Assembly: GCA_001792345.1 (NCBI GenBank)
Contig: MGGJ01000001.1
Location: 1 to 48,485 of the forward strand
Origin: Candidatus Woesebacteria bacterium RIFCSPHIGHO2_01_FULL_39_32
GTDB taxonomy: Bacteria; Patescibacteriota; Microgenomatia; UBA8517
Reading direction: 5' to 3'
DNA: 48,485 bases
Shown here: piece after piece, positions 1 to 48,485 of the stretch
Numbering within the stretch: position 1 is the first letter of the stretch
Layout of the letters: each line of letters begins with the position of its first letter
Translations under genes and position numbers: made by a program
The notes under the pieces: generated by a model
Database searches by the model: none
Seen by the model: only the letters and a program-made list of their open reading frames with translations
What the model was told of the DNA's origin: nothing

Positions 1-195
1 TGTTTCGGCCTCTAACTCTTCTAAGTATTCTTTCAAAAGTTCTTTTCTTTCCTCTTTTGAAAGAAATTTGCGGCCTCCTTCATGGTAGTGCCCCCTGCAT
101 ATTGGACAGTGCCAACCATCTTCTGACTCTGCCCAAGGGCCAGAACCCATGCGACCTTGCATCATGCCTCTCATCATCATATTCTTTCTCATCAT
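1..195 (-). CDS. DUF5320-like small Met-rich/zinc-ribbon-like protein (C-terminus truncated by window edge)
   Basis: Manual translation of minus strand from ATG at 195: MMRKNMMMRGMMQGRMGSGPWAESEDGWHCPICRGHYHEGGRKFLSKEERKELLKEYLEELEAET...; start overlaps PadR stop (ATGA). Confidence 0.6.
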   Translation of the reverse strand, partial: MMRKNMMMRGMMQGRMGSGPWAESEDGWHCPICRGHYHEGGRKFLSKEERKELLKEYLEELEAET

Positions 196-659
196 AATGT
201 TTCATCCCCTTCCTCCTTAAAAACTTCTTTATATCTATTCAAAAACAATCCGATTTGCGCTTGTGATTTCTCAAGACCTAAAGCGGCGGAATGCAAGAAG
301 CCTTCTCCGTCTGGTGTAATCGTGTAAATTCTCTTTTTTGGGCCATTTTCTCCTTTTTCCCAATCGGATATTACCCAGCCGTCTTCTTCCATTCTTCTTA
401 GAGTCCGGTAAAGATTGCCCACATCGATAGTTTCGCCGCACTGCTCTTCCAGGTTTTTCATCAACTCATAACCGTACGAAGATTTTTTTGATAGCATCAA
501 AAGAATACACGGCTCGATGAATCTTTCAATTGGTGCTTGACGTACCAGTTTTGAATCAGATCCTGTAGAATCTTGGTTTATTACTCGGAATCGCCTCGAA
601 CACCCACAGACGTCACACATATATGCCATTAACATATAGTGAGAGGGCTTTTTTGTCAA
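192..659 (-). CDS. PadR-family transcriptional regulator with Cys-containing N-terminus (start uncertain)
   Basis: ILLMLSKKSSYGYELMKNLEE...GNLYRTLRRMEEDGWVISDWE...KKRIYTITPDGEGFL matches PadR winged helix; N-terminal CDVCGCSRRF. Confidence 0.8.
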   Translation of the reverse strand: MTKKPSHYMLMAYMCDVCGCSRRFRVINQDSTGSDSKLVRQAPIERFIEPCILLMLSKKSSYGYELMKNLEEQCGETIDVGNLYRTLRRMEEDGWVISDWEKGENGPKKRIYTITPDGEGFLHSAALGLEKSQAQIGLFLNRYKEVFKEEGDETL

Positions 660-728
660 GAAGGCATTTTCAAAAATTTGTCAAAAAAACAATAGCGATG
701 AGTCCTAAGACGCCTACGATTTTTAGAT

Positions 729-1250
729 TCATTTATCTTCGATAAAGGAAATAAGTGCATTAGTATCGAGATTATCAAATGTCTGAATTTTCCTCATACG
801 CGTTATTGCAATCTTTTTACTCATAGCAGGATATGGTGCAACATATACAAATTCAGGATATTTGTTTGCAATTTCTGTGAGTTTTTCTTTAAGACTGGAT
901 TCGCATTCAAAATCATCGCAGTTGTAATTAATAATCACTCCAGGTTGCCCTTTTCCATCTGAATGCTCCAGCATGTGCTTTTGGACGGACAGGGACATTG
1001 GTTCATCCATAACGTGCGACCGGGGATTTTGCTCTATATGACCTGCCATGTCAGTGGGAGGTAAAACTTCTCTGTTTGTTGACCAATAATAAATGCTGCC
1101 AATAAGGAGTACTGCAACAACTAAAACAATACCCCAGTTGCGAATTTTATTGATTAAAGTACCTTTTGTTACCTCTTGCGCTCTCAATTCTCTCATTTTT
1201 TTCTTGCGTTCTCTTTTTGGTAAATCATTCCATTCTGCAGAATATTCCAT
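729..1250 (-). CDS. Membrane-anchored extracytoplasmic protein, possibly DUF3105-like
   Basis: N-terminal TM helix; C-terminal VYVAPYPAMSKKIAITRMRKIQTFDNLDTNALISFIEDK resembles DUF3105 ending. Confidence 0.5.
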   Translation of the reverse strand: MEYSAEWNDLPKRERKKKMRELRAQEVTKGTLINKIRNWGIVLVVAVLLIGSIYYWSTNREVLPPTDMAGHIEQNPRSHVMDEPMSLSVQKHMLEHSDGKGQPGVIINYNCDDFECESSLKEKLTEIANKYPEFVYVAPYPAMSKKIAITRMRKIQTFDNLDTNALISFIEDK

Positions 1251-1253
1251 ACT

Positions 1254-1775
1254 TCACCTCCTCCTGCTTACTTTTATATTACATATTCCAAGAACCCTCT
1301 TAGACGTGTAGTAAAGTGTGAATAGCATAATTAGTATTGAGAAAGCAACAATCGCCTGCCTATATTTCAAAAGAAGAAATATTCCACCTACACCCAGGAA
1401 GCCGAAAATTGTGCCAACACAGGCAGCGCAGGTTGCCGTCGGTCCAAAAATTGAGCCAGCAATGCCAGATAAAATACCAACACTACCTCTTCCTAACGTC
1501 GAACCATACTTCATATTTTTTAGATCATTTCCAACCGCAAAAATGTTCATAACCAGCGTTATTGAAGTGAGAGTAGAAAGGGAGATGAGCAAAAACCAAT
1601 CTTTTGAAGTAAAAATAGAAGTCTGAAAGGCAAATGTATTACCTGGAATTTGCCTTACAGGAATGTAAATAAAAAACCAAAGGGCAGCTAAGTTTAAAAT
1701 TCCAAAAAAGATAAGAAGACTTTTTTCTTTAAAAACATTTTTCACCGCAAGAATAACCAATTGAATATAACGCAT
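1254..1775 (-). CDS. Polytopic membrane protein with CxxC (TATCAACVG) in a hydrophobic segment
   Basis: Several hydrophobic segments; conserved-looking GPTATCAACVGTIFGFLGVGG. Confidence 0.6.
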   Translation of the reverse strand: MRYIQLVILAVKNVFKEKSLLIFFGILNLAALWFFIYIPVRQIPGNTFAFQTSIFTSKDWFLLISLSTLTSITLVMNIFAVGNDLKNMKYGSTLGRGSVGILSGIAGSIFGPTATCAACVGTIFGFLGVGGIFLLLKYRQAIVAFSILIMLFTLYYTSKRVLGICNIKVSRRR

Positions 1776-1781
1776 GTTTTA

Positions 1782-2567
1782 TCATGATTCTTTAAGCATA
1801 CCGTCTATCTCGGTTTTAAAGTTTTCGAATGGTAATGCCCCAGGAATCAATTTAGTTTTGCCTGTCTTTGTATCAAGAAGAATATTTCCGGGGGTTCCTG
1901 TTACTCCTGCTTTTGCTCCGCTTTGAAAATCACTTTCTACATGAGCTGCCATTTTGCCACTATCAAGACAGGTCTTAAATGCATTTTGATTAAGTCCAAC
2001 CTCACCTGCCAATTTGGGTAAATCGTCTAAGTTCAAACCGTTATTGGAGGGTGTAACCTCAAAGATTTTATCTGTCAGTTTCCAGAAACCATCATTACTC
2101 GCTAGTTCATATGCACATTCAACCGCCTCAGCTTCTTTATCTGCTTTTTGATGAATTTGGTCTAATGGAAAATGCCTATAAACCCAAGCAACTTGACCTT
2201 TATATTCATCAACAACTTGCTGGGCCGTCGGGTGAAATCTTTTACAGAAGGGGCACTCTAAATCAGAATATTCAATTAAAAGCATCCTTGCATTCTTGTC
2301 ACCACGAATATGGTCATCCTGCCTTAATTTATCAATCTGATCAGCATTCCCGAAGGAAGGTTGGGCTCTTCCTTCAGCTGGTTGTCCTCCTTGAGCCCCT
2401 CCGGCGGCTCCAGCTTGTGTTCCGGCGGTGCGTGTTGTTCCTCCACCTTCTAAATTCTGAACTTTCTGCCAAAGCATTCCCACAGCGAAAGCAAGCCCGA
2501 TTGAGGCAACTAAAAGGATTGGGACAAGTTTGTCGAGAAAGTTACCTTTAATTTTACTGACTGCCAT
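1782..2567 (-). CDS. DsbA-family thiol:disulfide oxidoreductase, membrane anchored
   Basis: Signal anchor, YSDLECPFCKRFHPTAQQV (CPFC active site), GVTGTPGNILLD cis-Pro region. Confidence 0.88.
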   Translation of the reverse strand: MAVSKIKGNFLDKLVPILLVASIGLAFAVGMLWQKVQNLEGGGTTRTAGTQAGAAGGAQGGQPAEGRAQPSFGNADQIDKLRQDDHIRGDKNARMLLIEYSDLECPFCKRFHPTAQQVVDEYKGQVAWVYRHFPLDQIHQKADKEAEAVECAYELASNDGFWKLTDKIFEVTPSNNGLNLDDLPKLAGEVGLNQNAFKTCLDSGKMAAHVESDFQSGAKAGVTGTPGNILLDTKTGKTKLIPGALPFENFKTEIDGMLKES

Positions 2568-2573
2568 ATTTAA

Positions 2574-2590
2574 TACTACAAAGTGTAGTA
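2574..2590. promoter_or_regulatory. BlaI/MecI-type palindromic operator TACTACA-AAG-TGTAGTA
   Basis: Perfect 7-3-7 palindrome just upstream of the DsbA gene; related palindrome upstream of blaI-like gene. Confidence 0.65.
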
Positions 2591-2629
2591 GATTACATTC
2601 GGTGTTGTCAATATGTAAAAAAAGGGTAC

Positions 2630-3577
2630 TTATTCAATGGTATTAAAAGAGGCGAATATCGTCTGAAATGCGGGAGTAATATTAGAACTTTGGTAAAGAT
2701 TATCTGTTGGGCAGTGCGTAGAACAAAGGTTATCTTCACAATTTGATAAGTTTGGATTTCCCATAGCCTGAATTGTATGAGTATCTCCGGGAAACTTAAA
2801 AAGGAAAAAACCAACTAGAATGACTGCCACAGAAATTAATAAGTTAAACCTTTTGATTTTGTAATCGTTTCTTTTTGAAAAGTTCGGGTAAATCTTAAAA
2901 TGATTTTGAGAACTTACCGTTTTGAGTGCTAAATTTAAGTGCCTTGCCGTTTTGTGTTGTTCGAAAACGTATCTATCAGCCTCTTTTTCTAAAACTACTC
3001 TCATTTTCTTGGTTAAATCTTTTAATATAGGCAAAAGACTCAGCGACGAAGATAATATTTCACCTACAATAAGCAAAAGTGGATGTTTAAATTTTGCATG
3101 ATAATACTCATGTAAAATGACCGCTTCAAGCTGTTTCTTATCTAATTCTTTTAGTAGCTTGGTAGAAACAACTATCTTTGGTGAAAACCAATCTATTGTT
3201 AAAGAAACATCTTTATTATTTTCTACAATAATTATCAAATCTTTTGGAATATCATTTCTTTCCAAAATAATTTTAAATTTTTGAGGTAAAGAAAAAATTT
3301 GTTTTTGCAAAAGTACCTCTAATTTTCTTTTCGTTTTAATATATGAAAGTAAAGTTTTCAGAAATAATCCTAATGTAACTGCCAAGACAACAGCTGTGAG
3401 GATAAATCCTATATAATGGGCCCCGGTTGAGAAAAAGCTCGAAGCAATAACTTTACAGGTTTCTCGAAAATGCTCGAAGGTTAGTCCCGAATATCTTTTA
3501 AAGAGAGTAAAAAGAGAAACAACTGAGAAAGTAAAAATTAACAAAATGCTTAGGAAATAACTTATTTCTTTTTTCAT
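2630..3577 (-). CDS. BlaR1/M56-family membrane metallopeptidase
   Basis: AVILHEYYHAKFKHPLLL (HExxH) with flanking TM helices; adjacent to BlaI-like regulator. Confidence 0.85.
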   Translation of the reverse strand: MKKEISYFLSILLIFTFSVVSLFTLFKRYSGLTFEHFRETCKVIASSFFSTGAHYIGFILTAVVLAVTLGLFLKTLLSYIKTKRKLEVLLQKQIFSLPQKFKIILERNDIPKDLIIIVENNKDVSLTIDWFSPKIVVSTKLLKELDKKQLEAVILHEYYHAKFKHPLLLIVGEILSSSLSLLPILKDLTKKMRVVLEKEADRYVFEQHKTARHLNLALKTVSSQNHFKIYPNFSKRNDYKIKRFNLLISVAVILVGFFLFKFPGDTHTIQAMGNPNLSNCEDNLCSTHCPTDNLYQSSNITPAFQTIFASFNTIE

Positions 3578-3582
3578 AGATC

Positions 3583-3909
3583 TTACCTACGTTTTTTAAG
3601 TTCATCTGTAAATGCAGTCACCGCCTCGTGTCCGTACTGATCAACCAAAGTGTTAACAATTTTTTTAACTACTCCCTTTGCGGTTTGTTCTTTGGTCTTT
3701 TTAGGTGAATAAACATATGCCTTACCTTCCATCTTTCTTGTTAAAAAGCCTTTCTCGGTTAAACGTGTCATTATTGTCATTACAGTTGTGTAGGCAATTT
3801 TGCGTTTCTTTTGAAGGCACCGATGGACATCCGAAACTGAAGCGTTTTTCTCTTTCCACATAGAACCCATCACTTCCTGCTCAAGTGGGCCAAGATTTTG
3901 GGTAGACAT
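3583..3909 (-). CDS. BlaI/MecI/CopY-family transcriptional repressor
   Basis: LGPLEQEVMGSMWKEKNASVSDVHRCLQKKRKIAYTTVMTIMTRLTEKGFLTRKMEGKAYVYSP. Confidence 0.92.
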   Translation of the reverse strand: MSTQNLGPLEQEVMGSMWKEKNASVSDVHRCLQKKRKIAYTTVMTIMTRLTEKGFLTRKMEGKAYVYSPKKTKEQTAKGVVKKIVNTLVDQYGHEAVTAFTDELKKRR

Positions 3910-3910
3910 A

Positions 3911-3927
3911 TACTACAGATTGTAGGA
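3911..3927. promoter_or_regulatory. BlaI/MecI-type operator TACTACA-GAT-TGTAGGA (imperfect)
   Basis: Same 7-3-7 layout as 2574-2590, directly upstream of the BlaI-like start. Confidence 0.6.
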
Positions 3928-4030
3928 TTTCAGAATTAAATTATCAATAGGTGCCCTAGAATGGCTTTAGCAGGACGGTAAAGAAGAACGAGCAACTCCC
4001 TTTGAGGGAATAGAGTCATCGTGCACATAC

Positions 4031-4104
4031 TGGCTAGGGAGCCTGGATTCGAACCAAGATTAATGGGTTCAGAGCCCATTGTCCTACCGTTAGACGACTC
4101 CCTA
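4031..4104 (-). tRNA. tRNA-Gln (anticodon CTG), GCCA 3' end encoded
   Basis: Cloverleaf by eye: TAGGGAG/CTCCCTA acceptor, ATGGG-CTCTGAA-CCCAT anticodon arm, GGTTCGAATCC T arm, then GCCA. Confidence 0.9.
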
Positions 4105-4191
4105 ATGAATATTTACTTATGTCTTATGAGTCAGACGATCTTTCAATAGAGTAATACATTAATTTTACCTCAAATTTAGCTTAATTTGAAG

Positions 4192-4731
4192 CTAATCCTG
4201 AGGATTTGGGATTTGGGAGAGTTGGTAGTCAAGATTGGGCTCTTCTTCAGCTCCGTATGTGATTAATGCTTTATCTCCTTGGTTTATTTCCCTGACAAGC
4301 ATGTCATTATTAAGTGCTCCATTCAGATAAAACTTCAGAACTCCTGCTTGTCCTGTACAAAAAGTTTGTTTCGTGCCGGTTGTTAAACATTCTTTTGTTA
4401 ACTTAAAAGGAAGGGTGTCGAAAAATTGCTGCCACATTATACCCTTTTTGGTAACAGTAACAATATTTGGATTTGCTGCAGTGATATACGCGTCGGGAGA
4501 TAAATTGTGATACATCAAAGCAGAGAAGTCCCTTTTAGTTCCATTTGTAAAAATCACAAAAGCCGCTTTGATCTCGTATTCTTCCCGGGATTCATCAAGC
4601 CTTAAATCTTGTCTAGGTGTGTCTGAAACAAATCTTTTATCAAAGGACTCTGCGACATACTTTTGGATCAAAAATATTGCCATGACAATAACTAGCCCAA
4701 CTACAACTAGGATTAGCGTGATTTTCTTCAC
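4192..4731 (-). CDS. Membrane-anchored hypothetical protein
   Basis: N-terminal TM helix, uninterrupted 179 aa ORF. Confidence 0.6.
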   Translation of the reverse strand: MKKITLILVVVGLVIVMAIFLIQKYVAESFDKRFVSDTPRQDLRLDESREEYEIKAAFVIFTNGTKRDFSALMYHNLSPDAYITAANPNIVTVTKKGIMWQQFFDTLPFKLTKECLTTGTKQTFCTGQAGVLKFYLNGALNNDMLVREINQGDKALITYGAEEEPNLDYQLSQIPNPQD

Positions 4732-4754
4732 ACATACATGATATCATTTTATAT

Positions 4755-5252
4755 ATGAGGGAAAGAGGAAATGCACTTCTTATTGTATTAGTTATCGCTG
4801 GTATTCTGGCCCTGGTCGGACTTTTATTACTAAAAGGGAGATCGTCTCAAGATGCATCAAACCAAAAGCAAGATTTAATGGCACCGAAAGGTAAAGATTC
4901 TGCAGTGGAAGACGGTTCAAGTACATTGATGGGCGATCGGTATATCGAGTACTCACCTGAAGTGCTTGCGTCTAATAAAGACAAGAAAAGAGTTTTGTAT
5001 TTTTACGCCAACTGGTGCCCGACTTGTAGGCCAGCCGATGCCGACTTTAAGGCTAACGAAAGCCAAATTCCCGAAGATGTTGTATTGATTAGAGTTAATT
5101 ACAACGATTCCGATACTGATTCTGAAGAAGAACAACTAGCAACCCAATATGGGATTACCTATCAGCACACTTTTGTCCAAATTGATGAAAGTGGTAATGA
5201 AGTAACAAAGTGGAATGGCGGGCAGATTGAGGAATTGCTGGAAAGACTTTAG
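4755..5252 (+). CDS. Membrane-anchored thioredoxin-like protein
   Basis: VLYFYANWCPTCRPADADFKANESQI...VLIRVNYND; CPTC. Confidence 0.85.
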   Translation: MRERGNALLIVLVIAGILALVGLLLLKGRSSQDASNQKQDLMAPKGKDSAVEDGSSTLMGDRYIEYSPEVLASNKDKKRVLYFYANWCPTCRPADADFKANESQIPEDVVLIRVNYNDSDTDSEEEQLATQYGITYQHTFVQIDESGNEVTKWNGGQIEELLERL

Positions 5253-5255
5253 AGT

Positions 5256-6761
5256 ATGCTTCTTTTAATTATTTTTGCTTTCATTGGCGGAGTGGTAACA
5301 ATTCTTTCTCCTTGTATCTTACCGATTTTGCCGGTTGTGCTTTCCAGTTCTCTGACAGGCGGTAAAAAGAGGCCGTTGGGGGTTGTGACAGGATTTATTT
5401 TGAGCTTTACCTTTTTTACTTTGTTTTTGAGTTTGATTGTTAAATCATTGGGCATTCCCGCAGACTCTTTGCGAAGTTTCTCAATTGTTGTAATTGCCCT
5501 TTTCGGAATAGGATTGTTGCTTCCAAATTTTCGGACTCTTTTAGAGAAATTCTTTACTTATTTTTCTAGGTTTGGTCCGAAAGGTTCTGGTGAAGCAGGT
5601 TTCTTCGGAGGAGTATTAATCGGCGCGAGTGTTGGGCTGGTCTGGACGCCGTGCGTTGGTCCGATTTTAGCCTCGATTATTTCTCTGGCAATAACAGGAA
5701 CAGTAAGCGGTCAGGCGGCCCTTATTACTTTTTTCTATTCTTTTGGAACTGCAATCCCAATGCTTGCGATAGTTTACGGCGGTAGGAATTTATTAAATAA
5801 AATTCCTTGGCTAACAAGAAATACTATTAAAATTCAGAAAGCCTTTGGGGTTTTAATGATTTTGACTGCACTGGCAATATTTTTTAACTTTGATAGAAAA
5901 TTTCAGACGTATATCTTGGATAAATTTCCGAACTATGGAATCGGATTAACAAGTTTTGAAGATAACTCTTTGATAAAGGATCGGCTGAAAAATTTAAGAG
6001 GAGATGGTATAAATGATGAAGATATGGGAAAACCTATGTTTAATTTACTCGACGATTCAGGGGTTAACGCACCCGGACTTATTCAAGGAGGCGATTGGTT
6101 TAATACAAAACCTTTAACTTTGAAAGAACTTCGAGGGAAAGTCGTGATGGTGGATTTTTGGACCTATACATGCATTAACTGTATTAGGACTCTGCCTTAT
6201 CTTAAAAATTGGCACGAAAAATATGCGTCTAAAGGATTAGTTATTATCGGCGTACATACTCCGGAATTTGAGTTTGAAAAGAGCGCAGAAAACGTGCAAA
6301 AAGCAATTCAAGACTTTGGAATTAAATACCCGGTGATGCAGGACAATAATTTTGCCACCTGGAGGGCTTATGATAATCACTATTGGCCTGCCAAATATAT
6401 TGTCGATAGGAACGGTAAAATCCGCTACACCCATTTTGGCGAAGGTGAGTACGATGAAACAGAAAAGGTTATACAAGAGCTTTTGACGGAAACAGGTGTT
6501 GATATAAAAGAAGAAATTAATAATCCCAAATATCAAATTGCCACAAGGACGCCTGAACTGTATCTTGGTTATGCAAGAATGGGCTATTTTGCAACTCCAA
6601 ATGAATTATCAAGAGATAAGAAAAAGACCTATGAGTTGCCTGAAGATTTAGTCATCAACCATTTTGCACTATCAGGAGATTGGCAGATTGAAGAGGAAAG
6701 GTCAATGTCGTTTACAGATTCGACGTTAGTTTTGGCTTTTGAATCAAAGATGTTTTTTTAG
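5256..6761 (+). CDS. dipZ: DipZ-like fusion: CcdA/DsbD transmembrane domain + TlpA-like redoxin; C-terminus continues in another frame
   Basis: GGVVTILSPCILPILPVVL, VGLVWTPCVGPILA (CcdA); VDFWTYTCINCIRTLPYLKNW (redoxin CINC); stops at TAG 6759-6761 behind a T7 run. Confidence 0.85.
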   Translation: MLLLIIFAFIGGVVTILSPCILPILPVVLSSSLTGGKKRPLGVVTGFILSFTFFTLFLSLIVKSLGIPADSLRSFSIVVIALFGIGLLLPNFRTLLEKFFTYFSRFGPKGSGEAGFFGGVLIGASVGLVWTPCVGPILASIISLAITGTVSGQAALITFFYSFGTAIPMLAIVYGGRNLLNKIPWLTRNTIKIQKAFGVLMILTALAIFFNFDRKFQTYILDKFPNYGIGLTSFEDNSLIKDRLKNLRGDGINDEDMGKPMFNLLDDSGVNAPGLIQGGDWFNTKPLTLKELRGKVVMVDFWTYTCINCIRTLPYLKNWHEKYASKGLVIIGVHTPEFEFEKSAENVQKAIQDFGIKYPVMQDNNFATWRAYDNHYWPAKYIVDRNGKIRYTHFGEGEYDETEKVIQELLTETGVDIKEEINNPKYQIATRTPELYLGYARMGYFATPNELSRDKKKTYELPEDLVINHFALSGDWQIEEERSMSFTDSTLVLAFESKMFF

Positions 6762-6763
6762 TA

Positions 6764-6982
6764 ATGAGACCAAAAGGGAAGGCTGAAGGAAAAGTAAAGG
6801 TAACTTTAAATGATAAGCTATTAACTGGCGATGATGCCGGAGAAGATGTTAAAGAAGGTGTAGTTACGGTTGGCAAAGATAGACTTTATAAATTAGTTCA
6901 ATCGGATAAACCAGGCCAACACGTTCTCAAACTCGAGTTCTTAGACTCCAACCTCGAACTCTACGCATTTACTTTTGGATAA
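6764..6982 (+). CDS. Frameshifted C-terminal domain of the DipZ-like protein
   Basis: RPKGKAEGKVKVTLNDKLLTGDDAGEDVKEGVVTVGKDRLYKLVQ...LELYAFTFG continues the DipZ C-terminal domain in the -1 frame. Confidence 0.75.
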   Translation: MRPKGKAEGKVKVTLNDKLLTGDDAGEDVKEGVVTVGKDRLYKLVQSDKPGQHVLKLEFLDSNLELYAFTFG

Positions 6983-6993
6983 AACACTGTAAA

Positions 6994-7881
6994 CTAATTT
7001 GTAAAGTCCGTTCCTGCATTTTTCACTCCTTCTTCGCTTAAAATCCCTTTCCTAACTAAGTTCCAATTTAAAAATCTTCTTAAGATTGGAAGTAAATTAC
7101 TACATGTTAATGCTTCGAAAGAATTCATACCTCCCTCTTGTTGTGCAGTTTGAATACTGTCTGCGATTATTTTTTTTGCTTCACCTTCATCTATTTCTTC
7201 ACTCCCAACACTTCCGAGCCCTGGGATAAAGTAAGCCCTATTTAGCTTTCTGCCAATCCAGTCGCACACCATCTGATAGGACACGGCACCGTAATAAAGA
7301 CTTCTCACTTCCTTATACTGGTCTAATATTTCTCGATGTTTTTGCAGCATATCTTTTGGTACGGGTGAGTCAAGTCTTTCTAACCTTAAGTTGCTTTGGG
7401 GTGATAAAGAAGCAAAAAATTCTGCCCAAGTAAGACAAATTGCTTTTCTATAGTCTAGTGCTTTATCCAAATCCCATTCCTTTGAATCAATTGAAATTGC
7501 ATATAGTTCTATATCTAAAGTATTCCGGAAGAATACAACTCCATTGTGGATTATTCTCTCCTTTTGTTGAGGATCAATATTATTCAACTCCCTGATAAGT
7601 ACTTCCCACGAGTTTCTATAATCATGCCATAAGTTATCATTTGTAAGCGACCTCATCCTATCAGTTCCAGTCTGTACTGAATTTTGTGCTGCAACTCTAT
7701 CTATCCTGTCTAAACAGTTATCTAACCTACCTCCCATCAAAGATGCTGCGGCGACGACTGTTGGTATTTCCGTGGCTCCAGGAACTTTAGTCAAAGTTGC
7801 AGCAAGCGTATCTTGTTCCATCATCGAGCCAGGTATTTCTAGTGCTAAAGATAATTTTCTGAGTCTTTCTAAAGATTGCAT
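6994..7881 (-). CDS. Hypothetical protein (295 aa)
   Basis: Long uninterrupted ORF; no family recognised. Confidence 0.6.
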   Translation of the reverse strand: MQSLERLRKLSLALEIPGSMMEQDTLAATLTKVPGATEIPTVVAAASLMGGRLDNCLDRIDRVAAQNSVQTGTDRMRSLTNDNLWHDYRNSWEVLIRELNNIDPQQKERIIHNGVVFFRNTLDIELYAISIDSKEWDLDKALDYRKAICLTWAEFFASLSPQSNLRLERLDSPVPKDMLQKHREILDQYKEVRSLYYGAVSYQMVCDWIGRKLNRAYFIPGLGSVGSEEIDEGEAKKIIADSIQTAQQEGGMNSFEALTCSNLLPILRRFLNWNLVRKGILSEEGVKNAGTDFTN

Positions 7882-7941
7882 AATTTCAATTATATCTTAT
7901 AGTGTTGAATTTTTCTAAAAAGTTGTATCTATATTACTGGA

Positions 7942-8547
7942 CTAAAAAAGACCTGCTTGTTTTTCTTGAGTTTCTTCAGGATAAGAAAAATCTAATTCCA
8001 CTTTCCTTAATGTATTCCATTTGTCTTTGAAAAGCACGTGTTTATTTTTGATGACAAAATCGTATATGTCACGGGTAATTAATACATCCATTTCGCAATA
8101 CTTCTTTAATTTTTCCAGGCTTTCTTTGTCTCCCTTTTGCCAATAATAAACAGCATTCAAACCAACGTCGGTTTTTTCTCTATCAAGAGTTTCTTTCGCA
8201 ATCGCATCCATTGGGATTCTTCGCCCGAAGACATCCTTTACTTTGTACATAATGTCAAGGTGTGGAAGCTTTTGAAATGGAAAGTTAACATAAGGAGCTA
8301 GGGCTGGAACGTCAAAACCGATAGAGTTATAGCCGATTATTCTATCGGCTTCCTGAAAAATCGGCCACATGTGCTCGAAATCCTTTTCCCAAAAACTTTG
8401 CATTTTTCCTTCGACTTCGTTGAAATTTTCATCAAGCTTTCTTGAATAAACCGAGACGATTGAAACACCTAAATCTCCCGGATCAAATCCTTCAATATCT
8501 CCGAACAACTTTTTGGTCTCTACGTCAAAAAATACCTCGTTATACAT
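7942..8547 (-). CDS. DEDD/RNase H-like 3'-5' exonuclease family protein
   Basis: FFDVETKKLF, IIGYNSIGFDVPAL, KKYCEMDVLITRDIYDFV motifs. Confidence 0.75.
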   Translation of the reverse strand: MYNEVFFDVETKKLFGDIEGFDPGDLGVSIVSVYSRKLDENFNEVEGKMQSFWEKDFEHMWPIFQEADRIIGYNSIGFDVPALAPYVNFPFQKLPHLDIMYKVKDVFGRRIPMDAIAKETLDREKTDVGLNAVYYWQKGDKESLEKLKKYCEMDVLITRDIYDFVIKNKHVLFKDKWNTLRKVELDFSYPEETQEKQAGLF

Positions 8548-8655
8548 TGTGATGAATATTATATCAAGAAAATCATATTTGACATGCTGAAGAAAGAATT
8601 AAAAATGCATACCCTGGGATTGACATAAATACTGAAATTCTGTAATATTGAAAAT

Positions 8656-8913
8656 ATGAAAAACGTTATTTCTGAGGAAATTATAAAAATTCAACCTCGC
8701 GGGTCTCTTACTATTCCAAAAAAGTTAAGAGAAGATGTTGGGATTAGAAAAAATACACTTGTAAGAATTATAAAAGAAAAGGGAAGACTTATTATTGAAC
8801 CCGTGAGAACTTTACCATACCCAGCGAGAAGTTACACAGATAAGGAAATTGACGAATTTTTAGAACTTGATGCCAAAGAAACGAAAGAGCTTAAAAGTAA
8901 AGGTATTCTTTAA
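8656..8913 (+). CDS. AbrB/MazE-type (SpoVT-AbrB) antitoxin
   Basis: IKIQPRGSLTIPKKLREDVGIRKNTLVRIIKEKGRLIIEPV; promoter TTGACA-N17-TAATAT ending 7 nt before ATG. Confidence 0.85.
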   Translation: MKNVISEEIIKIQPRGSLTIPKKLREDVGIRKNTLVRIIKEKGRLIIEPVRTLPYPARSYTDKEIDEFLELDAKETKELKSKGIL

Positions 8914-9316
8914 CGCCTCAGTAATAATTGCGGGTATTCGTTCTCCAACCGGTGGTTCTGGAAAACTATTAGAGATGGTGAACGCAGGAGTACTTAATGG
9001 TCAAATAAGCGAGATAATTGTAGATGAGGTTTTACGACATGCCTCAAAAACGAAAAAGAAAAAGGAAATTCTTGAAAAACAAATAAGTACTATTTTTTCC
9101 AATATTTCAGAAACTCCAAAGGAAGTTTCAGTAAGAGGATACGGAAAAATTGTTACAGATTTGGGGGATGCCCACGTCCTTGCATCTTGTAAGGAACTTG
9201 AAGTTAGTTATCTTATTACCCTTGATAGGAAACATTTGTTAGTTTTGAAGAACAAAATAAAAAAGTTTAAGATCATGACCCCAGGAGAGTTTTTACAAGA
9301 AAAAGTTAGGTTTTGA
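8870..9316 (+). CDS. PIN-domain toxin-like protein (first acidic residue is Asn)
   Basis: KVFFNASVIIAGIRSPTGGSGKLLE...LGDAHVLASCKELEVSYLITLDRKHLL; overlaps antitoxin. Confidence 0.8.
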   Translation: MPKKRKSLKVKVFFNASVIIAGIRSPTGGSGKLLEMVNAGVLNGQISEIIVDEVLRHASKTKKKKEILEKQISTIFSNISETPKEVSVRGYGKIVTDLGDAHVLASCKELEVSYLITLDRKHLLVLKNKIKKFKIMTPGEFLQEKVRF

Positions 9317-9329
9317 AAACCTCAAATTT

Positions 9330-10532
9330 TTACTTTCTTGCAAACAAAATCACATTTGGGAGATTGCGGCCGGGACCGACTTTGTAGCCGCCAGACCAAA
9401 GTGCAGTTGAACCACCGTCATCAAGATTTAGTCCATTTTCCATTCCCAGAGTTTTTAAAACTCTTGCCGATTCGGCAACAGTTGCATTATGAACTACGCC
9501 TATGTAAACAGTATTACCTTTATTTGCGACAAAAGATCTTGCCCCCTTACTTCCTTTTTTGGGATCATCATCTCCACCAAATGCAATATTTCCTCCTTGT
9601 ACGAGCATCGGAAAGTTAGAGAGCATACTGTCAATTCCAGTGTCTCTACCCCATTGAGATACTTGTCCTACGAAACGGATGTATGAACCGCCAAAAATGA
9701 CCGCAGGATTGTTGCTGTAAACATTATTTCCCGAATTAAAGTAGGTTTTTTTATGATTCATCACGAGCAAATCAAAAGTGTTAGTTTTTCCCGCACAAGA
9801 TGGGTAATCTGCTGGACAAAAGTATGTTCCGTTAACTCCCGCGAATGCACCGTTTCTTGAAACGTACGAAGCAAGAGGAAGGGTAGGACAATCGTTAGTG
9901 CAATCCGAATCCGCCGCTGTATCTACTATGACGCGGGTGCTTCCCAAGTCTCCCGCTACCATGCTCACCATATAACTACCCAAGCCTTCCACATTCACAC
10001 TTTGTCGACTGTAACCGGAGGAAGGCGCTGCGTTTGACTCGGGAACATTTTGAGGAATTGTGATGCTCGCGGCAATCTTTTTATCTTCTTCGTCAATTTT
10101 TGAAGACAATTGAGAAAGTGTTGAATCTGCTGCGTTGAAATCTCTTTTTGATAACTCCGATAGGGCTTTTGCAAAGAGGTTATCCAACTCTTTTGTGTTT
10201 TGAGTTTTTACCTTTAAATTCAAAAGGCTTTCATATGTTAATACGGCTTTGTCATAAGATTTCTCTATATTTTGAATTTGATTTTGAAGCTCATCGTTTC
10301 TTTTGAGCTGGTCCTGATTTTTGAGAGTGTCCAGCTCTGTACCGATTTTCTCGAGTTCCACCAGATTTTTATCTTTCTCCTGGGTTAGATTTGAAACTAA
10401 GTTTTGAAGACCCATTACTTTGTTGTTAAAAAGAAAGTATCCGACCCCAATGACGATAAGTAAGATAATTATTATCGGAAAATGTTTATCAAAACGAAAT
10501 TTAGGAAATTTTTTAGGCAGATTTAATTTCAC
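9330..10532 (-). CDS. Phosphodiester glycosidase (NAGPA/DUF2233) family protein with N-terminal TM and coiled coil
   Basis: FAGVNGTYFCPADYP...GMENGLNLDDGGSTALWSGG. Confidence 0.85.
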   Translation of the reverse strand: MKLNLPKKFPKFRFDKHFPIIIILLIVIGVGYFLFNNKVMGLQNLVSNLTQEKDKNLVELEKIGTELDTLKNQDQLKRNDELQNQIQNIEKSYDKAVLTYESLLNLKVKTQNTKELDNLFAKALSELSKRDFNAADSTLSQLSSKIDEEDKKIAASITIPQNVPESNAAPSSGYSRQSVNVEGLGSYMVSMVAGDLGSTRVIVDTAADSDCTNDCPTLPLASYVSRNGAFAGVNGTYFCPADYPSCAGKTNTFDLLVMNHKKTYFNSGNNVYSNNPAVIFGGSYIRFVGQVSQWGRDTGIDSMLSNFPMLVQGGNIAFGGDDDPKKGSKGARSFVANKGNTVYIGVVHNATVAESARVLKTLGMENGLNLDDGGSTALWSGGYKVGPGRNLPNVILFARK

Positions 10533-10570
10533 AATTAAACTTTAGCATAAAAAAGTAATAGACTTAAACT

Positions 10571-11239
10571 ATGATTTATGTACTTTTACTTCTGCTGGAA
10601 ATTATCGCGCTTTACCTTCTTTCAAGACATGTAGTTCGCAGTGTTTTTCACTTTTTTTATCAAGTTACGAGAAGAAGAAACTTGGGTATGTATATTTTTG
10701 CAATTCTTTTTCTTCCCGGGACTTTTATCCACGAAATATCACATTTTTTGGCAGCGCTTTTTCTTTTGGTTCCTGTTGGTGAATTTGAACTGATACCGAA
10801 GTTTAAAGAAGGAGGTGGTGGAGTAGATCTTGGAAGTGTTGCTATTGCAAAAACTGATCCTGTGAGGAGATTTTTAATCGGAGTAGCACCATTTGTTTTC
10901 GGAATCTTGATTATATTTACAATCCTATTTTTAATTTCGGGAGATCGTTTTATTGCCGCTTGGTGGGGAAACATATTAGCGGGGATTTTGATTTTTGAGG
11001 TTGCCAACTCGATGTTTGCGAGCAAAAAAGATCTGGAAGGAGCGCTGATACTTGTTATCTTTATTCTTTTTGTTATTGCGTTTCTCTATATACTTGGAAT
11101 CAGAATTCCCATTAATCTAACTGATTTTACTATTTCCTCTTCGACGTTAGAAATTATTAAAAATGCAAACATATTTTTACTTGTACCTATTATGATTGAC
11201 ACGGTAGTTTTATTGCTTTTTGAGAAGTCAAAATTTTGA
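10571..11239 (+). CDS. M50-like membrane zinc metallopeptidase
   Basis: PGTFIHEISHFLAALFLLVPVGEFELIP (HExxH) with multiple TM segments. Confidence 0.65.
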   Translation: MIYVLLLLLEIIALYLLSRHVVRSVFHFFYQVTRRRNLGMYIFAILFLPGTFIHEISHFLAALFLLVPVGEFELIPKFKEGGGGVDLGSVAIAKTDPVRRFLIGVAPFVFGILIIFTILFLISGDRFIAAWWGNILAGILIFEVANSMFASKKDLEGALILVIFILFVIAFLYILGIRIPINLTDFTISSSTLEIIKNANIFLLVPIMIDTVVLLLFEKSKF

Positions 11240-11315
11240 CGATTTTAACAAGTTAATTTCTACACTTCAACATTAAATAATAGATTATTGGGTATTTTAG
11301 AACTATAATTTGCTT

Positions 11316-11978
11316 ATGAGTATTTGGAAACCAATTAAACCGCCTTATATAGAGTATAAAAAGAAAGTTTTTGAAAAAGCGATCAAAGTTGGTAGTTTTA
11401 TTCATCAAATTGGAGAATTGGACGATCTGAGAAGACCCTCAAAACAAATTCCTATTAATAAAATTACTTCGAAGGATACAAAGGCAAAAATAAAATATGT
11501 CAAAAACTGCTTAATTAAGTACAGAAAGCTTACCGGTTATGGGCGCGGAATTACTGCAGTACAACTTGGAATTCCTGATAGATTTTCAGTTATTTATATA
11601 GGACAGACCATAAAGAACGTCAAGAATAAAAAAGATGTTACTTTTAAAGATTTAATGGTGACAATTAATCCTAAAATTACAAGACGCTCTAAAAAGCTTC
11701 TGAGATATCCTGAAATGTGCATGAGTGCTACTCCCATTATAGTTCCTACAATTCGTCCTGCTTGGATAGAATTCGACTACTATAACGAAAAGGGAAATTT
11801 ACAGCATTGGGATACTAAAGATGATACCGATGTTGGAAAAATGATGAACCGTGTTTTCCAACACGAATTTGATCATATGGAGGGAATAGTTAATATAGAT
11901 GTAATAAAAAATCCTCGCGAAATAATACTAGAGTCCGATCCGGATTTTTACAAAAATGCAAAGTTTACAAAAGTCTAG
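11316..11978 (+). CDS. Peptide deformylase-like protein
   Basis: GYGRGITAVQLGIP, RYPEMCMSA, FQHEFDHMEGIVNID correspond to GxGxAAxQ / EGCLS / HExDH motifs; TATAAT ends 6 nt before ATG 11316. Confidence 0.75.
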   Translation: MSIWKPIKPPYIEYKKKVFEKAIKVGSFIHQIGELDDLRRPSKQIPINKITSKDTKAKIKYVKNCLIKYRKLTGYGRGITAVQLGIPDRFSVIYIGQTIKNVKNKKDVTFKDLMVTINPKITRRSKKLLRYPEMCMSATPIIVPTIRPAWIEFDYYNEKGNLQHWDTKDDTDVGKMMNRVFQHEFDHMEGIVNIDVIKNPREIILESDPDFYKNAKFTKV

Positions 11979-12330
11979 AAAATTCGATACTCAAAGAAAA
12001 GTTGTATTTGCGGCGATGAGCAAGAAAACCTTTTATTTAAGAGAGCATATCATCAAATATATTCTGGAAGAAGGCTATACCCCAACTTGTGCTTTTATGA
12101 TGTTTTCTTATTTTTTACTGGACACAGTTGATCGGAAAGCCCTAATTGATGCAAATAACGATTTAATACGTCGAAGTGATGAGCTTTGGGTTTTTGGAGA
12201 AATGTCGGACGGAGTAAAAGAAGAGGTAAATCTTGCCAAAAGAATTGGTATTCCTATACACTATTTTAGGTTGAGTAACAGCAAAAAAATGTTCACCCCG
12301 ACGAAGAGTGGGAAAAATGAAATGCAATGA
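11956..12330 (+). CDS. Nucleoside 2-deoxyribosyltransferase-like/DUF4406-like protein
   Basis: KVVFAAMSKKTFYLREHIIKYILEEGYTPTCAF...DELWVFGEMSDGVKEEVNLAKRIGIPIHYF. Confidence 0.55.
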   Translation: MQSLQKSRKFDTQRKVVFAAMSKKTFYLREHIIKYILEEGYTPTCAFMMFSYFLLDTVDRKALIDANNDLIRRSDELWVFGEMSDGVKEEVNLAKRIGIPIHYFRLSNSKKMFTPTKSGKNEMQ

Positions 12331-13067
12331 ATATTTTTTGGGCGATTCTTTTGGGTGTAATTCAGGGTTTAACTGAGTTTATTCCTGTTTCATCTTCGGG
12401 GCATTTGGTTTTGGCACAACAATTTATTCCCGGATTTTCTCAACCAGGAATTCTTTTTGACGTTGTTCTTCACTTAGCAACATTAATCGCCGTTTTTTAT
12501 TTTTTCCGAAAAACTATTCTTAGGTTAAGCAAAAATTATCTTTTACTTCTCGTGGTCGGAACTATTCCAGCCGCCATGATAGGATTTTTCTTTCAAAATC
12601 AGTTAGAAGCCATGTTTGGTAGTGCGAATACACTTGGGATTGAGCTTCTTATAACAGGGCTATTGAACGTGTTGGTTGATAAAGCAAAAACTGTTAAAAA
12701 AGCAATTACGCCATCAAATTCTTTTGCAATCGGAATCGCGCAAGCAGTTGCGATAATTCCGGGCATTTCCCGCTCCGGTGCGACGATATTTACCGGAGTT
12801 AGGCTGGGAATTGATAGAAAAAAGGCGGCTGAGTTTTCATTCCTACTTTCTATTCCTGCAATTTTAGGAGCAAATTTCTTACAACTATTTACACACGGAC
12901 TAAACGGAATCCAAAATCCAAGTTTTTATATATTCGGATTCATCTTTGCTCTTATCTCCGGCTATCTTTCAATCGGAGTTGTTTATAAGTTTTTGTTGGG
13001 TAATAACTTTAAAATCTTTGGGTATTACTGTTTCCTGCTCGGCTTCCTGGTCATTATATTATTGTAG
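12327..13067 (+). CDS. uppP: Undecaprenyl-diphosphatase
   Basis: GVIQGLTEFIPVSSSGHLVL, IPGISRSGATIFTGVRLG. Confidence 0.95.
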   Translation: MNIFWAILLGVIQGLTEFIPVSSSGHLVLAQQFIPGFSQPGILFDVVLHLATLIAVFYFFRKTILRLSKNYLLLLVVGTIPAAMIGFFFQNQLEAMFGSANTLGIELLITGLLNVLVDKAKTVKKAITPSNSFAIGIAQAVAIIPGISRSGATIFTGVRLGIDRKKAAEFSFLLSIPAILGANFLQLFTHGLNGIQNPSFYIFGFIFALISGYLSIGVVYKFLLGNNFKIFGYYCFLLGFLVIILL

Positions 13068-13072
13068 TTTGG

Positions 13073-13435
13073 TCAGAAGTAAGAAAGTATTTTCGGAACG
13101 AAGAGAACTAATCCAGCAACAACTGCTAAGATAGAAACAACCAGAACCATTCCGGCTGAAACGTCTTTTGCTACTTTTGCTTCGGGAGAAATATCAGGGC
13201 TTGTTAAATTAACTACAGCCTCTAAAACGGTGTTAAGAAGCTCTAATGTTATTACAAAAGTTATGGTGAAAGCTAAGATTAACCACTCAATAATATTAAA
13301 TTTAAGAACACCAGCTAAAATTAAGACTAAAATTGCCAATAGAACGTGGATTCGGAAATTCGGTTCTCTTTTAAAAGCGGTTTTTATGCCTTCAAAAGCG
13401 TACTTGAAACTTGTTGATGTTGGGTGCCTTAATCC
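13073..13435 (-). CDS. dgkA: Diacylglycerol kinase family protein
   Basis: SFKYAFEGIKTAFKREPNFRIH...LELLNTVLEAVVNLTSPDISPEAKVAKDVSAGMVLV. Confidence 0.9.
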   Translation of the reverse strand, partial: GLRHPTSTSFKYAFEGIKTAFKREPNFRIHVLLAILVLILAGVLKFNIIEWLILAFTITFVITLELLNTVLEAVVNLTSPDISPEAKVAKDVSAGMVLVVSILAVVAGLVLFVPKILSYF

Positions 13436-13520
13436 CATACTTAAAGTATAGCTACTAGGCTTAGAAAAACAAAGTGGGTTACTTGTGGCACTTATCACAC
13501 TTTTTTGATACCATTTCAGT

Positions 13521-14207
13521 ATGTCTTTAAAGAAAAACTTTCTGATTATCCTTTCGGCATCTATCCTGATTATAATTTTTTTTCTTCTTTTGAATGGCCA
13601 GTCGAAATCCAATAAAAAGATCCAAGTTTCTGACAAAAATGCGTGTGTGACAGGAGACTATACGGGTGAATTTCTGTTAGACGAAAAACTAGCTTTTTTT
13701 GAAGGAAGAGATGTGGAAGTTCCTACTATAGCGTCTAATACTCGCCAAACAAATATTCTTGGTGTTTCATCCGAAGAGCGCTACATAGAAGTTGATTTGT
13801 CCGAACAAAAGCTTAAAGCTTGGGACGGTTCAGATCTATTTCTTGAAACTGCTGTTTCAACGGGACTGCCTTGGTATCCCACACCTCAAGGTGAATTTCG
13901 AATTTGGATTAAGCTAAAAGCTACCAAAATGGAGGGGGGAAGCGGAAGATATTATTATTACCTACCCAATGTTCCGTATGTAATGTATTTTCAGAATGAT
14001 AAAGTTCCAGGTTGGCGTGGGTATGGTCTTCATGGAACGTATTGGCATAATGATTTCGGAACTCCCAGAAGCCACGGATGTGTGAATCTTCCAACGTCTA
14101 TTGCTGAAAAGCTTTATTATTGGACGTCACCTGTGTTGCCTGAGGGTAAAAACGTGGCTCGTGCATCTACCGAGAATCCTGGAACTAGAATAGTTATTCA
14201 CGAATAG
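13521..14207 (+). CDS. L,D-transpeptidase (YkuD domain)
   Basis: RYIEVDLSEQKLKAWDG...YGLHGTYWHNDFGTPRSHGCVNLP. Confidence 0.93.
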   Translation: MSLKKNFLIILSASILIIIFFLLLNGQSKSNKKIQVSDKNACVTGDYTGEFLLDEKLAFFEGRDVEVPTIASNTRQTNILGVSSEERYIEVDLSEQKLKAWDGSDLFLETAVSTGLPWYPTPQGEFRIWIKLKATKMEGGSGRYYYYLPNVPYVMYFQNDKVPGWRGYGLHGTYWHNDFGTPRSHGCVNLPTSIAEKLYYWTSPVLPEGKNVARASTENPGTRIVIHE

Positions 14208-14208
14208 T

Positions 14209-14703
14209 ATGAATCCTGCAGTTTTGTCTGGACAAAGTTCAATATTTATTACCTTCTTGGCAAGTTTTTTGATTTGGATTATGTTTGGGGGGCTTGTGGT
14301 CTTATGGATAATCGACGGAAGGTTTAAAAAAGAACAGGCACTACATGCTCTTTTTGCAGCGCTTTTGGCTTGGGTTTTGTCGCAAATGATTAAAAGTCTT
14401 TTTCCTACAATCAGACCTTTCCAAATGTACGGGACTATGCCAATGACTTTACTGGTTCCCTTCGATGGCGCGTTCCCTTCGGGTCATACTGCTTCTGCTT
14501 TTGGTCTTGCCGTAAGCGTTTGGCTTCATAATAAAAAAATAGGCATTTTATTTGTTATGGGTGCTATTTTAGTTGGACTGGGAAGAATTCTTGGTAATGT
14601 GCATTTTTTTGCGGACGTAGTTGGTGGTTCTTTAATAGGGGTAGTAAGTGCGTATTTGGTTGGGAGGTTACATTTATATAAACTTTTAGGTCGAAACACT
14701 TGA
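14209..14703 (+). CDS. PAP2-family phosphatase
   Basis: FPSGHTASAFGLAVSVWL, GRILGNVHFFADVVGGSLIG. Confidence 0.92.
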   Translation: MNPAVLSGQSSIFITFLASFLIWIMFGGLVVLWIIDGRFKKEQALHALFAALLAWVLSQMIKSLFPTIRPFQMYGTMPMTLLVPFDGAFPSGHTASAFGLAVSVWLHNKKIGILFVMGAILVGLGRILGNVHFFADVVGGSLIGVVSAYLVGRLHLYKLLGRNT

Positions 14704-14716
14704 CGCGTCACTCCTA

Positions 14717-14750
14717 TTGACATTTAGCACTTTGTGATTTAGACTGCTAA
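14717..14750 (+). promoter_or_regulatory. lon promoter (TTGACA-N17-TAGACT) with CIRCE-like HrcA operator TTAGCACTT-N9-GACTGCTAA at 14724-14750
   Basis: One mismatch per half-site to consensus TTAGCACTC-N9-GAGTGCTAA, exact 9-nt spacer, overlaps the -10. Confidence 0.8.
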
Positions 14751-14763
14751 ATACTTTGGTAAT

Positions 14764-17241
14764 ATGGACGAAGAATCAAAGATAGAAAAAGTATACCGAC
14801 AAATCCCGGTTGTAGCTATTAGAGGCTCGGTTGTTTTTCCGCACACCGATGCAGTTCTTTCTTTCGGAAGAAAAAAGTCCGTTGCAGCAATAAATACTGC
14901 TTTCCAAGAAGATAGAGTTGTCGGTATTTTCACCCAAAAGGACGCGCGAATTCCTGATCCAGGTATCGAAGATCTTTTCAAAGTAGGAACAATTGCAACA
15001 ATTACCCAGATGATGTCTACGGAGGGGGAAATACACGCAGTTGTTCGCGGTCAAGCGCGAATAAACTTGGTTGATATTATTTCACACGAACCTCATCTTA
15101 TTGCCAAGATTGAGGAAATTCCCACAAAGTTGGAGGGGAGTACTGAGCAAATACAGGCTCTAGCTAACAAAATTTCGGAATTATTCAAAAAAGCAATTAA
15201 TCTTGGAAAACAGGCAGAAATTATGGCGGTAATGAAGCTTGTGTCAGGTAAAGTCGAACCAGAAGAACTGGCAGACCAGATCGCTTCACTTCTTGAAACC
15301 AAGACAAAAAATAAACAGGAGCTTCTGGAAATGGTTTCACTTAAAGCTAGGCTAGAAAAAGCTATGGAGCACTTGGCACATGAGGTGAATGTACTTGAGC
15401 TTGAAAAAACAATTTCATCCAAAACTCAAAAGCGCTTTGAAGATCAGATGAGAAAAGCAATGCTTCGTGAGAAGAAAAAGACAATCGAAGAAGAATTGGG
15501 CGAGATTGATGAGGGGGAATTGAGTACTGATGAACTCAAGGAATACAAAGAGAAAATAAAAGAGGCGGATATGCCGAAAGATGTGCGAGAAAAGGCAGAA
15601 AAGGAATTAAAAAGATTGATACAGCTTTCTCCTCATAATCCTGAAGGCGGATACATCAGGAATTATCTTGACTGGTTGACGGATATGCCTTGGAGTAAGG
15701 TTACCCCCAATGACGTTTCCATAACAAAAGCCGCAAAAATACTTGAGGATGATCATTATGGAATGAAAAAAGCAAAGGAGAGAATTTTGGAATATCTTGC
15801 GGTAATGCAGGTAAAGAAAAATCACCAAAAAGGAATCAAAAAAATTCTCAACAAAGTTCCCGACGAGGAAGAGACTAAAGAAATAGATTCACAGCCGACA
15901 ATTCTTTGTTTCATTGGACCTCCTGGAGTAGGTAAAACTTCTATTGGTAAATCTATAGCTCGTGCATTGGGTAGAAAATTTGTCCGCGTATCTCTGGGGG
16001 GAATTCGAGACGAGGCAGAAATTCGAGGTCATAGAAGGACATATGTTGGTGCACTCCCTGGCAGAATTATTCAAGGAATCAAAAATGCCGGAACCAAAAA
16101 CCCGGTTTTCATGCTCGATGAAATAGACAAGATTGGTATTGATTTTAGGGGTGATCCAAGTTCAGCACTCCTCGAAGCGCTAGACCCGGAACAAAATAAA
16201 GAATTTTCTGACCATTATCTCGAGGTTGCCTTTAATCTTTCTCAAGTAATGTTTATTTGTACCGGAAATGTTATTGAAAAAATTCCGGGCCCACTTCGTG
16301 ACAGAATGGAGGTAATAAGATTTCCTGGTTACACTCAAGATGAGAAATTCAACATCGCCAAGGAATTTTTATGGCCAAAACAATTAAGACTTCATGGTCT
16401 CGAAAAAGAAAAGATTAGTCTAAGTAAACTTGGGCTTAATGAAATCATAAACCGCTACACCAGAGAAGCAGGCGTAAGGGACTTGGAGCGTAATCTAGCG
16501 ATGATTTGCCGTAAAATTGCCAGGCTGGTCGCGGAAAAGAAGAAGTTTCCTAAAATTATTACACATAGCGATGTTAGGAAATTTCTTGGCCCCCAGAAAT
16601 TCAGTTCCCTGATTGCAGAGAAGGTCGACGAGGTTGGTATGTCAACCGGCCTTGCTGTTACTGCCGCAGGCGGGGAGATTTTATTTATTGAAGTAGCTCT
16701 TATGCCAGGAAAGGGTAAGTTGACATTAACCGGACAACTCGGCGAAGTCATGAAAGAGTCGGGAAAGGCGGCATTTACTTGGTCCAAAGCTCATTGGAAA
16801 GAGCTTGGATTAAGAGAAGAAATTCTTAATAATATTGACGTTCACATTCATGTACCTGAGGGAGCAGTTCCGAAAGACGGCCCATCCGCAGGAATTGCAA
16901 TGGCAACTGCACTGGTATCTGCCCTAACAGGTGTTCCCGTACATAGAAATGTCGGAATGACAGGCGAAGTAACCTTAAGAGGTCGCGTTTTGGAAATTGG
17001 AGGAGTTAAAGAAAAGGTTATTGCAGGTCATCGTGCAGGGTTAAAAACTATAATTTTGCCCAAGGATAATAAAAAAGATATGGAAGATATTCCCGATAAC
17101 GTTCAGAAAGATATTAAATTTGTCTTCACAAGCCGATTGGATGAAGTATTGAAAATCGCTTTGAAAAAATGGCCGGTCGTTGAAACGAAACAAAAGGATC
17201 GTGCGATTCCTCCAATTCCAACGTATATAGCTACTAGTTAA
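14764..17241 (+). CDS. lon: ATP-dependent Lon protease
   Basis: GPPGVGKTSIGKSIARALGR, GGIRDEAEIRGHRRTYVGALPGRIIQG, PKDGPSAGIAMATALVSALTG. Confidence 0.98.
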   Translation: MDEESKIEKVYRQIPVVAIRGSVVFPHTDAVLSFGRKKSVAAINTAFQEDRVVGIFTQKDARIPDPGIEDLFKVGTIATITQMMSTEGEIHAVVRGQARINLVDIISHEPHLIAKIEEIPTKLEGSTEQIQALANKISELFKKAINLGKQAEIMAVMKLVSGKVEPEELADQIASLLETKTKNKQELLEMVSLKARLEKAMEHLAHEVNVLELEKTISSKTQKRFEDQMRKAMLREKKKTIEEELGEIDEGELSTDELKEYKEKIKEADMPKDVREKAEKELKRLIQLSPHNPEGGYIRNYLDWLTDMPWSKVTPNDVSITKAAKILEDDHYGMKKAKERILEYLAVMQVKKNHQKGIKKILNKVPDEEETKEIDSQPTILCFIGPPGVGKTSIGKSIARALGRKFVRVSLGGIRDEAEIRGHRRTYVGALPGRIIQGIKNAGTKNPVFMLDEIDKIGIDFRGDPSSALLEALDPEQNKEFSDHYLEVAFNLSQVMFICTGNVIEKIPGPLRDRMEVIRFPGYTQDEKFNIAKEFLWPKQLRLHGLEKEKISLSKLGLNEIINRYTREAGVRDLERNLAMICRKIARLVAEKKKFPKIITHSDVRKFLGPQKFSSLIAEKVDEVGMSTGLAVTAAGGEILFIEVALMPGKGKLTLTGQLGEVMKESGKAAFTWSKAHWKELGLREEILNNIDVHIHVPEGAVPKDGPSAGIAMATALVSALTGVPVHRNVGMTGEVTLRGRVLEIGGVKEKVIAGHRAGLKTIILPKDNKKDMEDIPDNVQKDIKFVFTSRLDEVLKIALKKWPVVETKQKDRAIPPIPTYIATS

Positions 17242-17261
17242 AACGAGTATAATTTTAGTTA

Positions 17262-18104
17262 ATGGTTTTAAACCACGAATACGGAAAAAATCTTGGTAAG
17301 TACGAAAAATAGGTAATAGAAGTATCGGAAGTTTTAAGAGGAATTTACTGGACTAAAAATAAACTTTTTTTGGGAGCAAAAGCTTTTTATTCCGACCCAA
17401 TAGATGATATTTATTGGACGCTAGTTGAACAATTCACTATCGATTCTAAGAGGGAAATAGAAAAATTAGTAAAAGAGGTTGAACCTTTCTTTAAAAAACA
17501 CAAAAAGCACTTTAGCTTTTATTTAACTCCTTATGACAGGAGAAGAAATGTTGATAAATATTTAAAAGAACTCGGGTATAAAATTACTGCAAAAGATAAC
17601 TTCATGTTTTTAGAAAAAGGACATTTGAAAAGAAGAGATTTAAGTTTACAATCAGGTGTTACTTTAAAGGAAATAAAAACAGATAAAGATAACGAGATAT
17701 ACATTGATTGTTATACCAGAGCCTATACCTCTAATCCGGAAGATGCATATTTTAATTTTGGAGCAGAAGGAGTTTACGAAGGCATCTATAGAAAAACTTG
17801 GAAAGATCATTCACTGAGAAAAAAAATGAGAAAATTTGTAGGGTTTTATAAAGGTAAGCCTGCAAGCTGCGGAGCAATATATTTTGGCAACAAGTTGGGC
17901 TATATTGCTGAAGTTGGAACAGATAATGAATTTAGAAGGAAGGGTTTAGCTCGGGCCGTTTCTCTAGTATGCATTAATGCGGGGATTGATGAAGGTTGTA
18001 GCGTTATCTTATTAGGAACAGAAAAAGATACTCCAGCCGAAAAGCTTTACCAAAGTTTAGGATTTGTCTCGAAAACAGTTTTTTGGGGGATGTCTCGAGT
18101 ATGA
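17262..18104 (+). pseudogene. GNAT-family N-acetyltransferase gene with in-frame TAG at 17310-17312 (or 3' part translated from TTG 17370)
   Basis: ATG 17262 directly after TATAAT opens MVLNHEYGKNLGKYEK*VIEVSEVLRGIYWTKNKLFLGAKAFYSDP..., same frame as 17370-18104; GNAT motif VGTDNEFRRKGLARAVSLVCI. Confidence 0.65.
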
Positions 18105-18165
18105 AGTGAAATTTTAACCGCCAAATCATTGTTTTTAAGCTTCAATTCACATAAAATAGCGTTAA

Positions 18166-18238
18166 GGCCCTGTCATCTAGTGGACTAGGATACTGGGTTC
18201 TCATCCCAGACACTGGGGTTCGAATCCCCACAGGGTCA
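18166..18238 (+). tRNA. tRNA-Glu (anticodon CTC), CCA not encoded
   Basis: GGCCCTG/CAGGGTC acceptor, CTGGG-TTCTCAT-CCCAG anticodon arm, GGGGTTCGAATCCCC T arm. Confidence 0.93.
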
Positions 18239-19270
18239 CTCAGCTGGTAAAGATACTTCAACTCTCTCTTTTTTTGTTAGTAAGCTTTCTTGATAAATGA
18301 GGTATTGAAGGACTGATAGAATTACGAGGTTTAGAAGTAAACCAAAGATTGCCGATAGCTCCTGTTCCAGAAACCGAAAAAATTGAGTGAGTAGGATTGA
18401 AACGAGAATTGCATATTTGAAAAGCTCGTACGCATTTCTTCTGGAGCGGTGGTATCGAAGAATATAGACTCCTGCAAGAACTAAAATTCCTGAAAATAAA
18501 GAGAAGATAAGCTGTCCCCATTCTGAAAAAGTTTGTGCAGCACTGAAATTGAAAAGAGCGTTAAGTACATTGACCACCGATATGATGACAAAAAAAGTAA
18601 TAATAAGTTTTATGAACTTGGGGTAGTGAATAAGACTTACGTATCGAGTTTTGACATAGTCTCTTATTTTGTGGAATAAGTTTTTTTTAGCGACGGAGCG
18701 GGTCTTAACTTCTCTTAAAGCCTCTGTTAGCATTTTTACTACTGGATTATCTGGATCACTCTGTTTCAAAAAGTAAAGTGCCCTTTCCTTTTCGTGCACA
18801 TCCAAGTCGTGCATGATTATTTGCTTTGTCATATCAAGCGCGTTAATTGCATACTCTTGTTTATTAGGTCTGAAGTATTTCTCTATAACCCTCGCACCAA
18901 GGAAAAGTAATACAAAGACAACATATATAATTCCGATTGTGGGCTGATAGAAGTAGTTATTGTCCTTAGTTATAAACTTCCCAAGCTCGTCTATGAAAGT
19001 GCCGAATCCTATGCCTCCCAAGATAGACGCAATATATTTCGTTTCTTTATTCAAAAATACCAAAAGTCCAATGACGGCAACCATCATCAAAAATCCTCCC
19101 CATAACATGTGAGCAATGTGGAAGTTTTCTCCCCCCAGAATCGGGAAACCAGTGATTTGAAGGAATAAACGAATTACAAGAATAGAGGCTATAGCCGAAA
19201 CTAAAAAGTTTTCAACTAGATCGCCAGAATCTATGTCTCTTGGGAAGTAGTGGAAGTTAAACTTCCTCAT
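18236..19270 (-). CDS. Polytopic membrane protein, hypothetical
   Basis: 346 aa ORF with many hydrophobic segments; stop codon overlaps 3' end of tRNA-Glu. Confidence 0.7.
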   Translation of the reverse strand: MRKFNFHYFPRDIDSGDLVENFLVSAIASILVIRLFLQITGFPILGGENFHIAHMLWGGFLMMVAVIGLLVFLNKETKYIASILGGIGFGTFIDELGKFITKDNNYFYQPTIGIIYVVFVLLFLGARVIEKYFRPNKQEYAINALDMTKQIIMHDLDVHEKERALYFLKQSDPDNPVVKMLTEALREVKTRSVAKKNLFHKIRDYVKTRYVSLIHYPKFIKLIITFFVIISVVNVLNALFNFSAAQTFSEWGQLIFSLFSGILVLAGVYILRYHRSRRNAYELFKYAILVSILLTQFFRFLEQELSAIFGLLLNLVILSVLQYLIYQESLLTKKERVEVSLPAE

Positions 19271-19360
19271 GAGCATAATTATGCATCAAAATTGTGATGC
19301 TAGCTACTTAATCAGATTGTGATGCGATTGAAAGAGGCAATCTTTTGGTAAAATTATTGC

Positions 19361-19389
19361 TTGACAAACTCTCTTTTTCGCTATACAAT
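19361..19389 (+). promoter_or_regulatory. sigma70-like promoter of the greA transcript
   Basis: TTGACA (19361) - 17 nt - TACAAT (19384). Confidence 0.75.
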
Positions 19390-19403
19390 TTCCCAGTACC
19401 AAA

Positions 19404-19460
19404 ATGTTATCGACCCCCTCTCTTATTTCTTTTACCCAGGGTATTAATTACTGCGGGTAA
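19404..19460 (+). CDS. Candidate greA leader ORF MLSTPSLISFTQGINYCG*
   Basis: First ATG 14 nt after the -10, 18 codons, contains the 5' arm of a terminator-like helix. Confidence 0.35.
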   Translation: MLSTPSLISFTQGINYCG

Positions 19461-19529
19461 GTTGTGGGAGCCTATTAGATTTTTTTTAAAAACTCCTACA
19501 AGTTCGAAAGAAAAGAGGGTGTTTTTTTT
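19416..19529 (+). promoter_or_regulatory. Structured leader with terminator-like long-range helix upstream of greA
   Basis: CCCTCT(ctta)TTTCTTT 19416-19432 pairs with AAAGAAAAGAGGG 19507-19519, followed by TGTTTTTTTT; internal TACCC/GGGTA and GGAG/CTCC helices. Confidence 0.45.
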
Positions 19530-19539
19530 GATTAAAACC

Positions 19540-20007
19540 ATGAACGGGAACAGTAAAATTCAACTTACAAACGAGGGGATGCAGTCTTTGAAAGGTGAGC
19601 TTGACGAATTGGTTAACGTAAAAAGACCAAAAGCAGTCGAGCGACTTTCTAATGCTCGAAATCAAGGTGATCTTATGGAGAATAGCGACTATCATAACGC
19701 TAAAGACGAACTTGAGTTTTTGGATGGCAGGATTTCTGAACTTGATGATGTTTTGAAAAATGCCGAAGTAGTTCACGCCGGTTCAAACGGTAGCGGTATC
19801 TCCGTGGGAACAAAAGTAACCCTGAAAGTAAACGGCAAAGAGCATGTTTACCATATTGTCGGCGAATGGGAGGCAGATCCTACCCAGAAAAAAATCTCGC
19901 ACACATCTCCCCTAGGTCAAGCGTTAATTGGGAAAAACGTTGGTGAAAAGGTTGAGGTTGAAGCACCAGTTGGTAAAATATTATACGAGATTCTTGAAAT
20001 TCATTAA
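19540..20007 (+). CDS. greA: Transcription elongation factor GreA
   Basis: LTNEGMQSLKGELDELVNVKRPKAVERLSNARNQGDLMENSDYHNAKDE...SPLGQALIGKNVGEKVEVEAP. Confidence 0.95.
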   Translation: MNGNSKIQLTNEGMQSLKGELDELVNVKRPKAVERLSNARNQGDLMENSDYHNAKDELEFLDGRISELDDVLKNAEVVHAGSNGSGISVGTKVTLKVNGKEHVYHIVGEWEADPTQKKISHTSPLGQALIGKNVGEKVEVEAPVGKILYEILEIH

Positions 20008-20032
20008 AAACTACGATATTATAACCGTATTC

Positions 20033-20080
20033 ATGAGAAATTTATTAAATATTATTTCTAAGAAGACAGCAGCTTCCTAA
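20033..20080 (+). CDS. Attenuator leader peptide MRNLLNIISKKTAAS*
   Basis: Promoter TTGAAA-N17-TATTAT (19994-20022) then ATG; same length and KK position as leader at 25211. Confidence 0.75.
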   Translation: MRNLLNIISKKTAAS

Positions 20081-20127
20081 GGAGGTTGTCGTTCTTTTTA
20101 TTGGTAACCTCCGAAAGGAGGTTTTTT
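20060..20127 (+). promoter_or_regulatory. Lys-codon attenuator upstream of tRNA-Lys/dit1
   Basis: GCTTCC/GGAGGT, GGAGGTT (20081-20087)/AACCTCC (20106-20112), and AACCTCC-GAAA-GGAGGTTTTTT (20106-20127) are alternative pairings. Confidence 0.75.
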
Positions 20128-20129
20128 GT

Positions 20130-20201
20130 TGGCTGGTAGCTTAATGGTAAAGCCCCCTCCTTTTAAGAGGGAGACTGCAGGTTCGATTCCTGCCCAGCCA
20201 A
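20130..20201 (+). tRNA. tRNA-Lys (anticodon TTT), CCA not encoded
   Basis: TGGCTGG/CCAGCCA acceptor, CCCTC-CTTTTAA-GAGGG anticodon arm, GCAGGTTCGATTCCTGC T arm. Confidence 0.93.
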
Positions 20202-20210
20202 CAGAGGCTT

Positions 20211-21374
20211 ATGAGTTGTCAAAATAAAATAAAAAAATATATTAAAGAAAATCAAAGTACCATCTTTTCTATCTATGGAGGTGAAACCTATGATAAAAAC
20301 GAATTAAAAAGCCGTTTTGAGATAATCGAACAGTATGATTTTGTTGGATATTTGGAGGATATAAAAGAAAAAGCAGACAGAGCTTTTTCAAAAACATACA
20401 CGAGATCAGAAAAGGTTGCCGAGAACATTATTTCAATAGTTACATCCAATAAGTATTCGCGAAGTGGCGATTACGAGCTTAGTGATAAGAAAAAGTTGGA
20501 GGAGATTATCCAGAAAAAAATTATTAATACCGTTCGCAAAAATCATCGTCTGGGTTTTGTTATACCCGGATTTACTACAAAGGCTTTTAATGTCCTAAGA
20601 GTAGAATCCAGGAGGCTTCCTGATTTGGCAGAATTTGCATCACTTATCAGACTTTACGAGATTTGCTATCAACTTGGGAAAGTTTATCCACATGGGGCAG
20701 AGTTTGTAGTTGTGACAGATGGTTTAGCCTATTCCAAAATTTTCGGAGAAGATCCGTATTTTGCTATTGCACATCGGCAAACTTTGGAAGAATGGACAAG
20801 GAGAGTCGGGATAGAATCGACAATAAGAATAGTTGATCTGACCACACTCTTACCCAAAAATTTCAACGAAGAATATTCTAAAACTTCTAAAGCTCTTTCC
20901 GATGAGTGGTCGAGGATTAAAAACCTTGAAGAATTGACAGATTTTGTTGCCAACACCAAAAATCTTGTTAATTACGAATCAGAAATCGTAGAAGATATGC
21001 GACTTTTTTATCAGTTTCAAGATAACCACGGTGATAGGGAATTAAATAGAGATTTAATAGAACATAAAGTCGTTAATAAAGCGATTCATTCTACTTTCAA
21101 ATACGAAGCATTTTTGCGAACGATGTATAGACTAAATGTAATTGACCATGAATTTAAGGATCATATAAGATGCACAGGTAGGCCTAAGCCGGGACAACTT
21201 GGAATTCATATGATTCACGAGAAATCTTATAACTTTCCTTGGAATGGTGTTGGAGTTTTACGAAAAGATGGACGTATCGATGTATATCCTGAGTATAAAG
21301 TGAAGTATTCTGATAAATTTATCCCGATTTTTATCAAAGGGGACCATTCAGCCTTTTATTACAAAGAAAGATGA
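20211..21374 (+). CDS. Dit1/PvcA-family isonitrile (isocyanide) synthase-like protein
   Basis: FVIPGFTTKAFNVLRVESRRLPDLAEFASLIRLYEICYQLGKVYPHGAEFVVVTDGLAYSKIFGEDPYFAIAHRQTLEEW and FPWNGVGVLRKDGRIDV resemble Dit1_PvcA. Confidence 0.75.
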   Translation: MSCQNKIKKYIKENQSTIFSIYGGETYDKNELKSRFEIIEQYDFVGYLEDIKEKADRAFSKTYTRSEKVAENIISIVTSNKYSRSGDYELSDKKKLEEIIQKKIINTVRKNHRLGFVIPGFTTKAFNVLRVESRRLPDLAEFASLIRLYEICYQLGKVYPHGAEFVVVTDGLAYSKIFGEDPYFAIAHRQTLEEWTRRVGIESTIRIVDLTTLLPKNFNEEYSKTSKALSDEWSRIKNLEELTDFVANTKNLVNYESEIVEDMRLFYQFQDNHGDRELNRDLIEHKVVNKAIHSTFKYEAFLRTMYRLNVIDHEFKDHIRCTGRPKPGQLGIHMIHEKSYNFPWNGVGVLRKDGRIDVYPEYKVKYSDKFIPIFIKGDHSAFYYKER

Positions 21375-21377
21375 ATT

Positions 21378-22436
21378 ATGCGCGATAGATTAATACAAAC
21401 ATTTTATAATTTAGTAAAAATTGATAGTCCGTCGGGAGGGGAAGAGGAGATTATAAAATTTGTGGTTAAGAAGTTAACCGACGCTGGGTGTAAAGTTTAT
21501 GTTGATTCAGCGGGAAATGTTTTGGCAAGATGTAAAGGACTGGGCGAGCCTGTTCTTTTATCCGCCCACCTTGACACCGTTGAACCCGGACGAAATATCA
21601 AACCAAAAATAAAAAACAATTCTTTAGTTAGTGATGATACCACAATTCTCGGAGCCGACAATAAAGTAGCTGTTGCTTCAATACTTGACTCTCTTATTAC
21701 TGTCCCTGCCAATAAAAGACGGTCATTAGAAATTATTTTAAGTGTTCGGGAAGAAACCGACGGAGGAATTAACCATGTTGATTTTTCCGAATTAAAAAGT
21801 AAAGAAGGTTTGGTTGCCGATTCGGGCGAGCCAATTGGGACAGTTATTCTTGCTTCACCTTGGATAGAGGATTTCGAGATCGGTGTTTTTGGCGAAGCAG
21901 CTCACACTAGCACTCCGGAAGAAGGTATTAATGCAATATCGGTTGCTGCAAATGCGATAAGTAATCTAAAGTGGGGAAAAATTAACGAGGTCACAACTAC
22001 TAATATTGGGATAATAAACGGCGGATATGTAACAAACACAGTTCCCCCTTTGGTTGAAATAAAAGGTGAAATCCGTTCTTTTTCACAAGAAAGTTTTAAG
22101 AATGCTAAAAGTAAAATTGACAAGGTCTTTCAAAGTGAGGCAAAAATACTTGGAGCAAAGGCCAGCTTAAACCATTTGTTTTATTGCAAAGGATATCAGA
22201 TACCGAAGGATTCTGAGATTGTACAAAAACTAGCGGGAATATATGGAAAACTTAAAATTACTCCCCGCCTTGTATCTTCGTTCGGTGGGAGCGACGCGAA
22301 TGTTTTAAGAGCTAATGGAATTAATGCGATCAATATCGGCGACGGAGTGGAAAATCCGCATACAGTTGAAGAAAGAGTTTCAGTTAAAAGTTTAGTTCAA
22401 TTGCGGGATATTATTTGCGAATATATTTCTAGTTAG
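21378..22436 (+). CDS. M20-family metallopeptidase (tripeptidase-like)
   Basis: VLLSAHLDTVEPGRNIKP, TILGADNKVAVASILD, VREETDGGIN, FGGSDANVLRANGINAINIGDG. Confidence 0.92.
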   Translation: MRDRLIQTFYNLVKIDSPSGGEEEIIKFVVKKLTDAGCKVYVDSAGNVLARCKGLGEPVLLSAHLDTVEPGRNIKPKIKNNSLVSDDTTILGADNKVAVASILDSLITVPANKRRSLEIILSVREETDGGINHVDFSELKSKEGLVADSGEPIGTVILASPWIEDFEIGVFGEAAHTSTPEEGINAISVAANAISNLKWGKINEVTTTNIGIINGGYVTNTVPPLVEIKGEIRSFSQESFKNAKSKIDKVFQSEAKILGAKASLNHLFYCKGYQIPKDSEIVQKLAGIYGKLKITPRLVSSFGGSDANVLRANGINAINIGDGVENPHTVEERVSVKSLVQLRDIICEYISS

Positions 22437-23694
22437 AAGTATTGACAAGTTGAAGTGAATTTACAAGATTCCGCCGTGCTATCATACCAGGTACTAATGG
22501 ATCAGTATCGTGGTAACTGTCCAAACCAGTACTCGGTTGTATACCTTTGTAGCCTACATGGCGTAGCATATTTTCCAACTGTTGACTCCAAGAGTCGACC
22601 CTGGCTTCACATATAAAATTTGTGCCATCTTCTAGTACTATATCAAGATTAAAATGGTATGCCTTGTAGCCGTCTAATCCAAATTTAGGATCCAAATCTT
22701 TTACAATAGAATTTCTTGATCCCGTAGATTTATAAAACCTTTGCTGAAAATGCCTCCTCAGAAATCCACACATTAGCGTCAACTCAAATCCTTTTCTTTC
22801 TTCAAGAGTTTTATCGACAGCCGAGGCGTAATCGTGACTTAGAGCACGATATTCCAATTTTTCATCAGAGATTGAAGCTGTGAATGCAAGTGTGTCGGCA
22901 AGGTTTCTTCCTTCCAGATATTTAAGGTAATAGGATAAAAGCCCCTTCAATCTTAGAGAGAAAATAAGGTCGTTTCCCGGAATATCAGTAGCCACAAGAA
23001 AATCTTTTTTAAGTTCATCACTGACGAGTTGTAGCCATTCAGCTGTAGGTTCCTCCTGAAGAAAGAGGCTTTTCTGGCGCAAAATTTTTGCTACATTATA
23101 TTCTTCTGGCCATAAAATTTGAAAGGCCGCGTCTTCAACTTCAGTGATAACTTGCAGCTCATAAAATCTTACAATAGGTGAACCAGTTTTTAATGCGTGA
23201 ATAGCCACAAGCCGTTTGCTTCTCTCGTCTAGCTCATCACCTTTCATAAGCTCTAGCATTTTTTGAACTACGGAAATGTGTAGTGCGGCGTTTGGAAAAT
23301 CGACTAAAATACCCTTTAATTCATCCGCTGTAGGTCTAGCCAGGAACGGGTGTTTTCGTGCACTTTGTGGATCCGACATATCCATATGAGAAGGAGTAGG
23401 TTTATCGGTAAATGATGTGATTGGTGTCATTTTAGGTTTTGAAAGGTCAAGAAGCGGCGGGTATGAACTTGCCATATCGGTTAGCCCGGCAAGTTGGGTT
23501 GGGCCATTTATAAAACGAATATAATCTACTATTTGTTGTGGCCCACCTACTACTTGGAGTAAACCATCTCCCGTTAAGGTTAAACTGTAATCAAGGTCAG
23601 GACGATTGAGTATTTCAGGAACTTGAGCCCGCAAAAACACAAGTTCTTGAATAGAAAAAGGTTCCGGCCCTGTTTTTTCTCTTTCTTGAAACAT
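22429..23694 (-). CDS. Hypothetical protein (421 aa)
   Basis: Uninterrupted ORF, no family recognised. Confidence 0.6.
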   Translation of the reverse strand: MFQEREKTGPEPFSIQELVFLRAQVPEILNRPDLDYSLTLTGDGLLQVVGGPQQIVDYIRFINGPTQLAGLTDMASSYPPLLDLSKPKMTPITSFTDKPTPSHMDMSDPQSARKHPFLARPTADELKGILVDFPNAALHISVVQKMLELMKGDELDERSKRLVAIHALKTGSPIVRFYELQVITEVEDAAFQILWPEEYNVAKILRQKSLFLQEEPTAEWLQLVSDELKKDFLVATDIPGNDLIFSLRLKGLLSYYLKYLEGRNLADTLAFTASISDEKLEYRALSHDYASAVDKTLEERKGFELTLMCGFLRRHFQQRFYKSTGSRNSIVKDLDPKFGLDGYKAYHFNLDIVLEDGTNFICEARVDSWSQQLENMLRHVGYKGIQPSTGLDSYHDTDPLVPGMIARRNLVNSLQLVNTSN

Positions 23695-23738
23695 AATAGC
23701 CGATATTATACCATCTGACTGCTAGATATTATAGGATA

Positions 23739-25157
23739 TTACCAGTGAAGCTGGATGTAGTTGTAGACCTCTTCGGGATTAAGTTCCCGCGAAGTATTCC
23801 CTGAGCGGACGTAGAAATACCTTTGCTCTCCTTCTTTAATAAAAACAGGATTTGGTGAACGTTCAACTTTAACTATCGCCACAGTTTCTTTACCGATATC
23901 CTCAAATACTATTTGGACAAAAGATGTGTACTCCGCGCCGACAAAACTTAAGATGAGGCTTACAACGTGTTGAAAAAAACCGTCTGGATTTTTCTTTTTG
24001 AAAGTTGAAAGATCATTTTTTATTCCCAGGATTTCTTTTTCATCATTTACGCCAATTACCAGAGTTCCTCCGTCGCTATTTAGAAATGCTGCTATTGTTC
24101 TTACTATTGTTTTTTCTAGTCCCTTGTTGGGGCTATTTGTAGTGTAGTCCCAGCGCATAGAAGATTTAAATTCAAGTTTCTCCGACTCTTCGCTTTTCAA
24201 GATCAGTTTCAATTCTTCGTTGTCCCCTTTGTCGCTAGGCGAAATAAGTTTTACATTTGTATTCGGTCCTTTTGATTGCTCTTTACCTAGGCTTAAAGGG
24301 AGTTTTTTCAGTTTTTCCAAGAACTCCAGTTTAGTTTGGCTATCTGCAAATGGCTTTAGCGGCGACAACAACGCAATTCCGTCTACTGTTTTTTCATTAC
24401 CAATTTCGTCAAAGCTAACCCATCTATCCGATGATCTCAGTTTGAGAATGGGGTTTTTAAAAACTAAGTGATAAAAAGAAAAATTGTATTTGGTGTAAAC
24501 ACTTGTTTTTCTAGCTATTTCATAATGTGTTATGCCTTCTTCGATCAAATTTATCTTATAATCTTCAGCTTTTAAATTATTAAGAGAGAGCTCTTTTATT
24601 AGTAGACGCTTTATTGCCTGAGCTTTTTTTTCTTCAGCCTTTTTGTAGCCACCGATTAGTTGGAAATGTAGCGTTTTATTATTAAATTGACACAGAAACA
24701 TTGGATTTTCGTATCCTTCAACTTTCGCTTTTATTACAAGTAGGATAATATCTACTTCGGACAAAGGCTCCTTGGTAGTTGATTGTGATATCCTTCTTCC
24801 CTCCATTGCTCTAAGAAAGAGCGACCCCCAAGACAAAAAGTCTTCCTGCAGAAGTTCATCTTTCGAGTGGGGGTTTTCCCAGTTTTGAATTAGCTTGAAG
24901 TTTTCTTTTAAATAAAGCATTAAGCTTTTTAAGAAGTTTTCAGCAAATTGAGATTTGGTTCGAATTACTAATTCTTCCCCCTTTTTTTGCGTGGAAATTA
25001 CATTGAAAAGTTTTAGGAAAATCACAACTCCATTCAATTCTACGGGGTGTTTTTTAAGGAAGACATACTTTTCCGTCACTAATTTTGTTAAGAAATCTGT
25101 GAACAAACGCGCGGTTTCCGGAATGCTTTGGTTATCAGCCTTAGACACTTTGTTCAC
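23739..25157 (-). CDS. AlbA_2/Schlafen-type nucleic-acid-binding domain protein with Nudix-like middle region
   Basis: ESEKLEFKSSMRWDYTTNSPNKGLEKTIVRTIAAFLNSDGGTLVIGVNDEKEILGI (AlbA_2); FQLIGGYKKAEEKKAQAIKRLLIKEL resembles a degenerate Nudix box. Confidence 0.7.
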   Translation of the reverse strand: MNKVSKADNQSIPETARLFTDFLTKLVTEKYVFLKKHPVELNGVVIFLKLFNVISTQKKGEELVIRTKSQFAENFLKSLMLYLKENFKLIQNWENPHSKDELLQEDFLSWGSLFLRAMEGRRISQSTTKEPLSEVDIILLVIKAKVEGYENPMFLCQFNNKTLHFQLIGGYKKAEEKKAQAIKRLLIKELSLNNLKAEDYKINLIEEGITHYEIARKTSVYTKYNFSFYHLVFKNPILKLRSSDRWVSFDEIGNEKTVDGIALLSPLKPFADSQTKLEFLEKLKKLPLSLGKEQSKGPNTNVKLISPSDKGDNEELKLILKSEESEKLEFKSSMRWDYTTNSPNKGLEKTIVRTIAAFLNSDGGTLVIGVNDEKEILGIKNDLSTFKKKNPDGFFQHVVSLILSFVGAEYTSFVQIVFEDIGKETVAIVKVERSPNPVFIKEGEQRYFYVRSGNTSRELNPEEVYNYIQLHW

Positions 25158-25158
25158 A

Positions 25159-25199
25159 ATTTTACCATAAATTGATTTTAAATTCGTTTATGGTAAAAT
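25159..25199. repeat. 13-bp perfect inverted repeat ATTTTACCATAAA-N15-TTTATGGTAAAAT
   Basis: 25159-25171 and 25187-25199; right arm contains the TAAAAT -10 of the leader at 25211. Confidence 0.75.
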
Positions 25200-25210
25200 G
25201 ATTAGGAAAT

Positions 25211-25258
25211 ATGAACTTTTTTGTCGTAAACTTTTCTAAGAAGGCAGAAACCTCCTAA
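25211..25258 (+). CDS. Attenuator leader peptide MNFFVVNFSKKAETS*
   Basis: 15 codons, KK at codons 10-11 and Ser at 9 and 15, as in leader at 20033. Confidence 0.75.
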   Translation: MNFFVVNFSKKAETS

Positions 25259-25309
25259 GCGGGCGGTTCCTGTTTTTTTGTGGACAACCTCCCGCAAGGG
25301 AGGTTTTTT
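25238..25309 (+). promoter_or_regulatory. Lys-codon attenuator upstream of radical SAM/lysS
   Basis: GCGGGCGGTT (25259-25268) pairs with AACCTCCCGC (25286-25295, one mismatch); alternative terminator AACCTCCC-GCAA-GGGAGGTTTTTT (25286-25309). Confidence 0.78.
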
Positions 25310-25325
25310 AGTGGAAAAAAGTTAT

Positions 25326-26300
25326 ATGTCAGAAAGATTAATACCAGTTTCCGAGTTAGAAACAACTGCGAATCAAGAAGCAGAAGTACATCACATTGAT
25401 TGGGTTGTAATTCAATTGACAGACACCTGCCAGCATATGTGTCCCTATTGCATAAATTCAGACGGTCCTCATAAAAGAAATGTCGCAAGTGTGGACATGA
25501 TTCAGGAAATACTTGCAAGGTTTAGGCCGAGAAAAGTTGAATATACGGGTGGAGATCCCAGTACGAGATTTAATTTACTACTTTCTGGAATAGAACTTGC
25601 CCGTGAATCGGGGGCAGAAGAAATTATGTTTAACACAAACATGGAGCTATTGAATTCGGAAAAAGTAGGTAAACTTGAACAGGCTGGGTTGACGGCAATC
25701 CACTTTGCTCTTCATACTTTAGACCGAGAGAGACATAAAGTGGTTAGAGGCAACAGGAATGCGAGTTTAGATAAAGTGTTGGAAAACTTTGATAATGCGC
25801 TTCAGGGAACAAACTTGGATTTTATTATTGAATATGTTCCTATGAAATTACCTAATGGGGAGAATAATTTAGCCGATTTAGAAAGTGTATATAAATATGT
25901 ATTGGGAAAAAGGGAAGCCTATGGTGCACGTATCAAATCTTTAGAAATAGGAAATCTGATACCAAGAGGGAGAGCAACTCTAGACATGATGTTACCGTTG
26001 GAAGAGCAAGTTGGGGCGATAGAACATGCGATAGAACAACCGGAGATGCCGATTGAGATATACTGTTATGGAAGAGAGGCTACAGAAAGACTTAAAGGAA
26101 AAGGGTTTGTTGTGAATACCTGCTTTGCGGGTAGATCGATGTTTTATTTTACAGTTGATGGTAAAGTGTTAGCAGATAATTTCACGGGTGTAGCGGTTGC
26201 CAGCGATTATAGACAGTTTGACGGAAGATCACCATTGATGAGCAATTTAAATTTTGGAGAGGGTTTGGCGTTTTGTCCATTTGTTGTTCAAGATTCTTAG
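25326..26300 (+). CDS. Radical SAM protein (MoaA-like)
   Basis: DTCQHMCPYCINSDG (CX3CX2C), YTGGDPSTRF. Confidence 0.88.
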   Translation: MSERLIPVSELETTANQEAEVHHIDWVVIQLTDTCQHMCPYCINSDGPHKRNVASVDMIQEILARFRPRKVEYTGGDPSTRFNLLLSGIELARESGAEEIMFNTNMELLNSEKVGKLEQAGLTAIHFALHTLDRERHKVVRGNRNASLDKVLENFDNALQGTNLDFIIEYVPMKLPNGENNLADLESVYKYVLGKREAYGARIKSLEIGNLIPRGRATLDMMLPLEEQVGAIEHAIEQPEMPIEIYCYGREATERLKGKGFVVNTCFAGRSMFYFTVDGKVLADNFTGVAVASDYRQFDGRSPLMSNLNFGEGLAFCPFVVQDS

Positions 26301-26347
26301 ACAATTTGTTTTACTGTATCTGATTTGTTTGTTAAACTTGGGTAAAT

Positions 26348-28654
26348 ATGGCTACGCACTGGGCAGACAGAATTGCAAAAGAAATAATTACTTCGGGAAA
26401 GTATAAACCTTACTGGGTGGATGATATGAAGACCCCGTCGGGCTTCTCACATGTGGGATCTTTAATGGGTCCTTTAATTCACAGTATGATTTTCAGAGCA
26501 CTAAAAGATGCGGGGAAAGACGGAAATTTTACTTTTGTTATAAATGACTTTGATCCTGCAGACGATTTACTACCTGAGTTAAAAGGTAAATATGAAAAAT
26601 ATTTGGGAATACCCCTAAAACTTGCACCTTCTCCCGACACTAAATTTGGAAGTATGGCAGACCTATTTGGGAGTGATTTTATTTCTTCAATTAGAAGTTT
26701 AGGGGTCGAAGCGGAAATTCTGTCGTCTTGGGAAATGTATCACCAGGGTAAGTTTGATGAAGTCATACGTATAGCATTGGATAATGCAGAAAAAATTCAA
26801 GATATTTATCAAAAAGTAAGCGGTAGCAAGAAAAAAGAAGCCGGATGGCTTCCCTTCCAAGTAATTTGTGAGAATTGTAGCAAGCTTGGAACCACAAAAG
26901 TTTTTGCTTGGGACGGCGAAAAGGTTTCTTATAAGTGTGAACCCGCCCTGGTAAAATGGGCGGTCGGTTGCGGTCACGAAGGGAAAATTTCCCCTTTTGG
27001 AGGAACGGGTAAACTTCCTTGGAAAGTGGATTGGGCTGCGCATTGGAAAGTAATCGGAGTTACGATTGAAGGAGCCGGAAAAGACCATGCTTCAGCCGGA
27101 GGATCGTATGACATTGCAATGACTATTTGCAAAGAAGTCTTTAAATACGATCAGCCATATAAATTTCCATATGAATTTATTCTTATTGGCGGAAGAAAAA
27201 TGTCCTCATCAAAAGGTTTAGGGTTAAAAGCACATGACTTAGTAAAAATATTACCCCCTAGCGTTGGAAGATTTCTTTTCGCAAGATCGGATATTAGGTC
27301 ACAAAGTAATTTCGATCCAATGGGGACAATGGCAATTCCGGATCTTTTTGACGAATACGACAAAGCATGGGAAGCATATGACAAGGGCGGGTACGAGAAG
27401 TTGGCAAGAACCTATGTTTTGTCGCAGATAGATAAAATTCCCGAAAAAGAAAAAGGTTTTTTTGCGCCAAGATTTAAGGATGTAGCAAATTATCTTTCTC
27501 AAGGTTTATCGGAAGATGAACTTCTTGAGAAATTTACGGAAATAAAAGGAGGAAAACTTGATGAGAGCGAGCTTACTATTTTGGAGGAAAGAATTAAATA
27601 TGCAGAAGTTTGGCTTTCCGATTATGCACCAGATGAATATCGTTTCGATATGACCGATACGGTTCCGGAAGAAACTACAAAATTAACTGAAGAACAAAAG
27701 AAATATTTAAAGGGAATATTGAAAATTTTTAATGAGGGGGATGACGCAAAAAGCCTTCAAATTTCTTTGTATGAGTTAACAAAAGAACTGCAAGTTCCTA
27801 TTAAAGATGCTTTTGAGTCAATATATTTAGCGTTTATCGGAAAAACACGGGGTCCAAGAGCGGGGATGCTACTTTCTAAATTTGGAAAAAGGAAGGTAGT
27901 CGAAAGGATAATGGAGGCCACTGGGAAGAAAGGTAAATCCTATTTAAGCCAAAAGGTTAATTTAATTGATGTTCCAAAATATTTTTCTATCGATCCGAAA
28001 GTAAAAGAAGCATACCCTTCGGTTTCGGTTGGCATTGCTTTGATTAAGGGCATTTCGGTTTCGAAAACAAATAGTGAGTTGCAAGAAGAAATTGATAAGT
28101 TTTCCGATGAACAAAAGAATCTAACTACAGAGGTTTTAGGAAGTTATCCTGAAATACTTAGCTACAGAAGACTTTATAAAGAAATGGGAATTGATTGGCA
28201 TTCAAAAAGACCGGGTCCTGAGGAATTGTTAAGAAGGGTTGCTCTAAAAAAGGGATTATATAGTATTAATAACTGCGTTGACGCTTATAATTTAGTGGTT
28301 ATGAGGAACAGAATTTCAGTTGGTGCTTTCGATGCGGATAAAGTTGTCTTTCCTACAACCCTACGTTTTGCTGAGGAGGGAGACGAGATTATTCTCATAG
28401 GTAATAAAGAACCGGTCAAATATACCGCCAAAGAGCTGGCTTACTACGATCAAAAAGGAGGATATAACACGGATTTTAATTATCGAGATGCACAAAGAAC
28501 AATGGTTACGGACAAAACAAAGAATGCCTGGATTAACGTAGATGGAATTTATGATACAACGCCCGAAAAAGTTCAAAAAACACTTGATGAAGCGCTAGAC
28601 TTAATACTTAAGTATTGCGGCGGTAAGCTGGAGTTTAAAGGAGTAGCTATATAA
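26348..28654 (+). CDS. lysS: Class I lysyl-tRNA synthetase with C-terminal B3/4 domain
   Basis: DDMKTPSGFSHVGSLMGPLIHS, GGRKMSSSKGLGL; C-terminal YFSIDPKVKEAYPSVSVGIALIKG...LYKEMGIDWHSKRPGPEELLRRVALKKGLYSINNCVDAYNLVVMRNRISVGAFDADKV resembles B3/4. Confidence 0.92.
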   Translation: MATHWADRIAKEIITSGKYKPYWVDDMKTPSGFSHVGSLMGPLIHSMIFRALKDAGKDGNFTFVINDFDPADDLLPELKGKYEKYLGIPLKLAPSPDTKFGSMADLFGSDFISSIRSLGVEAEILSSWEMYHQGKFDEVIRIALDNAEKIQDIYQKVSGSKKKEAGWLPFQVICENCSKLGTTKVFAWDGEKVSYKCEPALVKWAVGCGHEGKISPFGGTGKLPWKVDWAAHWKVIGVTIEGAGKDHASAGGSYDIAMTICKEVFKYDQPYKFPYEFILIGGRKMSSSKGLGLKAHDLVKILPPSVGRFLFARSDIRSQSNFDPMGTMAIPDLFDEYDKAWEAYDKGGYEKLARTYVLSQIDKIPEKEKGFFAPRFKDVANYLSQGLSEDELLEKFTEIKGGKLDESELTILEERIKYAEVWLSDYAPDEYRFDMTDTVPEETTKLTEEQKKYLKGILKIFNEGDDAKSLQISLYELTKELQVPIKDAFESIYLAFIGKTRGPRAGMLLSKFGKRKVVERIMEATGKKGKSYLSQKVNLIDVPKYFSIDPKVKEAYPSVSVGIALIKGISVSKTNSELQEEIDKFSDEQKNLTTEVLGSYPEILSYRRLYKEMGIDWHSKRPGPEELLRRVALKKGLYSINNCVDAYNLVVMRNRISVGAFDADKVVFPTTLRFAEEGDEIILIGNKEPVKYTAKELAYYDQKGGYNTDFNYRDAQRTMVTDKTKNAWINVDGIYDTTPEKVQKTLDEALDLILKYCGGKLEFKGVAI

Positions 28655-28873
28655 ATGGCGGATTCGAAAAAGAGTACTAGTGATAAAAAAGATGCGATTA
28701 TTTTGCCTTTGATAGTAATTGGAGTAATTGTTGCGGGAGTAGTTGGTCTCTACTTTCTGCAAAAGTATTCAGTTAACAACAAATATATCTGCAGTTATCT
28801 GGGTGGGTTGTGGATGAGAAAAGATACAGACGCAGCTCATAGATGTTATACCTACGAAGAATTTTACAGGTAG
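28655..28873 (+). CDS. Small membrane protein (72 aa)
   Basis: Starts directly after lysS stop, one TM helix. Confidence 0.5.
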   Translation: MADSKKSTSDKKDAIILPLIVIGVIVAGVVGLYFLQKYSVNNKYICSYLGGLWMRKDTDAAHRCYTYEEFYR

Positions 28874-28877
28874 AAAA

Positions 28878-29447
28878 CTATTTATTTTTCCTCATCTTTT
28901 GGAGTTCTCGGAAGATCGATTCTAATTCGGTTCCTTCCAAATATTTTTCAACATTTTCCCAAAATTCTATTAATGATTTTTTATTCCTGCCTGTTTCCTC
29001 GTAAATATATGCCTGTAACACCATTTCCAATTTTTCTACTTGTTTTAGGAATTTTGCCTCTGGAGTTTTTTGTTCGTTAAATTCTTTAAGAAGCGAAATA
29101 TATTCTTTTCCATTGGGATAATCTCCGAATAAATCTTTCATTACGTCTAGCTCCTTTTTCCTTTTTTTCCTTTGAGAACCTATTACCTTTTTCCCAGCTT
29201 CCCAACGGACATCACCCGGGATGATTTCACCCAAGTCGTGAACAATCGTCATCTTTAATAACTTTTCTTTATTCAACTTTTTTGGGTCAGCTAAAATTAA
29301 TGTAAGAAATGCTACACCCCAGGTATGATCTGCCACGCTTTCGGCGTTTTTTACACCTTTAATAACCCAGCCGGTTCTGTCGACATCTTTAAGGGAATTG
29401 ACTCTGATTAATAGCTTTAATAATTTTGTGATTTGCTTTTTATCCAT
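28878..29447 (-). CDS. HD-domain protein (YfbR/HDDC2-like phosphohydrolase)
   Basis: ESVADHTWGVAFLTLIL...MTIVHDLGEIIPGDV. Confidence 0.85.
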   Translation of the reverse strand: MDKKQITKLLKLLIRVNSLKDVDRTGWVIKGVKNAESVADHTWGVAFLTLILADPKKLNKEKLLKMTIVHDLGEIIPGDVRWEAGKKVIGSQRKKRKKELDVMKDLFGDYPNGKEYISLLKEFNEQKTPEAKFLKQVEKLEMVLQAYIYEETGRNKKSLIEFWENVEKYLEGTELESIFRELQKMRKNK

Positions 29448-29548
29448 ATCAATAGGTTAACAGGGATCTGAATATTTTATCAAATAATCTTAGATATTCC
29501 TATAGTTTGACAATTGCAATACAATAGCTTGGAGATTAAAATAAAAAC

Positions 29549-30325
29549 ATGGTTAAGCGAGATAAATTGATTGATTTTATAAATAAAACAATCGGGAAAG
29601 ATTTGATCGAGAAAGCGCTTCAGAAGGATGAAAGGCTAAATGGTGTGCAGTTTTTGGGAGGAGAAAGTGTTGAGAAAGTTGCAGTTGGAGTTAGTTTAAA
29701 TGAAGAATTTCTTCAGGAAGCAGTCAAAATGAGGTCCAACTTTTGTATTTTTCACCATGGACTAGATCCTGAAACATATAAATCAAGATTTCCTCTTTAT
29801 TCTCAAAAACGCTTAAATTTAATCTTCAAAAATGATATTACAATTGTCGCTTTCCATTATGCACTAGATGCCCATCCTGAAATTGGAAACAACGTTACAA
29901 TAATTAAAAAACTAGGCGCTAAAGTTGGTGAGCCTCTTGATGGTGAGTGGGGTTATACAGCGGCTTTTGATACACCCCAAGACGTTCACGAACTGGCTCA
30001 TAAGTGTAGAGATTTATTCGATCATGAAATTTTTGTAGTTGAAGGAATCAAGAAAAAAGTAAAAAAGATTGGTGTAGTTTCTGGAGGAGCAAAACCCTAT
30101 GCGGAAACTCTCGCGGAATTAGAGGCGAATGGAGTTGAACTTTTTATTTCCGGAGAAACTTCCGAGAGTTCGCCGCACAAAATGAGGGAATCGGGAATCA
30201 GTTACTTTGTTTGTGGTCACTATGCGACGGAAAAATTCGGAGTCCAAGAACTAGGTAAAAGAATTGAGTCTAAATTTAAAGAAAAGGTTGAGGTAAAATT
30301 CATTGAAGTGGAGAACCCAATATGA
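29549..30325 (+). CDS. Nif3-like dinuclear metal center protein (GTP cyclohydrolase I type 2/Nif3 family)
   Basis: CIFHHGLDPETYKSRFPLYSQKRLNLIFKNDITIVAFHYALDAHPEIGNNVTI...FISGETSESSPHKMRESGISYFVCGHYATEKFGVQEL. Confidence 0.88.
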   Translation: MVKRDKLIDFINKTIGKDLIEKALQKDERLNGVQFLGGESVEKVAVGVSLNEEFLQEAVKMRSNFCIFHHGLDPETYKSRFPLYSQKRLNLIFKNDITIVAFHYALDAHPEIGNNVTIIKKLGAKVGEPLDGEWGYTAAFDTPQDVHELAHKCRDLFDHEIFVVEGIKKKVKKIGVVSGGAKPYAETLAELEANGVELFISGETSESSPHKMRESGISYFVCGHYATEKFGVQELGKRIESKFKEKVEVKFIEVENPI

Positions 30326-30909
30326 TAAGAGAAGAAGCTTTAAAGTTACTTCACGATAATATGAAGAACCAAAATTTAAGACGGCATTGTTATGCGGTTG
30401 AAGCGGTTATGGGTGGATTATATGACAGGCTGGAGGACGGAGAGAAGAAGGACAGTATAAGAGAGTTATGGAAAATAGCCGGGCTTTTACACGATGCTGA
30501 TTATGAGATTACAAAAGAGAACGAGCCAAAGAAGAATCACACAAAACATATTTTAGAATGGCTTAAAAAAGCGGACGCAGAAACGGATATTTATGATGCG
30601 ATTGCCGCACATGGTTGGGGGTACGTCGAAGGTGCACCTGAACCGAAAACCAAAATGCAGTGGGCACTTTATACTTGCGACGAATTAACGGGTTTAATTG
30701 TTGCCGTAGCTTTGGTTAAACCCGAAAAGAACTTAGCTTCGGTTACAGTTGACTCAGTTATGAAGAAATGGAATTCACTTTCATTTGCAGCAGGTGTAAA
30801 CCGAAAACAAATCGAGGAGTGTGAATCCCGTCTCAGAATCCCGCTTCACGAATTCGTCGAAATCGCACTTTCCGCAATGCAGTCGATTCATGAAGAGTTG
30901 GGTTTGTGA
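30322..30909 (+). CDS. HD-domain hydrolase
   Basis: NLRRHCYAVEAVMGGLYDRL...LWKIAGLLHDADYEI; ATGA overlap with upstream gene. Confidence 0.85.
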   Translation: MIREEALKLLHDNMKNQNLRRHCYAVEAVMGGLYDRLEDGEKKDSIRELWKIAGLLHDADYEITKENEPKKNHTKHILEWLKKADAETDIYDAIAAHGWGYVEGAPEPKTKMQWALYTCDELTGLIVAVALVKPEKNLASVTVDSVMKKWNSLSFAAGVNRKQIEECESRLRIPLHEFVEIALSAMQSIHEELGL

Positions 30910-30912
30910 TGG

Positions 30913-30941
30913 TTGACATTATTTAAAGACCAAAATACAAT
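30913..30941 (+). promoter_or_regulatory. sigma70-like promoter upstream of histidine phosphatase/serS
   Basis: TTGACA (30913) - 17 nt - TACAAT (30936). Confidence 0.75.
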
Positions 30942-31084
30942 ACTTTCATTGACATTTATCAAAAGCGTTTTTAGGTGACCCTGTCTGCCGACAGGCAGGA
31001 TTCCAATCACCGAGCTGAAAAGAGTTGCAACTTTTCCGGGTAGCCCGTAACAGCAGATAATTAAGTACGCTACATTCAGTTTAC

Positions 31085-31165
31085 ATGAACGTAGTAAAAT
31101 TGAGCTGGCACCTCCTTGAGATATCCTGGGCGCAATTAAAGGATATAATTAAGGAGGTTTTTTAA
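31085..31165 (+). CDS. Candidate leader ORF MNVVKLSWHLLEISWAQLKDIIKEVF* coupled (TAATG) to the downstream gene
   Basis: 26-codon ORF whose stop overlaps the start at 31165 and which spans the SD-sequestering hairpin. Confidence 0.35.
   Translation: MNVVKLSWHLLEISWAQLKDIIKEVF
31110..31163 (+). promoter_or_regulatory. SD-sequestering/terminator-like hairpin with anti-SD ACCTCCTT
   Basis: ACCTCCTT (31110-31117)...AAGGAGGT (31151-31158) with inner ATATCCT/AGGATAT, then a T run and ATG. Confidence 0.7.
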
Positions 31166-31863
31166 TGGAAGAAGATTATATTGAAGGATTAGATCCTGAA
31201 AGGACACTTAGCACAAGAGTTAAATCTATTATTGTTGTCCGGCACGCAGAGAGCGTGGCGAACACAGAAGGCATTTATCAAGGCCAAACCTACGATACTG
31301 ATTTGTCGGAGTTGGGAAAAAAACAGACAAAAGCCCTGGCCAATAGACTTAACGATTTAGAGTTAAGAAAAATAATCACAAGTCCTTTAAAAAGAACTTA
31401 TAAAACGGCAGAAGCTGTGGCGAGTGAAATTGGGTGTGATGTTGAGATTAATGAGATGATTATTGAGACGAATCATGGAGTTTGGGAAGGGAAACCTAAA
31501 AGTTGGATTACCCAGAATTTCCCGGACATTCACGAATTGTGGCAGAGGAAACCCTCTGAAGTAATTTTCCCTGAAGGGGAAGCATTTATGGATGTTGTTC
31601 AAAGAACTCTAGATTTTTTAGAAAATACGAATTTTGGACCGAAGACATTAGTTGTGACGCATGACAATATATTAAGAGCAATGGTGTCTTTAATAAATAA
31701 CCTGGATATTGATAAAATGTGGGAAATTCCTTTGGAAACTGCGGCTTTGAATTTTTTTGAGGTAAATACAGTCGATCAAAAAAATATGTTTAGGGTTCTT
31801 AAGCTAAACGATATAGAACATCTTGTGGGACTAAGAAATAATATTAATTTCCACGCTTTATAA
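31165..31863 (+). CDS. Histidine phosphatase (phosphoglycerate mutase-like)
   Basis: IIVVRHAESVANTEGIYQGQ...SPLKRTYKTAEAVA...VVTHDNILRAMV. Confidence 0.92.
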   Translation: MEEDYIEGLDPERTLSTRVKSIIVVRHAESVANTEGIYQGQTYDTDLSELGKKQTKALANRLNDLELRKIITSPLKRTYKTAEAVASEIGCDVEINEMIIETNHGVWEGKPKSWITQNFPDIHELWQRKPSEVIFPEGEAFMDVVQRTLDFLENTNFGPKTLVVTHDNILRAMVSLINNLDIDKMWEIPLETAALNFFEVNTVDQKNMFRVLKLNDIEHLVGLRNNINFHAL

Positions 31864-31942
31864 ACAAGTGATAAAGTAATAAAGTAATTTAAAGAATAGA
31901 GCCCTATTCTTTTTAGGATTTTAGTTTTTTATTACTAATAAC

Positions 31943-33187
31943 ATGATTGATATAGAATTATTACGGGGAGATCCGGAAAAAGTTAAGAAAGGAGTTGCTG
32001 ACAAACAGTTTGATGTTTCATTGATTGACAAAGCCCTTCAGCTTGATAAGAAACGAAGAGAACGGCTTCAGGAAGTTGAAAATTTGCGTGCCAATAGAAA
32101 TAAGTTTGCTAAGGAAAAAAATATCGAAGAAGGTAAGAGGGTAAAAGCAGAACTTCAAAAGCTTGAGCCACATCTGGAAGAAGCAGAAAAATCATTTAAT
32201 GAAGTTTTTAATCAGATTCCAAACTCTCCTTTGCCTCAAGTTCCAGTAGGGAAAAGTGATAAGGAAAACGTCGAGGTGAGACGCTGGGGAGAACCTAGGA
32301 AATTTGATTTTGAACCCAAAGATCACCTTCAATTGGGTAAAAATCTAGGAATTCTGGATTTCGAAACAGGAGCAAAAGTTGCTGGGTCGCAGTTTTACTT
32401 TTGGTATGGTGATGGGGCATTACTGGAATTATCACTAATACAATTTGCTTTCGAGATTCTTTCTAAAGAAGGTTTTGTACCTGTTATAACTCCGGATTTG
32501 GCGAAAGCAAGATATTATATGGGAACTGGTTACTTGCCTAGAGGAAAAGAAGCACAGACTTATGAGATTAAAAATGAAGATTTAGGTTTAACGGCTACAG
32601 CAGAGGTCACATTGGCCGGAAAACATGCAGACGAAGTTATTGCAGAAGATAAGCTCCCGCTTAAGTACATCGGCTACTCACATTGCTTCAGGCAAGAAGC
32701 TGGCGCATACGGAAAATACTCAAAAGGTCTTTATAGAGTCCACCAGTTTACCAAAGCCGAGATGTTTATTTATTGTAAGCCAGAAGAGTCCGAGGCAATG
32801 CACGAGCATATATTGGCGATGGAGGAAAAAATTTATCAGGAGTTAGCTCTCCCCTATCGAGTACTTGAAATGTGTACGGGAGATCTTGGAGCGATGGCCG
32901 CAAGAAAGTTTGATATCGAGGCATGGATGCCAACAAGAGGAGAGTATGGAGAGGTTACGTCAACCACAAACTGCACCGATTACCAGGCTAGGAATTTAAA
33001 TATTAGATTGAAACGCAAGGATGGTAAAACTGAATCTTTGCACATGCTTAACGGAACCGCAATCGCAACTTCCCGCACCCCCCTGGCAATTTTAGAAAAT
33101 TACCAACAAGCCGACGGTTCGGTTGTCATCCCTGATGTTTTGAGAAAGTGGATGGGGAAGGACAGGATGGTTGTAGGTAGTAAGTAG
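31943..33187 (+). CDS. serS: Seryl-tRNA synthetase
   Basis: MIDIELLRGDPEKVKKGVADK...; class II motif 2 CFRQEAGAYGKYSKGLYRVHQFTKAEMF; motif 3 LNGTAIATSRTPLAILENYQ. Confidence 0.97.
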   Translation: MIDIELLRGDPEKVKKGVADKQFDVSLIDKALQLDKKRRERLQEVENLRANRNKFAKEKNIEEGKRVKAELQKLEPHLEEAEKSFNEVFNQIPNSPLPQVPVGKSDKENVEVRRWGEPRKFDFEPKDHLQLGKNLGILDFETGAKVAGSQFYFWYGDGALLELSLIQFAFEILSKEGFVPVITPDLAKARYYMGTGYLPRGKEAQTYEIKNEDLGLTATAEVTLAGKHADEVIAEDKLPLKYIGYSHCFRQEAGAYGKYSKGLYRVHQFTKAEMFIYCKPEESEAMHEHILAMEEKIYQELALPYRVLEMCTGDLGAMAARKFDIEAWMPTRGEYGEVTSTTNCTDYQARNLNIRLKRKDGKTESLHMLNGTAIATSRTPLAILENYQQADGSVVIPDVLRKWMGKDRMVVGSK

Positions 33188-33192
33188 CAAGC

Positions 33193-34392
33193 TTATGGTT
33201 TGTAATATTTCTTATTTTTAAGTTTATCAGGTAGCAAACTTTCTTTTGAGTAAGCTTCATAGCCTTTTCCATAGCCCAACTCTTTCATTAAATTTGTCGG
33301 CGCGTTTCGAATATTTAGTGGAACTGGGAGGTTGCCGAATTTTTTGACGTCTTCGACGGCACGAAAGTAAGCATCATATGCTAAGCGGCTCTTTTTAGCT
33401 GTTGCTAGGTATACTACTGCGTGCATTAAATTAATTTGGCATTCGGGATATCCAATTGTCTCGCATGCGCGGAATACTTCATTTGCGACTACTAATGCTG
33501 TTGGCTGCGCCATTCCGATGTCTTCTGAAGCAAAAACAACCATGCGTCGTGCGATATACAAAGGATCCTGGCCCGCTTCAACCATTCGGGCAAGGTAGTA
33601 AAGTGCTGAGTCCACGTTACTGGCGCGCATAGATTTTATAAATGCCGAGATTACATTGTAAAATTCTTCTCCTTGTTTATCGAAAGTAAGTTGACGACGC
33701 TGTAAAGCCTGTTCGATATGATTAATCGTTAGGTGTAAACCTGGTACACCTTCCAGGTGGTCTGGCTTGACACCTGCTAGGTTGGAAGTGATTTCGAGAA
33801 CGTTAAGGAGAACTCGGGCGTCGCCGTTTGAAGATTCAATTAAAAATTTTTTAGCTTTTGAATTTATTTTTACCTTAAGTTCTTTTAAGCCTCGTTTTAA
33901 AATATTACCCAAATCTTTTTCGGAAAGCTGGTTGAGAGTAACTACCCGACAGCGGGAAAGAAGTGGCCCGATAACTTCGAAAGAAGGATTTTCAGTCGTT
34001 GCGCCGATTAAAATAATTTGTCCTTTTTCAACATGCGGCAATAATTTATCTTGTTGAGCTTTATTAAATCGATGAATTTCATCTATGAATACAACGGGAG
34101 ATGTAAAGAGAGGTTTCGTTTGCGAAATAATTTTTTGAACATCTTTACTTGAGGTATTCACAGCTGAAAATTCGTAAAATTCTCTTTTTAATTCACTTGC
34201 AATAATTCTTGCCAAGGTTGTTTTTCCCGATCCTGGAGGACCCCAGAAGATGAGAGAGGGAAAATAGTTATTGGTTACTTTGTTACTTAGTAACTTTGAT
34301 ATAACTCCGTTTTTACCGACCAAATGCACTTGGCCGACAAATTCGGTCAATTTCTTTGGTCTTAATTTCTCCGGCAACGGCACATTTTCCAT
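33193..34392 (-). CDS. rarA: Replication-associated recombination protein A (RarA/MgsA)
   Basis: LRPKKLTEFVGQVHLVG, IFWGPPGSGKTTLARIIA, SEDIGMAQPTALVVANEVF. Confidence 0.95.
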   Translation of the reverse strand: MENVPLPEKLRPKKLTEFVGQVHLVGKNGVISKLLSNKVTNNYFPSLIFWGPPGSGKTTLARIIASELKREFYEFSAVNTSSKDVQKIISQTKPLFTSPVVFIDEIHRFNKAQQDKLLPHVEKGQIILIGATTENPSFEVIGPLLSRCRVVTLNQLSEKDLGNILKRGLKELKVKINSKAKKFLIESSNGDARVLLNVLEITSNLAGVKPDHLEGVPGLHLTINHIEQALQRRQLTFDKQGEEFYNVISAFIKSMRASNVDSALYYLARMVEAGQDPLYIARRMVVFASEDIGMAQPTALVVANEVFRACETIGYPECQINLMHAVVYLATAKKSRLAYDAYFRAVEDVKKFGNLPVPLNIRNAPTNLMKELGYGKGYEAYSKESLLPDKLKNKKYYKP

Positions 34393-34482
34393 ACCCTTTT
34401 ATTCTATTCCGAACAAAATACGAAGTAAAGACATATAAAATTAATCTCGCATTAATTGAGTAAAAAATGTAATAATCAAAAT

Positions 34483-36306
34483 ATGAAAAAATTAAAAATA
34501 CCAAAATTTGAATCATCTCCCATAAAGAGATTTTTTCTTACTTATAAAAGAATCCTATCTATTTCTTATAAAGTAAATCCAAAACTTTTGTTATATGTCA
34601 CAGCGATTAATTCTTTTTGGGGCCTGACTAATCTTCCTGTTCTTTATATCAATAAGACCCTAATAGATATAGTCATCAGAAGCGTTGGTACAACGGATTT
34701 AATAACTCCTTTAAAAACAATAGGCATTTTAATTTTCTTGAGAGCTTTGGTCGAATTTGCCAGGGCGGCAACTTCAAATGTAAATTCTTTCTTAACCCGA
34801 GCGATGGGGGAACAAATTACAGCCTATCTGGAAAGAGCCGGGGGCATAAAGCTAAACAGTTTGGATATACCTTTGGTTGAGTCTCCCGATTTTCAGGATA
34901 AATACAAAAAAATCGAAAGAGAATCGAACAACCGTCTTTGGGGAATGATTGAACCGCTTTCGGATTTACCGAATGCCATATTTACAATCGTATCTGGAAT
35001 CTTGCCTCTTATAACCTTTAATCCTTGGATATCTTTAATTGTTCTAGTAGTTACCCTTCCGGATATTATAGTCAATGCCAGGATCGCTAAAAAAGATTAT
35101 GAGGCAATTCAGGTTTTAAATCCAAAGTGGCGGATGTGGGGGTGGATTCATTGGCACATGATAGACACTCGCCAATTTTATGAGAATAAAATATTGGGGA
35201 ATGTTAATTATTTAGCCCGTAAACTTTTCAAAATTCAAAAAGAGATAATTGATTTCCAGTTTCTAAGAAGAAAGAAAAGAGCGACTGCTCGTACATTAGC
35301 ATCAATTCCCGGTTACATTTTATCGATGGTTTTAAATATATATTTCTTTGCTCTTGCACTTTTAGGAAAGATCACTTTGGGAACTGCCCAGCTTTTATAC
35401 CAAGGCACAAATTTGCTCTCCTTGGGTTTTTCGACTTTATTAAATGATGCAGTTTCAGTTTATGAGAATTATCTTTTTGTAACAGACTTGACTTGGTTTT
35501 TGGAACTTCAACCCCAATTAGTAAGCGGAAAAAAAATACCTTCGGGAATTTTTACTAAAGGAATTGAATTTAAAAACGTTTGGTTTAAATATCCAAATAC
35601 CAAATCCTGGGTTTTAAAAGGAGTTAGCTTTTCTATTGGACCCAAGGAAAACTTGGCGCTGGTTGGTGAAAACGGAGCCGGTAAAACGACGATGATTAAG
35701 CTTTTATCAGGATTCTATAAACCCGATAAAGGCGAGGTTTTGGTTAACGGTATAAATATTTTCGAATATGAACAGACAAAATATAGGCATCTTTTGGGAG
35801 TACTTTTTCAGGATTTCAGTTGGTATCCTTTTACTGCGAAGGAAAGCATCGGAATTGGAAACGTTAATAAAATAAGAAAGACGGAAGAGATTAAAAAATT
35901 CGCAACGCTAACTGGGGTTCATGAATTTATTGAAGGATTACCTAAGAAATATGGAAATCCGCTCGCTAAGGAATTTGATCAAGGTGTTGAACCCTCAAAA
36001 GGTCAATGGCAAAGAATAGCATTAGCAAGAATACTTTTTAGAGATTCAAAAATATTAGTTTTAGATGAACCGACAAGTAATGTTGATCCAAAAGCAGAGG
36101 AGGAGATATTTGAAAAAATTATTGAATTGGCTTCGGAAAAAATATTAATTCTAATTTCTCACAGATTTTCAACTGTTAGAAAGGCCGACAGAATTCTAGT
36201 TGTCGATAACGGAAAAATTATTGAACAGGGAAATCATGAGGAATTGATTAAAAAAGAGGGAGAATATGCACACATTTTCAGTCTTCAGGCGAAAGGATAC
36301 CAATAA
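34483..36306 (+). CDS. ABC transporter, fused permease/ATPase
   Basis: LALVGENGAGKTTMIKLLSGFY, SKGQWQRIALARILFRDSKILVLDEPTSNVDP. Confidence 0.95.
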   Translation: MKKLKIPKFESSPIKRFFLTYKRILSISYKVNPKLLLYVTAINSFWGLTNLPVLYINKTLIDIVIRSVGTTDLITPLKTIGILIFLRALVEFARAATSNVNSFLTRAMGEQITAYLERAGGIKLNSLDIPLVESPDFQDKYKKIERESNNRLWGMIEPLSDLPNAIFTIVSGILPLITFNPWISLIVLVVTLPDIIVNARIAKKDYEAIQVLNPKWRMWGWIHWHMIDTRQFYENKILGNVNYLARKLFKIQKEIIDFQFLRRKKRATARTLASIPGYILSMVLNIYFFALALLGKITLGTAQLLYQGTNLLSLGFSTLLNDAVSVYENYLFVTDLTWFLELQPQLVSGKKIPSGIFTKGIEFKNVWFKYPNTKSWVLKGVSFSIGPKENLALVGENGAGKTTMIKLLSGFYKPDKGEVLVNGINIFEYEQTKYRHLLGVLFQDFSWYPFTAKESIGIGNVNKIRKTEEIKKFATLTGVHEFIEGLPKKYGNPLAKEFDQGVEPSKGQWQRIALARILFRDSKILVLDEPTSNVDPKAEEEIFEKIIELASEKILILISHRFSTVRKADRILVVDNGKIIEQGNHEELIKKEGEYAHIFSLQAKGYQ

Positions 36307-36968
36307 TGGGAAAGTTGGTTGATTTTTTGAGCGGGACAAAGATTTTGGAAGAAGTTATCTCTCCGATTAATGGAAAAATTAGCGTTATCAAAAGTTTGGC
36401 TTTTGGGACTTATATTCAAGTCGGAGGATTAACTCAATCTGGTGGAGTTGTTTATGATGTGTGGCATACTACATTGAAAAAAGTTAGAGGTCAGAGGTTG
36501 GAGGTTAGAAAGTGCTTAATTTTGGGGTTAGCTGGAGGAAGTACGGCAAAGTTGGTCAGAAAATTTTGGGGGGAGGAGGTTGAAATAACTGGAGTGGATC
36601 TTGATCCAGTGATGGTTAAAATGGGGAAAAAGTATCTTGGGTTAGATGAATACAAAGTAAAAGTTAATATTGTGGATGCGTATGATTATGTTAATAAATC
36701 CCAATTCCAAATTCCAAATTTCAAATTTGATTTAATTCTTGTAGATTTATACATTGGAGATGAATTTCCTGAAAAATTCGAGTCCGAAAACTATATACGG
36801 CTTGTAAGGACCGTCCTTGCAAGCGATGGTATTGTAGTGTTTAACAGGCTTTATTACGGGGAGAAAAGAAAGGAGGCTATGAAATTTGGCAAGATTCTTG
36901 AAAAAATTTTCGAAAAAGTTGACATTGTATTTCCTGAAGCAAATGTAATGTTTATTTGTTACAAATAA
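36306..36968 (+). CDS. Spermidine synthase-like SAM-dependent methyltransferase fold protein
   Basis: CLILGLAGGSTAKLVRKFWGEEVEITGVDLDPVMVKMGKKYLGL...FDLILVDLYIGDEFPEKF. Confidence 0.8.
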   Translation: MGKLVDFLSGTKILEEVISPINGKISVIKSLAFGTYIQVGGLTQSGGVVYDVWHTTLKKVRGQRLEVRKCLILGLAGGSTAKLVRKFWGEEVEITGVDLDPVMVKMGKKYLGLDEYKVKVNIVDAYDYVNKSQFQIPNFKFDLILVDLYIGDEFPEKFESENYIRLVRTVLASDGIVVFNRLYYGEKRKEAMKFGKILEKIFEKVDIVFPEANVMFICYK

Positions 36969-36974
36969 AGCCAT

Positions 36975-37105
36975 AAAAAAATCCAATCTTTTGTCGGTCG
37001 TAGGTAAAGTGTTATGCAGTAAAGTGTGATCGGCGCGAAAGCCGAGCTGCAGTGTTAACACTATTCCTATGATAAGGTACCACGAATGGCACCGAGATTG
37101 GATTT
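36975..37105 (-). ncRNA. Putative structured RNA with U-rich 3' end, unassigned class
   Basis: 11-bp closing helix AAATCCAATCT/AGATTGGATTT, CGGT/ACCG, TGCCA-TTCG-TGGTA hairpin, TAGG/CCTA, AGTGTTA/TAACACT, TGCAG/CTGCA, TCGGC/GCCGA; T7 at the 3' end on the minus strand. Confidence 0.55.
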
Positions 37106-37148
37106 AGTCTAGATCCGGAGAGCGAGGATTCCGGTTTTGTGTGATTAC

Positions 37149-37676
37149 TCACTCCGTAAGCACGAAGAACCATTGCTCCAGTGATGGGTCGCAGTAAAGA
37201 TAGAAGTTGAACTGGTATTGGGACCATTCCTCCTCTTTGTAATCCCAGAAGGGAAAGTGAGTCTTAACAAAGAAGCTTTGGTCGGGACTTGTTGTAACCC
37301 CATCAAACTCAGTCCACTGAGTTGTGCAGTTGCCCTCTCCGACTTCAGTCTCTCCGAAAAGATTAATTTGCAACCGAATATCAGATGCCCCGTACCCAGT
37401 CCTAGACTGGTATATCTCTATTTTATACGTATCCCAGTCTGCTGGATATTCCCACAGAGCGTTAGATTCTGGAACTAATCTTTCCTCTGCTCTATCTGGC
37501 ATTGATTGGGAAGTAACGATCCAGTTGAATTCCTCAGGGTAGGGATTTTGGGGACGGGGACTTGACGTCGGGGCTGGTGGGGTAATGTCAGGGAATTGAA
37601 AAAAACTGCACCCGAGCGTCACGATCAGTAAAACCAAAAGCGCGGGTCGGAACTTGTTCAATTTTTTCACCTCCAT
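37149..37676 (-). CDS. Putative lipoprotein
   Basis: MEVKKLNKFRPALLVLLIVTLGCSFFQ lipobox-like signal; SD ggaggtg nearby. Confidence 0.65.
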   Translation of the reverse strand: MEVKKLNKFRPALLVLLIVTLGCSFFQFPDITPPAPTSSPRPQNPYPEEFNWIVTSQSMPDRAEERLVPESNALWEYPADWDTYKIEIYQSRTGYGASDIRLQINLFGETEVGEGNCTTQWTEFDGVTTSPDQSFFVKTHFPFWDYKEEEWSQYQFNFYLYCDPSLEQWFFVLTE

Positions 37677-37678
37677 TG

Positions 37679-37753
37679 TCCGCATATTTATCTTCTTCGC
37701 CATGAAGAAGACGCCGTTGACATACCTCGCTTTGTCCGAACGGTTCATGCGGA
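37679..37753 (-). promoter_or_regulatory. Three-way-junction-like 5' leader element upstream of lipoprotein gene
   Basis: Closing helix TCCGCAT/ATGCGGA, arms TCTTCTTC/GAAGAAGA and CCGTT/AACGG. Confidence 0.4.
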
Positions 37754-37879
37754 GCGGAATATCAACCTTTAAAAGATTAGTACACCACTCCGAACAAACC
37801 TGATATCAATGTGCAAAAGTAAGATATTATACCCTACAGATGTCACACTTTATAACTAAAATTTCGTGACATATGCTAC

Positions 37880-37909
37880 AGAAATCACATTTTATGAAAT
37901 GTGGTTTCT
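37880..37909. repeat. Hairpin AGAAATCACATTT-tatg-AAATGTGGTTTCT (terminator-like with following T/A-rich tract)
   Basis: 13-bp stem with one G.T pair in the region divergent to secA. Confidence 0.6.
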
Positions 37910-37951
37910 TTATAATACTTCGAGACTGTAATTATCACTCTTCATCTTTGT

Positions 37952-37980
37952 TTGCTACAATTAAATCTATACTGTACAAT
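37952..37980 (+). promoter_or_regulatory. secA promoter
   Basis: TTGCTA - 17 nt - TACAAT. Confidence 0.55.
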
Positions 37981-38000
37981 CTTAGGGTTGTTTTTTAATA

Positions 38001-40799
38001 ATGCTAAACCTATTTTCTAAACTTCTAGACATCAACCAACGCGAGATCGATCGACTTAGAAAAATCGTTGAGAAAGTTAACGAACATGAAAAAGAAGTTA
38101 AAAAACTTAAGGACAAAGATTTCGCCAAAAAGACTGAGGATTTTAAAGAACGAATCGAAAAGGGCGAGGAATTAAAAGATATTCTTCCTGAGGCGTATGC
38201 GCTTACCCGTGAAGCTTCCCTTCGGACTCTAGGACTTAGGCATTATGACGTACAGATTATGGCCGCAATCGCTCTTTTTGAAGGCAAAGTTGCAGAACAA
38301 AAAACAGGTGAAGGAAAAACCTTATCCGCAGTTCCTGCTTTGTATCTCCACGCCTTGACCGGTAAAGGAACCCATCTTGTAACAGTTAATGATTACCTTG
38401 CCCGACGCGACGCCGGGTGGAATGCACCAATTTTTCATTTACTGGGACTTTCTGTTGGGTCAATTATCCAAGAGGGTAAATCATTCGTTTATGATCCTGA
38501 GCACAATGACCAAAGTCACGGAGATGAGAGGCTCGCACACCTTAAGCCGTCTGAAAGAAAGATGGCTTATCAATCGGATATCACTTACGGGACTAACAAT
38601 GAATTCGGCTTTGATTATTTGCGAGATAACATGGTCCAGGATGTTTCGCAGATGGTTCAACACGGTCACAACTTTACAATAGTTGACGAGGTTGACTCAG
38701 TTTTAATAGATGAAGCGAGAACCCCTTTAATTATTTCCGCTCCCGATACCGAACCGACGGATAAGTACTACAAATTTGCCCAGATGGTGGAAAAACTCAA
38801 TCCTGATACCGATTTCACTATAGATGAGAAGTCGAAAAGTGCGACATTAACCGAGCATGGAATTACAAGAGTCGAGAAAATTTTGGGCGTAACTAATTTA
38901 TACGAGAAAGATTGGGAAACCATTCACCATATTGAAAATGCGCTGCGGGCAAAAACTTTGTATTTGCAAGATAGGGAATATGTTGTTAAGGATGGTCAGG
39001 TGACTATCGTAGACGAATTTACGGGAAGGCTGATGTTTGGCAGGCGCTGGAGTGATGGGCTTCACCAGGCGGTGGAAGCGAAAGAAGGAGTTACAATTCA
39101 GCAGGAAAGTAAAACTCTGGCAACAATTTCTTTCCAAAACTACTTCAGGATGTATAAAGTTCTCTCCGGTATGACTGGGACTGCGGCAACAGAGTCCGAA
39201 GAATTTAAAAAGATTTATGAGTTGGAAGTTGTGGTTGTTCCTACACACAATCCAATGGTTCGCAGGGACCACTCCGATATTATCTACAAATCAATACGTG
39301 CGAAGTATGGTGCGGTTGTGAACGAGATTATCGATAGACATGAAAAGGGGCAGCCGATTTTGGTTGGAACTACTTCGATTGAGAAAAATGAAATAATCAG
39401 CGATTATTTAAAGCGTAAAAAAGTTCCCCACAATATGCTGAATGCAAAAAACCACGAGAAAGAAGCCATGATCATTGCCGATGCGGGAAAACCGGGAGCA
39501 GTAACTGTTGCTACAAATATGGCAGGGCGCGGTGTTGACGTAATTTTGGGTGGAACTCCTCCTGATATGCCTCCCGGAATGGATCGCGAAGTACATAAAA
39601 AGTCAAAAGAGTATATGGCTTGGCAGGATGCCCATGAAAGGGTGGTCAAAGCGGGGGGATTACATGTAATCGGTACTGAAAGACACGAATCCCGAAGGAT
39701 TGATAACCAACTTCGGGGTCGATCTGGTCGTCAGGGTGATCCGGGATCTTCGAAATTTTATTTGTCAATGGAAGATGATTTGATGAGAGTTTTCGGTGGC
39801 GAACAGGTAGCTTCCATTATGGATAGACTTAACTTACCGGAGGATCAGCCGATTGAAAATAGATTGATTTCTCGGGCTATCGAACAAGCTCAAGTTAAGG
39901 TTGAAGGATTTCATTTTGACGCCCGTAAAAATTTAGTTGAGTATGATAATGTAATTAACCAGCAAAGAGAGATTATTTATAAGTTACGTCAACAAGTACT
40001 GGAATCGAAAAATTTAAAGGGTGAGGTTTTAGAAAAACTTGGGAATCAGGTAGATAAAGTTTTATTGTTGTCCTCTAATGTAGAAAGCCAGGAGATTGAT
40101 GAAGAAAAAGTTGTTGTCGGAATGCTTGATATTATTCCATTTGACGATGCTTCAAGAGAAAAAATCAAAAAAGAGATGAAGAGATTAGGCGATAGAGATA
40201 AAATACAAGAGTTTTTAATTAAGGTTGTAGATGATGTTTACACGTCAAGAGAAAAAACTTTGGGAGAGGTTGTAGCAAGACAAGTTGAGAAGTATGGTTA
40301 TTTAGGGTCAATAGACAAACATTGGATCGAACACATCGACCACCTGGACGGCCTTCGTGAAGGAGTACGTCTTAGGGCTTATGGTCAACGCGATCCTTTG
40401 GTTGAATTTAAAAACGAGGCTTTCGGACTCTTTGAGGGTTTACTTGATAGGATAGACGATGAATTATCGCGACGTATATTTAGAATCGGAGTTGCCCAAG
40501 CTCCTCGGCCTGAAATTCCAATCGAAGCTGCAACAACAAATGTAGATACATCTGATGCTACAGGTTTAATCGATACCGTTGCACCTGAGTTAGGAGCTGA
40601 AGGTGGCCAGCCTGCCTTTTCAGATACCCCTCCCTTGAGACCTCCAGTAGACGGTCGTGCTTTTGGGGTGAATTTAAGTAAAGGTAATATCCAAGGGTCG
40701 GGTTCAACTGATGCTAAAAAGAAAATCGGCCGAAACGACCCGTGTCCATGTGGGTCTGGCAAAAAATACAAGAAATGTCATTATCCCCAGTATGGGTAA
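38001..40799 (+). CDS. secA: Preprotein translocase subunit SecA with C-terminal SEC-C zinc motif
   Basis: AEQKTGEGKTLSAVPALYLHAL, TNMAGRGVDVILGG, ESRRIDNQLRGRSGRQGDPGSSKFYLS, NDPCPCGSGKKYKKCH. Confidence 0.98.
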   Translation: MLNLFSKLLDINQREIDRLRKIVEKVNEHEKEVKKLKDKDFAKKTEDFKERIEKGEELKDILPEAYALTREASLRTLGLRHYDVQIMAAIALFEGKVAEQKTGEGKTLSAVPALYLHALTGKGTHLVTVNDYLARRDAGWNAPIFHLLGLSVGSIIQEGKSFVYDPEHNDQSHGDERLAHLKPSERKMAYQSDITYGTNNEFGFDYLRDNMVQDVSQMVQHGHNFTIVDEVDSVLIDEARTPLIISAPDTEPTDKYYKFAQMVEKLNPDTDFTIDEKSKSATLTEHGITRVEKILGVTNLYEKDWETIHHIENALRAKTLYLQDREYVVKDGQVTIVDEFTGRLMFGRRWSDGLHQAVEAKEGVTIQQESKTLATISFQNYFRMYKVLSGMTGTAATESEEFKKIYELEVVVVPTHNPMVRRDHSDIIYKSIRAKYGAVVNEIIDRHEKGQPILVGTTSIEKNEIISDYLKRKKVPHNMLNAKNHEKEAMIIADAGKPGAVTVATNMAGRGVDVILGGTPPDMPPGMDREVHKKSKEYMAWQDAHERVVKAGGLHVIGTERHESRRIDNQLRGRSGRQGDPGSSKFYLSMEDDLMRVFGGEQVASIMDRLNLPEDQPIENRLISRAIEQAQVKVEGFHFDARKNLVEYDNVINQQREIIYKLRQQVLESKNLKGEVLEKLGNQVDKVLLLSSNVESQEIDEEKVVVGMLDIIPFDDASREKIKKEMKRLGDRDKIQEFLIKVVDDVYTSREKTLGEVVARQVEKYGYLGSIDKHWIEHIDHLDGLREGVRLRAYGQRDPLVEFKNEAFGLFEGLLDRIDDELSRRIFRIGVAQAPRPEIPIEAATTNVDTSDATGLIDTVAPELGAEGGQPAFSDTPPLRPPVDGRAFGVNLSKGNIQGSGSTDAKKKIGRNDPCPCGSGKKYKKCHYPQYG

Positions 40800-40818
40800 T
40801 GTTAGTATATAGAAAAAT

Positions 40819-41067
40819 ATGACGAAAAAGCGATCCAAAGTAACAATCATTGGAATATGTGTAGGTTTTTTTGCAGGTCTCATTGTGGAAGTATTAGTAG
40901 TTGGTGTATGGAGAAATATACCTGTAGAAGATACATTAGTTACTTTACCACGAGCGCCGAGTGGTCCATGGGCAATTGGACCAGGCTTCGCGTTGATTAG
41001 TTTTTCAATATTGGGCGGCTTTCTTGGAATTCTTATCGAAATTATCAGAGGAAATAAGAAGATCTGA
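40819..41067 (+). CDS. Small membrane protein (82 aa)
   Basis: Two hydrophobic segments. Confidence 0.5.
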   Translation: MTKKRSKVTIIGICVGFFAGLIVEVLVVGVWRNIPVEDTLVTLPRAPSGPWAIGPGFALISFSILGGFLGILIEIIRGNKKI

Positions 41068-41090
41068 CATCCAAGTTCTATAACTTGACT

Positions 41091-41111
41091 TTGTACGTTT
41101 ATAATGTACAA
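41091..41111. promoter_or_regulatory. TA-module operator TTGTAC-N9-GTACAA overlapping promoter
   Basis: Perfect inverted repeat; right arm overlaps the TACAAT -10 of the antitoxin gene. Confidence 0.6.
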
Positions 41112-41122
41112 TCTAAATTAAC

Positions 41123-41368
41123 ATGAACATCGTAAATGCAACAGTTTTGCGAAATAATTTAGCAGACACAATAAAAGAGGTAGGAAAGAAAAATTATCTT
41201 CTTATTGCAAATAGAGGAAAAATTATCTCCGCACTAGTGGATGTAGAATTGTTTGAGGATTTATTGGCTTTAAAGGATAAAAACTATTTGAAAAGCATTA
41301 AAAAAGCAAGAGAAGAATATGAGAAGGGTGAAATTTTTTCTCATGCAGAAGTCTTCGGTGAAATTTAA
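41123..41368 (+). CDS. Phd/YefM-type antitoxin
   Basis: MNIVNATVLRNNLADTIKEVGKKNYLLIANRGKIISALVDVELFEDLLAL. Confidence 0.85.
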   Translation: MNIVNATVLRNNLADTIKEVGKKNYLLIANRGKIISALVDVELFEDLLALKDKNYLKSIKKAREEYEKGEIFSHAEVFGEI

Positions 41369-41619
41369 TGGCTTTTAAAATCTTCTATACAAAATCGGCA
41401 TATAAAGATATAAAAAAATTGGATTCAGTAACTAAAAAAAGATTAAAGAAAGGCATAGAAAAAAATCTTACTTCACCCTTATCAAACGCAAGAAAATTAA
41501 CAGATCCCAAAATCGGCAGTTACAGATGGAGAGTTGGAAATTATCGAATAATATTTGATGTCCACGGACGAAATATTGTTGTTCTAAGAGTAAGACATAG
41601 GAAGGAAAGTTATAGATAA
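41368..41619 (+). CDS. RelE/ParE-family toxin
   Basis: FKIFYTKSAYKDIKKLD...RKLTDPKIGSYRWRVGNYRIIFDVHGRNIVVLRVRHRKESY. Confidence 0.92.
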   Translation: MAFKIFYTKSAYKDIKKLDSVTKKRLKKGIEKNLTSPLSNARKLTDPKIGSYRWRVGNYRIIFDVHGRNIVVLRVRHRKESYR

Positions 41620-41652
41620 AGGTTATAATAGTTTTAACAAGTTGTTCTCCAA

Positions 41653-42156
41653 ATGAAAGTTCCACTATTTAAACAAAAAGATAAACTTGATTGTGGTCCA
41701 ACAGCGTTAAGAATGGTTTTGGAATACTACGGTAAAAAGATTAGAGCCGACGAAATTATAAAGGGCATTGGTGGTATTAAGAATTTCGGAGTTAGAACTA
41801 TTAAACTAGCTGATTTTGCACGAAAGTTAGGATTTAAAACACTGTGTTTATCTTACAATGAGAAGCTTTCGAAAGGTAAAGCAAAGATAAAAACTCCGTC
41901 GAAGTCCGATATCATAAATGTTTTAGATAAAAACAGACCTGCCATATTATCTGTTAACACCTCAATACTCTTTGGAAATAAATCTCCTAAAGATATGGGA
42001 CACTTCATTGTTGTAACAATCTATAAAAATGGTTATTTTTGGTATAACGATCCACGAGATGGGAAAGAACACAAAATCGAAGAAGAAAAATTACTTTTCG
42101 CGTGGTTCAACAACGTACTGGATTCGAGTGCATATTTATTAGCTATTTGGAGGTAA
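41653..42156 (+). CDS. C39-like (papain-like) cysteine peptidase domain protein
   Basis: LFKQKDKLDCGPTALRMVLEYYGKKI...DMGHFIVVTIYKNGYFWYNDPRDGK. Confidence 0.85.
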   Translation: MKVPLFKQKDKLDCGPTALRMVLEYYGKKIRADEIIKGIGGIKNFGVRTIKLADFARKLGFKTLCLSYNEKLSKGKAKIKTPSKSDIINVLDKNRPAILSVNTSILFGNKSPKDMGHFIVVTIYKNGYFWYNDPRDGKEHKIEEEKLLFAWFNNVLDSSAYLLAIWR

Positions 42157-42158
42157 GT

Positions 42159-42644
42159 CTAATTATGAGAAAAGATTCTGTCAAGGAACTCCTCAAAAGA
42201 TTTAAAGAAGTTTTCTAGCAATTCTCCGACAGTTTCAGATGTTTCATCGTTGTCTTCCAAAATATCTGGCGTTGGTTCGGGGGTAGTCGTGGGATTTTCG
42301 GTTGGTGTTAAGCTCGGATTTTGAGTTGGACTAGGTGTCGAAGTAGACTGGGCTCCTTCGTTTACATTAATTTCTCCAGGACCTTCTAGCTTCCATTCTT
42401 TACCATTAATATTGACAGAGGATGTACCTTCCCCTTCCTGGCTAATATTTACTTGAGTTTTAGTTTCCGAATTAAATGTAGGAGTACTGCTGTCTGTATT
42501 AACATTATTATTAATATTTACATTCACACTAGAGCTACCACCACTACTACTTGTTCTTACATAATTATTTATACGTGCGTTGGCAGTTGTGCTTGCTGTA
42601 AAAAAAACGATTATAAAAACTACAATTAGAGCAGGGATCTTCAT
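42159..42644 (-). CDS. Secreted/anchored hypothetical protein with Ser/Thr/Pro-rich linker
   Basis: N-terminal signal-like helix, STPSPTQNPSLTPTENPTTTPEPTPD tract. Confidence 0.55.
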   Translation of the reverse strand: MKIPALIVVFIIVFFTASTTANARINNYVRTSSSGGSSSVNVNINNNVNTDSSTPTFNSETKTQVNISQEGEGTSSVNINGKEWKLEGPGEINVNEGAQSTSTPSPTQNPSLTPTENPTTTPEPTPDILEDNDETSETVGELLENFFKSFEEFLDRIFSHN

Positions 42645-42682
42645 AGCTTTATTATTTTACACTACCCAATCAACGTTTAATA

Positions 42683-42883
42683 CTATTCCCAACCTACGGC
42701 TTTCATTACCTCTTCCGCTGAGTTATAAGTACCAACTGGAAGTTTTTCCATAAAATCTTTTCTCAAGTCTTCTGCCACGTCCTCCATTCCATTGCATTCC
42801 TGTTTTAATTCCTCTGCTGTTGCTGGATACTTAACGTGGGTTTTAAGATGGTCAACCGCTACCTTTTTGTTATCATCATCCAT
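42683..42883 (-). CDS. DUF2795-like small protein
   Basis: DHLKTHVKYPATAEELKQECNGMEDVAEDLRKDFMEKLPVGTYNSAEEVMKAVGW. Confidence 0.7.
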   Translation of the reverse strand: MDDDNKKVAVDHLKTHVKYPATAEELKQECNGMEDVAEDLRKDFMEKLPVGTYNSAEEVMKAVGWE

Positions 42884-43011
42884 ATTTTTCACCCCCCTTC
42901 CAAAATAAGATTGTGAGAGCAATCACATCTCATTGTACACAAGATTTTACTTTTGAAAAGAGGGTAAAAATGGAACGATGTCGATAATTTTTCTAAACGT
43001 TATAATTAGTT

Positions 43012-44346
43012 GTGTTTATTAACAAAAAGCTTTTAATTCCTCTTTCGATTTTTCTTGTTGCATTTTTGTTTCGACTTTTTTTGACTCCACAAACCCATCA
43101 CGTAGATATTTTCAGTAATTCTCACTGGGGGGAGTGGATAGCCGCAAACGGTTCCAAAGGCTTTTATGAAGCCAGGGATTGGGTTTATTCTTGGCCGACG
43201 CAACCACCTCTAATGAGTCTTATCTATGGATTTGATCACAAGCTTTATGAGTTTTTCTTAGAAACTTTGAGGGACTCGGCAAACATAATTGTGAAATATC
43301 ACCTCGCACCAGGACACATGATCTGGTGGTTTAATTTTGTAATTTGGTTTGATAATCCCTTGACTTCCGAGATTTGGTTTCCTGTTGGATATCTTTCAAC
43401 AATTAAACTTCTTCCTATCTTAGCCGATTTAGGGATAGCTGCATTTATTTTCTTTCTTGCCAGAAAAATTAAAGTAAAAAAACCAATTCTCTGGCCTTTC
43501 CTTTACCTCTTTTCTCCTTTTTCCTGGTATTTATCTGCTTTATGGGGGCAATATGATCAGGTTGGATTTTTCTTTTTACTTCTCGCTTTTTATCTTCTTT
43601 CAAAACGAAAATTAATTCTTTCTCCGTTCCTACTCTCGTTAAGTATTGGGATAAAACCTACTTCATTAATCTTTATTCCTTTGTATCTTTTTTTATATTT
43701 TAAAAACAAGCCTAATATCAGAGAATTTTTTTTAGGAATTTTGCTTGTCGGGATTGTTCAATATCTTTCAACTAAAGCATTTACAGATCAAAATATTATT
43801 ACTTACACAAGGGAAACTCTCATTCCGATAATTTTTTACAAATCAGACTTCAGAATTTCTACGAACTCCTTTAACTTTTGGCACATTTTTACACGCGACA
43901 AGATTTTCGGTCACAATGAAGTTTTATTTCTTTTACCGACAAGAATTTGGGGTTTACTAATATTTGGTGTTTTAAATATCATCGCTATATCCAAGATCAA
44001 AGTGAAAAAATTCAAAACGGTAGTTTTTGGAATGTTTATTATCGGATTTGGGGGTTGGCTATATCTCACCAACATGCTCGAGCGCTATGCTTTTGCTGGA
44101 GTGGTAAGTGGACTTTTACTTTCTATTTACTTTCCCAAGCTTCTCAAATATTGGTTTATCCTGAGTATTATATATTGGATTAATCTTTTTAGGGGTTGGT
44201 GGTATCCTGAGACGTTATTAATCCTAAAAAACTTTTTAACCGTGAACAAAGGAGTTTTTGAGGTAGTTCTAGCTTTACTTAATGTGATTTTTTATTTAGC
44301 TATTGTTCAGAAAGTAAAAAACGAAGAGATAAGAAAATTAAGTTGA
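43012..44346 (+). CDS. Polytopic glycosyltransferase-like membrane protein (GT-C fold-like)
   Basis: Many TM segments; LSALWGQYDQVGFFFLLLAFYLLSKRKLILSPFLLSLSIGIKPTSLIFIPLY. Confidence 0.75.
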   Translation: MFINKKLLIPLSIFLVAFLFRLFLTPQTHHVDIFSNSHWGEWIAANGSKGFYEARDWVYSWPTQPPLMSLIYGFDHKLYEFFLETLRDSANIIVKYHLAPGHMIWWFNFVIWFDNPLTSEIWFPVGYLSTIKLLPILADLGIAAFIFFLARKIKVKKPILWPFLYLFSPFSWYLSALWGQYDQVGFFFLLLAFYLLSKRKLILSPFLLSLSIGIKPTSLIFIPLYLFLYFKNKPNIREFFLGILLVGIVQYLSTKAFTDQNIITYTRETLIPIIFYKSDFRISTNSFNFWHIFTRDKIFGHNEVLFLLPTRIWGLLIFGVLNIIAISKIKVKKFKTVVFGMFIIGFGGWLYLTNMLERYAFAGVVSGLLLSIYFPKLLKYWFILSIIYWINLFRGWWYPETLLILKNFLTVNKGVFEVVLALLNVIFYLAIVQKVKNEEIRKLS

Positions 44347-44388
44347 CACGATTAATCATATCAATTACACTTTCATGTATTGTCAAAA

Positions 44389-45216
44389 ATGGCTGCAAGT
44401 AAAAAAACCAGTAACTTTTTAGAAAAATTAACTCCGATTCTTCTTATTGCAACTATTGCACTTGCCTTTATAGTTGGAAATTTATGGGAGAAAGTGAATA
44501 GGCTCGAGGGAGGCACTTCAGTTGCCGGACAAACTACCGGAGGGACTGGAGATCAAGCTCAAACTGGGACAGCACCGGCTCCAAAACAGGTAGCGCTTGA
44601 TGATATAAAAGCAGTCTTCCAAAAGGATGTTATAAAATTCGGTGATGCTAACGCCAAATTGCTTTTTGTTGAAGTCGCTGACCCAAGCTGTCCTTATTGT
44701 CATATAGCAGCGGGATTGAATCCGGAACTCAATTCTTCTGCAGGAGATAGATTCAAATTAGTTACAGATGGCGGAACATATGTAGCACCTGTAATTGAGA
44801 TGAAGAAGCTAGTGGATCAAGGTAAGGCATCATTTGCATATATATACACCCCTGGCCACGGAAATGGAGAAATGGGCACAAAAGCCCTTTATTGTGCCCA
44901 GGAAAAGGGAAAATTTTGGGAAGCGCACGATACGTTAATGACAAATAAGGGCTATGACCTTCTGAATAATACCGTTAAAAATGATAAGGCCAAATCCGGA
45001 GAACTTTCTTCCTTTCTAGCTTCAGCAATTGATTCATCTTTTTTAAAAAGCTGTCTTGACAGTGGTAAATACGACGGTAGGCTTCAAAGTGACATTGCAT
45101 TAGCTCAAGAGTTGGGAGTACGCGGTACTCCCGGATTTTTTGTGAACGATAAAAATTTCGCAGGTGCATATAACTACAAAGATATGGAACCTGCGGTAAA
45201 CGAAGCGTTAAAATAA
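44389..45216 (+). CDS. DsbA-family thiol oxidoreductase, paralog of 1782-2567
   Basis: VADPSCPYCHIAAGL, VRGTPGFFVND; N-terminus NFLEKLTPILLIATIALAFIVGNLWEKVNRLEGG is similar to the 1782-2567 N-terminus. Confidence 0.88.
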   Translation: MAASKKTSNFLEKLTPILLIATIALAFIVGNLWEKVNRLEGGTSVAGQTTGGTGDQAQTGTAPAPKQVALDDIKAVFQKDVIKFGDANAKLLFVEVADPSCPYCHIAAGLNPELNSSAGDRFKLVTDGGTYVAPVIEMKKLVDQGKASFAYIYTPGHGNGEMGTKALYCAQEKGKFWEAHDTLMTNKGYDLLNNTVKNDKAKSGELSSFLASAIDSSFLKSCLDSGKYDGRLQSDIALAQELGVRGTPGFFVNDKNFAGAYNYKDMEPAVNEALK

Positions 45217-45225
45217 GCTAATTAC

Positions 45226-45801
45226 ATGACTGCCCGAACTCATGATGCTTTTGCCTTCGCTTGCCTGGTAACAGTAGCTGCTTTTTTCCCTCCCCAAAAT
45301 CTCAATCTGGCAACGTTAGTTGTTTCCGTAATCGGAGCGGATATTGGTGCACTAATTCCCGATATGGATGGTGCCGGCAATAGACTTTGGGATCTATTAC
45401 CTGCTGGGCATAACATGGGGAAAATATTAAGAAGAATTTTTTATAAACACAGAACTTTGACCCATTCTATAATTGGAATTGTAGCTATCTATAAAATACT
45501 TGAGTGGGTATTATTTAAATACTTAAATTCAACATTCCTAGATCCGGGTATAATTTTGGCCAGCATTATGATTGGATACCTTTCCCATATTTTGGCAGAC
45601 GCATTGACCGAAGAAGGAGTACCTCTTCTTTTTCCATTAAGTATTAACTTCGGATTACCTCCAATCAAGAAATGGAGAATAAAAACAGGCAAGTGGTTTG
45701 AAAATTTTGTTGTCTACCCGGGGGTTTGGATATATCTAATCTGGTTCGTTCAAATTCATCAATCAGAGTTAATTCAAATATTTCGGCTTACGGGGGTTTA
45801 A
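45226..45801 (+). CDS. YdjM/DUF457-like membrane-bound metal-dependent hydrolase
   Basis: MTARTHDAFAFACLV, HRTLTHSIIGIVAIY, GYLSHILADALTEEGVPLLFP. Confidence 0.85.
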   Translation: MTARTHDAFAFACLVTVAAFFPPQNLNLATLVVSVIGADIGALIPDMDGAGNRLWDLLPAGHNMGKILRRIFYKHRTLTHSIIGIVAIYKILEWVLFKYLNSTFLDPGIILASIMIGYLSHILADALTEEGVPLLFPLSINFGLPPIKKWRIKTGKWFENFVVYPGVWIYLIWFVQIHQSELIQIFRLTGV

Positions 45802-45810
45802 TTTTATTAG

Positions 45811-46713
45811 ATGAAAATTGGTTTTGTGGGTTTAGGAAAGATGGGAAAGGGGATAGTGACCCATTTGTTAAAAGAGGGGGTAGAAGTGGTTTGTTGGAAT
45901 AGGTCAAGAGATGATATAGATGAGGTAGTTACAAAAGGTGCAGTAGGAACGCAGTCGCATAAGGAACTTATAAGTAAACTTACCTCTCCAAGAATTGTTT
46001 GGTTAATGGTACCGCAAGGCACTCCTGTAGATGAGATGATTGATTTATTGACCCCCCACTTGTCTTCGGGAGATTTAATAGTAGATGGGGGAAATTCATT
46101 TTATAAAGATACCATCAGAAGGCATGTTGAACTAATAAAGAAAGGGATACGTTTTATGGACGTGGGTGTATCGGGTGGTCCGAGTGGCGCACTAAACGGG
46201 GCTTGTTTAATGGTGGGAGGAAGTAAAAAAGATTACAAACTTATTGCGCCTATATTAAAGTTAATAGCAGCGCCTGGCGCATTAGCACATTTAGGAGATG
46301 TCGGGGCCGGACACTTTGCTAAAATGGTTCATAATGGAATCGAATACGGAATGATGGAAGCAATCGCAGAGGGTGCAGCGGTTTTGAAAGAATCCAGATT
46401 TAATTTTAATCTTTCAAAAGTTTTTGATTTATATAACCAAAGATCAGTTATCGAATCAAGGTTGGTAGAGTGGGCTAAAGAAGCCTTTAGTGATGGTGAA
46501 AATTTGGGCGATATTTCATCGATAATTGAAGCTACCGGCGAAGGAGAATGGACAGTAAAAACCGCAACCGAGCTCGGGGTAGATGTTCCGGTTATTAAAA
46601 AATCACTACAAATAAGAAAAGATTCTACAAACATGCCGGACAATTTTCGTAATAGAGTAGTATCAGCATTACGGGGAAAATTTGGAGGACATTCTGTAAA
46701 AAAACCAAATTAG
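45811..46713 (+). CDS. gnd: 6-phosphogluconate dehydrogenase (decarboxylating)
   Basis: IGFVGLGKMGKGIVTHLL, DGGNSFYKDTIRRHVELIKKGIRFMDVGVSGGPSGA, GHFAKMVHNGIEYGMMEAIAEG. Confidence 0.95.
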   Translation: MKIGFVGLGKMGKGIVTHLLKEGVEVVCWNRSRDDIDEVVTKGAVGTQSHKELISKLTSPRIVWLMVPQGTPVDEMIDLLTPHLSSGDLIVDGGNSFYKDTIRRHVELIKKGIRFMDVGVSGGPSGALNGACLMVGGSKKDYKLIAPILKLIAAPGALAHLGDVGAGHFAKMVHNGIEYGMMEAIAEGAAVLKESRFNFNLSKVFDLYNQRSVIESRLVEWAKEAFSDGENLGDISSIIEATGEGEWTVKTATELGVDVPVIKKSLQIRKDSTNMPDNFRNRVVSALRGKFGGHSVKKPN

Positions 46714-48161
46714 ACTGAAAAGTTACATAAAGCAAGGGATGGTTCAATCCACTCACGCTTATCGGCTTTTATTAATTTATCGGCAGCTTCAGGTCCCCAA
46801 CTGCCGGGATCGTAAATATGTAATTTATTATTACGTTTCAAGTACTGATCTATGAAAGCCCAAGAGGCTTCAACTTCGGGAGAGTCATTGAAAAAAGTAG
46901 GGTCGCCACTTATGGCATCATAAATAAGCTTTTCATAAGCATCGGCTTGAGTATTTTTTTTGGTGCTGTAACAAAACTGCATAAGATCATTATCTATTTG
47001 AAGTTTATGGCCGGGTCTTTTAGTAAGTATTTCCAGGGCGATTCCCTCATTAGGTTGAATTCGATACGTTAAAGTATTAGGGCGATTAGCCAAACTATGG
47101 TGGGGAAACATTCGATTGGCGGGAATTTTGAAAACTATAGAAATTTCGGTTACTGACATAGCCAGTTTTTTTCCTGCCCGCATATATATAGGAACACCAC
47201 GCCAACGCTCGGAGTTTATTTGAGTTTTGAGAGCAAAGAAAGTATCGGTCTGAGAGTCCGCTTTTATATTGTCTTCGTATCTGTATCCATTATATTGTCC
47301 AAAAATTATATTTTTGGGGTCAGGTTCTAGTTGCTTAAGAATTTTAATACGCCCATCGGTTACAGCACGATTGGAAAATTCGGCCGGAGGATCCATTGTC
47401 GCAACAACAAGCATTTGCAAAAGATGGTTCTGTCCTACATCTTTCAGGCAACCTACGGAGTTATAATATCCTCCCCTTTTACCAATTCCAAAGTCTTCAG
47501 AGGATGTTATTTGGATATGATCCACATACTCCCGATTCATTAATGGTTGCAGTAAACCATTTCCGAAGGAAAAGACTAGTATATTTTGAATAGTGTCCTT
47601 TCCCAGATAATGATCTAGTCTATAAATTTGTTCTTCGGAAAAATACCTTTTTAAAAGTCGATTAAGTAATCTAGCTGATTTTAAGTCGTGGCCAATTGGT
47701 TTTTCGATCATCAAACGAACCCATCCTTGATTTTTCTTATTCAATCCGTTTTTTTGCAACGAGCTAAAAATCTTTTCATAAAGTTCTGGATAAGTTGCCA
47801 AATAGTAGAGATGGTTGTTACAAGAAGTGCCTTGCTTTAAGAGAAACTGTTTCAAGTTTCTGTAAAGAGCGTCGGAATTATTTTGGGGTTCAAAATTACC
47901 TTGAAGATATTTCATTCTATTTACTAGAGACTTAACAATTGCCGGTTTAGTGTCATGCTGATGGTGTCGATTTTCTGTAGATAAAACTTCTAAGATATAT
48001 TTTTGGAATTCTTCTTTAGATAGAGGACTCCTGGCAATACCAACAATTATGCTTTGGTCGGAAAGTAACCCTTTTTCTTCCAGATCATAGAGTGCAGGAA
48101 TGAGTTTTAGCTTGGCTAAGTTGCTGGTAACTCCAAAAATAATTAAAGCAAATTGTTCCAT
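46710..48161 (-). CDS. zwf: Glucose-6-phosphate 1-dehydrogenase
   Basis: MIEKPIGHDLKSARLLN, YRLDHYLGKDTIQNILVFSFGNGLLQPLMNREYVDHIQI. Confidence 0.95.
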   Translation of the reverse strand: MEQFALIIFGVTSNLAKLKLIPALYDLEEKGLLSDQSIIVGIARSPLSKEEFQKYILEVLSTENRHHQHDTKPAIVKSLVNRMKYLQGNFEPQNNSDALYRNLKQFLLKQGTSCNNHLYYLATYPELYEKIFSSLQKNGLNKKNQGWVRLMIEKPIGHDLKSARLLNRLLKRYFSEEQIYRLDHYLGKDTIQNILVFSFGNGLLQPLMNREYVDHIQITSSEDFGIGKRGGYYNSVGCLKDVGQNHLLQMLVVATMDPPAEFSNRAVTDGRIKILKQLEPDPKNIIFGQYNGYRYEDNIKADSQTDTFFALKTQINSERWRGVPIYMRAGKKLAMSVTEISIVFKIPANRMFPHHSLANRPNTLTYRIQPNEGIALEILTKRPGHKLQIDNDLMQFCYSTKKNTQADAYEKLIYDAISGDPTFFNDSPEVEASWAFIDQYLKRNNKLHIYDPGSWGPEAADKLIKADKREWIEPSLALCNFSV

Positions 48162-48318
48162 AAGAGAAATCAATCTAAGCTAAGAACTAAGTATGACAAC
48201 TATTATAGCGCAGGGGGATTAAAATTAAATTAAATAAAGCCGCATAAACCTTGATCGTGAAAGAAATTATTGATACTCTTGATATTTAGAGGAAGAGTAT
48301 AATTTAGTAAATGCTAAA

Positions 48319-48485
48319 GTGATAGATATAAAACGTGTCGTGGTAGTATCCATTGTTGGACTGGCATTTGTAGCTTTTTTTTGGGGGTGGTACTATTCAG
48401 GAAAGCTAACTTCAACATTTCCCGTGCTTTCTAAAATCCAAGTCTTACCTGACCGTTTTTGTTCAAAATATAAATCTACTGATTG
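48319..48485 (+). CDS. Membrane protein N-terminus (truncated by window edge)
   Basis: GTG start: MIDIKRVVVVSIVGLAFVAFFWGWYYSGKLTSTFPVLSKIQVLPDRFCSKYKSTD... Confidence 0.45.
   Translation, partial: MIDIKRVVVVSIVGLAFVAFFWGWYYSGKLTSTFPVLSKIQVLPDRFCSKYKSTD

Follow-up and report, generated by a model that had tools for sequence, protein, structure and literature searches.

A predicted lysine-sensing leader-peptide attenuator upstream of a tRNA-Lys gene in a Candidatus Woesebacteria genome

The sequence between greA and a tRNA-Lys gene in Candidatus Woesebacteria bacterium RIFCSPHIGHO2_01_FULL_39_32 is predicted, with high confidence, to be a translation-dependent transcription attenuator of the trp/his type that senses charged tRNA-Lys. 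The element is located in a 48,485-nucleotide stretch of DNA (hereafter referred to as the window) and displays every defining feature of trp/his-type attenuators that is decidable from sequence alone. The folding models and sequence comparisons presented below support the original prediction, which proposed that trp/his-type attenuation is here tuned to lysine.

The leader, its alternative stems and the predicted switch

The gene directly 5' of the element is greA (19345–20007; all coordinates given for the window refer to features on the forward strand), which codes for a transcription elongation factor assigned by Pfam and NCBIfam GreA, and greA is also located upstream of the Lys leader at five loci in relatives (L002, L004, L010, L021 and L028). 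The leader ORF read from the sequence (20033–20080) extends from an ATG at 20033 to a TAA at 20078–20080, encodes the peptide MRNLLNIISKKTAAS and has homologous leaders in relatives. Codons 10 and 11 of this ORF, AAG AAG (20060–20065), provide two cognate codons and constitute the putative sensor according to ribosome-position folding, and the KK pair is kept in the homologues. The end of the leader ORF, segment 1 (20060–20077), pairs around the TAA with segment 2, GGAGGTTGTCG (20081–20091), which begins with GGAGGTT (20081–20087) and has a choice of partners: segment 1, as a pause or anti-antiterminator stem, or segment 3, as the antiterminator. Segment 3, TGGTAACCTCC (20102–20112), can form 11 base pairs with segment 2 or 7 base pairs with segment 4, and the 3:4 pairing is an intrinsic terminator (20106–20127) composed of AACCTCC (20106–20112), GAAA (20113–20116) and GGAGGTTTTTT (20117–20127), which precedes the first regulated gene, tRNA-Lys. 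On folding, the 1:2, 2:3 and 3:4 pairings were mutually exclusive. None of 200 shuffled sequences was as stable as the native fold (z = −3.8), and the 1:2 and 2:3 pairings each exceeded all 500 shuffles (p = 0.002 each). Two copies of the leader-tail pattern are present in the window (20057 and 25235), as compared to none in 100 shuffles. The leader ORF, the Lys codons, GGAGGTT, the terminator, the tRNA and the isonitrile synthase gene all lie where the original prediction had placed them, and its two competing stems were recovered as exclusive pairings that stand above the shuffled background.

The switch had been proposed to depend on the lysine codons, and it falls exactly at AAG AAG when the RNA left free is folded with the ribosomal A site placed on each leader codon in turn. 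The terminator probability was about 0.9 with the ribosome on the first leader codons, 0.000 and 0.038 as the two AAG codons occupied the A site in turn, and 0.957 with the ribosome at the stop, with a value of 0.95 obtained without a ribosome; in silico, stalling frees segment 2, while a ribosome at the stop covers it. When the assumed ribosome edge was varied over 9–16 nt, the dip in terminator probability remained on the AAG pair or immediately beside it. When the ribosome occupied the first AAG, the RNA outside it folded into the 11-bp 2:3 stem, and the rest of segment 1 paired with segment 4. At fixed offsets, 32 of 40 leaders showed the switch, whereas of 56 further terminators drawn from the same DNA, 5 did so. 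These leaders were chosen by eye, as they were for the peptide survey, the pairing shuffles and the −10 survey. Support for the pairings was drawn from ribosome-position folding and shuffles in place of covariation counts, and an alignment of 50 matches that includes reverse-strand hits (A4) was left aside. Equilibrium folding, which takes no account of the 2:3 stem forming before segment 4 exists, revealed no switch in the homologues L028 and L163 and only a partial one in L004, for which the 2:3 pairing was not significant when compared with shuffles (p = 0.19).

We infer that the sensed signal is charged tRNA-Lys at the AAG codons, and that leader translation, stalling, termination and readthrough would proceed in cells as follows. 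When lysyl-tRNA is plentiful, the ribosome would clear AAG AAG, arrive at the TAA and cover segment 2, upon which segments 3 and 4 would form the terminator and RNA polymerase would halt before tRNA-Lys. When lysyl-tRNA is scarce, a ribosome stalled on AAG AAG would cover most of segment 1 and leave segment 2 free to pair with segment 3, and transcription would extend across tRNA-Lys and the two genes behind it, which encode the isonitrile-synthase-like protein and the M20 peptidase. Without translation, the 1:2 and 3:4 pairings would form and transcription would halt.

A second copy of the element is located at 25211 in the window. Its leader ORF, MNFFVVNFSKKAETS (25211–25258), has the same stop context as in the first element and is followed by its segment 2, GCGGGCGGTT (25259–25268), which shows one mismatch in its complementarity to 25286–25295 (2:3 pairing not significant, p = 0.074), and by a terminator that has the same design on folding, AACCTCCC-GCAA-GGGAGGTTTTTT (25286–25309). 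Downstream are the genes for a radical SAM protein (25326–26300), assigned by profile matches, and a class I lysyl-tRNA synthetase (26348–28654; TIGR00467, 1e-109), which are putatively regulated by the second element and would be governed by it in the same manner. Since the second copy precedes these two genes, both elements in the window are associated with lysine translation genes. The original prediction named the 25211 element but did not draw on this connection. The genes 5' of the second copy are located on the opposite strand, and this copy therefore needs a promoter of its own. The class I LysRS in the window has an appended C-terminal B3/4 domain (residues 606–758), which is a domain familiar from PheRS beta and unusual in LysRS.

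Leaders with cognate codons in related genomes

A degenerate pattern search identified homologues in two genomes of the family, G010 and G006, and the nearest named relatives with homologues are Candidatus Woesebacteria. In G010, a leader ending in VISKKATAS follows greA, with its start overlapping the greA stop, and LysRS class II is encoded by the third gene in the operon. In G006, the leader MQKIVIIVSKKTVSS also follows greA and precedes a run of genes that begins with lysW, lysX and an argC-like gene; LysRS class I is encoded about 8.8 kb downstream. A covariance model trained on four Lys elements was run on 52 genomes from the family and 384 genomes from the class; as its training set consisted of Lys elements and its E-values are approximate, the element frequencies are lower bounds. 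Further Lys leaders were identified ahead of LysRS class II in G019, G077, G198, G216 and G286, and in the last three of these genomes an M20 peptidase gene is located between the leader and the synthetase gene, with the G198 and G216 proteins being 46% identical to the M20 peptidase in the window. The original prediction considered a lack of homologous leaders with Lys codons and alternative stems in relatives to be fatal to its claim; the searches instead recovered Lys leaders of the same design before LysRS, LysW-pathway or M20-LysRS operons in seven other genomes.

The genes located downstream of the Lys leaders serve lysine: tRNA-Lys, LysRS, the lysWX operon and M20-LysRS. A KK pair in the leader body was found in 12 matches, ten of which are located in or before LysRS, LysW-pathway, tRNA-Lys or M20-LysRS operons; at L163, the LysRS-II gene is several kb downstream of the KK leader. 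The two exceptions are L027, where the leader is an rplT tail preceding pheS, and L094, which lacks a lysine gene within about 4 kb. The distribution of the Lys element is sporadic, and it is absent before most LysRS genes of the family. An exact-pattern scan of GTDB returned two CPR contigs, which correspond to the loci in G010 and G006, and matches in Clostridium and Aureivirga, which we take to be chance, about two being expected by estimate. A phylum-wide search with R1 gave matches in 13 of 384 genomes, with no convincing cognate leaders outside the class. A T-box in the source genome (L204, G000:C12:76263) precedes a gene for a 420-aa protein without a Pfam match, which by eye resembles the 437-aa gene located after the Lys attenuator in G010 (L002 1585–2895), such that similar genes are found behind two different sensors.

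The Lys-trained covariance model also recovered leaders for Thr, Met, Phe, His, Cys, Arg and Leu before the cognate synthetases (identities by NCBIfam). Leaders with TTTT precede ThrRS, those with MMEM or MMDMM precede MetRS, either directly or with one gene intervening, and those with FF or FFF precede PheS, while FYFYF was found before an operon extending from DAHP synthase to PheST. Likewise, HH or HHH precedes HisRS, CC precedes CysRS, CTC precedes cysteine synthase, RR precedes ArgRS and LLL precedes LeuRS. For the 50 matches with a synthetase or cysteine synthase downstream, the leaders were chosen automatically and the last ten codons were scored: these leaders contain 140 cognate residues, as compared to a mean of 51.3 by permutation (maximum 85 in 20,000). 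Also when only the non-Lys leaders were considered, 118 cognate residues were counted, as compared to 47.0 by permutation (maximum 79).

Tails resembling rplT (ribosomal protein L20), such as GFFFTS, seem to serve as the Phe leader of the following pheS attenuator (L016, L022, L014, L018, L020, L026, L027 and L032). When rplT and greA tails were folded as leaders, support was obtained for L016 and L022 and not for L014, L018 and L028. Two Thr-type attenuators are located in tandem before one ThrRS gene (L102/L131, G335:C57:7524–8117).

Transcription of the leader and competing explanations

The original prediction placed a promoter, TTGAAA-N17-TATTAT (19994–20022), ahead of the leader. The sequence is present as claimed, but is partly contained in the 3' end of greA, and with a 10/12 match to the consensus and three promoter-like matches found versus 1.0 expected by chance it points only weakly to a promoter, so that a local promoter is plausible rather than established. 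The −10 hexamer ends 10 nt upstream of the leader ATG, and the transcript would be nearly leaderless; no Shine-Dalgarno sequence was found ahead of the leader ORF. In most leaders of the class, a −10-like hexamer lies 4–11 nt upstream of the ATG (an exact TATAAT in seven), which is consistent with leaderless messages. Possibly, although we hold this to be somewhat doubtful, the attenuator has no promoter of its own and the leader is transcribed and translated within the greA message, either by reinitiation or, in some relatives, with the last codons of greA as the leader. Such an arrangement is a variant of the attenuator explanation and is compatible with lysine sensing. The leader without a Shine-Dalgarno sequence and the weak promoter match agree with it, as do the G010 leader that starts within the greA stop and the greA tail of L021 and L028, which has a Lys codon and segment 1 and may itself be the leader. 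The spacing of the TTGAAA-N17-TATTAT match, the hexamers at a short distance from the ATG throughout most of the class and the second copy behind opposite-strand genes argue for local transcription instead.

More distant from the predicted attenuator is an ordinary intrinsic terminator of greA, accompanied by a small ORF and an extra GGAGGTT that are both present by chance. The terminator does lie directly 3' of greA, and a plain terminator is located between greA and lysS in G024, G057 and G018, but the leader tail recurs at 25235 and before lysine genes elsewhere, the 1:2 and 2:3 pairings stand above shuffles, the fold switches exactly at AAG AAG and the codons match the cognate amino acid across 50 leaders, which makes this explanation exceedingly improbable. 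It could also be argued that the element senses free ribosomes or general translation, or encodes a Ser-Lys-Lys arrest peptide, rather than responding to lysyl-tRNA, since GGAGGTT/AACCTCC is similar to a Shine-Dalgarno/anti-Shine-Dalgarno pair and SKK is common to the four closest leaders. However, in leaders of the same architecture SKK gives way to TTTT, MMEM, FFF, HHH, CC or RR, depending on which synthetase lies downstream, and the other Lys leaders read FKKA, AKKH, NKKN and LKKA. Because the residues track the downstream synthetase and the KK contexts vary, codon identity fits these leaders, rather than a single arrest peptide, and we consider this explanation very unlikely.

The predicted target genes and comparison with known systems

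The first gene under the control of the predicted lysine attenuator, tRNA-Lys(UUU) with the anticodon TTT (20130–20202, ARAGORN), is the second of two divergent tRNA-Lys(UUU) genes in the genome and is 71% identical to the other copy. That copy (L236 613–685) is located in a Glu-Lys-Gln cluster. In total, 47 tRNAs were found in the genome, which is 95% complete, and these include two tRNA-Lys(UUU) and no tRNA-Lys(CUU), with C-starting anticodons present for many other boxes; AAG is thus presumably read by wobble. AAG accounts for 19 of the 24 Lys codons in the leaders, as compared to 24% of those in the window genes (p = 2e-8).

The tRNA gene is followed by an isonitrile-synthase-like gene (20211–21374) with a Pfam match to PF05141 DIT1_PvcA (3e-23) and by a gene for a PepT/DapE/ArgE-like peptidase of the M20 family (21378–22436), assigned by profile matches, both of which are putatively regulated. 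In other families, homologues of the M20 peptidase gene separate the Lys attenuator from LysRS. No close relatives of the isonitrile-synthase-like protein were identified in a protein search of GTDB and IMG/VR, and PF05141 is itself uncommon, with 6 of 384 class genomes carrying it; conservation of the gene therefore provides no argument for the element. Of the proposed control of this operon by lysine limitation, the lysine switch is supported in silico, whereas the induction of the isonitrile-synthase-like gene by lysine shortage would follow from its position in the operon.

Homologues of PF05141 adjoin synthetase genes at three loci: L172 (G009:C1:66000–73500), L173 (G000:C6:63500–71500) and L119 (G268). 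In G009 and on C6 of the source genome, the homologue is followed by the gene for a Trp/Tyr-class synthetase whose N-terminus carries an editing domain, and tRNA-Trp lies 5' of the homologue in G009 and tRNA-Met on C6. The leader before these two homologues, AGGGTGGCAC with a terminator, looks T-box-like, and RF00230 gives it no score. By eye, two PF05141 copies precede a TrpRS-like gene in G268. In CPR bacteria, PF05141 proteins may act in connection with tRNAs or synthetases. We assign little probability to a more speculative scenario, in which a class-wide code of Microgenomates-type CPR bacteria swaps only the sensing codons and the divergent tRNA-Lys(UUU), induced by starvation, cooperates with the isonitrile-synthase-like enzyme whose gene lies 8 nt downstream, with the neighbours of PF05141 hinting at an unrecognised role linked to tRNAs or synthetases.

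CPR bacteria are mostly uncultured, with genomes near 1 Mb, and very little is known about their gene regulation. The codons just 5' of the leader stop would provide a readable code that names an amino acid and ties the downstream genes to it, which offers functional leads for unnamed operon genes, such as those for the M20 peptidase, the radical SAM protein and PF05141. Lysine, as well as Thr, Met, Phe, His, Cys, Arg and Leu before synthetases, would be added to leader-peptide attenuation in the class, and a tRNA gene is predicted to be placed under the control of its own charging state. The attenuator is testable with short reporters.

Synthetase genes can be governed by T-box riboswitches, which answer to tRNA charging via a terminator/antiterminator, and lysine genes in other bacteria are governed through attenuation by the lysine riboswitch, RF00168. 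T-boxes (RF00230) are present in the class and elsewhere in the source genome (C13:20193 and C12:76263), but the covariance model gave no match in the window, including the leader, and unlike the T-box, where the tRNA is bound by the RNA, the sensor here would be a ribosome on the leader ORF. No match to RF00168 was found in the window and none over the cut-off in 114 class genomes, and the window contains no match to Rfam families apart from tRNAs. A literature search, with most subscription journals outside its reach, retrieved no account of leader-peptide attenuation that responds to lysine, that occurs in CPR bacteria or that controls a tRNA gene.

The gammaproteobacterial attenuators of the trp, his, thr, leu and phe systems, including E. 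coli pheST, consist of a leader ORF with repeated cognate codons, segments 1–4 and an intrinsic terminator. The predicted element is similar to these in its short leader with cognate codons, in the 1:2, 2:3 and 3:4 pairings, in the terminator and in the biosynthesis or synthetase genes downstream. It differs from known trp/his-type attenuators in the amino acid, which here is lysine, in the phylum, with a CPR host, and in having a tRNA gene as the first target, and its leader ORF lacks a Shine-Dalgarno sequence. A comparative study of Actinobacteria described attenuators of the classical kind ahead of the Streptomyces genes trpS and leuS, cited pheST, and placed lysine operons in other species under the L-box riboswitch (PMC1262725). 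The Streptomyces elements share with those predicted here the leader-peptide attenuation of aminoacyl-tRNA synthetase genes (PMC1262725), but are described in that study for Trp and Leu only, whereas leaders for Lys, Thr, Met, Phe, His, Cys, Arg and Leu are here found within one class.
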